DNA from: Actinomycetota bacterium
GTDB taxonomy: Bacteria > Actinomycetota > Thermoleophilia > RBG-16-64-13
NCBI GenBank assembly: GCA_012514635.1
Contig: JAAYZX010000004.1
Coordinates: 1 to 42,703, forward strand
DNA length: 42,703 bases
Reading direction: 5' to 3'
Shown: one piece after another, positions 1-42,703 of the stretch
Position numbering within the stretch: the first letter of the stretch is position 1
Layout of the letters: every line of letters begins with the position of its first letter
Notes under the pieces: generated by a model
Database searches by the model: none
What the model was told of the DNA's origin: nothing
What the model saw: the letters and a program-made list of their open reading frames with translations, nothing else
Made by a program: the position numbers and the translations under genes

Positions 1-8
1 CCGAAGCC

Positions 9-1211
9 GTGGGCAAGGTCCTTTGTTCGGAGCATGGCGACTACCTTCGTGAAGCCGTGCGCTTGATTCTTCGAGACATCATGGAGAGCGAGGTCACCGA
101 ACTCACCGGCGCCGGCCTTCATGAGCGCTCGGAGAATCGTCTGGCCCAGCGCAACGGATACCGTCCCCGCACCTTCGACACCCGGGTGGGCACGCTGGGG
201 CTGGAGATCCCCCGCCTGCGCAAAGGCAGCTACTTCCCCAGCTTCCTCGAACCCCGCAGGCGTAGCGAGCGGGCTCTGGTGGCCGTGGTGGCCGAAGCCT
301 ACGTGAACGGGGTCTCTACCCGCAAGGTGGAGCGCCTGGTGGAGCAGCTCGGCGTCGAGGCCATGAGCCGCTCGACGGTGAGCCGCCTGTGCGCCGTCCT
401 TGACGAGCAGGTCAAGATCTTCCGCACCCGCCCCCTTGAGGGTCGCTACCCCTATCTGTGGCTGGATGCCCGGGTGGAGAAGGTGCGTGAAGCGGGTGGT
501 GTGAGGCAGAAGGCCCTGGTGGTGGCCTATGGCGTGCACGAGACGGGCAGACGGGAGATCCTCGGAACCGATGTCGGTGAGGCGGAGAGCGAGGCGTTCT
601 GGCGGGAGTTCCTGCGCTCCCTTGTGGCCCGAGGCCTTTCCGGCGTGCTTCTGTGCGTCTCTGATGCTCATGTGGGACTGAAGAAGGCCATAGCGCAAGT
701 GCTCGGCTGCCTGTGGCAGCGCTGCACAGTGCACTTCCTGCGCGACATGCAGGGCCACGTGAGCAGGGCCCAACAGCAGATGGTGGCCGCGGCCATCCGT
801 CAGGTGTTCCAGGCCGAGGACCCGGATCAAGCGCGCCTCGTGCTCACAGAGGTCGTGGGGAGACTCGCACCGGCGGTACCCAAGGTCGCTCGACTCCTCG
901 AGGAAGCCGAAGAGGATCTCCTGGCCTTCATGAGCTTCCCCCGGGAGCACCGGCCCAAGCTGCGCTCCACCAACCCCCTTGAGCGCATCAACCGGGAGAT
1001 CGGCCGGCGATCGGACGTGGTGGGTATCTACCCCAACGACGAGAGCTTACTCAGGCTCTCTGGGGCGCTCCTTCTCGAGCAGACGGACGAGTGGCTGGTC
1101 AGCCGGCGCTACCTCTCCGTGGAATCACTTGCCAAGCTCTATCCGGAGGAGACCGCGACTTCGGTCGGTGTCCATGCCAGAAGAAGGGAGGCTCTGCCGG
1201 TCACCACCTGA
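9..1211 (+). CDS. IS256-family transposase (mutator type)
   Basis: This is a DDE transposase of the IS256/mutator family, which cuts and pastes its own element. The catalytic acidic residues fit D153 (in LWLDAR), D219 (in VSDAHVGL) and E325 (in NPLERINREI), with the family's WQRCTVHF segment between the last two. Length (400 residues) is normal for the family. The start used is GTG at 9, but the frame is open to the window edge, so a few N-terminal residues and the left end of the element may lie outside. The 3' end is followed by sequence typical of an IS256 right terminus. No frameshift is seen, so the enzyme looks intact. Family assignment is firm. Confidence 0.93.
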   Translation: MGKVLCSEHGDYLREAVRLILRDIMESEVTELTGAGLHERSENRLAQRNGYRPRTFDTRVGTLGLEIPRLRKGSYFPSFLEPRRRSERALVAVVAEAYVNGVSTRKVERLVEQLGVEAMSRSTVSRLCAVLDEQVKIFRTRPLEGRYPYLWLDARVEKVREAGGVRQKALVVAYGVHETGRREILGTDVGEAESEAFWREFLRSLVARGLSGVLLCVSDAHVGLKKAIAQVLGCLWQRCTVHFLRDMQGHVSRAQQQMVAAAIRQVFQAEDPDQARLVLTEVVGRLAPAVPKVARLLEEAEEDLLAFMSFPREHRPKLRSTNPLERINREIGRRSDVVGIYPNDESLLRLSGALLLEQTDEWLVSRRYLSVESLAKLYPEETATSVGVHARRREALPVTT

Positions 1212-1231
1212 GCGACCGGACCGACGATCAG

Positions 1232-1260
1232 GAGTTACACCACAAGAAGGGACTTGACCG
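1232..1260. repeat. Probable right terminus of the IS256-family element
   Basis: About 20 bp after the transposase stop, the sequence runs from a TTACACC block to GGGACTTGACC. IS256-family right ends commonly have this form. The matching left inverted repeat would lie before base 1, so neither pairing nor target duplication can be tested here. Confidence 0.4.
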
Positions 1261-1376
1261 GATAATGTTTTTCAACATGGCAGCCGGGTGTAGGCGTGGG
1301 TCAATTAGCTGTCGCTTCGGATGCCCTGTTTAGCCATGTGTTCGGAAAGGGGGTCTCGAGTCAGCATGTCCCATTA

Positions 1377-1706
1377 CTACAGAATTCGGTCCACGAGCAC
1401 GAAGACCGGGTCCTTGACCAGGTGCTTGAAACCCTCGAATACCTCGCGCATGGCGGGGCTCCTAAGGTCTGCCCTGAGCTCGTCGAGAGATGTGATGTCC
1501 AGGATCTCTATGTAACGGGCAGGCGCCGTCTCGGGCGGGTCCTTTAGCGCGGCTGGGCCGGGTCCCGCTGCTTCAACCCGAAAAACCTTCATGTCGCGCA
1601 GCGAGGGGTTAGTGCGGGCTACAGGCCAGTCAGATTCTCTGAGCCACGTCTCGTATTCCTTTTCCGTTACACCATCCTGCAGTTTCAGAAAACCGATAAC
1701 GATCAC
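1377..1706 (-). CDS. REDY-like (HapK-type) alpha-beta barrel protein
   Basis: This 109-residue cytoplasmic protein has the pattern of REDY-like/HapK proteins, small dimeric alpha-beta (ferredoxin-like) barrels. It opens with a hydrophobic strand and the segment LKLQDGVTEKEYETW, continues with a central YIEILDI strand, and ends with a KDPVFVLVD strand. Related proteins sit in aromatic-catabolism or prodiginine-type clusters, but a substrate cannot be read from sequence. The start is GTG at 1706, preceded by AAGGAGG eight bases upstream, which is a strong ribosome site. It stands alone between two insertion elements yet is intact, so it may be the remaining piece of an interrupted pathway locus. 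Confidence 0.6.
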   Translation of the reverse strand: MIVIGFLKLQDGVTEKEYETWLRESDWPVARTNPSLRDMKVFRVEAAGPGPAALKDPPETAPARYIEILDITSLDELRADLRSPAMREVFEGFKHLVKDPVFVLVDRIL

Positions 1707-1778
1707 TATGTCAGCCTCCTTTTCTGGTAGACAAACGGAGTAGCAAGCCTGGCCCGGCCCCCTTCACAGTACGGTTCC

Positions 1779-1789
1779 AAGTGTTAGGG
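1779..1789. repeat. IS3 element left inverted repeat
   Basis: AAGTGTTAGGG at the orfB side is the exact reverse complement of 2941-2951. The first three bases may belong to the flank. Confidence 0.65.
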
Positions 1790-1821
1790 CCGCCGGTTTG
1801 CTTCCATCCTAGCTGAATTGC

Positions 1822-2616
1822 TCATGCTGCGCTCCAGGAGGCGGCGAGCTCCTGCGGGGTCTGATACTCGAGAGAGCTGTGCAGATGCTCGGTGTTGTAT
1901 TCGATCCGCCAGGATTCAAGGACCACTCTTGCCCGATTGATGCTCCAGAACTCGGTGGTGTTCAGGCATTCGTCGCGCAGGCGGTTGTTGAAGGACTCGC
2001 CGAAGCTGTTCTGCCAAGGTTTGCCGGAATCTATGTGGTAGGTGGAGGCTCCCTGGGCTTCCAGCCACTCGGTGAGCTCGAAGGCGATGAACCCCGGTCC
2101 GTTGTCGCTTCTTATGACGATGGGTCTTCCTCTCTGGGCGAAGAGATCGGAGATTACCCTCTTGACCGCGGCCGAGGTGAGCGAGCGGCCGAGGGTTATG
2201 GCCAGAGCCTCGCGCGTGAACTCATCGACCACGGAGAGCACCTTCATGCGTCGGCCTCCGAAGGTGGCGTCGAACACGAAGTCGTAGGTCCACACATGGT
2301 TGGGGAAGGTGGAGGCCTGGGGTACGGTCTCCCCGGTGCGCACCTTCTTGCGCCGGCGGCGGGCAGAAAGGGTGAAGCCCTGCTCGCGCCAGATGCGCTC
2401 TACCCGCTTGTGGTTCACGAGGAAGCCTTCCTTTCTCAGCTTGGCACGCACGCGTTTATATCCCCAGCGGGGTTTGCGCCCCCGGATCTCCTTGATGCGC
2501 TCGATGAGCTCGACATCGTCGGTCCTTCGAGACGCGTAGTGGAAGCAGGAGCGGGAGATGCCCGCGGTCGCACAGGCGCGGGTGATCGGCAGTCCTTGAC
2601 CCACAAGGGCGCGCAC
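1822..2616 (-). CDS. IS3-family transposase OrfB (rve integrase core)
   Basis: This is the catalytic half of an IS3 transposase. An HTH_21-like N-terminal region (GYKRVRAKLRKEG) precedes the rve core, whose DDE residues fit D112 (TYDFVFD), D171 (RSDNGPG) and E207 (SFGESFN), followed by the usual LRDECLN and a C-terminal helix ending in QTPQELAA. The GTG at 2616 is only an internal formal start: the frame is open upstream as far as the orfA slippery site, so the active enzyme is expected to be the OrfAB fusion made by -1 frameshifting. Length is normal for the IS407-like group. Confidence 0.93.
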   Translation of the reverse strand: MRALVGQGLPITRACATAGISRSCFHYASRRTDDVELIERIKEIRGRKPRWGYKRVRAKLRKEGFLVNHKRVERIWREQGFTLSARRRRKKVRTGETVPQASTFPNHVWTYDFVFDATFGGRRMKVLSVVDEFTREALAITLGRSLTSAAVKRVISDLFAQRGRPIVIRSDNGPGFIAFELTEWLEAQGASTYHIDSGKPWQNSFGESFNNRLRDECLNTTEFWSINRARVVLESWRIEYNTEHLHSSLEYQTPQELAASWSAA

Positions 2617-2642
2617 GACCTGCCGTCGTGCCGGCGCGCCCG

Positions 2643-2909
2643 CTATTTTCCCCTAAGCACCTCGCGGATGGCGTCGATCTCGAGCGCGGATTCGGCCAAG
2701 AGGCGCTTGAGGCGGGCGTTCTCGGCTTCCAGCTCGCACAGGCGCTTCACTTCATCGACCTGCATGCCGCCATAGCGACGGCGCCAGCGATAGAAGGTCT
2801 GTTCAGATAACCCGTGGCGGCTGCACACGTCTCTGACGCTCGTCCCGTTGGCGTCCGCCTCCTGCAGGATGGCGACGATCTGGGCTTCGGTGAATCTTGA
2901 CTGCTTCAT
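2643..2909 (-). CDS. IS3-family transposase OrfA (HTH_Tnp_1)
   Basis: This 88-residue protein binds the terminal repeats. It has an N-terminal helix-turn-helix (RFTEAQIVAILQEA through GLSEQTFYRW), the short YGGM hinge common in this group, and a leucine-zipper-like helix (LCELEAENARLKRLLAE). An AAGGAGA ribosome site precedes the ATG at 2909. The last two sense codons, GGA AAA, fall directly before TAG and form the slippery site. Alone, OrfA usually represses transposition; fused to OrfB it supplies DNA recognition. Confidence 0.92.
   Translation of the reverse strand: MKQSRFTEAQIVAILQEADANGTSVRDVCSRHGLSEQTFYRWRRRYGGMQVDEVKRLCELEAENARLKRLLAESALEIDAIREVLRGK
2646..2652 (-). other. Programmed -1 frameshift heptamer G GGA AAA
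   Basis: Read on the minus strand, the end of orfA is AGG GGA AAA TAG. The heptamer G GGA AAA fits the X XXY YYZ rule in the zero frame. Slipping by -1 enters ATA GCG and then reads open into orfB. This is the standard IS3 route to the OrfAB transposase. Confidence 0.75.
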
Positions 2910-2940
2910 GTTCCTGGGTCTCCTTTTCTTTCTGTGGAGA

Positions 2941-2951
2941 CCCTAACACTT
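2941..2951. repeat. IS3 element right inverted repeat
   Basis: CCCTAACACTT at the orfA side pairs with 1779-1789. After the 11 perfect bases the two ends share only scattered matches. Confidence 0.65.
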
Positions 2952-3049
2952 CAGGCGGTACTCATTTCGGGGGCCGGACCAACGGTCCTGGTGTCGAAGT
3001 TACGTTTCCCTTAGCTGTTTTTGCTGTTCATTCGTTTACCGTCTCTTTA

Positions 3050-3250
3050 TTATTCTGCTCCTGTACCGGAGCGATCGTGGTCGAATTTGTCTATCTCGTC
3101 TTGGGTAGTCATTATCGGTCCTGTGCAGACTGTCTCCACCGCTTGCGGCCCGAAGGATCTTCTCAAGACGTCGGGCGTACAGACCTTTCCAAGCTGTCCA
3201 GCCAGCTCACGACCGCCCGCCTGAGAGCCCTTTCTGCCTGACTGCTCCCC
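3050..3250 (-). pseudogene. Possible 3' remnant of an unidentified gene
   Basis: On the minus strand an open frame of about 63 codons, closed by two tandem TAA codons, includes segments such as ELAGQLGKVCTPDVL, FGPQAVETVCTGP and MTTQDEIDKFD, which look like genuine protein. There is no start or ribosome site, and the frame is closed upstream by TGA near 3250. It may be the tail of a gene whose front was lost next to the IS3 insertion. The family is not recognised. Confidence 0.25.
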
Positions 3251-3529
3251 GCATGCTCACGGGCACCTAGACATACTCGGTACAAGACCCGTCTATCGAG
3301 AGTTCTGTGTGGCTCATTCCTCCTGGGCAGGATGGTCTACGGCAAACGGGGCGGTGGAGAGCCCGCAGCGGCATCGACCTGGCACGGGCGCATGTACCGC
3401 GCGGCGCAGCCGTGGCCGCGCACGCCGTCGCCAGAGAAGCGTCCGGGGCCGCCAAGGAAACCACCCGACTGCTGGCTACGCGACGGCGGTGGCACACATG
3501 GCCGACCATGGGCTGGGCGCCGCGGGATA

Positions 3530-3786
3530 CGCCATCAGAGCCGTCCGTGCGGCTGCCGACCCAAGCGGGCGCGACGAGGCAGGCCACGGCTCCGGCGCCT
3601 GGATTGTGCACCAGCATGATCCCCACTACCAGCAGCAGTCCCCCGGTGAGCGCCGCAGCCCAGAACCCGCCCTTGCGGATGCGGGTCACAGCCTGCGCCA
3701 GCACCACCACGCCGGAGAAGATGGAAACTCAACCCAAGAACAACACGGAAACCAACGTGGGCCGCCCTCGCGGCGCAGCCGCCATG
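3530..3786 (-). pseudogene. HdeD/DUF308-like membrane protein remnant
   Basis: Starting from ATG at 3786, five bases after the epimerase remnant stop, the minus strand encodes a hydrophobic protein (LVSVLFLG, then VSIFSGVVVLAQAV, then FWAAALTGGLLLVVGIMLVHNPG). An in-frame TGA at 3729-3731 interrupts it where a tryptophan codon would fit. Later frames hold RTALMAYPA, which resembles the region after the third membrane segment of HdeD-like proteins, so at least one frameshift follows. HdeD proteins are inner-membrane proteins with paired helices, linked in enterobacteria to acid stress. The assignment rests on hydrophobic pattern only. Confidence 0.4.
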
Positions 3787-3789
3787 CGC

Positions 3790-4032
3790 CTACAGCATGC
3801 CCTGCTGCCGGAACCAGGCAAGGGCGTCGGCCATGGCATGGTGCGGCGGAAGGGCTGGGGCTGGAATCCCAGTTCGCGCTGGGCCTTGGCGTGGCTCATG
3901 AGGCAGTTGGAGAAGAGGACGTCCAGCGAGTACGTGGTGAAAAGGGGCCGTTCCTGCCTCAGCCAATAATAGATGGGAATGAGGAAGCTTATGGCCCGTG
4001 TGAGGCCGAAGCAGACGCGCCGGCGGGGAGCT
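3790..4032 (-). pseudogene. C-terminal fragment of NAD-dependent epimerase/dehydratase
   Basis: Read on the minus strand, the fragment gives RAISFLIPIYYWLRQE, TTYSLDVLFSNCLMSH, AKAQRELGFQPQPFRRT and, after a frame change, MADALAWFRQQGML before the stop at 3790. This is the characteristic tail of extended short-chain dehydrogenases of the dihydroflavonol-reductase/epimerase type, ending in the 'AKA.RELG.....T..DA..W' pattern. The NAD-binding N-terminal two thirds are absent. The frame change coincides with a 5-bp tandem duplication (CATGG twice, 3832-3841 on the plus strand). It cannot be functional. Confidence 0.7.
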
Positions 4033-4050
4033 CAACTTCCCGTGAGTGCC

Positions 4051-4953
4051 TCAGAAGCTCCGTAACCGAAACCTCGTGTCCGCAGAATATGTAACCCTCG
4101 TCTGATCTGCCTCGTCCGGGAGCAGGGGGCGGAAGAACAGCAGGTGCTCGTGTCCACCGCTATCCCAGCGCGTGATCTGCGTGGCCTGCGCCAACAGCGG
4201 CTTCAGCGTCTCGAAGTCCGCGCCAGAGACCACGAAACGCCGGTACCCTTCCGGCGCCACCAGCTCTCCGAGCTTATCAAGCCCGGCAAGCGGCCAGGCC
4301 AGCCGGTTGGGCTCCACATCCGGCTGCGGGATGCCACCCTTTTCGGCTGAGGTGCTGAACACGGCCAGCGCGGTGCAGTCCCAAGGTTTCCATGAGAACG
4401 TGGCCGGCTCGAATGCGCTCAGATCCATCAAATCGGCCACGAATTCCCGCACCCGGCCCTGTGCCTGTTCCTGCTCGGCCGAAAGGCCCTCCCCACCTTT
4501 CATCATCAAAGCATAGATCTCCGAGCGGGACTCGGAGTCGACGGTGTTGATGATTATTCGGTGGTGCCCACGTCGGCCAAGGATGGTTGTCCGTAGTCGA
4601 AAAAGGAATCCAAGAGCGGAGTGTCCGCGGCCGCCCGCAGGATGGCTTACATGGCATCACCCGATATGACCGTGGTCTGGGGGTTGGGAAGGGCGGGCAT
4701 GGGGTAGATGACTATAACCAGCCCGGTCTGTATGACCTGTCCGTTCCTATACAGCGAGAACTCGGGCGTCAACGTGAGGTTCTGTTCCACGGGGAGGAAG
4801 CCCGCGCCGGTGGCCACTCGGATCACTAGTTGCTCGGCGCCGGTGGGGAACCGCGCCTCAGGGGTAAGAGTGGCCACCGTAACCCGCCACTGGGACAATC
4901 AACACCAGCGTCACGGCCAGTGCCGCCGTGAGCAGCCGCGGAGAGCGAACCAT
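4051..4953 (-). pseudogene. Broken secreted protein of the PEFSLY type
   Basis: The gene begins at ATG 4953 with AAGGGG six bases upstream and a clear signal peptide (RLLTAALAVTLVLIVPVAG). It then changes frame near 4890 into VTVATLTPEARFPTGAEQLV, PEFSLYRNGQVIQTG and YPMPALPNPQTTV. An in-frame TAA follows at 4647-4649, with ILRAAADTPLLD and FFDYGQPSLAD still readable beyond it. A second frame change near 4555 leads to IIINTVDSESRSEIYAL and the tail ending at 4051. The pieces together match an uncharacterised exported family seen in GC-rich actinobacteria (PEFSLY..G followed by YP.PALP), as I recall it; no enzymatic role is known to me. Three separate lesions mean it is dead. Confidence 0.7.
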
Positions 4954-5205
4954 CACAAACCCCTTCCCACTGCACAGAACGAGTCCCAAGTGACTCCGCC
5001 TCTCTCCACTTCGCGACCCCGTCCGGGCGCCGTACTGAGCGAGCTTGGACCCTCACCGTTCCTCTGCTACCAGCGGAGCCTGAAGAAACCAGGGTGTGTC
5101 TCTTGGGGCTCGTGTTAGACTATTATTCGGGATGAAATGTTCTCAAACAACATACCCGCCGCGGTTCACACGGCGCAGCCTAAGCGGAACACGGAAAGGG
5201 TGGAC

Positions 5206-6003
5206 ATGGATACCGGAATCCAAGAACTGTCGGTGACGTCGCTCGCGGGCGACACCGACATCGGCTACATCAAGATGGGCTCGGGACCCGCGCTGGTCAT
5301 CGTACCCGGAGCGTTGGGCGTGGCCATGGACTGGTCACTGGTTGCCAGATTGCTGGGCGATCGGGTGACGTGCTATCCAATAGACCGCCGGGGCAAGGGG
5401 CGCAGCGATCTGGGAGCCGGCTATTCGATGGAGTCGGAGGCGGCTGATGTCAAAGCGGTGTTGGACGCTGCCGGGCCTGATGCGGCCCTGCTGGGACACT
5501 CGTCGGGCGCCCTCGTCGCCCTGGAAACCGCGCGGCGCTACCCGATGAGGAAGCTGATCATCTACGAGCCGCCTTTCTACTACAATGGGTTGGAGGTTGA
5601 CGCGCTCATGGCCCGATACAGCGCCAAGCTGGAAGAGGGCGGGAACGAGTCGGCCATTGATCTCTTCTGCCGCGATGAGCTCATGATGAACGACGACCAG
5701 ATAGCTTTCATGTGCACAACGCCCGCCTGGGGTGTGCTCACAACCCTGGCCCCCACCCTCCCCGAGGAGTGGAAGGCCATCTGGAAGTTCAACCCGCAGG
5801 TCAAGGACTATGCGGACCTGGCTATGCCGGTGCTGTTTCTCACCGGGAGCATGACAGAGGACAACCCCTCCTACGCCACCAATGAGCTGGTGGAACTGCT
5901 GCCCGATGCCCGTAAGGTGGTCATGCCCGGAAATGGCCACATGGCACACCTGGGCGCGCCGGAGATGGTGGCCGAGGAGATCGTCAAGTTCCTAATCGGG
6001 TAG
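5206..6003 (+). CDS. Alpha/beta hydrolase
   Basis: This 265-residue cytoplasmic alpha/beta-hydrolase-fold enzyme carries the nucleophile elbow GHSSG with Ser99 and the catalytic histidine at about 245 in GNGHMAH; PVLFLTG, a strand usually just before the acid residue, lies near 210. The substrate is not evident; related proteins include esterases and lactonases. The start at 5206 (MDTGIQEL) is preferred because GGAAAGGG lies just upstream, whereas the longer reading from 5137 adds 23 poorly conserved-looking residues with no ribosome site. A TATTAT hexamer at 5121-5126 could be a -10 element. The gene stands alone, pointing away from the decayed minus-strand genes. Confidence 0.85.
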   Translation: MDTGIQELSVTSLAGDTDIGYIKMGSGPALVIVPGALGVAMDWSLVARLLGDRVTCYPIDRRGKGRSDLGAGYSMESEAADVKAVLDAAGPDAALLGHSSGALVALETARRYPMRKLIIYEPPFYYNGLEVDALMARYSAKLEEGGNESAIDLFCRDELMMNDDQIAFMCTTPAWGVLTTLAPTLPEEWKAIWKFNPQVKDYADLAMPVLFLTGSMTEDNPSYATNELVELLPDARKVVMPGNGHMAHLGAPEMVAEEIVKFLIG

Positions 6004-6401
6004 GCATTACGTTCCGCAAGGTTCTCACTGAGCAACAGGATCGGCTCCTGGCCGAGGAGCGCGCGGTGCTGGCACAAAGGGACGCCGCCGCAGAGTACTA
6101 GCAACTGCTGGACCGGTCCATCCGCCAACGCAGATTCCGTTGCCTTCTCTAGGCGAAACGGCCAGATCATGTAGATCATGCCGACAAACCATCCTGGGAT
6201 CAGAACTCATCATTGATTGGGTAGATTCATTCAACCGAAAAATCGGCCATACTGTCGTTCTTTGTCTTCAAACTACATAATGGAACCTTACCCGTCGGTT
6301 GCTGGGAACATTGAGCGAGTAAAGGGGACCTTCTATTGTTACGAGTGGTACCGGATCGGAGTATCCTTAAATGGGGGCGTGACAAGATTATGGGGTTCAC
6401 A
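6004..6401 (+). other. 398-bp gap with a short decayed coding tail
   Basis: Directly after the hydrolase stop, about 30 codons read open to TAG near 6100 (FRKVLTEQQDRLLAEERAVL and on). They look like the helical tail of a lost protein. The rest is lower in GC and holds a CATAAT hexamer at 6276-6281 that could serve as a -10 for the next gene, without a convincing -35. No RNA gene or repeat was recognised. Confidence 0.35.
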
Positions 6402-7613
6402 ATGAAAGACTGCTACGCGAAGAATGCGAAGTGGTATGGCGACATGACGTTCGTGTCGGAAGCTGGAACCACTCTCACCTACGCCGAATACGATGCTCGA
6501 TTGGGGGCAGTTGCGCAAGAACTGAAGAAGATCGGTGTCAGACCGACCCGGATTCTGGCGGTTGGCCTCTCGGATATCCAGTGCTTATGTCTCTACGGGT
6601 TGGTGGGGAGGAATGGCTACATGGCTTCCGTCGTGAGCCCCTATTTGGATGATGCTGGGCACCGTGCGGTATTTTCGGCGTTTCCGGCTGATCTTGTGAT
6701 GGCTCCCAAGGAAAAGACTGAGGAGCTGGCGGAGGTGCTAGGCGGGATCTCTGGCGATTATCAGCTTGTTGATTCGTGTACTTCGCTGATGCTTTTGGGA
6801 GAGGTGGCACTGTTTCGGGCAGCAGGTTATTGCGCTTGCCACCATCCACTTCAGGACATGTCTTTCGCGTTTCTGGATATGGTTGGCGACAATGTTCGGG
6901 TCACCGCTATGTCTAGAAGGACTCATTTGGACGCCGTTCGCGCGTTGTGTGCGGAACTCCCTCTAAATTGTCATGATACGTGCGTCATGGACCTGCCCTC
7001 TCAGACGTTATTCGGGAATCTGGCATGGTCGTGCGTGCTCTACCGGGGAGCGCACGGGATCAGACGACGGGACCTGGATTTCACCGCTTCAGCCGGCTCA
7101 GGAGTTACTGCCGTCTTCACTTCGTCGTTCCGCGAGCGCCCCCATGGGTTGCAGAAAGTGTTCCGATTCCTGGTTGAGCCGGTGGATGGTGAGTTGGCAT
7201 GCGAGACCGGGGAGTCGCTGGATCGGACGCTGATAGCCCTGGGAAGTGCTGTTCCTTCTTTTAGACTCCATGCAGTCGCGGCTTCAGGGAGCGATGAACC
7301 CACCTCCACGTGGACTGTTGCGCCATTACTAGGTGTGGATCCCGTAATCTCTGTTCATCCTACGGAATCACTACCATGGACCGATGGAGCCGGATGCCTT
7401 CTGGTGCATACTCCTTTCGATGCCTGCGTAAGCACGTTGCCAGACGACGATACTGGGCCCGCGAACACACGCACATGTGCCGGGTTTCACGGGGTCTCCT
7501 TTGGCAAACATGTGGCGACAGGCTATCTGGCTCGATTGGATCTGTCCGGCCGTCTACTGGTGTGGCCAGCTTCAAAGGTGAGAGGTAGCGAGGAGCGGAG
7601 GGCGGAACGATGA
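6402..7613 (+). CDS. Degenerate AMP-binding (acyl-CoA synthetase-like) protein
   Basis: The 403-residue product starts like an acyl-CoA synthetase (KDCYAKNAKWYGDMTFV, LTYAEYDARLGAVAQELKKIGV), and this stretch aligns with the start of the next gene's product. However, the phosphate-binding TSGTTG.PKG loop, the YG.TE motif and the C-terminal hinge and lysine are all missing, and the protein is about 140 residues shorter. ATG 6402 is chosen because GGGG lies six bases upstream and the alignment with its neighbour begins there; ATG 6390 is possible. Its stop overlaps the next start as ATGA, so the two are translationally coupled. A non-catalytic partner subunit or a decaying duplicate are both possible; the open frame favours the former. 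Confidence 0.6.
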   Translation: MKDCYAKNAKWYGDMTFVSEAGTTLTYAEYDARLGAVAQELKKIGVRPTRILAVGLSDIQCLCLYGLVGRNGYMASVVSPYLDDAGHRAVFSAFPADLVMAPKEKTEELAEVLGGISGDYQLVDSCTSLMLLGEVALFRAAGYCACHHPLQDMSFAFLDMVGDNVRVTAMSRRTHLDAVRALCAELPLNCHDTCVMDLPSQTLFGNLAWSCVLYRGAHGIRRRDLDFTASAGSGVTAVFTSSFRERPHGLQKVFRFLVEPVDGELACETGESLDRTLIALGSAVPSFRLHAVAASGSDEPTSTWTVAPLLGVDPVISVHPTESLPWTDGAGCLLVHTPFDACVSTLPDDDTGPANTRTCAGFHGVSFGKHVATGYLARLDLSGRLLVWPASKVRGSEERRAER

Positions 7614-9232
7614 AGACGATCGCCGAGTTCTACGCACGCAACTACAAGCTGTACCCCGATAAGCTCGCCTTCGTCTTTGACGATGGGCGTCGTTACACTT
7701 TTGGTCAACATATGGAGAGAGTGGTCGCTCTAAGCGCCGCATTGGACAGGTGGGGAGTGGGTCCGCGAGCACGTCTCGCAGTGCTTGCCCCAACCTGTGC
7801 CGAACTAGTCGACTGGTTGGGAGTTGCGGCGGCTACTGGCCGTCTACTTATTCCGCTCAACTGGCGTCTGAGCGTCCGAGAGACGACCATGGTCCTGGCT
7901 GACGCCAAGCCGGATGTCTTTGTGTGTCATCGTGAACACCTCGAACTTGGTCTTGGAGCCGTCGCCGCTCTCCGGGTCCGTCGTGAGGATGAGACGCTCT
8001 CGGGAAAGGGTTCGACTGTATTCGTGAGCGCTGGGACGGGAGATTCAGGGGCGCTAGAGCTAACCGGTCATGATCACGAAGCGTTGGCGTCGGATCGAAC
8101 GGACTGGGAGATGAAGCTCAATGCCCTTCATGGGCACATGTCTGGGGTTCGCCCGGAGGATCCCTTGCTGGTCATCTATACGAGTGGAACTACGGGGCAG
8201 CCTAAAGGGGTGGTGCTGGACCAGGGAGGGCAGGCCGCGAATTCCGTCATCGTCATGACTGAGATGGCCCTCACTGATGACGACAGTTTCTACACGTGTC
8301 TGCCCATGTTTCACATTGGCGCCACCAGTCTGGTAATCAACTTCTTTGCACGCGGTTGTACCAATTACATCGATAAACGGTTTGATCCCGATGCATGGTT
8401 GGATGCGTTGGAGCGGGAGCACATCACCTGCTCGGTACTCGTGCCCTCTCTGGTGCACCAAGTGCTGGATAGGCTGGAACAAAGACCACGCGATCTGAGC
8501 AATTTGCGCACTCTCTACTACTCTGGCGCCCCAATGCTGGAGCCCGACGTGCGTCGCGCTCTGGCCAAGTTGGGCAATGTTCTCTATCAAGCGTACGGCA
8601 GTACGGAAACCGGTCCCTCTATCTGTGTGCTCCATAAGGAAGACCATACCCTGACGGGCGCAGCTCAGGCTCGTCTCGGGTCTTGTGGCCGTCCTGTTGC
8701 CGATGTGATGGTGGAGATTCGCAATGACGAGGGTATGGAGACTCTCCCAGGAGAGGTTGGTCTGGTGTACGTCAAGAGTCGGGCGATCCTGGTTTCGTAT
8801 CTGAGCAACCCGGAGGCTACTAAGGAGTCCGTGCGAGAAGGGTGGGTGATGACGGGTGACCTAGCCCGGAGCGACACCGATGGCTACATCTATCTCGTAG
8901 GGCGTAAGAAGGACCTGATAATCAGCGGTGGCGAGAATGTCCTACCCGGTGAGGTGGAAGCGTGTATTTGCATGCTCGATGGCGTGCAAGATGTGGCAGT
9001 GGTTGGTCTGCCGGACGCGACTTGGGGGGAGACGGTGGCAGCGCTCGTGGTGCCCAAGCACGGAGCGGATCTCACCATCGACGATGTGCTAACTTTCTGT
9101 AAGAATGAGATTGCTGGCTATAAGAAGCCTCGGATCATCAAGATCGTCGAGGAGTTACCACGCAACACCATCGGAAAGGTGGATAAGAATCGGGTCCGCG
9201 ACGTACTGAAGCAGCATGCGGGTCGTCGCTGA
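7610..9232 (+). CDS. Class I acyl-CoA synthetase / AMP-dependent ligase
   Basis: This 540-residue enzyme activates a carboxylic acid with ATP and transfers it to CoA. All adenylation motifs are present: YTSGTTGQPKG near residues 189-199, YGSTETG near 328, TGDLA near 415, GGENVLPGEVE near 440, and the C-terminal catalytic lysine in TIGKVDKNR near 523. Length is normal for medium- to long-chain or aryl acyl-CoA ligases, and the acid cannot be predicted. It overlaps the upstream degenerate paralogue by four bases. Its stop lies six bases from the convergent TRAP binding-protein gene, which might bring the acid into the cell. Confidence 0.92.
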   Translation: MKTIAEFYARNYKLYPDKLAFVFDDGRRYTFGQHMERVVALSAALDRWGVGPRARLAVLAPTCAELVDWLGVAAATGRLLIPLNWRLSVRETTMVLADAKPDVFVCHREHLELGLGAVAALRVRREDETLSGKGSTVFVSAGTGDSGALELTGHDHEALASDRTDWEMKLNALHGHMSGVRPEDPLLVIYTSGTTGQPKGVVLDQGGQAANSVIVMTEMALTDDDSFYTCLPMFHIGATSLVINFFARGCTNYIDKRFDPDAWLDALEREHITCSVLVPSLVHQVLDRLEQRPRDLSNLRTLYYSGAPMLEPDVRRALAKLGNVLYQAYGSTETGPSICVLHKEDHTLTGAAQARLGSCGRPVADVMVEIRNDEGMETLPGEVGLVYVKSRAILVSYLSNPEATKESVREGWVMTGDLARSDTDGYIYLVGRKKDLIISGGENVLPGEVEACICMLDGVQDVAVVGLPDATWGETVAALVVPKHGADLTIDDVLTFCKNEIAGYKKPRIIKIVEELPRNTIGKVDKNRVRDVLKQHAGRR

Positions 9233-9238
9233 GGCCGA

Positions 9239-10291
9239 TCACTTAGAGGCAGCTTGAGAGGCAGCTTGTTGCAACTGCCGAAAGAATTCGTTTGCCGCAT
9301 AGCCTTTCGCAGTCAGATCCGCAAGCCAGTTCTCGGCCACCGTTTGAATCGCCTCATCCATCTTGCGCGATTCATCTGCAGAGAGCTCGACTACGGTTAC
9401 GCCCTGGGATTCGGTCGCCCATTCCATTGACTCATTAACGGCCTTGTCCAGGGCTGCGCCTGCGTACGCAGCCGCCAGTGGCGCAAGTTCATCTATCACG
9501 GTTTTGATGTCGTCCGGCAAGGTATCAAAAGTGGCCTTCCTCATCACGGCAAGTGCACTCACTTGCCCCAGCGGTTTGTTCAACACGAACTTGATCTTCT
9601 TGGCGTATCCGAAGTCCTTTAGTACTTCCCTAGAAGTGACAATTCCCTCGATGAGGAAATTGTCTAGCGCCTGCTCGATTTTCGATTGCGGCATGTTCAC
9701 GCCCACGGCCCCCATTGCTTCGAGTATCTTTGGGCCGCCTGGAGTTCGTATGGGTACTCCTTTTAGGCTTTCGAGAGACGTGTGTTTTGTCATGGTTTGA
9801 ATGTATGAGGGCTCTGTACAGAACGCGGTTATGATCTTGAAATCCTTCAACTCTTCAATGTCTTGGTTGGCCCAGACTACTTCGAAGAAAGCTTTGCTAG
9901 CTTGGGTCGCATTGGCGTAACCTATCCCGGGTAGATCGTTGATGGTTAGGAGCGGAAAGTTACTTGCTTCATACGTTACGAAGGACAAACCGATGTCTGC
10001 CACTCCGCTACGTACTCCGTCGTACATATTCTCGGCAGTAAACAGCTCGCCGCCCGGTATGGTTCTCACTACGACTTTGCCGTTGGTGCGCTTCTCGATC
10101 TCGGTTGCCCACCAATCCATCTGTGCCCCGGGAAAGCTCTCTTCAGGCGCGAAGAAAGCATACGTGAGTGTCATCGGTTGAGACGTGCTGGGGGAGGTAC
10201 CCGTGTCCCCACGAGAGCAGCCGCCAGTCCCAGTGAGCAGTAACAGAGTCAGCAGAATTATTCCCAAGAACGTAGTAGCACGTCGCATCAT
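9239..10291 (-). CDS. TRAP transporter substrate-binding lipoprotein (DctP family)
   Basis: This extracytoplasmic solute receptor of the DctP/TAXI-like superfamily binds carboxylates for a TRAP transporter. It has a lipoprotein signal (FLGIILLTLLLLTGTGGC, cysteine at the lipobox), then the family's domain with PGGELFTAENMYDGVRSGVADIG and the GVPIRTPGGPKILEAMGA region around the conserved arginine that binds carboxylate. ATG 10291 is preferred because GGAG lies nine bases upstream, and ATG 10306 has none. No membrane subunits (DctQ, DctM) are in the window, so this is an orphan receptor. It converges on the acyl-CoA ligase gene with a 6-bp gap. The C-terminus ends in an Ala/Gln/Ser repeat. Confidence 0.9.
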   Translation of the reverse strand: MMRRATTFLGIILLTLLLLTGTGGCSRGDTGTSPSTSQPMTLTYAFFAPEESFPGAQMDWWATEIEKRTNGKVVVRTIPGGELFTAENMYDGVRSGVADIGLSFVTYEASNFPLLTINDLPGIGYANATQASKAFFEVVWANQDIEELKDFKIITAFCTEPSYIQTMTKHTSLESLKGVPIRTPGGPKILEAMGAVGVNMPQSKIEQALDNFLIEGIVTSREVLKDFGYAKKIKFVLNKPLGQVSALAVMRKATFDTLPDDIKTVIDELAPLAAAYAGAALDKAVNESMEWATESQGVTVVELSADESRKMDEAIQTVAENWLADLTAKGYAANEFFRQLQQAASQAASK

Positions 10292-10331
10292 GCTTCTGGT
10301 CTCCATGAAGGTACCATTAAGGACAAATACA

Positions 10332-10337
10332 ATTATA
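10332..10337 (-). promoter_or_regulatory. Possible -10 element (TATAAT) for the TRAP binding protein
   Basis: A perfect TATAAT lies on the minus strand about 40 bp before ATG 10291. No good -35 is found 16-18 bp upstream. Confidence 0.4.
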
Positions 10338-10379
10338 CGCAGTCTTTTGGAACGCGGGATTGTCTTGCACTGATAGAAT

Positions 10380-11354
10380 CAATGACGCTTGATTGTGGGC
10401 GGAGGGCGAAGAATGAACTCTGTCGGCGGTCGTTTTATCTTAGGGCCTTGGATCAGGGGTCCCAGGCGGGTTGGTTTACCCCTTTCCTCTCATCTGAGTG
10501 CGGTAGATTTCCGATGTCCGCAGCTGGCCAGGCTGAAATAGGCAGGGATGACGGCGAAGGCGGTCTGCACCCTGGGCTTCGCCCCGATGTCGCAGTTTCC
10601 TCAGACCGCGCACGGTTTTCATTTAATCGAGGGCTTCCCCCATAATCTTGCACCCTATTTGGCTCACCGCGCACCTCTCGTAGACGATCATTCTCTGATT
10701 GATGGATCTGTAAGGTCTCTTCTCGACCACGTAGGGACGATGTTCAGGGAGCGGCGCGGCGATTACAGCCCAGTCCAAGCCCGGCTATCGCTTCTTAAGG
10801 TGGAGCAGCGACAACGAGAACACTACCTGCACTGACACTGGTGTTACCGAACAGCTCGATCTGATCGCCTGGTTTATGCCTGATTCAGACTCCATAACTT
10901 CCAGCTTCATTGCCGTCTGGGGCGGCAACTTCTCTGGTGGGGGCATTTCACTCACCCCAACAAGGACTTTGTCTCCATCTCTGCCAGCAATGGTCACAAT
11001 TTGGCCCTTAGGAGTGCGGAGTGCACCATGTCTGTGGACGCCGATTCGACCGTGGGTGGGAGCATGAGCGGACTCATAGAGCTTCCTCCGTCTACCTGAT
11101 CTTGCAGGGTGTGGTTCAATGTGCGGAGCGGGAAGGGCTTCGCTACCTGGGTCCCCTCATCTCCCTTATCCGCGCCCGAGGAGTGGCTATTATTGCGCGG
11201 ACCGCCCGAGTGGTAGAGAGTCTCTAAGTGCAACTCAAAAGCTATGATGGTTGTTGACGGTCAATCGACGATCGATCCCGAAATGCCTTGGTGAGAAGAT
11301 TGCGGGTCCAGAGTGCGGATCTAAAGTCTGCATTCGCTGCTCAATACATTCTTC
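10380..11354. other. Roughly 1-kb region without an intact gene
   Basis: No frame here has a convincing start and family. On the minus strand, fragments in shifting frames look like former coding sequence: DEGTQVAKPFPLRTLNHTL near 11150, VTIAGRDGDKVLVGVSEMPPPEK near 10960, and PGDQIELFGNTSVSAGSVLVV, which ends in TAA near 10797. They may be one decayed gene read through two frameshifts. The portion 10380-10780 shows nothing recognisable. No RNA gene or CRISPR array was seen. Confidence 0.3.
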
Positions 11355-11438
11355 GTGGGGATGAAGCCACTACCCGGCAATGCGCGGCAGGGGGCGTCAC
11401 AGTGTCGGATGACCCAGGTCTTAAACGAACGGAGAAGC

Positions 11439-11867
11439 ATGCGAATTGATCTTGCGCTATTAGGCGATCATGCTCTAGTTGACAAGATGAATAAGCTCAC
11501 AGTGGTCGGCATCTTCCGGGTAATCACGGGTCGGTCTTTTCCTTTTGCGCACCCGGTCACGTTCCTGGCATTGAGTGTGACGGTAGAGAGCGGCGACGAT
11601 CGTAGTCATAGTGTGATGGTACGCCTTATTGATCCCGATGGCCGCCAGTTGATACCCGAGTATCGCACCGATCTAGAGATTGACCGAGCCGATTCGCACG
11701 CCGAGACTTCCCTAAACGTGATTCTTCAGCTTGCCGGGGTCACTTTTCGGGGGCCTGGGACCCATTGCTTCGATGTTTTCATAGACAACAGGTTCATGAA
11801 GCGTGTTCCGTTGGAGGTCAGGTTGTCTCAGGGCAGAAGCGGCAGTACTGCAGTTGGTTCGTATTGA
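11439..11867 (+). CDS. DUF6941-like protein
   Basis: The 142-residue product opens with RIDLALLGDHALVDKMNKLT, then VVGIFRVI, and later has LIDPDGRQLIPE and a final GPGTHCFDVFIDN strand. This is the beta-rich layout of the DUF6941 family, single-domain proteins of unknown function common in actinobacteria and Chloroflexota. There is no signal peptide or membrane segment, so it is predicted to be cytoplasmic. ATG 11439 is preferred because family members start at this MRIDLALL-like segment; GGAGA lies close upstream. A longer reading from 11355 adds 28 unconvincing residues. A hairpin follows the stop directly. Confidence 0.6.
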   Translation: MRIDLALLGDHALVDKMNKLTVVGIFRVITGRSFPFAHPVTFLALSVTVESGDDRSHSVMVRLIDPDGRQLIPEYRTDLEIDRADSHAETSLNVILQLAGVTFRGPGTHCFDVFIDNRFMKRVPLEVRLSQGRSGSTAVGSY

Positions 11868-11908
11868 CCGGGATGGGACAGTCACCTGGGGAGGTATCCC
11901 ATCCCGGT
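11867..11908 (+). terminator. Strong hairpin after the DUF6941-like gene
   Basis: A perfect 12-bp stem (ACCGGGATGGGA, pairing with 11897-11908) with an 18-nt loop begins on the last base of the stop codon. No clear U-tract follows, so it may be an intrinsic terminator of the GC-rich, U-poor kind or an RNA-stabilising structure. Confidence 0.5.
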
Positions 11909-12025
11909 CTGGTGTGCTCTCACCGCAGACCGCCAGGCCCATAAGCCCAATCGTACCTGTCTAGACTGTAATAACCTAGAAAATTACCGACATCTTTCGA
12001 GGTTCGAATAAAATGGGAGGATCTG

Positions 12026-12664
12026 ATGTCTACCTGCACGTCATGGCGTCTTTTGGTTGTCGTATTATTGGCCATTACGTTAGGTGTGGCTGCATGCGGC
12101 GGCACATCTACACCGTCAATCTCTGAAACGACGGAGTCCACTACTCCGACCGAAGGTCCGGTTGAGTCCACCCCTTCGGATATCACTACCCAGAGCGACG
12201 TAACGACGCCCGCTGATGGGTCCGGCGGCACTCCGCCTGCCGTGACCGAGTCGCCCTCCACGTCGCTGGACGCTCAAGCAGCCGTGGATGTGGCTCTGGC
12301 CGCTGTGCCGGGCGGCGCCGTCATCGAAATCGAACGTGACAGGCACCACGGACATCCTACATGGGAGGTTGTGGTGCGTGACGCGGATGGAAGTGGTATC
12401 GAGTTGGACATCGATGCCACTACGGGCGACGTTCTCCGACGGGAGCCTGAAGAGCTTCCTTCATACGCGCGCGCCTCAGCTCCCGCCATCGACGTTCGCA
12501 CGGCTATGGCTTCGGCTCTGGCGGTGACCCCCGGTGTGGTGGATGAAGCCGAGCTCGAGCGGTGGAAGGATGGACGCGTGGTGTGGGAAGTGGAGATCGT
12601 GGGCGCCGACGGGCGGCATGCGGAGATATATATAGACGCCACTACGGGTGAGGTCATAAGGTAG
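12026..12664 (+). CDS. Lipoprotein with two PepSY domains
   Basis: This 212-residue exported lipoprotein has a signal ending at the GVAAC lipobox. A Ser/Thr/Pro-rich linker (about residues 25-90) follows, then two PepSY-type repeats. Each repeat ends in the same motif, IDATTGDVLR near 130 and IDATTGEVIR at the C-terminus, and has a WEV..V/EIV.ADG strand before it. PepSY domains often inhibit peptidases or act as extracytoplasmic regulatory modules. An excellent ribosome site (GGGAGG) lies six bases before ATG 12026. It is monocistronic, between a terminator-like hairpin and the defence operon leader. Confidence 0.85.
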   Translation: MSTCTSWRLLVVVLLAITLGVAACGGTSTPSISETTESTTPTEGPVESTPSDITTQSDVTTPADGSGGTPPAVTESPSTSLDAQAAVDVALAAVPGGAVIEIERDRHHGHPTWEVVVRDADGSGIELDIDATTGDVLRREPEELPSYARASAPAIDVRTAMASALAVTPGVVDEAELERWKDGRVVWEVEIVGADGRHAEIYIDATTGEVIR

Positions 12665-12977
12665 GGGGCCGAGGGCGGGCGGCGGGGCGGAACGAGACGG
12701 GACGCCGGCGGCAAAATGCCACCAGGCAGGTCCGCGCCTTCGTGGCTTCGAGGCAGATTGGATGCGTTCCCCCAAAGTATATATAAATTTTGGTTGCTGC
12801 CGATATAGATATTAGCCTTCTTTATCGTATGCCGGGCTTCGAGCCGTCCGCCGGGTGTTGTACCATAGGGGACGGCTCGTCCATGTCCGGTGCAAGAAAG
12901 AGGGGGCCCGCGGCCCGGTTCTAGGTCTACGGTTCGGTAACAGGGCCGACGGCCTCGTGCAGCCCGAGGGGGTGCGG
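12665..12977 (+). promoter_or_regulatory. Leader of the defence operon, with AT-rich promoter zone and inverted repeat
   Basis: This 313-bp gap contains a conspicuously AT-rich patch at about 12775-12830 (TATATATAAATTTT and on), the most likely promoter for the downstream unit. After it, a perfect 10-bp inverted repeat (CGAGCCGTCC at 12840-12849, GGACGGCTCG at 12870-12879) flanks a 20-nt spacer. It could be a regulator site or an RNA hairpin in the 5' leader. The frame of the helicase is open from 12855, but the likely start is 12978. Confidence 0.45.
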
Positions 12978-15900
12978 ATGGACATCTTCGATCTTCACAG
13001 TCGGCTTATTGAGGACTACCAGCAGTACGTGGAGAGCTTCATCCGAATTAAAGACGGGCGCATTCGCGGCCGGGTCGATGAAGCGATAGATGGGGGCCTC
13101 TTTTGGCCCGCTCCCTTAGCGCAGCTGAACCCTTCCTTCGAATCGGGCGGCCGGATCGCCGAACTGGTGACCGCCGATGTGCTCCATCCGGAGTGTGAGC
13201 GGGTATTTCGGGTGGCCAAGGACCAAGACGGTACGGGGAAGCCCATCATTCTCCACCGTCATCAGGCCGAGGCCGTGCGCGCTGCCGCCTCCGGGGACAA
13301 CTACGTGCTGACTACGGGGACCGGCTCCGGCAAAAGCCTCGCTTACATCATCCCCATTGTGGATCGGGTGCTTCGCGAGGGCTCCGGCAAAGGTATTCGC
13401 GCGATCATCGTCTATCCCATGAATGCCCTGGCCAATAGCCAGGCAGGAGAGCTGACCAAGTTCCTCTGTGACGGCTATCCAGACGGCAAAGGCCCCGTCA
13501 CCTTTCGTCGCTATACCGGCCAGGAGTCGGACGAGGAGCGGCAGGAGATCATCGGCAGCCCGCCGGATATTCTTCTTACGAACTATGTGATGTTGGAGCT
13601 TATCCTTACCCGTCCCAAGGAAGAGGGCTTGATCGGGGCGGCGCAGGGTCTGCAGTTCTTGGTGCTGGACGAGCTACATACCTACCGTGGGCGGCAGGGG
13701 GCGGATGTGGCCTATCTGGTGCGGCGGGTACGTGACCGCTTGGCGCCCGGAGGACTGCAGGTGGTGGGAACATCGGCGACGTTGGCCGGTCCCGGCTCCT
13801 ACGACGAGCAGAGGGCCGAGGTGGCGCGAGTGGCCTCGCAGCTGTTTGGGGCATTGGTGAAGCCTGAGCGGGTCATCGGTGAGACGTTGCGTCGCGCCAC
13901 GGCGCCGGCGTCGTTGAATGACCAGGCCTTCATGGAGGCGCTTCGTGACTCCATAGCAGAAAGCGGGGGCCCGGTTCCAGAGCGATACGAGGATTTCTTG
14001 GCCCATCCGATGGCGCGCTGGATCGAAGGAGCGTTGGGCGTGGAGCCTGATCCCGATACCGGGCACCTAGTGCGCGTGCGGCCCAGGAGTATCAGTGGGG
14101 AGGAGGGTGCGGCCCAGGCTCTGTCCGATCTTACGGGCGCTCCGAGGGAGGCGTGCGCTGAGCGCATCGCCGATTTCCTGCTCGGTGCCGGCCGATGCGA
14201 GCGTGATCCGGTCACCGGCTTCCCGCCGTTCGCCTTCCGACTGCATCAGTTCATCAGTCGGGGTGACGCCGTGTACGCCTCACTTGAGCGGGGGACGGAT
14301 CGCTATCTGACCACCAATGCTCAGCAGTATGTACCGGGTTCGCGGGACAAGGTGCTTTTCCCGTTGGCCTTCTGTCGCGAATGCGGACAGGAGTATTACG
14401 TGGTGCGCTGCCTTGAGGATCCCGGCGGTGGGTGGGTGTTCACGCCCCGTCTGGTCTCCGAGCGGGTTACTAAGGAAGACCGTACCGCGGGGTTTCTATA
14501 CCTCGGCGGCGCCAACCCGTGGCCCGAAGATGGGGACGCCGTGCTCGATCGCCTGCCCGAGGACTGGATCCAGCTGACCAACGGTGGGCGGAGGGTGCGC
14601 AGAGATATGGTGAAGAGGCTGCCGCAGGCGGTCCGCGTGCTCCCTAACGGGGTCGCCGGCGAAGGGGTCGCCACCGGCGCAAGCGCCCCCTGGGCAGCCG
14701 CCGGGAGGGCTGCAGATCACGGGGTGGCCGCCGGTGACGTCACCAGCGATGGCATCAACGCCACCCCCGGCGCAAGCGACCCCCGGGCTGCCGCCACCAC
14801 CGATGGCTCCACCACTGCCACCACCGCCGACGCAGTGGCCTGTCACTACCTGCCGGCACCGTTCAGGTTCTGTCTCTCCTGCGGGGTGTCCTACGCAGCA
14901 CGCATCGGTGACTTCGTCAAACTGGGACAACTGGGCTCGGAAGGGCGGAGCACGGCCACCACCATCCTGGGCCTGGCGGCCATCCGCAATCTGCGCGCCG
15001 ACACTGATCTTCCCCTACGCGCACGCAAGCTTCTCAGCTTCACCGACAATCGCCAGGACGCCTCGCTGCAGGCCGGCCATTTCAACGATTTCGTGGAGGT
15101 TGATCTTCTGCGCTCGGCGCTCTACCGGGCGGTGGCGGAGGCGGGGGAGACGGGCATTCGCCACGACATGCTGACCCAGAGGGTCTTCGATGCGCTGGAT
15201 CTACCTCTGGAGCAGTATGCCGCCGATCCTACGGCCAACAAGTACGCCGCCCTCACCAACACGCGGGCTGCTCTGCGCAGAGTGATTGGCTATCGACTGT
15301 ATCGAGATCTGCAGAAGGGTTGGCGCATCACCCTGCCCAACCTGGAGCAGTGTGGGCTTCTCAAGATCGATTACGAGTCGCTCGACGAGCTGTGCGCCTC
15401 CGAAGAGGAGTGGGCCGGGACTCACGCGGCTTTGGTGACGGCCGCCCCTGAGCAGCGCAGCGCCATCGCCCGCACCATGCTCGATTGGATGCGGCGTGGG
15501 CTCGCCATCAAGGTGGATTTCCTGCAGGCCGAGTCGCAGGAGGGCCTCAAGCAACAGAGCAGCCAGCACCTCTGCGCGCCCTGGGCCATCGACGAGCGGG
15601 AGAAGCTTGAGACCTCTCGCATGGTATTCCCGCGCTCCTCCAGGCGCGACGACTCTAGAGAGCACCTCTTCCTCTCGGGGAGGGGAGGCTTCGGTCAGTA
15701 TCTGCGGCGTCCCACCACCTTGCCGCAGCATGATGCTCGGCTGCCGGTGGCGGAGGCGGAGATCATCATCCGGCAACTGCTCGAAGTTCTGCGCCGGGCC
15801 GGTCTGGTGGAGCCCGTGAGCGAAGGGAAGGGGGTTGAGGTCCCCGGATACCAGGTTCCGGCGGCGGCCATGATCTGGAGGGCCGGCGACGGCGTCACTC

Positions 15901-18410
15901 CCTACCACGACTTCATCCGGGTGCCGAGTCCACCGGCGGGCGGCGGTCGCGCTAACGAGTTTTTTCTCGGTTTCTACAAGAACACGGCCCGCTCCATCGT
16001 CGGCATCGAGGCCAGGGAGCACACCGCCCAGGTCGCCTACTCTGACAGGGAGGAGCGGGAAGAACGTTTCCGCGAGGGAAGACTTCCCGTTCTCTTCTGC
16101 TCTCCCACCATGGAGCTGGGGGTGGATATCGCCGAGCTCAACGTGGTCAACATGCGCAACATTCCGCCCAACCCGGCCAACTACGCGCAGCGGAGCGGGA
16201 GGGCGGGCCGCAGCGGTCAACCCGCCTTGGTCTACAGCTACTGTACGGTGGGGAGCCCACACGACCAGTACTTCTTCAAGCGCCCGGAACTCATGGTGGC
16301 GGGCGCGGTGACGCCGCCGCGGCTCGATCTGGCCAACGAGGATCTCATCCGTGCTCACATACACGCCGTGTGGCTGGCGGAGACCGGGTTGTCGCTGGGC
16401 AAGTCGTTGGTTGAGCTGCTCGACGTGGGTGGCGACGACCCGACGCTGGCCCTCCAGGAACAGGTGCGAGCTGCTATCGAGGCCAAGATGCCCTTGGAGA
16501 GGACGCGGGTTCGGGCCGCATCGATTCTCGACGGTTGCCGGGATGAGCTCGAAGAAGCCGACTGGTACAGCGAGGGTTGGCTGGACGAGGTCTTGGAGCA
16601 GGTGGCGCTCCGCTTCGACCGGGCCTGTGACCGCTGGCGCAGCCTCTACCGCAGCGCGCTCAGCCAGCGGGAGACCCAACACAAGATCGCGGGCGATCCT
16701 TCGCGGAGCGCTCCGGACCGAGCCTTGGCCAAGCGTCTTCGGGCCGAGGCCGAGCAGCAGATGAACCTGCTCACCGACGTCGATAGGCTGCTGCAATCCG
16801 ACTTCTACAGCTACCGCTACTTCGCCAGTGAGGGCTTTCTCCCCGGCTACAGCTTCCCGCGACTGCCACTGTCGGCGTTCATCCCGGGCAGGAGGGTGGG
16901 GGCCACAGGCAGGAGAGCGGGTAGGGGCTTTGGGGAACAGGAGGAGTTCCTGCAGCGGCCGCGGTTCTTGGCCATTTCCGAGTTCGGTCCCCGGGCCATC
17001 GTCTACCACGAGGGGGCGCAGTACGTAATCAACAAGGCCATCCTGCCGGTGAGGGAAGGGGAAGATTTGACCCAGAACCGGGCCAAGATCTGCTCCCAGT
17101 GCGGGTACCTGCATCAGTTCGAGGAGGGCGACGGCCCCGATCTGTGCAGTAGTTGCGGCGCCTACCTAGGCCAGGCGCTCACCAATCTGTTCCGTCTGCA
17201 GAATGTGTCGACCCAGCGGCGTGAGCGCATCACCTCTGACGAGGAGGAGCGCATGCGACAGGGCTACGAGTTGGCCACCGCCGTTCGCTTGGGCCACGAC
17301 GGCGTCAAGATGCACGGCAGCACGGCGATGGTCACGGCCGCCGCCGGTGGAGCGGCCACTGCGGGTGGAGCGGCCGTCCGTGCGGGGGAAGCGGGGGGCC
17401 CCGTCGCCAAGCTCACCTACGGGCACGCGGCACTGATCTGGAGGATCAATAAGGGCTGGGCCCGGCGGAAGGACAAAGCGCAACTGGGCTTCGTCCTGGA
17501 TATCGAACGGGGCTACTGGGCCAAGAACGAGGACGACGACCTCGACGATGACGACCGGGACCCGATGTCGCCGCGCATCGCCCGCGTGATCCCCTTTGTG
17601 GAGGACCACCGCAACTGTCTGTTGATAGACATGGCCACGCCGCTCACCGCCACCGAGAACGCCTCCCTGCAGGCGGCGCTGAAGCGCGCCGTGCAGGCCC
17701 GCTACCAGCTGGAGGACAACGAGCTGGCGGTGGAGTCGCTGCCCGGCGACGACGATCCCCGCCGCATCCTTCTGTACGAGGCGGCGGAGGGCGGAGCCGG
17801 GGTGCTTCGCCAACTCCTGAATCCGGGAGCGCTGAGCGCGGTGGCGCGGGAGGCCTTGTCACTCTGTCATTTCGATGCGGACACCGGTGAGGATCTTCGG
17901 CGCGCACCCCGGGCCAAAGAGGACTGCGAGGCCGCCTGCTACGACTGCCTCATGAGCTATCAGAACCAGCGCTACCATCAGCTCCTCGATCGCCAGACGA
18001 TCAAGAACGTACTGCTCCAGTTGCGCGACGCCGGTGTGGAGGCTTCGCCCACCAACCTGTCCCGGACCGAGCATCTCCAGGTGCTCATGAACCAGGCGGG
18101 CTCTGAACTGGAGCGCTCGTGGCTCGGTCTGCTGGAACGGCAGAATCTCCATCTCCCTTCGCACGCGCAGAAGTTGGTGGAAGCCTGCGAAACCCGTCCC
18201 GACTTCCTCTATGCGGAGGAGCAGGTAGCCGTGTATATCGACGGGCCGCCGCACGATTTCCCGGAGCGCCAAGCGCGCGATCATGCCCAGACGGAGGCCA
18301 TGAACGATTACGGTTATACGGTGGTGCGTTTCCACCACCAGGACGACTGGGTAGCGATCATCGACCGGTACCCGTATGTGTTTGGAAAGGTCGAAGGAGG
18401 CGCGTCGTGA
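12978..18410 (+). CDS. Giant DEAD/DUF1998 helicase with C-terminal Vsr-like domain (DrmA/DruE-like)
   Basis: This superfamily 2 helicase of 1810 residues has Walker A TGTGSGKS near 112-119, the DEAH-type box DELH near 231 and SATL near 264. The second RecA core has [10 protein letters not shown] near 1040 and the arginine-finger motif [10 protein letters not shown] near 1072. Cys pairs (FCRECG, FCLSCG, CSQCG with CSSCG) suggest zinc binding. The DUF1998 region lies near 1580-1690, with GGAGVLRQL and [12 protein letters not shown]. The last 100 residues ([21 protein letters not shown]) match Vsr/DUF559-type restriction-endonuclease folds. DrmA of DISARM and DruE of Druantia share the helicase-DUF1998 layout. 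ATG 12978 has GAGGGG upstream. It heads the defence unit. Alanine/glycine-rich inserts lie near residues 560-615 and 1450. Confidence 0.85.
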
Positions 18411-18580
18411 GGCGTGGCGCGAGGTGTGGCGCCACGGCCGGCGCCCGGGTTGGGGCCGCGTCGGGCGCGACGCCGAGCCGGGCGGCACCCCGTATGGGCG
18501 TCTTCGCCGTGGCCGCAGCCGGCGCCGCTGCCGCGCCGCCGGGCCGTGCCGCCGGCGCCCCCGAAGGAGGCGGCGCATGA
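18407..18580 (+). CDS. 57-residue Ala/Gly/Pro-rich micro-ORF between the two helicases
   Basis: GTG 18407 overlaps the helicase stop (GTGA) and follows a consensus AAGGAGG eight bases upstream. The frame ends at TGA 18578-18580, overlapping the next start as ATGA. The predicted peptide is basic at the start and then almost wholly Ala, Gly, Pro and Arg (FAVAAAGAAAAPPGRAAGAP). It has no recognisable domain. Its role may be only to carry ribosomes from one helicase gene to the next; the composition resembles the low-complexity inserts within the flanking proteins. Real translation is unproven. Confidence 0.45.
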   Translation: MRRGARCGATAGARVGAASGATPSRAAPRMGVFAVAAAGAAAAPPGRAAGAPEGGGA

Positions 18581-21429
18581 GTTTTGCCGTGGGTTCTCTG
18601 GTGCGGGCTCGAGGGCGGGAGTGGGTGGTTCTGCCCGAATCCGAGGGCGATCTGCTGGTGCTCCGCCCGCTGCGCGGCACCGAGGATGAGGTCACCGGCG
18701 TCCTGCGGACCCTGGAGAAGGTGGAATCCGCACAGTTCGCTCTGCCCGACCCCGGTGATCCGCGGCAGATCGGCGACTATCGCTCGGCGCGGCTGCTGCG
18801 CGACGCCGTGCGCCTCGGCTTCCGTTCGAGTGCCGGTCCGTTCCGCTCCTTTGCCGCCGTGGCGGTGGAGCCGCGCCCGTACCAGTTGGTGCCGCTGCTG
18901 ATGGCGCTCCGTCTGGACCCCGTGCGCATCCTCATCGCCGACGACGTGGGCATAGGCAAGACCATCGAGGCGGGATTGATCGCCAAGGAGCTCTTGGCCC
19001 GCGGGGAGGTGGAGCGCCTGGCCGTGCTCTGTCCGCCGGCCCTGGCCGAGCAGTGGCAGGGAGAGCTCAGCGACAAGTTCCATATCGATACCGAATTGGT
19101 GCTCTCGTCCACGGTGAGGCGACTCGAACGCCATTGCGGTCCCAACGAGTCCCTCTTCGACCGCCACCCCTTCGTGGTGGTGTCCACAGACTTCATCAAG
19201 TCGCCGCGCCACGTGGAGGAGTTCAAGCGGGCCTGTCCGGAGATGGTCATCGTGGACGAGGCCCACACCTGCGCCTCCGCCGGCGACGGTCGCAGCGCCC
19301 AGATCCAGCGCCACAGGCTGGTGGCGGGTCTGGCGGCCGACCCCACGCGCCACCTCATCCTGGTCACCGCCACGCCTCACAGCGGCAAAGAGGAGGCGTT
19401 CCGGTCCCTTCTGGGATTTCTTGATGAAGAATTCCTGCAACTTCCCACTGAGCTTGGCGGGAACCACAATCGTGCTCATCGCCAACGGCTTGCTCGGCAT
19501 TTTGTCCAACGCCGCCGAGGCGACATCAAACAGTACTTGGACGAGGATACACCCTTCCCCGCCCGCGAAGAGGCCGAGGACACTTATAAACTTTCATCCG
19601 AATACAAGAAGCTTTTCGACCGAGTGCTTCGTTATGCTCGGGAGACGGTGCAGGATGCGGCCGGTGACCATCGTCGTCGCGTGCGTTGGTGGTCGGCGTT
19701 GGCGTTGCTGCGTTCGCTGGCCTCCAGTCCCGCAGCGGCCGCGGCCACCATGCGCACCCGGGCCGCCGCCGCCGACACCGAGACTTCCGAAGAGGCCGAC
19801 GAGATCGGTCGCCGCACGGTCCTCGATCTCATGGACGCCGATCTGTCCGAAGGAGTCGACGTCATCCCCGGCGGCGACGCGGACGAAGAAGGTGAAGAGG
19901 CCGGCGCCCGCCGCCGTCTGCTGGAGATGGCCCGCGAGGCCGACGCACTTCGAGGCGCCAAGGACACCAAACTCAAAAAGGCCGTGAAGCTCGTCTCGGA
20001 GCTTCTGGCCGACGGCTACCGTCCCATTGTTTTCTGCCGCTTCATCGATACCGCCGAATACGTGGCCGAGGCTATGCGCAGGGCATTGAAGGGCACCGAG
20101 GTGGCGGCCGTGACCGGCACCCTCCCCCCGGACGAACGCGAGATGCGGGTGGCCGCCCTCGCCGAGCATCCCAAGCGGGTGCTGGTGTGCACCGACTGCC
20201 TGAGCGAGGGCATTAACCTGCAGGAGCACTTCGACGCCGTGCTCCACTACGATCTCTCCTGGAACCCCACTCGCCACGAGCAGCGCGAAGGACGCGTGGA
20301 TCGCTACGGCCAGCGCAGCGACAATGTGCGCGTCCTTACCTACTACGGCACCGACAACCAGATCGACGGCGTGGTGCTGAACGTGTTGTTGCGCAAACAT
20401 AAGGCCATCCGCAGTTCGTTGGGAATATCCGTGCCGGTACCCGTCAATACTGAAGCTCTAGTAGAGGCTCTGCTTGAAGGGATCCTTCTTCGGGAGAAGA
20501 GTGGCGGGAGCCCCGATCAGCTCATGTTCGAGCTGGACGATCTCGAAAACCTCGTCGAACAGCGCGACACGGTCCACCGTGAATGGGAAGTGGCGGCCGA
20601 CCGGGAGAAGCGCTCCCGGACCATGTTCGCGCAGGAGACCATCAAGGTGGGCGAGGTGGCGCAGGAGCTGTCTGAGATGCGTGCGGCCATCGGCAGCAGA
20701 CTGGATGTCAAGCACTTCATTCACGATGCGCTCCGGGCCAACCGGGCTGTGGTGACCGGCGACGAGGCGGTCAAAGTGGATCTGGCCGAGACGCCGCGGG
20801 CGCTCCGTGATGCCATGGGCCTCTTCGATAGCGACGACTTCCAGGGGCGCTTCGAGTTGCCCGTGGCCGATGGGGAGGTGTACCTCTCGCGCACCCATCC
20901 GTACGTGGAGGGTCTCGCCGCCCACACCGCCGACTCCGCTCTGGATGGACTCGAAGAAGCCCCGGCCAAACGGATGGGAGTGATCCGAACAACCGGGGTA
21001 GCGAAGCGGACCACGCTTCTGCTCCTCCGTCTGCGCTTCCACATCAGTGATGTTGTGGGCCGGCAGGGGGCGCTGCTGGCCGAGGAGTCCCAGTTGATCG
21101 GGTTCCAAGGAGCTCCGAGCGGCGCCGAATGGCTGACCGGCGAAGAGGTGGAGGAGCTTCTCGAGGCGACTCCGGGCGCATCCATCGGCCTCGACCAACA
21201 GCGCGATGCGTTGGAGCGCATCCTCGCCGACTTCGATGAGGTGGCCCCCCATCTGCAGAGCGTGGCGGAGGAGCGCGCTCAGGTCCTCGCCGACTCGCAC
21301 GACCGGGTGCGACGGGCCGTGACCCGAGCCGGCGGCCGGACGGCCGGCGCCGCGACCAAGGTGACGCCCGAGCTCCCGGTGGACGTGCTGGGTGTATACG
21401 TGTATCTGCCGGGTGGGGGTGGGGTGTGA
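18577..21429 (+). CDS. SNF2-family helicase (DrmD/BrxHII-like)
   Basis: This 950-residue Swi2/Snf2 ATPase has DDVGIGKTIEAGL (Walker A) near 120, VDEAHTC (DEAH box) near 225, and TATPHSGK near 263. The C-terminal RecA lobe has IVFCRFIDTAEYVAE near 485 and CLSEGINLQ through REGRVDRYGQ near 540-578. Such helicases appear as DrmD in class 1 DISARM and BrxHII in some BREX loci, where they are thought to translocate on invading DNA. ATG 18577 is chosen because AAGGAGG lies six bases upstream; the longer reading from 18376 would add an implausible arginine-rich tail overlapping the previous gene. An Ala-rich insert sits near residues 385-410. The preceding micro-ORF overlaps it by four bases. Confidence 0.9.
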   Translation: MSFAVGSLVRARGREWVVLPESEGDLLVLRPLRGTEDEVTGVLRTLEKVESAQFALPDPGDPRQIGDYRSARLLRDAVRLGFRSSAGPFRSFAAVAVEPRPYQLVPLLMALRLDPVRILIADDVGIGKTIEAGLIAKELLARGEVERLAVLCPPALAEQWQGELSDKFHIDTELVLSSTVRRLERHCGPNESLFDRHPFVVVSTDFIKSPRHVEEFKRACPEMVIVDEAHTCASAGDGRSAQIQRHRLVAGLAADPTRHLILVTATPHSGKEEAFRSLLGFLDEEFLQLPTELGGNHNRAHRQRLARHFVQRRRGDIKQYLDEDTPFPAREEAEDTYKLSSEYKKLFDRVLRYARETVQDAAGDHRRRVRWWSALALLRSLASSPAAAAATMRTRAAAADTETSEEADEIGRRTVLDLMDADLSEGVDVIPGGDADEEGEEAGARRRLLEMAREADALRGAKDTKLKKAVKLVSELLADGYRPIVFCRFIDTAEYVAEAMRRALKGTEVAAVTGTLPPDEREMRVAALAEHPKRVLVCTDCLSEGINLQEHFDAVLHYDLSWNPTRHEQREGRVDRYGQRSDNVRVLTYYGTDNQIDGVVLNVLLRKHKAIRSSLGISVPVPVNTEALVEALLEGILLREKSGGSPDQLMFELDDLENLVEQRDTVHREWEVAADREKRSRTMFAQETIKVGEVAQELSEMRAAIGSRLDVKHFIHDALRANRAVVTGDEAVKVDLAETPRALRDAMGLFDSDDFQGRFELPVADGEVYLSRTHPYVEGLAAHTADSALDGLEEAPAKRMGVIRTTGVAKRTTLLLLRLRFHISDVVGRQGALLAEESQLIGFQGAPSGAEWLTGEEVEELLEATPGASIGLDQQRDALERILADFDEVAPHLQSVAEERAQVLADSHDRVRRAVTRAGGRTAGAATKVTPELPVDVLGVYVYLPGGGGV

Positions 21430-21465
21430 GGCGACGGATCATCACTGCATCAGCGTCATCTCGGG

Positions 21466-21477
21466 TACCATATGGTA
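21466..21477. promoter_or_regulatory. 12-bp perfect palindrome upstream of hicB
   Basis: TACCATATGGTA lies 30 bp before the HicB start in the only sizeable gap between the SNF2 and HicB genes. It is a candidate operator for an internal promoter of the toxin-antitoxin pair. Confidence 0.4.
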
Positions 21478-21507
21478 GGTGGCAAGTAGTCGAAGGGATT
21501 TGTAGTC

Positions 21508-21714
21508 ATGAAGTTCTTCGTTACGATGGACAGGGACGAGGATGGAGCCTGGATCGCGGAGTGTCCGTCTATCCCCGGCTGCGTGAGTCAGGGGGATACT
21601 CGGGAGGAGGCTCTTGCCAACGTGCGGGAGGCGATCGTCCTCTGCTTGGAGGTCCGCGCCGAACGTGGTCTGCCGCTCACCATCGAGACCAAACTGGTCG
21701 AGGTGGCTCTCTAG
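21508..21714 (+). CDS. hicB: HicB-family antitoxin
   Basis: This 68-residue protein has the HicB partial RNase-H-like fold: KFFVTMDRDEDGAWIAECP, the IPGCVSQGDT turn and EEALANVREAI. HicB neutralises the HicA mRNA interferase by direct binding. The protein stops after this domain; the C-terminal ribbon-helix-helix or HTH that many HicB proteins use for autoregulation is missing, so repression by HicB alone is doubtful. It precedes hicA with no spacer. An AAGGGA site lies a little upstream. Confidence 0.9.
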   Translation: MKFFVTMDRDEDGAWIAECPSIPGCVSQGDTREEALANVREAIVLCLEVRAERGLPLTIETKLVEVAL

Positions 21715-21945
21715 ATGTCTCCGTTGCCCTTACTGAGTGGGCGCGAGATCGTAAAGGTGTTCGAGTCCCTCGGCTGGGAAGTCGCACGTCGGCGGGGCAG
21801 TCATATCGTGCTGGTCAAGGATGGATCGTCGGCGACGCTCTCTGTTCCAGATCATCGGCCGGTCGCCAGGGGCACACTACGTTCTCTCATACGCGCGGCG
21901 GATCTGACTGTCTCGGAGTTCGTCGCCGCGGCAGACGAGTTGTAG
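21715..21945 (+). CDS. hicA: HicA-family mRNA interferase toxin
   Basis: This 76-residue toxin has the double-stranded-RNA-binding-like fold. The catalytic histidine is His30 in RRGSHIVLVK, preceded by LSGREIVKVFESLGW and followed by SVPDHRPVARGTLRSLIRAADL, all typical of HicA. It cleaves mRNA when free of HicB. Its ATG follows the hicB stop directly (TAG ATG). The placement inside a defence operon, between helicase and methyltransferase genes, would let damage to the operon release the toxin. That role is an inference; HicBA pairs are also common passengers. Confidence 0.92.
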   Translation: MSPLPLLSGREIVKVFESLGWEVARRRGSHIVLVKDGSSATLSVPDHRPVARGTLRSLIRAADLTVSEFVAAADEL

Positions 21946-21958
21946 CAGGCTTCGCTCA

Positions 21959-21980
21959 ATCCGGCGCTTCTTCGCCGGAT
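21959..21980 (+). other. Intra-operon hairpin between hicA and the methyltransferase gene
   Basis: ATCCGGCG, loop CTTCTT, CGCCGGAT forms a perfect 8-bp stem in the 57-bp gap. No U-tract follows. It may be an RNA-processing or attenuation element that sets methyltransferase level separately from the toxin pair. Confidence 0.45.
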
Positions 21981-22002
21981 CTCCTAGGTGGGGGCTTCTG
22001 AC

Positions 22003-26132
<4,130 letters not shown>

Positions 26133-26136
<4 letters not shown>

Positions 26137-26453
26137 CAACGACCGCTCGTTCTCACTTCAATCGGGACATCCAAAGAGCGGAGGCGATGCTCGATCAAGT
26201 GCGGTATCTGGACGATGACGTCACAAGGACGCAGCTTGCTCTGGATCTACGCGTTGCCGCAATCGCTATGGCAGTCGGCGCCATGGATGCTCACCTCTGC
26301 AACAAGTACGTAGACTGCCCCTCGACGGTCCTTAAGGCCTACGCGAAGGGTCGCTGGAATGGCTCCCTTCCAAAAGCCTGCGCAGATGCTCGTCTTCCAG
26401 CCAGCGACGTGCTCGACACATCCAGGAAGGCGGGGCCTGCGTGGGGCATTTGA
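26133..26453 (+). CDS. N-terminal part of a HEPN-type protein (split gene, part 1)
   Basis: The 106-residue product starts inside the methyltransferase stop (ATGA) and contains a helical segment (RAEAMLDQVRYLDDDV, then RVAAIAMAVGAMDAHL) that fits the first helices of RiboL-PSP-type HEPN proteins. It ends at TGA 26451-26453, directly followed in the same frame by ATG. In relatives, as I recall them, the sequence continues without a break into the part encoded by the next feature. It therefore looks like one HEPN gene interrupted by a nonsense codon, or two chains made by termination and reinitiation. Confidence 0.6.
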
Positions 26454-26855
26454 ATGGCAGCCAGGACAATCATGGAGATGGACAGCATGCTGTCCATTTC
26501 TCGCCTAGACGATGTGTTCAATCCAATTCTGGCTTCGGGTCACAAGCTCTGGGCGGACTTCATCGTGGCAATGGTGGCGCACGGCCGGGTTCGTCTGACG
26601 GGGCCCAAGACGGCTGCCGAAGTAGCGGCGCTATCTGGCGAAGACAAAGAGAAGGCCACGAAGAAGGCGATTGACGTGTTGCAGAAGCGCATAGGGTGCA
26701 TTGTCAAAACCCGGCACGATTGGATCCATAACTGTGGTAGGCCCAAGACCGTCATCCAGAAGTGCTCGTATGGCGAAGCTTGCTGCCGCGTGCGCGACGT
26801 GAAGTTGTTCGTCGTCACCCTCGACAACTTCATAGAAACACATCGTCTGGCGTAG
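26454..26855 (+). CDS. C-terminal HEPN domain with R-x4-H motif (split gene, part 2)
   Basis: The 133-residue product carries SISRLDDVFNPILASGHKLW and the catalytic HEPN motif as R87-x4-H92 in TRHDWIHNCGRPK. This is the active-site signature of HEPN ribonucleases used as abortive-infection or toxin effectors. It is in the same frame as the previous ORF with no gap (TGAATG), so reinitiation could supply it. The motif residues are retained, which argues against simple long-term decay. Which RNA it would cut, and what keeps it inactive, cannot be read from sequence; the upstream helicases, the methylase or the following 1171-residue protein are possible partners. Confidence 0.6.
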   Translation: MAARTIMEMDSMLSISRLDDVFNPILASGHKLWADFIVAMVAHGRVRLTGPKTAAEVAALSGEDKEKATKKAIDVLQKRIGCIVKTRHDWIHNCGRPKTVIQKCSYGEACCRVRDVKLFVVTLDNFIETHRLA

Positions 26856-26930
26856 GTCATGGGTCTAGCGAGCCTTCAGTTGGCGCGGCGCGCGCCCGAA
26901 AATCTCCTATCAAGGACAGGGGGGAATGGA

Positions 26931-29900
26931 ATGAACAAGGGCTTCGACAATGAACTGGACCGGCCAGTGCAGGGCAAGAGGCCTTGTTCGTTGCAGTTCA
27001 TGGATGCTAGACAGGAAAGAATTCAGCGGAGGCTTCAGCTCATCGGCCCTGGTCCGGCAGCGTTCTTTGGCGATTGCTGTCGTCTAATCAGCCGTGACTG
27101 CGACGTGGCTTCCAAGACGCATCTCATCGGGCACCTACTTCGAGAGATTGAGAGCGCCCTAAGAGATGTTCTCGAGCCCTACATAGTGCCTGAAGGCGCC
27201 GAGGGGTCAAAGCGCGGCAGAAGCTCAGACAAGCATGCGGATGAGATTCGATCGGTCGCTGTGGCTCTCGACATGTCGGAAGACGACCCAGTATTGATCA
27301 CTTGGCTCAGCCTTGCCGGTCAGAAGTCTGGTGCGGCCTTGCACCGGCGCGCCCACAGACAAGACCTCGGTTTTCGGAAGGTGGATCCCGAATTTCAGCA
27401 GTGGTGGGAGAACGTGCAGTCTGTCTTTGACGCCGTTCTCCAGAGGTTTGAAGAAAGGTACGCGGCGGTCTTCGAGATCCTAGACCGGCTTCTGGCGAGC
27501 CAACCAGATGTAGACACTCTGAGAAACCACGTCCCCAACAATCATACCGTGCATCGCTACTTCTTCTCGAAGCTGAACGATCCATCCTGGGTGGCACCCC
27601 TCTTGGAAGCAGGGATACTTGAGCGTCCGCCCGAACCGGAGATTGTAGAAGATGGTGGTGGCGTCCGTTTTCCAGGGTGGCCCATAGTCGAGTACTTGGA
27701 AAGGATGGCCGCTGGCCATCCCGGAATTCATCAGGATGTTCTGGACGCAGTTCTCCTGGTTCCGGAGACGACCAATGTGCGCGTGCACCACGGCTTGCTT
27801 CTGGTGGCGCTGAATTTGCCACCAGCCATGAGCAAAGAACTTGCCTCAGAGGTCATTCGATGGATGAACGGCCCCCACAGACCGCTATCTGGTATTGAGT
27901 ACGCGAAACTCGTTCGGTGTCTTGCCGTTGGCGGAGCAGAAGCTGAGGCGCTCGACCTTGCCGCAGGTCTCTTTGCGATTTCTGGGGACGGAGATAGCCT
28001 GGCTCCGGATGCTGCTCCTCTGCGCATGAGTATCTGGGAATACGAGAAGTGCCTGGACGTAGCTCTATCGTCGCTAGCGGAAGCCGCGCCGTTGCCCACC
28101 CTCACGCTCATGTCTAATCTGCTTGAGGAAGCGATTATGGTAGGAGGGCACGTACCCGGAGGGCCCGGGGGAGACCATGGTGGGAGCGATCTGTCGCATC
28201 TCTGGCGACCTGCAATCGAGGATCACGCTCAGAATCGGGATTACGACAATCTCCCAGGCTTGCTCATCAAGGCGACCAGGGACGTGGCTCTTACGACTGC
28301 GGAGAAAAGACCCGAGCTCATACCAGAATTGCTTGCAGCACTCCAAACCAGGGCCCTTCGAGTGTTCCGACGCATCGCTCTGCATATGCTTCGAGTCTGC
28401 TCGCAGAACGCCCTTGATGCCGTCCGGGCGAGTCTTCTTGACCGCTCTTTCTTCGACGACCCCGGCTTGCTGCACGAGTACTACCACTTGCTTCACGACT
28501 GCTTCGGCATTCTTTCTCTCGACGATCAGGCGGTGATTCTCGGCTGGATTGACGAGGGTCCGGACAGCGGTGAGCGGGCGACTTGGTTTCTAGAGCAGGA
28601 AGGGAGGCTACCGACTGACGACCAGGTCACGAACTACTGCGACTTCTGGCGCATAAAGAAGCTAATGCCTATCAAGGAGCTTCTGCCCGAGGCGCGGAAG
28701 CAGTGGTTCGATCAAATGGTCGCGAGGCTTGAGCTTCCTGAACACCCTGATTTTGCGGTTTACCGCGGGACTTTCGTGGGGCCCACGAGCCCCTTGGAAC
28801 TCGAGGACATCCAGACCATGGAGCCCTCGAGACTCGTAGAGTACCTTGGAAAGTGGGTTCCTTCACAGGAATGGGGCGCACCGACCCCCGGAGGCCTTGC
28901 CAGGCTCGTAACTGCGGCAGTGGCGGACGATCCGTCGCAGTACCTTCCCGTTCTTGCCGAGATCTCGGGAATCGAAACGACCTATGTGCGCGGCATCATG
29001 GAGGGCTTTCGCCTGGCAGTCGGTGACAATAAGCCTTTCGACTGGGGACCGGTGCTTGATCTCGCGAAACAAGCTGTCCTATCACCTTGGCCAATTTCAT
29101 CTGCACCAGGTGAGGTATACGAACGTGATTCTGACTGGAGCGGGACTCGCAAGACAATCGCCTCGGTGATCGAAGCGGGGCTGAGACCGGGAGAGACGGA
29201 GATCCCGGTTACTTTTCGCGACGTCGTTTGGCAGATTCTGAGCTCGTTGGCCGACGACCCTGACCCCAGCATCGCGGACGAAAAACGCTATGGTGACGGC
29301 GGCTTCGACGCTGCGACGATGGCTATCAATACGGTTCGTGGGCAGGCCTTGCATGCTGTGATTCAGTATGGATTGTGGGTGGCGAGAGAGGTTGCCACGA
29401 CTCGAGACGACAAGGGAAACCCTCCCCCAGACGGAGCGGCTGTCCCCGAGCTATGGCCGATCCTTGATGGACATCTTGACACCGTCCGAGATCCCTCGCT
29501 CGCGATTCGTTCGGTCTATGGTCAGTGGTTTCCTTGGATTCACTTTTTAGGAAGAGACTGGGCCGTCTCGCGGCTGGACGCGATTTTCCCTCGCGACCCG
29601 GACCATGCACCGTGGTGGACTGCCGCGTGGATCGCCTATGTGATGCACAGTCGACCCTTCGATGATGTCCTCCCGATTCTGAGGCCGACCTACGAGCATG
29701 CTGTCAAGCTTATGAAGGCGGATGAGGAGCCACTGTTGTTTGGCGACAGACCCTCCGAACGCCTCGGCGAGCACCTCGCTGCCTATGTGTGGCGCGGGGC
29801 GATCTCCATTGATCCGGTCGACCTTCTGCTGGCCGAGTTCTGGGGCAAAGCGGACGTCAGTCTTAGACGGCATGTGCTCACCTACATCGGTCTGAGTCTC

Positions 29901-30446
29901 CACGAATGGCCTCCTGCCGCTACTGATCCGACACTCGCTCCGGTTGTTGACCGGCTGAAGGCTTTCTGGGCATTTGCGCTATCCCAAGCCGACCAGTCGG
30001 AGGGAGGCAGTGAGCTATCGGAATTCGCTCGGTGGTTCGCGTCGGGGCAGTTCGATGACGACTGGGCGTTCGACCAGCTTGAGCTTGCGCTGCAGAAGAC
30101 GAGTCTGCTGAATGGCGCGCGTCTGGTTGCCGAACGCCTTGGCGAAGTCGTGGGAGCACAGCCTTTGCGCAGTGTGCTCATACTAGACAGACTCGTTCAG
30201 AGCGATGTCGAAGGATGGCGCATTCTCGGTTGGGCGGAAGAGGCCAAGAAGGTTATCGAGAAGGCCATGGAAGCCAAGGATGCGAAGACGCAGGCCGCCT
30301 GCGTCGCGCTGGTGAATCGCCTGGTCGCGAAGGGGCACATGGGATTCAGAGAGTTGCTTGACAAGAATGACAATACTCACGGGGGCGAAGAGACGCGACC
30401 AGGAAGGACCCAGATCGACAGGTATCGCAACTTCGATGGGGCGTGA
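26931..30446 (+). CDS. Large helical protein of unknown function (1171 residues)
   Basis: I do not recognise a named family. The N-terminal 200 residues include FFGDCCRLISRDCD, a THLIGHLLREIESALRDVL helix, and LHRRAHRQDLGF followed by a long helical segment, suggesting an all-alpha domain perhaps related to HEPN or its relatives. A segment NHVPNNHTVHRYFFSKL leads into about 900 residues of alternating hydrophobic helices without motif, which looks like HEAT-type repeats. There is no signal peptide, membrane segment, Walker motif or nuclease motif. ATG 26931 is chosen for the GGGGGG six bases upstream; the frame is open from 26859. Position between a HEPN gene and an ATPase-nuclease pair suggests a sensor or scaffold in defence. 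Confidence 0.7.
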   Translation: MNKGFDNELDRPVQGKRPCSLQFMDARQERIQRRLQLIGPGPAAFFGDCCRLISRDCDVASKTHLIGHLLREIESALRDVLEPYIVPEGAEGSKRGRSSDKHADEIRSVAVALDMSEDDPVLITWLSLAGQKSGAALHRRAHRQDLGFRKVDPEFQQWWENVQSVFDAVLQRFEERYAAVFEILDRLLASQPDVDTLRNHVPNNHTVHRYFFSKLNDPSWVAPLLEAGILERPPEPEIVEDGGGVRFPGWPIVEYLERMAAGHPGIHQDVLDAVLLVPETTNVRVHHGLLLVALNLPPAMSKELASEVIRWMNGPHRPLSGIEYAKLVRCLAVGGAEAEALDLAAGLFAISGDGDSLAPDAAPLRMSIWEYEKCLDVALSSLAEAAPLPTLTLMSNLLEEAIMVGGHVPGGPGGDHGGSDLSHLWRPAIEDHAQNRDYDNLPGLLIKATRDVALTTAEKRPELIPELLAALQTRALRVFRRIALHMLRVCSQNALDAVRASLLDRSFFDDPGLLHEYYHLLHDCFGILSLDDQAVILGWIDEGPDSGERATWFLEQEGRLPTDDQVTNYCDFWRIKKLMPIKELLPEARKQWFDQMVARLELPEHPDFAVYRGTFVGPTSPLELEDIQTMEPSRLVEYLGKWVPSQEWGAPTPGGLARLVTAAVADDPSQYLPVLAEISGIETTYVRGIMEGFRLAVGDNKPFDWGPVLDLAKQAVLSPWPISSAPGEVYERDSDWSGTRKTIASVIEAGLRPGETEIPVTFRDVVWQILSSLADDPDPSIADEKRYGDGGFDAATMAINTVRGQALHAVIQYGLWVAREVATTRDDKGNPPPDGAAVPELWPILDGHLDTVRDPSLAIRSVYGQWFPWIHFLGRDWAVSRLDAIFPRDPDHAPWWTAAWIAYVMHSRPFDDVLPILRPTYEHAVKLMKADEEPLLFGDRPSERLGEHLAAYVWRGAISIDPVDLLLAEFWGKADVSLRRHVLTYIGLSLHEWPPAATDPTLAPVVDRLKAFWAFALSQADQSEGGSELSEFARWFASGQFDDDWAFDQLELALQKTSLLNGARLVAERLGEVVGAQPLRSVLILDRLVQSDVEGWRILGWAEEAKKVIEKAMEAKDAKTQAACVALVNRLVAKGHMGFRELLDKNDNTHGGEETRPGRTQIDRYRNFDGA

Positions 30447-30510
30447 GCAGCTATGATGCAGTAATTGAGACGAAGCGCCCCGAGGAGATCAGGAGGCGGA
30501 GGAGGCAAGA

Positions 30511-31617
30511 ATGATTCGGCGTCTGTACATCGACAACTACAAGTGCCTCGTCAACTTTGAGCTTCCGCTGCAAGAAGCGACTCTACTGCTGGGTCCCAAC
30601 GGTGCTGGTAAGACCTCGGTGCTGGACGTGGTGTTCGCGCTGCGCCGCCTACTTAGCGGGCAGGTGAAGGTCACCGATGCCGACGCCTTTCCCTCGGCGA
30701 CTCTGACGCGTTGGCAGAGCCGGAAGATTCAGACCGTGGAGATGGACGTGCTGCTGGACAGTGAGGAGATTCGCTATCGTCTGGAGATTGAGCACAGAAG
30801 GGCTACTGGCGAAGCCCGCATCATTGTTGAGCGACTAGAGTCCGGTAAGAGGCCTCTCTTTGTGTTCGAAAAGGGCGAGGTCCACCTATATCGCGATGAC
30901 CATTCCGAAGGCCCGGTATTCGGGGCTGACTGGACCGAATCAGCTCTTGCTCGGGTTTCGCCGAGGGACGACAACACGAGGCTCAATCAGTTCCTAGACT
31001 CTATCCGCAAAACCATCGTCTGCGGTCTATATCCTGCGGGCTTCAGAACCGAAGCCTCGGCAGCAGACGCGATGCTCAGGCGGGACGCCAACAACTTCGC
31101 CGCCTGGTATCAGCATTTAGTCTTGGAGAGACAGGAGAAACTACCTGAGCTCTTCGACGCTCTTCAGGAAGTAATCGACGGCTTCCGTAGTCTGTCCATG
31201 CCTCCCGTTGGCTTGGACACCCGCGCGTTGATGCTAGCTATTGAAGAACACGGGCAGCGATATGAGCTCAGGCTCGATGAGATTTCCGACGGCCAGCGTG
31301 CGCTGGTCGCCCTTTACTCTCTTGTTAGGCTTGCGGCTGGACAGGGATATACACTTTTTCTCGATGAGCCAGAGAACTATCTGGCACTTGCCGAGATCCA
31401 ACCATGGCTCATCGAGCTGGTTAACGCCTCGGGCGGAGAGGTACCTCAGGCGGTCCTCTGCTCGCACCACCCTGAGTTGATTGACTACCTCGGGGTAGAC
31501 CACGGGCTAGTACTGCGCAGGGAGAGCTCGGGCGTCACTGTGGTGCGTCCGGCGAGTGAGCTCGCAACTGATGGCGGACTCAGGCTCTCAGATATCATCG
31601 CTCGCGGGTGGGAGTGA
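30511..31617 (+). CDS. AAA_21/OLD-type ATPase (AriA-like)
   Basis: This 368-residue ABC-like ATPase of the OLD/RloA type has Walker A GPNGAGKT at 28-35, the signature-like ISDGQRAL near 257, Walker B LFLDEPEN near 281, and the switch histidine in CSHHPELIDYL near 317. The first residues, MIRRLYIDNYKCL, are typical of the class. OLD ATPases sense or load nuclease partners in defence. Unlike OLD itself it has no C-terminal TOPRIM domain; that domain is supplied by the next gene, which overlaps it by one base. This two-gene layout resembles PARIS (AriA plus AriB). A GGAGGAGG ribosome site precedes ATG 30511. Confidence 0.88.
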   Translation: MIRRLYIDNYKCLVNFELPLQEATLLLGPNGAGKTSVLDVVFALRRLLSGQVKVTDADAFPSATLTRWQSRKIQTVEMDVLLDSEEIRYRLEIEHRRATGEARIIVERLESGKRPLFVFEKGEVHLYRDDHSEGPVFGADWTESALARVSPRDDNTRLNQFLDSIRKTIVCGLYPAGFRTEASAADAMLRRDANNFAAWYQHLVLERQEKLPELFDALQEVIDGFRSLSMPPVGLDTRALMLAIEEHGQRYELRLDEISDGQRALVALYSLVRLAAGQGYTLFLDEPENYLALAEIQPWLIELVNASGGEVPQAVLCSHHPELIDYLGVDHGLVLRRESSGVTVVRPASELATDGGLRLSDIIARGWE

Positions 31618-32153
31618 TGCCCCGCAGGGTCAACATCGTCATTCTCTGCGAAGATACTCAACAGGGAGTTTTCGCCAACAGGTTCCTCGAGTTGGCAGGC
31701 AAGAGCATCAGAGTCATGCGCATCGAGAAGGGCCCGGGCGAGGCCTTTGTGCGGAAGCAGTTTCCCAAGGAATTGGCCTATTATCGGGCACGGAAGCACA
31801 AGGTCGACCAAGCACTCATTGTCATCATCGACGCGGACACGCTAGGCGTCACCAAGCGCGTGAAGCAGCTCGAGGCGGCCATCAGCGAGGCTGGCCAGGA
31901 CCCGCGAGGTGTAGATGAAAGGGTCGCGCTTTTTGTCCCCGCCCGCAATATCGAGACATGGATCGCCTATCTTGACGGTCAGACCGTCAACGAAAGCGAT
32001 CCTTACCCCAAGTTGAGGCTTGAAAGCGATTGCAGACGGGCTGTTCGCTGCCTTCATGACATGTGTCAGCGGAACGCCCTTCGCGAGCCTGCCCCGCCGT
32101 CGTTGAAACAAGCGTGCGACGAGTATCGCTCACGTCTGGGTAGGCAGATCTGA
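31617..32153 (+). CDS. Stand-alone TOPRIM-like nuclease partner of the ATPase
   Basis: This 178-residue protein has the TOPRIM signature: acidic E12 in VILCEDTQQG at the first strand and the DxD pair D72/D74 in VIIDADT. Then come VALFVPARNIETWIAYL and SDCRRAVRCL, which recur in the companions of AAA_21 ATPases. TOPRIM domains of this kind cut nucleic acids with metal ions in OLD and PARIS systems. ATG 31617 uses the last base of the ATPase stop (TGATG), so the two are translationally coupled. It lacks the longer body of DUF4435 AriB proteins, so it would be a compact variant. The nuclease role is inferred from the motif. Confidence 0.72.
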   Translation: MPRRVNIVILCEDTQQGVFANRFLELAGKSIRVMRIEKGPGEAFVRKQFPKELAYYRARKHKVDQALIVIIDADTLGVTKRVKQLEAAISEAGQDPRGVDERVALFVPARNIETWIAYLDGQTVNESDPYPKLRLESDCRRAVRCLHDMCQRNALREPAPPSLKQACDEYRSRLGRQI

Positions 32154-32172
32154 AACCCGACAACGGACTGGA

Positions 32173-33312
32173 TTGGGAGAGAACGGCATCGCCGTTGTTC
32201 ACGTTGACATAAGACCCGAGATGCTTCGGTGGGCATGGGAGCGCGCCGGATACGACTTGGACGACCTTGCCGGGCGCATCCCTCAGCTATCCTCCTGGCA
32301 TCAAGGAGAGAAACGGCCCACCTTGAAGCAGCTTGAGGATTTCGCCAAGGTCACGCGCGCCCCGATGGGCTACCTGTTCCTGGCTGAGCCGCCGGTAGAA
32401 CGTATCCCCATTCCCGACCTGCGCACGATCGGGGGCGGCCGTATCGATCGGCCCAGTCCCGATCTTCTCGACACGCTCTATCTCTGCCAGCAGCGCCAAG
32501 AATGGTACCGCGATCATGCGAGGATGAACGGTGAGGCACCGTTGAGCTTCGTCCGTTCTGTGACCACAGACAGTGCCGTTGATTCGGTGGCCGGCGACCT
32601 CCGCCAGGTGTTGGGCTTCGACCTCGATGAACGTCGACGTGCTCCCACTTGGACCGACGCCCTGCGCTCTTTCATCGAGCAGACGGACTCCCTTGGCGTG
32701 CTCGTGATGGTGAGCGGTGTCGTAGGAAACAACACTCATCGCAAGCTCGATCCGGAGGAATTCCGCGGCTTCGCGCTGGTGGATGATCTCGCCCCACTGG
32801 TGTTCATCAATGGAGCAGATACCAAAGCTGCGCAGATGTTCACGCTTGCTCACGAACTCGCGCATGTGTGGCTGGGCGAATCCGCTCTCTCTGACGCCAG
32901 CCCTCTTTCGGCGCCCTCTCGGTCTGTCGAGGCTTGGTGCAACAAGGTGGCAGCAGAGCTTCTCGTGCCCTTGGCCGCTCTGGGGGAGCACTATCGCCCG
33001 GCAGCAGACCTACGGGAGGAGCTCGACCGTCTGGCCAGGGTGTTCAAAGTCAGCACCTTGGTGTTGCTCCGCCGCATCCACGATGCGGGCGGTCTGAGTC
33101 GAGATCTGTTTGAGACGGCCTACGCTCAAGAACTCAAACGGCTCCGCGCCGTTCCTCGAGGAGGTGGCGGAGACTTCTACGCCACGCAATCCGCGCGGGT
33201 GGGGAAGCGTTTCGCCCGAGCATTGGTCGCCAGTACGCTGGAGGGCCAGACACTCTACCGAGATGCATTCCGCCTGCTGGGTATCTCCAAGCTGGCGCCT
33301 CCGCACCGGTGA
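32173..33312 (+). CDS. XRE-family regulator with ImmA/IrrE metallopeptidase domain, C-terminus clipped
   Basis: An N-terminal HTH of XRE type (MLRWAWERAGYDLDDLAGRI, then PTLKQLEDFAKVTRAPMGYLFL) is followed by an ImmA/IrrE domain with the zinc motif HELAH at 227-231. Such proteins repress and, on signal, cleave repressors; many are antitoxins paired with a downstream DUF4411 PIN-like toxin. No such toxin follows. The last residues (RLLGISKLAPPHR) depart from the family and the frame runs straight into an AlbA_2-like fragment, so the final turn of the protein and the partner gene have been lost by rearrangement near 33292. TTG 32173 is used because it keeps the conserved VDIRPEML start; ATG 32221 is an alternative. 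It closes the defence unit. Confidence 0.85.
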   Translation: MGENGIAVVHVDIRPEMLRWAWERAGYDLDDLAGRIPQLSSWHQGEKRPTLKQLEDFAKVTRAPMGYLFLAEPPVERIPIPDLRTIGGGRIDRPSPDLLDTLYLCQQRQEWYRDHARMNGEAPLSFVRSVTTDSAVDSVAGDLRQVLGFDLDERRRAPTWTDALRSFIEQTDSLGVLVMVSGVVGNNTHRKLDPEEFRGFALVDDLAPLVFINGADTKAAQMFTLAHELAHVWLGESALSDASPLSAPSRSVEAWCNKVAAELLVPLAALGEHYRPAADLREELDRLARVFKVSTLVLLRRIHDAGGLSRDLFETAYAQELKRLRAVPRGGGGDFYATQSARVGKRFARALVASTLEGQTLYRDAFRLLGISKLAPPHR

Positions 33313-33538
33313 GCGCGACCCGCGCATCGAGCACAGCGCGCTCAAGACCATCGCCGGCTTCCTGAACGCGAGCGGCGGCACCCTGATCATCGGCGTCGCT
33401 GACGACGGTGTACCGGTGGGTATCCAAGAGGACGGCAACACGGAGCGCTTCTACGTGCGCACCGGCGCCTCGACCACCGAGCTGACGCCCAGCCAGGCCA
33501 ACGAGTACGTGGGGCAGAGGTTCCGGGCGGGGGCGTAG
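33292..33538 (+). pseudogene. AlbA_2-like (Schlafen-type) fragment, copy 1
   Basis: In a frame different from the ImmA gene, the sequence reads WRLRTGERDPRIEHSALKT, AGFLNASGGTLIIGVADDG and then FYVRTGASTTELTPSQ to TAG 33538. This is the AlbA_2 domain (putative DNA-binding, found in ATP-dependent helicase-like regulators), but the 60-70 residues that normally lie between GVADDG and FYVR are missing. It has no start codon of its own because the 5' end was replaced at the junction with the ImmA gene. It is 91% identical to the copy at 40325. Confidence 0.75.
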
Positions 33539-33558
33539 AGCCTGGCGAGGCCGGCCCG
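33304..33558 (+). repeat. 255-bp direct repeat, copy 1
   Basis: A hand alignment with 40325-40579 shows the same length, no gaps and 24 mismatches. Thirteen mismatches are at third codon positions, and the 20 bp after the stop codon are identical. The two copies bracket a 6.8-kb segment. Confidence 0.9.
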
Positions 33559-33685
33559 TTTCGCGTTGGTCCCTAACATCTTGAAGGGCGAGGCCTCGAC
33601 CCAAGAGGCAGCCCGCGTCCAGTGCGGACCTCGTCATCATCGGCCCGCGAAGACCCAGAGCAGGTGACCAGTCCCGAGGCTCAGG

Positions 33686-34933
33686 TCACTGCTTCTGGCC
33701 GCACATCGAACAGAAAGCGTCACCCTCCTCCATAGGGCTGCCGCACCCGGTGCAGAAGACGCGCCTTGAGGCAGGCGCGATCTGCGGCTCAGCCGACTGA
33801 GCAGGGACGGCCTCAGGCACCGCCACCGGCTCCGTCTGTGCAGTTGTGCTTCGAAGCTCTGATAGCAGGGCGTCGCGGGAGAAGGGCGTCGCGGCGCGCG
33901 GGGCAGCGGCGGTGGGCTCCGCTTCAGCCGGTCCCGCTCCAGCCGGCGCGGCGCCGGCCGGTCCGTCCGCCATGTCGGTCACGATCTCTATGAACAGGTA
34001 CGAGCCCACCTGTAGGATCCCCACCTGTCCGTCGTTCGTGGGGCTGAGCTCAGCCACCCAGAGTCCCTCACCGGTGCGCCATCCGAACAGAATGCTCGCC
34101 TCCACGGTAGCCGGACCGGCGAGATGCCTCGACACCAGCCCGAAGGTGGCCCTTGACCGGGCTACCTCGCGGCAGAGCACTTCGAGTTCCCTGCGGGGTG
34201 CGTAGAGGGCTTGGTCCTCAGCGGCCCTGACGTACTCCAGCAGTCCCACGCTGGCGAGTTCGGCCAAGACTGCGGGGATCTCCGCCTCGAACCCGGCAAG
34301 AGACCGGTCAGGCTCGAGTAGGAAGAGCGTAGACACCGACCATCCGGGATCCACCTTGGTAACGCCGGTGTTCCAGGCCTCCACCACTTCCGCGGTGCCC
34401 ACCCCGGCCGGGAAGCCGCCCGACCGAGCCAACTCGCGTGCCAGCCGCGCGGCTCTGTAGGCATCCACGTACGCAGCCAGACACCAGAACTGCCGGCGGC
34501 TCACGTCCATGCGGACCAGCGGAGAATCGGTGACCTCTTCCAGGGCGAAGTGCCCCAAGAGGGCGGCACGGATCTCCGAGAGCGACCACGGTCCGCTGAG
34601 CTTCAGCCCGTCCCCGGATACATCGGCACTGAACGCGGGCCCGGCCCCTTCGGCGTCCGAGAACACGTACTGCCCCAACTTGACGCCTTCGGCGTCCGCG
34701 TACAAGAAGGCGAACGACCGCGTCGGGTCCACTAGGGCAGGGGCCGCGCAGTCCCAGGGGCCGTCCATCTCTTGGAGGCGGGCGGCCATCTCGGCCCGGT
34801 CTTCCGGCCCCTCGGGGAGTGGTACCGCCAGCAGAGGCGACAGAAGGTTCCGTCCCACACCCTGCAGGCCGGCCAGGGCCTTGAGGGCAGGGGGCGACAA
34901 CCTGACGGTCCGCTTGTCTTCGTGATCGCTCAT
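33686..34933 (-). CDS. Protein with C-terminal zinc ribbon
   Basis: The 415-residue product has no recognised N-terminal domain. An Ala/Pro-rich linker (about 320-385) leads to a C-terminal zinc ribbon, FCTGCGSPMEEGDAFCSMCG, of the zinc_ribbon_2 type. The body has mixed strands and helices (LSEIRAALLGHFAL, FWCLAAYVDAYRAARLA, a VSTLFLLEPDRS strand), and one region resembles ESX-secretion or EspG-like accessory folds only vaguely. No signal peptide or membrane helix is seen. It is last of four genes in a minus-strand operon, 48 bp after the secreted 828-residue protein gene. Function unknown. Confidence 0.7.
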   Translation of the reverse strand: MSDHEDKRTVRLSPPALKALAGLQGVGRNLLSPLLAVPLPEGPEDRAEMAARLQEMDGPWDCAAPALVDPTRSFAFLYADAEGVKLGQYVFSDAEGAGPAFSADVSGDGLKLSGPWSLSEIRAALLGHFALEEVTDSPLVRMDVSRRQFWCLAAYVDAYRAARLARELARSGGFPAGVGTAEVVEAWNTGVTKVDPGWSVSTLFLLEPDRSLAGFEAEIPAVLAELASVGLLEYVRAAEDQALYAPRRELEVLCREVARSRATFGLVSRHLAGPATVEASILFGWRTGEGLWVAELSPTNDGQVGILQVGSYLFIEIVTDMADGPAGAAPAGAGPAEAEPTAAAPRAATPFSRDALLSELRSTTAQTEPVAVPEAVPAQSAEPQIAPASRRVFCTGCGSPMEEGDAFCSMCGQKQ

Positions 34934-34981
34934 GCCGCGTAGCCCCTCCTCGTGTCTCTCCTCATATCTTGATCGAAGCCC

Positions 34982-37468
34982 CTACTTCCAGGCCTTAGGA
35001 GTGAGGTTCTTGCTCTCGATGATGGAACGAAGCCGGTTGGCGAGCCCCTCCACGCCTCCGTTCACGCCCAGGTTCCTTACCGCTTGATCCACCATCGCCG
35101 GGTCGCCACCGCGCTCCACTATCTCAAGAGCGTCCATGGTCTGGGGATCGAGGGCCCTTCCCGCCGCCTCCGCCGTCTTCTGCGCCGCCTTACCGGTCTT
35201 TTTCAACCCCTCCAGCGCTTCGGTCTGCGAACTGTAGGTGCCCTCCCGCCACGGCTTGCTGAACTTCTCCTCCGCGTAGATCCTGCCCATCTCCGCAGGA
35301 TCGCTGGTCATCTTGCCGGTGGCCTTGGTGTGAGCGGCCTGCTTCTCAGCAAGACTCATCTGGCTCCACTCCTCGGTGCTGATCTGAGGCGGTCGCTCAG
35401 CGCTGTACTCGGCGATGTATTCGGGAGCCGTCCTGTCTATGATCATCTGCTGATACTGCCGAGCGTGGGCCGCCTGCTTGTCGGCCAGACTCATCTTGTC
35501 CCACGTGGCCTGATCGATGCCCTCGACCGGCGTGGAGGCGTCGAACTTGCTCGCCTTGGCAAAGGCCTTGTTGTGGACGGCTTCCACGTCCGACCTGGGT
35601 ATGGGCTCCTCGACGGTCCGGATCTTTCCGTCTTTGCCCACTATCTGCTTCTCATGCACGTACATGACATCCCGGTCGGTGCTGCCGGCAGCGTCGGCTG
35701 CCCCGCCCGTGCTCACTTCCTTGGCCCGGATCTTGCCCTCCGCGTACTTGGGGTTCTTCTGCAACTCCGCCGCGACGGCCTCGTCGGTCTCACCGTAGAT
35801 GGCGCGCCTACCCTTCTTGACGGCCTCCGTGACCTCAGACGGCACCGGCTTCTTGGTCTTGCCCAACACCTGGCGAGTGGAGGTCGGGTCCTTGGTGACC
35901 TCCAGCACGTCCTTGGAAGTGATGGGCTCGCCGTTCTTGACCTTCTGGGCGAAGTCGTCCAGGGTCTCCGCCACCCCCTGCTTGTACTTCTTGAAGGCGG
36001 CGGCTTTCTCCCGCGGCACCATCTTTTCAGCCTGGGCCACAGCCTCTTTCGGCGTCATCTTGCTGACTCGCGAGCCGGGCTGAGGCGACTTCACCGGCTT
36101 CGGGGCGATCGGTGTGGGCTTCTTGGGAGCACGTCCCAGAGATTCCTTGAGACTCTTGCACTTGGTCTCCGGGGCGCCCTTCAGGTCTTTGGCCGATTCC
36201 CGCATGAGGAGGGCGTTGGCGATCTTGAGAGCTATGCAGGAGACAGCCCAAGCCTTTCCTTCAGGAGACATGTGCGGGTCTAGCAGCGTCTCGCACTCCT
36301 CAATGGGGTTGATGGTCTCCAGTATGTCCTTGCCGATGTTCAGCCCCGTGTCCCAGATGATGGACGGCGATTCGTAGATTTCTTTGATCACCGACGGTTC
36401 TCTATTGCTGAATACTCCCAAGCTCGACTTCCCGACATCTACACCGCCGGTGATGTCGATGAGTTCAGCCCAGCCGGTCGCGACGGTCTTCACCATCCCG
36501 ACGCCGAAGTCGAGTGCGCCCACAATTCCCGCCACTATGACATCCACCCCGGTCTTGACGATCGCCCCACCTGTGCTCTCGGGGACCCATTCGCCGGACG
36601 GTGCCTGTCCCGGTGGCTGGTAACCCGGAGGAGGCGTGGTGCCGGGAGGATAGATGAGCGGACCACCCGGAGTCTGGCGATAGGGCCTCGGCGGTCCGAT
36701 GCTCGGTCCGTTGCGCGGCGGTCCGATGCTGGGCCCGTCGTGTGGCGGGACGTACTTGGGACGAGGCGGTCGGGGCGCGGGCGGAGGAGGAGCGCCGCCC
36801 CCGCCGAACAAGCCGCCGGCTAAGGAAAGGCCCCCAGCCACGAGACCGGGCACGAGCGTGCCGGCCAACCACTCCCACCACCTTGCAGGACCGGGGACTT
36901 TGTCGGCCGGCCGGCCGGGCTTCTTCCCGGTGCCTTCGCCGGCACTGAGTGAGGTGGAGGTGGTGGCCGCTGCGGCCCCTCCCTTGCCTTCGAAGGAGCC
37001 GCTGACGGCCAGCGCCCGCCCTCCTGCGTTGTACTCGCCGCTCAGGACGATGCTGACCGATCCAGATGCCCCTTTCGGTACGTCTACGCCGACGGAGAAC
37101 GATTCAGACCAGGGATCCGGGCCCAGGCCATGCTCGTTCGGCGGTGACTTCGCGCTGAGCGTATCGGAGTTCTCGCCCGCGCTCACCGTCACGCTGAGGG
37201 CGGCCGACCAGCCGGCCGACGCGCTGACGGAGCCGGAGACCTCTATCCGCTTACCGGTGAGCTTGCCTGTGATGATCCTGGAGGTGGTGAAACCTCCCAC
37301 GTCCTCAGTGGTCTCGATCTCCACTCCCGAGATGGAGTAATCGATGACCAGTCCGTTGAACGCGCCGCTGGTGGGGAGCCGGTCGGCAAGAGCGACCGAG
37401 GACAAGGCGAGCAGGCAGACGAGAGCCGCGCCCATCGTCCACGCCAGGTGACGTGCCACCCTCCTCAT
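34982..37468 (-). CDS. Secreted, membrane-anchored 828-residue protein of unknown function
   Basis: A signal peptide (WTMGAALVCLLALSSVALA) leads to a beta-rich exported domain with Ser/Gly-rich strands (about 30-165). A hydrophobic glycine-rich segment that may span the membrane (LVPGLVAGGLSLAGGLFGGG, about 200-222) comes next, followed by a proline-rich linker with repeated GPSIGPPR units (to about 300). A second hydrophobic stretch (VDVIVAGIVGALDFGVGMVK) follows. The last 400 residues are Lys/Ala-rich and helical. They include STDRDVMYVHEKQIVGKDGK and two copies of a 14-residue motif near 650 and 697 (WDKMSLADKQAAH, WSQMSLAEKQAAH). The C-terminal part could be an effector or binding domain as in polymorphic toxins, but no known toxin motif is visible. 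Confidence 0.65.
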   Translation of the reverse strand: MRRVARHLAWTMGAALVCLLALSSVALADRLPTSGAFNGLVIDYSISGVEIETTEDVGGFTTSRIITGKLTGKRIEVSGSVSASAGWSAALSVTVSAGENSDTLSAKSPPNEHGLGPDPWSESFSVGVDVPKGASGSVSIVLSGEYNAGGRALAVSGSFEGKGGAAAATTSTSLSAGEGTGKKPGRPADKVPGPARWWEWLAGTLVPGLVAGGLSLAGGLFGGGGAPPPPAPRPPRPKYVPPHDGPSIGPPRNGPSIGPPRPYRQTPGGPLIYPPGTTPPPGYQPPGQAPSGEWVPESTGGAIVKTGVDVIVAGIVGALDFGVGMVKTVATGWAELIDITGGVDVGKSSLGVFSNREPSVIKEIYESPSIIWDTGLNIGKDILETINPIEECETLLDPHMSPEGKAWAVSCIALKIANALLMRESAKDLKGAPETKCKSLKESLGRAPKKPTPIAPKPVKSPQPGSRVSKMTPKEAVAQAEKMVPREKAAAFKKYKQGVAETLDDFAQKVKNGEPITSKDVLEVTKDPTSTRQVLGKTKKPVPSEVTEAVKKGRRAIYGETDEAVAAELQKNPKYAEGKIRAKEVSTGGAADAAGSTDRDVMYVHEKQIVGKDGKIRTVEEPIPRSDVEAVHNKAFAKASKFDASTPVEGIDQATWDKMSLADKQAAHARQYQQMIIDRTAPEYIAEYSAERPPQISTEEWSQMSLAEKQAAHTKATGKMTSDPAEMGRIYAEEKFSKPWREGTYSSQTEALEGLKKTGKAAQKTAEAAGRALDPQTMDALEIVERGGDPAMVDQAVRNLGVNGGVEGLANRLRSIIESKNLTPKAWK

Positions 37469-37481
37469 CCCGCCACCCTTC

Positions 37482-37973
37482 TCATCCCGCCACCTTCTGG
37501 AAGGCGTAGGTGAAGACCACCCATACGCCCGAGAAGACGAAGGCCACGATGGTGGAAACCACCAGGTAACGGGTCTTGCGGCCGGCCTGGCGCATGACTT
37601 CAGCCCCCGCCGCTGCTCCTCCGGTCATGATGGACGCTTGGATGAACGCCTGCGCGGCCGGCCAGTCATAGACCAGTTGGGCCAGAAGGGCCATGACCGT
37701 GAAGGGCAGCACCACCAGGAAGCCGCGCACCACGGCGCCCCAGACCGCCCCGTAGCCCCAAGGCCCGAGGGTGCCCGGATCGGCCGCCAGGTTCAGCCCG
37801 GTGACGGCGGCCACTCCCAGAAGGGTCAAGGCGAAGCCGATGGCGGTGTAGATGGCCACCTGGCCGGCCCCCTCACCCACCACGCGCCCGTTCAGCCAGG
37901 CGAGCACCGCGAAGCAGCCCAGCACGAGTAGACTGGCTACTATCCTCATGGCGATCCCCTGGTTCTGGTCCAC
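37482..37973 (-). CDS. Small integral membrane protein
   Basis: This 163-residue protein has about five hydrophobic segments (IVASLLVLGCFAVLAWL; YTAIGFALTLLGVAAVTGLN; FLVVLPFTVMALLAQLVY; FSGVWVVFTYAF and others). No family is recognised. GTG 37973 is preceded by a GGAGGAAGAAGGA stretch; ATG 37949 with AGGGGA upstream is also possible. It lies between the GYF-Yip1 gene (15 bp before) and the secreted 828-residue protein gene (13 bp after), so it is almost certainly co-transcribed and may be part of the same envelope complex. Confidence 0.65.
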   Translation of the reverse strand: MDQNQGIAMRIVASLLVLGCFAVLAWLNGRVVGEGAGQVAIYTAIGFALTLLGVAAVTGLNLAADPGTLGPWGYGAVWGAVVRGFLVVLPFTVMALLAQLVYDWPAAQAFIQASIMTGGAAAGAEVMRQAGRKTRYLVVSTIVAFVFSGVWVVFTYAFQKVAG

Positions 37974-37988
37974 TCCTTCTTCCTCCTC

Positions 37989-38741
37989 CTACAGGCTGAG
38001 CGCGGCCCACACGCTGAGGACAAGACAACCGCACACGGTGGCAAGGACCAAGGAGGCCGCCAGCTTCTGCCCGGTCATCTCTTTGAGGATGCCCAGCAGG
38101 GGATGGAACGCCCAGAGCGCCCCGGTGATGCCGAAGGCGATGGCGGTGTTCCAGCCTGCGGCCAGGTTAAAGATGAGGCCCACTACCGCGAACACCAGCG
38201 TGGAGGTGTAGGCAAGACAGAAAGCCCGAATCGTCCACTCGAGAGAGCGGGTGCAGCCCAGCGGGCGGGCGAGCGCCCAAGCGAGGGCAGCCACGAGGCC
38301 AATGCCGATAGTGCCCACTCCCAGTCCCAGGAAGGTGAGACCTATGACCCTCCCGGTGCCCGCGGTACCTACGCGGTGCATGTCGAGCATGGTCTGCAGA
38401 AAGAAGAGGGTGAAGGCCAAGCCCGAGACCCCCAGGCAGAAAGGCCAGGGAACGTCTTCCAGAGCGCTCCTCACGGCCTGGCCTGGATTGAGGATCATGG
38501 TGAGCGCCGTACGCACCGGCCCCTGGGCGGGCCCTTGGGTGTCGGCCGCCGGGAAGAGGCCCTGCACCTGTGCCGCTGGGATCCACTGCGGGAGGGCCGG
38601 GTGCCAGACGAGGTCGGCGGGGCCGAGGGCCCCAGAGGAACGCAGACCGAGAAGCTGCTCCCAAGTGAGAGGACCCACCTGGTGATCTGCAGCCGCCCCG
38701 CTTCTCAGATGGTGCCAACCGAAAGCGTCTGGGTCAGTCAT
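37989..38741 (-). CDS. GYF_2 domain plus Yip1-like membrane protein
   Basis: The first 60 residues form a bacterial GYF_2 domain (GWHHLRSG, VGPLTWEQLLGLRSSGAL, DLVWHPALPQWIPA), a peptide-binding module. After a short linker come about five membrane segments (FCLGVSGLAFTLFFLQTM, GLTFLGLGVGTIGIGLVAAL, STLVFAVVGLIFNLAAGW and others) as in Yip1/YIF1-type bacterial proteins. ATG 38741 is chosen because GGGAGG lies eight bases upstream and it starts just before the domain; the longer reading from 38837 has no ribosome site. It is the first gene of the four-gene minus-strand operon. The proline-rich segment of the 828-residue protein would be a plausible ligand for the GYF domain. Confidence 0.75.
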   Translation of the reverse strand: MTDPDAFGWHHLRSGAAADHQVGPLTWEQLLGLRSSGALGPADLVWHPALPQWIPAAQVQGLFPAADTQGPAQGPVRTALTMILNPGQAVRSALEDVPWPFCLGVSGLAFTLFFLQTMLDMHRVGTAGTGRVIGLTFLGLGVGTIGIGLVAALAWALARPLGCTRSLEWTIRAFCLAYTSTLVFAVVGLIFNLAAGWNTAIAFGITGALWAFHPLLGILKEMTGQKLAASLVLATVCGCLVLSVWAALSL

Positions 38742-38879
38742 GCGCCGGACCTCCCGGAGAACCGCCTCTGTCCCGTGTCGATCGACCATCGGCTGTCTCC
38801 CCCCCCCAAAGATGCCCTCGACTGGTCGGGTATCCACCCATCCAGCGCGGCCCGAGGAAAGGCGGCTCGCCGTGCACTT

Positions 38880-38908
38880 ATCGTAATGAATGCTGGGTCA
38901 AAAGGCAA
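38880..38908 (-). promoter_or_regulatory. Possible promoter of the minus-strand membrane operon
   Basis: On the minus strand, TTGCCT (38903-38908) and TACGAT (38880-38885) are 17 bp apart, about 140 bp before ATG 38741. The match is moderate. Confidence 0.35.
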
Positions 38909-39002
38909 TACCGGCGGGTAGACCGCTCCGGCTTTGTTGGAGGCTCCAACACGTGCGAACCGTCTCTTTTGTCCGGCCTCCAGATGCAGGCCGATCGGCC
39001 TC

Positions 39003-39030
39003 TTGCCAGACGGCACATCGGGAGTAGAAT
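39003..39030 (+). promoter_or_regulatory. Possible promoter of the divergent zinc-ribbon membrane gene
   Basis: TTGCCA (39003-39008) and TAGAAT (39025-39030) are 16 bp apart, about 150 bp before ATG 39178. Good hexamers, slightly short spacer. Confidence 0.4.
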
Positions 39031-39177
39031 CTATTGTTGTATGGCCACGATGCCACAGTGCCGGCGATGGGCACCGTTGACCACGGACGTCCGCAATGCG
39101 TCCGGGGAGGAGACCGTGGATCAATCCAGGTCCGTCGGGTGGTACCATTGGAAGGCCGGCGCAGCGACAGGTCGGAC

Positions 39178-40215
39178 ATGACGGCGAAATCCAGCTTTCC
39201 CTGTCCTTACTGCGATAGGAAGCTCAGCGCCGAGACCGTCCATTGCGGTTTCTGCGGGCAACGGGTGGCCGCGACTTGGAGCCGCGACATCCGGCTTGTC
39301 ACCGATCGCTTCATTCTCAAGGACGTGGTGATGGTCTTCGTCATAGCGGTCGTGGTGGCAGAGCTGTTGGTGGCGGGCACGAGCTTCCTGCTGGGCCGGG
39401 GTGTCCTTTGGATGCCGCCTCACATCATGGGGCTCATACTCGTTTTTGTGCTGGCACTATCCATCTTCGCCGCTGGAGTGGTGCTCGGTAACCGCATAAC
39501 CATGGCGTTCTTGGTGACGCCGGTCGGGGTCGCCTGGGGCACCGGCAGCAGGCAGAAGAAGGTCGACCGTACCGCCGCGGCCGTCTCGATGCTGGCCGGC
39601 TCTCCCACCGCGGCGGGAGCCTCTCTCTTGGCCGTGGCTCAAGAGTCGGGGCTGTTGCCGTGGGAGGAGATCCGAAAGGTCACCGCTTTCCCCGGCCCGG
39701 GGGTCATAACGCTGAGCAACTCCTGGCGCCCGGTGCTGCGGCTCTACGTCCCCGCCGGAGAGTATGAGGAAGTGGCCGCCCTGGTGGACCGATACGCTGT
39801 CCGAGCCAAGGAGCCGCGGCCGCGGCTGGGTATACGCTGGGGGCGGGAGGCGTGGGTGCGGATCGGCTTTGTGCTGGCAACGGTGGCCGCTACCGTGCTC
39901 GCCACCGTATGGTATGACTTCAACCTTGACGATCTATGGAGGCCGCTCTTCCTTGCGGGTCTCTTGGTCGTGGTCGGGACACTGATCGGGGGCGCTGCGC
40001 GCCGGGTCCTGGGATTCGTAGGGACGGCGATCACCCTCTATCTGTTCGTGCGGCACATGATGGAGGGTTTCGACCCCATCATCGGGCCCAGTGGCTTCGA
40101 CTACGGCCGCTCCTACTCCGCAGACCCCATCCTGTTCGTGCTGAGTGTGGTGGGCTACCTGGCGCTGCTGGCCCTGGGCGTGCGCTGCGTGGTAGGGCGC
40201 ATATCGAGAGAATAG
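39178..40215 (+). CDS. Zinc-ribbon membrane protein
   Basis: The 345-residue product opens with a zinc ribbon (CPYCDRKLSAETVHCGFCG), then has two membrane helices (VVMVFVIAVVVAELLVAGTSF; ILVFVLALSIFAAGVVLG) and a soluble PH-like stretch (LLPWEEIRKVTAFPGPGVITLS, typical of bacterial PH or YcxB-like domains). Three more helices (IGFVLATVAATVLATVW; LFLAGLLVVVGTLIGGA; ILFVLSVVGYLALLALGV) follow. ATG 39178 is used since it starts immediately before the ribbon. It is transcribed away from the four-gene operon and shares its zinc-ribbon and membrane theme with it, so both may serve one envelope process. Function unknown. Confidence 0.7.
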   Translation: MTAKSSFPCPYCDRKLSAETVHCGFCGQRVAATWSRDIRLVTDRFILKDVVMVFVIAVVVAELLVAGTSFLLGRGVLWMPPHIMGLILVFVLALSIFAAGVVLGNRITMAFLVTPVGVAWGTGSRQKKVDRTAAAVSMLAGSPTAAGASLLAVAQESGLLPWEEIRKVTAFPGPGVITLSNSWRPVLRLYVPAGEYEEVAALVDRYAVRAKEPRPRLGIRWGREAWVRIGFVLATVAATVLATVWYDFNLDDLWRPLFLAGLLVVVGTLIGGAARRVLGFVGTAITLYLFVRHMMEGFDPIIGPSGFDYGRSYSADPILFVLSVVGYLALLALGVRCVVGRISRE

Positions 40216-40289
40216 GGTCACGTTCATCCCCGATGACTCCCCTCTCGAACGCGCTGAGAGGCGGGGAGCAGAACTTTGTTTAGCTCAAA

Positions 40290-40559
40290 GTGGAGTTCAA
40301 ATGCTGTCTGCGCAAGAGCCCCCACACCGGTGAGCGCGACCCCCGCATCTGGCACAGCGCTCTCAAGACCATCGCCGGCTTCCTCAGCGCGGGTGGCGGG
40401 ACCCTGATCATCGGCGTCGCCGCCGACGGTGTGCCGGTCGGCATCCAGGAGGACGGCAACACTGAGCGCTTCTACGTGCGCACCGGCGCTTCGATCACCG
40501 AGCTGACGCCCAGCCAGTCCAACGAGTACGTGGCCCAGCGGTTCCGGGTGGAGGCGTAG
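40290..40559 (+). CDS. Mini AlbA_2-like protein, copy 2
   Basis: This 89-residue ORF begins at GTG 40290 with EFKCCLRKSPHTGERDPRI, the usual start of an AlbA_2 domain, continues with LKTIAGFLSAGGGTLIIGV, then jumps from GIQEDG to NTERFYVRTGASITELTPSQ. The 60-70 residues normally between these points are absent, and copy 1 at 33292 has the same gap, so the shrinkage came before the duplication. The full-length family is linked to DNA binding in Schlafen-like proteins. Substitutions between the copies favour third codon positions. It may be a working short protein or a relic; there is no strong ribosome site. Confidence 0.5.
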   Translation: MEFKCCLRKSPHTGERDPRIWHSALKTIAGFLSAGGGTLIIGVAADGVPVGIQEDGNTERFYVRTGASITELTPSQSNEYVAQRFRVEA

Positions 40560-40579
40560 AGCCTGGCGAGGCCGGCCCG
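40325..40579 (+). repeat. 255-bp direct repeat, copy 2
   Basis: Partner of 33304-33558, gap-free. Here the repeat sits in a complete mini-gene, whereas copy 1 lacks the 5' end. Confidence 0.9.
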
Positions 40580-40873
40580 GTTTGGGGGCGGGGGGATGAA
40601 GAGCGGGGAGGTCCGTCCGCTACGCGGGTCACACACCGGGCCGGACATGCGCGCGCTTGGACACGCAGTCAGCCTGTCTCCAATCTCCATCTAAAGGCTG
40701 AGGATCGGCCGGCCTTTTACCGGGCATCCTCTCCTAGATTTTAGGAACCTCTGCGAGACAGGAAGTGAGTGCTCTGAGCCGACCGATGGCCGTGGTGGCC
40801 CTCCCATATGCTGGAATCTGTGACAAACGGGGGACCCTCATCTTCGTTTCGTTCGTTTTCTGCCCTCTTGTTT
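40580..40873. other. Intergenic stretch of about 300 bp
   Basis: It begins GC-rich and becomes AT-richer toward 40870. A GGCCGGCC palindrome followed by TTTT lies near 40707. Nothing else is recognisable. Confidence 0.3.
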
Positions 40874-40899
40874 GGATTATTCCAAATGTGGGATAATCC
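40874..40899. promoter_or_regulatory. 26-bp imperfect palindrome over the toxin start (candidate HigA operator)
   Basis: GGATTATTCC and GGATAATCC face each other around a short centre that contains ATG 40886. XRE antitoxins of HigA type bind such palindromes at their own promoters, so this is a likely autoregulatory site. Confidence 0.5.
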
Positions 40900-41068
40900 C
40901 AGCAGAAGAACGGGCTCCCGCAAGGATGTCGTCTGGGTTGCGTCATCCCTTGACGATCTCAAGGAGTTCCCGGAGTCGGTCCGGCAGACGATGGGGTTCG
41001 CCATCGCGCGATTGAGGATGGCAGGACAGATTCATGAAGCGAGATCCGGTCGGAAGGAAGGTGTCTGA
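40886..41068 (+). pseudogene. Truncated RelE/HigB (Gp49-like) toxin
   Basis: From ATG 40886 the product reads SRKDVVWVASSLDDLKEFPESVRQTMGFAI, the N-terminal half of Gp49/HigB-like toxins that cut mRNA on the ribosome. It then departs into RLRMAGQIHEARSGRKEG and stops. The conserved second half, with the GAGVLEI core and the catalytic basic residues, is missing, and the sequence runs directly into the antitoxin start. An internal deletion is the simplest reading. The protein should be non-toxic. No Shine-Dalgarno site precedes the ATG, which lies inside the palindrome. Confidence 0.65.
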
Positions 41069-41411
41069 GATAGGCCCCGACGTCCCCGAGCACACGATGG
41101 GTAGTGGTAACGTCTTCGCCGACCTTGAGCTCCCCGATGCGGAAGGACTCCAGGCCAAGGCGGCGCTGGCTCGTCAGATTGCGAGCATCGTGGCCCATCG
41201 TCGCCTCACCCAAGTCGAGGCTGCTCAGATCCTCGGTACCCGTCAACCGAAGGTCTCGGCACTGCTCGCGGGCAGGTTGGACGGGTTCTCCATCGAGCGC
41301 CTCATCCGCTTCTTGAATGCGCTGGGCCAAGACGTGCAGATCATTGTCAGTCCGAAACCGCGGAGACGGAAGCGCGCCGATTTGAGGGTGATCGGCAGGT
41401 CGTGCCCTTGA
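41034..41411 (+). CDS. XRE-family antitoxin (HigA-like)
   Basis: This 125-residue protein has the SGNVFADLELPDAEGLQAKA start common in antitoxins paired with Gp49-like toxins, then an XRE helix-turn-helix (LTQVEAAQILGTRQPKVSALLAG) and the family's RLIRFLNALGQDVQIIVSPK tail. ATG 41034 has AGGA seven bases upstream and overlaps the toxin fragment; ATG 41097 is an alternative that starts at the conserved part. The toxin partner is truncated, so this is in effect an orphan antitoxin, which could still repress through the palindrome at 40874 or counter related toxins elsewhere. Confidence 0.88.
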   Translation: MKRDPVGRKVSEIGPDVPEHTMGSGNVFADLELPDAEGLQAKAALARQIASIVAHRRLTQVEAAQILGTRQPKVSALLAGRLDGFSIERLIRFLNALGQDVQIIVSPKPRRRKRADLRVIGRSCP

Positions 41412-41424
41412 AGCACCTTGAAAA

Positions 41425-41643
41425 GTGATGCCCGACACTGATCTTGCGACGCTCTATGGGGTCGAGGTCAAGGCACTGAACCAAGCGGTCGCGCGCAATG
41501 CCGAACGCTTCCCTACTGATTTCATATTCCGACTTAGTTGCGAAGAGGCTGTCAACTTGAAATCACACACACCGAGAGGCGGCCGATCGGGTCCACTCCT
41601 CCAGCGGCTACTGTCACGTGACTCTCCCCTTCGCCCTGGATGA
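41425..41643 (+). pseudogene. ORF6N-domain fragment
   Basis: The segment DTDLATLYGVEVKALNQAV, RNAERFPTDFIFRLS, CEEAVNLKSHT is the ORF6N domain of phage and plasmid anti-repressor-like proteins. The normal continuation (a GG.R..PYAFTE segment and C-terminal helices) is replaced by an arginine/leucine-rich frameshifted tail, and the usual segment before DTDLA is gone. This is a remnant of mobile DNA next to the toxin-antitoxin relic. The following 130 bp up to the dehydrogenase stop hold no recognised gene. Confidence 0.65.
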
Positions 41644-41771
41644 GCGCATGCGTGATCGACAGTCCATAGGGTTGTCTTCCCTGCGCTCGCTCCACGGTGA
41701 GCCGGTGACATATTCCGGTCCCAAGGAGGCGGTCGACGCGGCCGGAGATCGCCAGCGGGCTGAGGAGGAAC

Positions 41772-42703
41772 TCAGTGCGCGGCGTCGATCCGGATGATCT
41801 GATCGTCGAGCGGTCCGGGTCGGCCTCGTCCGTCGTGGTTGCTGGTCGCGATGTAGAGCGCGCCGTCCGGTCCTTGGGTTATGGCCCGCAGCCTACCGAA
41901 CCGGTTGTCGAAGAGGATCCTCTCCTCAGCCACGGCTCGGAAATCCCCCACATCGGTCGGTACGAGCACGCGGAGGTCGGAATCCTTGAGCGTGACGAAC
42001 AAGAACGCGCCCCGCATCTCGGGGAGGACGGATCCCGAGTAAAAGAGGCATCCGGCGGGAGCGATGGTAGGGGTCCATGCGACGATGGGGTCCACAAAAC
42101 CCGCCCGCCCGGCCTTCCCGCCGAGGTCCGGCCAACCGTAGTTACCTCCCGGCTGCAGACGGTTGACCTCATCGTTGTCCGACGGCCCGTGCTCGGTGAT
42201 GTAGGCGGCGCCGGTCTGTGGGTGGAAGGCCAGACCCTGAGGGTTGCGGTGGCCCCAAGAGTAGATGAGGGAGAAGGGGTACGGCAGATCCAAGAAGGGA
42301 TTATCGGCGGACGGCAGGCCCTCGGAGGTCATCCGCAGGACTTTGCCTGAAAGCGAATCTTTGCGCTGGGCCCGGGTCCCGTCGCCGGCGTCGCCCATCG
42401 TCACCCACAGGTGGCCGTTCGGACCGAAGGCGACCCTGCTGCCGTCGTGGATGGGACCCGCGCTGATGTCGTCGACCAGCACAGTCTCCCGGCCGAGGCG
42501 GGGACTGCTCGAAGGGAGGTCGATGAGCTCGAACCTGCTCACTCGATTGTAATCTGTGCTCCCGTCTGAATAAGTGTAGGTCATGTAGAGGGTCGGAGTC
42601 TCGGGGAAAGCGGGGTCGAGCGCAAGACCCATCAGCCCTGCCTCTCCGCGCGCGGCGACATCGATGCGCCCTACCTCGGTCGTGACGCCGGTGGTCACGT
42701 CGG
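41772..42703 (-). CDS. PQQ-type glucose/sorbosone dehydrogenase (partial)
   Basis: About 308 residues of a six-bladed beta-propeller of the GSDH (YliI/soluble glucose dehydrogenase) family are visible: GEAGLMGLALDP, VAFGPNGHLWVTMGD, SWGHRNPQGLAFHP, TEHGPSDNDEVN, GGNYGWPD and a final GPDGALYIATSNHDGRG blade. The histidine-arginine-asparagine and HGP motifs are those that bind PQQ and place the catalytic histidine in the family. The gene is transcribed leftwards and its N-terminus, where an export signal would be, lies beyond the window. GTG 42698 is unlikely to be the true start. It probably oxidises sugars outside the cytoplasm. Confidence 0.9.
   Translation of the reverse strand, partial: DVTTGVTTEVGRIDVAARGEAGLMGLALDPAFPETPTLYMTYTYSDGSTDYNRVSRFELIDLPSSSPRLGRETVLVDDISAGPIHDGSRVAFGPNGHLWVTMGDAGDGTRAQRKDSLSGKVLRMTSEGLPSADNPFLDLPYPFSLIYSWGHRNPQGLAFHPQTGAAYITEHGPSDNDEVNRLQPGGNYGWPDLGGKAGRAGFVDPIVAWTPTIAPAGCLFYSGSVLPEMRGAFLFVTLKDSDLRVLVPTDVGDFRAVAEERILFDNRFGRLRAITQGPDGALYIATSNHDGRGRPGPLDDQIIRIDAAH

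Follow-up and report, generated by a model that had tools for sequence, protein, structure and literature searches.

A probable phage alarm protein that joins a DSR1-type C-terminal module to an undescribed front domain

The described system closest to the protein analysed here is defence-associated sirtuin 1 (DSR1), which is reported to halt phage replication while leaving the cell alive (PMC10952713). A literature search found no trigger for DSR1 itself. More is known of DSR2, whose HEAT and C-terminal domains enclose a cavity in which phage tail tube protein is bound, and regulate the NADase at the N-terminus (PMC11263360, PMC10981675); the C-terminal regions of DSR2 and DSR1 have limited sequence homology (PMC10973363). 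In Tha, a tail-activated HEPN system, a small helical RNase domain is switched on by a phage structural protein (PMC11087260). Another large protein that may be a sensor, DruH of Druantia III, comes from loci that include a DruE-like helicase; it belongs to the YjiT family and combines Ig-like domains with mixed alpha/beta ones (PMC13192584).

The window, that is, the whole stretch of 42,703 nucleotides analysed (contig JAAYZX010000004.1 of an Actinomycetota bacterium), contains a defence island, as a sequence-only reading of this DNA had supposed: DISARM/Druantia-like helicases, a DNA methyltransferase and a HEC-01/PARIS-like ATPase surround the gene discussed here (Table 1). The helicase and methyltransferase genes make up a DISARM/Druantia-like operon (12855-26136) that fits no single PADLOC type. 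They are followed by two in-frame ORFs (26133-26855), the first ending in a single TGA after which an ATG follows at once. These have the appearance of a single HEPN-like gene with a stop inside it, or of two tightly coupled genes, and a plasmid search returned no homologue of them. On its other side, the gene precedes an AAA ATPase pair and an ImmA/IrrE protein; the ATPase and its small partner (30511-32153) constitute a HEC-01A/HEC-01B or PARIS-like pair.

The frame of 1171 residues proposed by the sequence-only reading is borne out by its translation, which runs to the stop codon with no internal stop, and by full-length homologues of 61% (L002) and 47% identity (L and G numbers denote loci and genomes). 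In its two parts alike, low nonsynonymous divergence (0.22-0.50) goes with saturation or near-saturation at synonymous sites. Given this divergence pattern and the full-length homologue L002, the gene is certainly coding, and it is under strong purifying selection. A second ATG opens the same frame upstream and would give 1195 residues. The downstream ATG is the likelier start, because a G-rich Shine-Dalgarno-like stretch lies directly 5' of it (aggacaggggggaatgga-ATG) and the start of the closest homologue lies near the same position.

Table 1. Features of the window that bear on the protein and its surroundings
Feature	Position	Strand	Remarks
DEAD helicase with MZB domain and DUF559 nuclease-like C-terminus, DruE-like	12855..18410	+	Pfam, PADLOC
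SNF2-type helicase, DpdE/DrmD-like	18577..21429	+	PADLOC
Eco57I-type N6 DNA methyltransferase, closest to DISARM DrmMI	21988..26136	+	
Possible HEPN-like gene, first half	26133..26453	+	one TGA before next ORF, same frame
Possible HEPN-like gene, second half, R-HDWI-H	26454..26855	+	no Pfam match
Protein described here	26931..30446	+	1171 aa; in-frame alternative start at 26859 gives 1195 aa
N-terminal helical domain, ~170 residues	26997..27506	+	no database match; conserved GPGPAA, HLxREhESxLR, AHR
Conserved helix HLLREIESALR, residues 92-102	27132..27164	+	H92, R95, E96, E98, S99, L101, R102 invariant 5/5
HRRAHRQD, residues 162-169 of the 1195-aa frame	27342..27365	+	only A165, H166, R167 invariant
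DSR1-type helical-repeat (HEAT-like) C-terminal module	27507..30443	+	~950 residues; profile, alignment, model
Stretch matching PADLOC Dsr1 profile PDLC04166	28197..29888	+	residues 447-1010
AAA_21 ATPase, HEC-01A/mad3/AriA-like	30511..31617	+	probably separate defence pair
ATPase partner, weakly HEC-01B-like	31608..32153	+	

The protein had been described as belonging to no recognised family. This no longer stands, since the PADLOC Dsr1 profile matches it with E=3.9e-36, over positions 549-1073 of the 1227 in the profile. Profile-profile alignment (hhalign) of the C-terminal modules of the window-protein group with those paired with SIR2 or TIR gave 99.1% probability over 632 columns, and an all-against-all BLAST network links the module with those of DSR1-type loci. 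On these sequence comparisons, the C-terminal part of ~950 residues is homologous to the helical, sensor-side region of DSR1. The NCBIfam Dsr1 model (NF041818) gives 22 bits against a cut-off of 1400, a weak score that is expected if the model is tuned to whole SIR2-bearing proteins. In the PADLOC search of the window protein, Dsr1 was the only match returned, with no Drm match, and identity with DruH was rejected on this result. A Pfam scan up to E=5 returned no family, in agreement with the earlier statement that the protein has no ATPase, nuclease or membrane motif, and a sequence search of the PDB gave nothing meaningful.

The likeness to DSR1 (PADLOC PDLC04166/04167, NCBIfam NF041818) extends to a similar total size and to the putative layout of an N-terminal effector and a C-terminal sensor. 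Unlike DSR1, the window protein has no SIR2 domain detectable with Pfam, PADLOC or NCBIfam, and its neighbours are HEPN-like, methyltransferase and AAA genes; an NADase output is unlikely because there is no SIR2 domain. The protein is thus not a strict DSR1, and its sequence places it in a family defined by the C-terminal module of DSR1.

By DSSP, the full-length structure model is almost wholly helical, with about 55 helices, and its fold matches in the PDB are karyopherin/HEAT solenoids. These matches are weak, and the model, which rests on two sequences only (window and L002), has a mean pLDDT of only 41.5. The structure search suggested with the sequence-only reading gave helical, karyopherin-like solenoids from a model too poor for conclusions. 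HEAT-type repeats in the C-terminal module are a reasonable prediction from it, and the description of a large HEAT-like protein of sensor type finds agreement in the match of the C-terminal part to the DSR1 sensor side.

Ahead of this module stands a domain of ~170 residues (the N-domain) that is common to five proteins: those of the window, L002, L014, L015 and a Streptomyces plasmid (L026). The other four are 36-68% identical to the window copy over the domain, which is under purifying selection. In addition to the residues of the conserved helix and of HRRAHRQD listed in Table 1, the invariant positions include GPG, D72, C74, H126, W149 and L161. No match to the N-domain was obtained in Pfam, NCBIfam, PADLOC or PHROG, or in the PDB by sequence. 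Its model is all-helical with a moderate pLDDT of 63, and a PDB fold search with it returned nothing significant; the highest probability listed, 0.23 for the HEPN toxin 7ae9, was not significant. Within the phylum the domain occurs in 3 of 396 genomes, always in this architecture. A weak match in G716 (E=5.8e-4) appeared spurious on reading the sequence. A divergent cousin in L114 (G806) aligns by profile with E=6.9e-5 and 63% probability over 83 columns, and retains HxxRE and possibly the AH pair. The gene concerned (L114:6156-9758) encodes a 1200-aa protein in which the divergent N-domain (LVSHCVREL ... SFAHLDRH) is combined with the C-terminal module, and it does not adjoin the methyltransferase system. 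Viral contigs held no relative of the N-domain, the C-terminal module or the whole protein, and none was found in phages.

A HEPN relationship had been suggested for the N-domain on the strength of HRRAHRQD. This reading was rejected, as motif and profile tests were both negative. The RX4-6H motif is not conserved in the five homologues: the position five residues before H166 is an invariant Leu, and a chance R..H match elsewhere in the N-domain is confined to the window copy (0 of 4 homologues). Alignment of the N-domain with a profile of 19 sequences from the Pfam HEPN family PF05168 gave 1% probability in hhalign, against 99.8% for a split-half positive control. Other HEPN families were compared by single-sequence scan only, and the Pfam scan of the five members returned no HEPN family. 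Tha and other HEPN anti-phage RNases may offer an analogy of function, from which the window N-domain differs in having neither a conserved RX4-6H nor a HEPN profile match.

The C-terminal module keeps varied company. In the phylum sample, it occurs with a separate SIR2 gene that overlaps or adjoins it upstream (L016, L023, L024, L058), and in L058 it carries a TIR domain at its own N-terminus. The latter locus (L058:1021-5167), where the SIR2 gene lies just upstream of the TIR fusion and an Eco57I-type-looking methyltransferase adjoins, brings two NADase-type effectors together. On haloarchaeal plasmids, proteins of ~1500 aa (L027:5526-9977, L028:5595-10127) have the module behind a STAND-like NTPase (weak Pfam nSTAND_NTPase5 match), itself preceded by apparent membrane helices on reading of the sequence. 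Six genes (L017-L022, e.g., L017:7887-12740) encode fusions of ~1600 aa, where a DUF255/YyaL (Thioredox_DsbH) part of ~650 residues precedes a module 28-37% identical over ~950 residues; their thioredoxin-like/YyaL N-terminal part sets them apart from the window protein. Four of the six come from one family of the phylum, and two or more of the loci, L017 and L018 among them, contain biotin-pathway-like genes. The fusion genes look like housekeeping genes, and because the module is also found joined to DUF255/YyaL beside biotin genes, it is not confined to defence. In a tree of the module, the YyaL fusions form one separate clade (support 100/100). The same tree neither shows nor excludes a single clade of N-domain copies, and it is compatible with one joining of the two parts or with several.

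The N-domain occupies the effector position. We judge the chances to be evenly balanced that the protein is a single-polypeptide anti-phage sensor-effector which works like DSR1 and DSR2, with the N-domain as its effector. In such a protein, the HEAT-like solenoid (residues ~217-1175) would bind a phage protein, serving for both sensing and oligomerisation, the helical N-domain would replace the SIR2 NADase, and binding of the trigger by the solenoid would switch it on. The effector would most plausibly be a small helical enzyme, for example an RNase, using H92/R95/E96/E98/R102 and A165-H166-R167. Since the N-domain takes the place occupied elsewhere by SIR2 or TIR, and its polar residues are conserved, the simplest interpretation is that it acts as an effector. 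The sensor-effector proposal is favoured further because SIR2, TIR and TM-STAND NTPase are found beside or fused to the module at the same position, because the distribution is scattered (3 of 18 family genomes; the module in 4 of 149 class genomes; a remnant in G851), and because each of the four chromosomal N-domain copies, the window's included, adjoins a DNA methyltransferase. For three of them this is the DISARM-like enzyme; for the fourth, L015, it is one gene of a putative type II RM pair, as the copy lies behind a DNA methyltransferase (PF01555) and a PD-(D/E)XK-like gene (a reading of the sequence, with no Pfam match). The proposal is weakened because the N-domain matches no known enzyme and its model, of moderate quality, has no significant fold match, and because the module is not specific to defence.

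By analogy with DSR2, the C-terminal module most likely senses a phage protein, the presumed shared principle being that a C-terminal solenoid or cavity senses a phage protein and switches an N-terminal effector; catalysis by the N-domain, its chemistry and abortive infection would be further elements of the same proposal. Unlike DSR2, the window protein has no SIR2, and no sequence match between the two was found. The analogy is also weakened because the homology between the C-terminal regions of DSR1 and DSR2 is itself limited, and abortive infection is not to be assumed because DSR1 reportedly stops phage without cell death.

The main rival is a two-gene module, in which the protein would be sensor and adaptor, the small exchangeable gene upstream would be the effector, and the N-domain would recruit or restrain it. 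All four chromosomal loci have a co-directional effector-like gene within about 100 bp upstream, and SIR2 is likewise a separate gene in the four loci named above. However, the upstream genes are mutually unrelated (HEPN-like in the window, DUF3644 in L014, DUF2971 in L002 and PD-(D/E)XK-like in L015), whereas a single N-domain would be expected to have a single kind of partner. In G851, a further genome of the family, a DUF3644 gene (L113:1776-3247) that is 93% identical to that of L014 persists, although the window-protein homologue behind it has decayed to a remnant of 80 residues. No co-directional gene adjoins the copy on the Streptomyces plasmid, and the upstream gene in the window may be broken by its TGA while the sensor is intact. 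For these reasons the two-gene module is rather unlikely.

More improbable still is that the protein does not stand alone but serves as accessory subunit to the DISARM-like helicase-helicase-methyltransferase system that directly precedes its gene. Among 18 genomes of the family, about nine have the methyltransferase and three the window-type protein. In these three the gene lies downstream of the same DISARM-like methyltransferase, as an accessory subunit might, with one or two small genes between, which differ (HEPN-like, DUF3644, or a 199-aa ORF with DUF2971); these family loci are related by descent and not independent, while L015 and the plasmid copy are. Against such a subunit, the remaining methyltransferase-bearing family members mostly have unrelated genes in the slot, L015 and the plasmid copy lack such a system, and the G+C content of the gene (0.583) differs from that of the methyltransferase gene (0.650). 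With no Drm match, and present in three of about nine methyltransferase-bearing family genomes, the protein is not a core Drm component. The locus behaves as an accessory defence gene in an exchangeable slot.

It is just as improbable that the protein has no part in defence, the module being a general HEAT-like protein-binding scaffold and the window copy a housekeeping or regulatory one in the island by chance: the six YyaL fusions share the module, and some of them, in one family of the phylum, adjoin biotin genes, but they are a separate clade with a different N-terminus, and the N-domain copies are all rare and of scattered occurrence, each lying in a defence locus or on a plasmid. The expectation that relatives of this protein keep to defence loci thus holds for those with the same N-domain, and does not hold throughout for those that share only the C-terminal module, which include the six YyaL fusions, some of them next to biotin genes.

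Together with the sensor-effector reading, a broader proposal can be put forward tentatively, although as a whole it is somewhat likelier to fail than to hold: that the DSR1 'sensor' is a general plug-in with at least five kinds of partner (SIR2, TIR, membrane STAND NTPase, DUF255/YyaL and the N-domain), and that the N-domain is a new, non-HEPN death-effector enzyme. A literature search, with subscription journals mostly outside its coverage, found no description of this combination of N-domain and C-terminal module.

We regard the protein as a probable phage alarm protein, whose undescribed front domain would be an effector or an adaptor. DSR1 has been filed as a sirtuin, and here its sensing part occurs with other outputs. 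This leads us to expect a broader class of defence proteins, overlooked by profile tools or partly labelled as Dsr1, and it raises the question of why DUF255/YyaL proteins encoded near biotin genes should carry this module too. In the N-domain, this class offers a short and conserved candidate effector.

Follow-up and report, generated by a model that had tools for sequence, protein, structure and literature searches.

The gene pair

The window, that is the whole stretch of 42,703 nucleotides analysed here, contains two adjacent genes coding for an OLD/AriA-like ABC ATPase and a small predicted TOPRIM protein (Table 1). The ATPase ORF stops at a TGA (31615-31617) whose last base is also the first of the ATG start of the small-protein ORF (start 31617, end 32153), in agreement with the one-base overlap proposed in an earlier, sequence-only reading of this DNA; an alternative GTG start at 31608 would give a small protein of 181 aa. 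The residue numbers proposed in the same reading for E12 and D72/D74 within the 178-residue protein were rechecked and are correct.

Table 1. Coordinates of the gene pair, its motifs and the annotated upstream genes in the window
Feature	Coordinates	Strand	Basis
OLD/AriA-like ABC ATPase gene, 368 aa, without TOPRIM tail	30511..31617	+	ORF, translation, Pfam, PADLOC, model
Walker A stretch LGPNGAGKT, about residues 27-35 of the ATPase	30589..30615	+	read from sequence
TGATG, stop/start overlap of the ATPase and small-protein genes	31615..31619	+	sequence
Predicted small TOPRIM protein, 178 aa	31617..32153	+	ORF, AF2 model, conserved residues
E12 codon of the small protein, end of strand 1	31650..31652	+	
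D72-A73-D74 codons of the small protein, just after strand 65-70	31830..31838	+	
P108-ARNIETW-115, conserved motif of the small protein	31938..31961	+	27-member alignment
DruE-like helicase with MZB and DUF559	12855-18410		
DpdE-like SNF2 helicase, also DrmD-like	18376-21429		PADLOC (4.7e-269)
191-aa ORF, no assignment, between the SNF2 helicase and methyltransferase genes			
DrmMI/type IIG-like methyltransferase	21988-26136		

The ATPase

The translated ATPase contains the stretches GPNGAGKT, SDGQ, LFLDEPE and SHHP, the first three of which we take to be the Walker A, signature and Walker B motifs, respectively. It matches the Pfam families AAA_21 (7.9e-18) and AAA_15. Pfam detected nothing of TOPRIM type in it, so that it lacks the TOPRIM tail of OLD proteins, as had been proposed; the fusion of TOPRIM to ATPase, a trait of class 1 OLD proteins, is thus absent from the pair according to both Pfam and the translation. 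The idea of a split OLD-type ATPase is supported in the form of an OLD/Rad50-type ABC ATPase accompanied by a separate small protein. The best PADLOC match is HEC-01A (5.4e-26), followed by mad3 (2.1e-24) and AriA (1.6e-19), an assignment based on the ranking of E-values without PADLOC's own cut-offs. HEC-01A is also the best match for two of the three relatives whose ATPases were compared, AbiLi being the best for the third (L005). The structure model of the ATPase is weak (pLDDT 63.2), hence its near-tied structural neighbours, Rad50 (Z 14.5), AriA (Z 13.0) and PtuA (Z 12.4), are only supportive.

The small protein

The candidate catalytic residues are retained in nearly all of the 27 near-full-length members of the small-protein family (E12 in 27, D72 and D74 in 26 each), the DxD stretch being altered in locus L027. 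A second motif, P108 to W115, is similarly conserved (P108 and W115 in 27 of the 27 members, I112 in 26, E113 and T114 in 24 each). In the best AF2 model (pLDDT 83.6, pTM 0.83), a strand at residues 5-11 is followed by E12 and a strand at 65-70 by D72/D74, which corresponds to the TOPRIM layout of a glutamate after strand 1, DxD after a later strand and a Rossmann-like sheet, and a helix at 112-119 contains part of the P-x-RNIETW motif. The pLDDT values of the five models were 83.6, 79.8, 68.7, 58.7 and 47.8, only the best two being confident.

Foldseek searches of PDB and BFVD with this model gave no match at E <= 0.001, generic Rossmann-like rows being returned. With VIA-align, three OLD TOPRIM chains reached Z values of 6.6, 6.2 and 6.1 (137-141 residues aligned), the best being 6nk8 (Z 6.6, 141 residues aligned, 4.2 A, rank 9), with unrelated folds around them scoring up to Z 7.2, and by the guidance of the program a Z under 8 may reflect a common arrangement only. 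AriB is not among the VIA-align matches listed, which excludes nothing. At the sequence level, the window protein has no significant match in Pfam, NCBIfam, PHROG or PDB sequences, and the family profile has no credible match in PDB sequences. The small protein is therefore likely a TOPRIM protein by motif and modelled topology, the fold searches being no proof of it. The TOPRIM fold claimed by the sequence-only reading thus stands as regards motif and topology, and not as regards the fold searches, where the TOPRIM chains lay among unrelated folds. A predicted structure devoid of this fold, named there as the ground for rejecting the claim, was not what we obtained, a result of limited weight given these searches.

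Affiliation of the small protein

A profile built from 27 family members was compared by hhalign with five TOPRIM-type families (13 HEC-01B, 13 DUF4276, 9 DUF4435, 13 RloB and 3 OLD proteins). HEC-01B is the closest, with 90 and 94% in the two directions and a score of 45-52, none of 60 column shuffles exceeding 17.7, and the E and DxD residues of the two profiles align. The other values are 44 and 66% for RloB (over about 110 columns), 7 and 29% for DUF4435, 9 and 2% for DUF4276 (a set not overlapping HEC-01B) and 0.3 and 0.6% for OLD C-termini (three sequences only). HEC-01B, RloB, DUF4276 and DUF4435 score above all 60 column shuffles; OLD-TOPRIM, which had been put forward for comparison, does not with these three sequences.

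HEC-01B is likewise the top PADLOC match in all five relatives tested (0.001-0.03), and its model PDLC04200 matches 7/27 family members (best 1.2e-9). The window protein itself scores weakly with PADLOC HEC-01B (3.9e-4) and is reached at 0.02 by the HEC-01B profile built here; for this reason we regard it as belonging to a divergent HEC-01-like subfamily and not as a proven member of HEC-01B. DUF4276, also suggested by the sequence-only reading, is nearer the mark than DUF4435, as the 13 HEC-01B proteins all lie above its cut-off. Nevertheless, the window protein has no Pfam match to DUF4276 at E <= 5, only 3/27 family members match it (best 6.7e-4), and the low direct hhalign values (2-9%) count against simply filing the protein there, given that all HEC-01B proteins pass the cut-off. 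Pfam DUF3226 matches 5/27 family members (best 5.1e-6) and not the window protein; RloB, in spite of its hhalign values, has no Pfam match in the window protein or in the 27 members. In the literature searched, which included neither the preprint on HEC systems nor the survey of ABC ATPases, nothing relevant was found on HEC-01, DUF4276 or DUF3226. From these profile comparisons, we conclude that the small protein lies near HEC-01B/DUF4276, as a distinct subfamily.

Comparison with PARIS and other ATPase-TOPRIM systems

The sequence-only reading had described the pair as a PARIS-like system and possibly a distinct minimal variant of it. Like the window pair, PARIS has a separate OLD-type ATPase and TOPRIM-type protein (excerpts of PMC10568477), whereas the window partner is smaller, lacks DUF4435 and has low profile similarity to it. 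A genuine PARIS system in which AriB is shortened, for which the AriA match of the ATPase, the presence of AriA among the best structural neighbours of its model and one family member out of 27 matching AriB at 0.052 could be invoked, is very unlikely: Pfam finds DUF4435 in none of the window protein's sequence and in one of 27 family members (E 0.068), the hhalign values of DUF4435 stand far below those of HEC-01B, and both HEC-01A and mad3 score above AriA for the ATPase. DUF4435/AriB was accordingly rejected as the family of the small protein. Triggering by Ocr-like proteins is a further trait of PARIS, as is the cleavage of tRNA.

The proposed minimal variant is not borne out by size either. 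HEC-01 is a PADLOC candidate system made of an ATPase (HEC-01A) and HEC-01B, adjacent and with A first, as in the window. In 13 HEC-01B loci, the domain spans 178-215 aa and an ORF of 335-464 aa lies directly upstream; the distance from its end to the point where the domain begins is -40 to +6 bases, and a Walker A is present in 11/13. A protein of 178 aa is therefore ordinary for this layout, small separate TOPRIM partners being usual and not exceptional, and the pair appears as a divergent relative of a kind of two-gene system that has been catalogued before, and not as a new minimal design. It differs from HEC-01 in its weak HEC-01B score and in lacking the DUF4276 match common to the 13 HEC-01B proteins.

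ATPases are reported to be associated with Toprim in OLD, Gabija, retrons, AbiL, MADS and PARIS (PMC12409363, in excerpt). AbiL and MADS resemble the window pair on the ATPase side, through the AbiLi and mad3 models. Class 1 OLD and Gabija GajA share with it the type of ATPase and the modelled TOPRIM-like fold; in contrast, the window has two genes and no GajB helicase.

Conservation and distribution of the pair

Six loci were found in an initial scan of contigs from genomes. Five of them were true relatives, each having the ATPase immediately before the small protein. The sixth (L006), where the match was a short PARNIETWI stretch of an unrelated protein, was a false positive and was dropped, as was a weak 51-residue match (L030). 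The family then comprises 34 distinct loci, 27 of them near full length. In 31 of the 34, an ATPase lies directly upstream, and the distance between the end of its profile match and the point where the small-protein match begins is -11 to +10 bases, which argues that the pairing is more than chance; the exceptions are L027, L029 and L040, the last of which starts at a contig end. Moreover, the tree distances of the two proteins correlate (r 0.82, with 0/2000 permutations as high) over 24 of the 27 pairs, the other three being excluded because their ATPase match was absent or split.

In three Beggiatoa-type pairs, dN/dS is 0.14-0.20 for the small protein and 0.11-0.17 for the ATPase. The window pair and its nearest relative (L031) share 63% and 73% amino acid identity, with differences at the three codon positions of 50/42/110 and 86/47/205, i.e. 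an excess at third positions. By these codon comparisons, both genes are under purifying selection in the pairs tested.

The family was found in only one of 396 genomes sampled from the phylum of the window, which is the window's own genome. It is present in 9/146 genomes of the order of G419 (Desulfobacterales, home of L005), in 12/201 of the phylum of G418 (home of L004, Chthonomonadales) and in 2/185 of the class of G416, the second of which (G741) had a partial and weak match (1.6e-4) that was dropped. The presence of L031 in the phylum of G418, together with the 395 other genomes of the window's phylum having no match, suggests a transfer of the pair between phyla. No relatives were found in viral_contigs at the settings used, nor in phages and plasmids with a single query.

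The Desulfobacterales genome G419 harbors five copies of the small protein (L011, L014, L016, L017 and L018), along with seven HEC-01B matches (E <= 1) and nine DUF4276 matches (E <= 0.001). Broken or truncated copies occur at L013, L025, L028, L015 and L029. Upstream of the broken copy at L025, a frame (L025:3-644, + strand) matches the HEC-01B profile built here (1.2e-5).

Possible function

The gene pair, its conservation and the candidate catalytic residues are observed directly, as is a modelled fold compatible with TOPRIM. By analogy with PARIS and OLD/Gabija, from which a sensing step, a complex of the two proteins, nuclease action and a role in defence are inferred, the ATPase and the small predicted nuclease probably cooperate as a bacterial anti-virus unit. 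In PARIS, AriA is described as holding AriB until a phage trigger, upon which AriB cuts tRNA (excerpts of PMC12409363), and a fused ATPase-TOPRIM protein of HEC-04 is reported as active against T4 and T5 (PMC12111858, in part). On the basis of these two systems, we lean towards a cassette in which an oligomer of the OLD/AriA-type ABC ATPase would sense a sign of infection and gate the small two-metal TOPRIM nuclease (E12, D72, D74) coded by the overlapping gene. Upon release or activation, this nuclease would cut host or phage nucleic acid, possibly tRNA, like AriB, or DNA, like OLD, and thereby stop the infected cell. Should it prove to be a nuclease, knowing what it cuts would help in deciding whether tRNA cleavage (AriB) or DNA cleavage (OLD) is the common rule for such pairs.

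The observation made by the sequence-only reading is sound, and concerns a conserved pair of an ordinary kind. Its interest lies in a divergent subfamily, unnamed in the libraries searched, which is added to the ATPase-plus-TOPRIM group.

Genomic setting

Upstream of the pair and on the same strand lies an operon of large defence-like genes (12855-30446), composed of DruE-like, DpdE/DrmD-like and DrmMI/IIG-like genes and a gene for a 1195-aa protein, that looks like a mixed DISARM/Druantia/Dpd-type system. The 1195-aa protein (26859-30446) matches residues 549-1073 of the Dsr1 model (3.9e-36); no Pfam domain was found in it, therefore it apparently has no SIR2 domain. At 26133-26855, two ORFs in the same frame, neither with a Pfam match, are split by one stop codon and are possibly one broken gene.

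A gap of 64 bases separates the pair from the last gene of this operon, which codes for the 1195-aa protein, no promoter-like site was found before the pair on the + strand (a weak test in a GC-rich genome), and TOPRIM nucleases are described beside or within BREX-related loci (excerpts of PMC12839542). These points could indicate that the pair belongs functionally to the helicase-methyltransferase restriction system upstream of it (DISARM/Druantia/BREX-related type) and supplies the nuclease for it, instead of being a unit of its own. We consider this unlikely, as the ATPase and the small protein go together in 31/34 loci, and the best 25 of the 53 families matched by neighbours of the relatives (1e-10) include one type IIG RM and no DrmD, DpdE or DruE.

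This survey covered 89 neighbouring proteins from 20 relatives of the 34 loci, one protein of 2299 aa having been left out of 90. Among the best 25 of 53 PADLOC families (E <= 1e-10), each has one to three proteins, and the best 25 of 119 Pfam families are mostly metabolic and signalling. An association with defence islands as a general rule is thus not borne out among these neighbours, the helicase/methyltransferase setting of the window is not typical of the family, and a defence role rests on kinship and on this one setting. The many metabolic genes among the neighbours would also agree with a toxin-antitoxin-like or DNA-repair ATPase-nuclease pair with no primary anti-phage role, as would the patchy spread, the up to five copies per genome, the broken copies and the position of Rad50 as nearest to the ATPase model; its profile kinship with a defence candidate and the defence-like setting in the window make this improbable.

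The ATPase-gated nuclease remains our preferred reading. The few defence neighbours, the five copies in G419 and the broken copies elsewhere fit a solitary mobile unit that a restriction operon can take up, and TOPRIM-linked OLD-ABC modules are presented in excerpts of PMC12839542 as effectors that back up BREX and related systems. Going further, and only tentatively, the family might be a clade of its own, as yet without a name, made up of compact TOPRIM nucleases that are gated by ATPases and marked by CED, IDAD and P-x-RNIETW. It would have spread between phyla as a mobile pair standing alone, and would serve here, beside the restriction operon, as a backup suicide effector whose substrate is unlike that of AriB.

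Directly after the pair, a gene codes for a Peptidase_M78 protein (32173-33312), overlapped by a SLFN_AlbA_2 fragment (33110-33538); a longer SLFN_AlbA_2 protein is likewise located downstream of the pair at locus L144.
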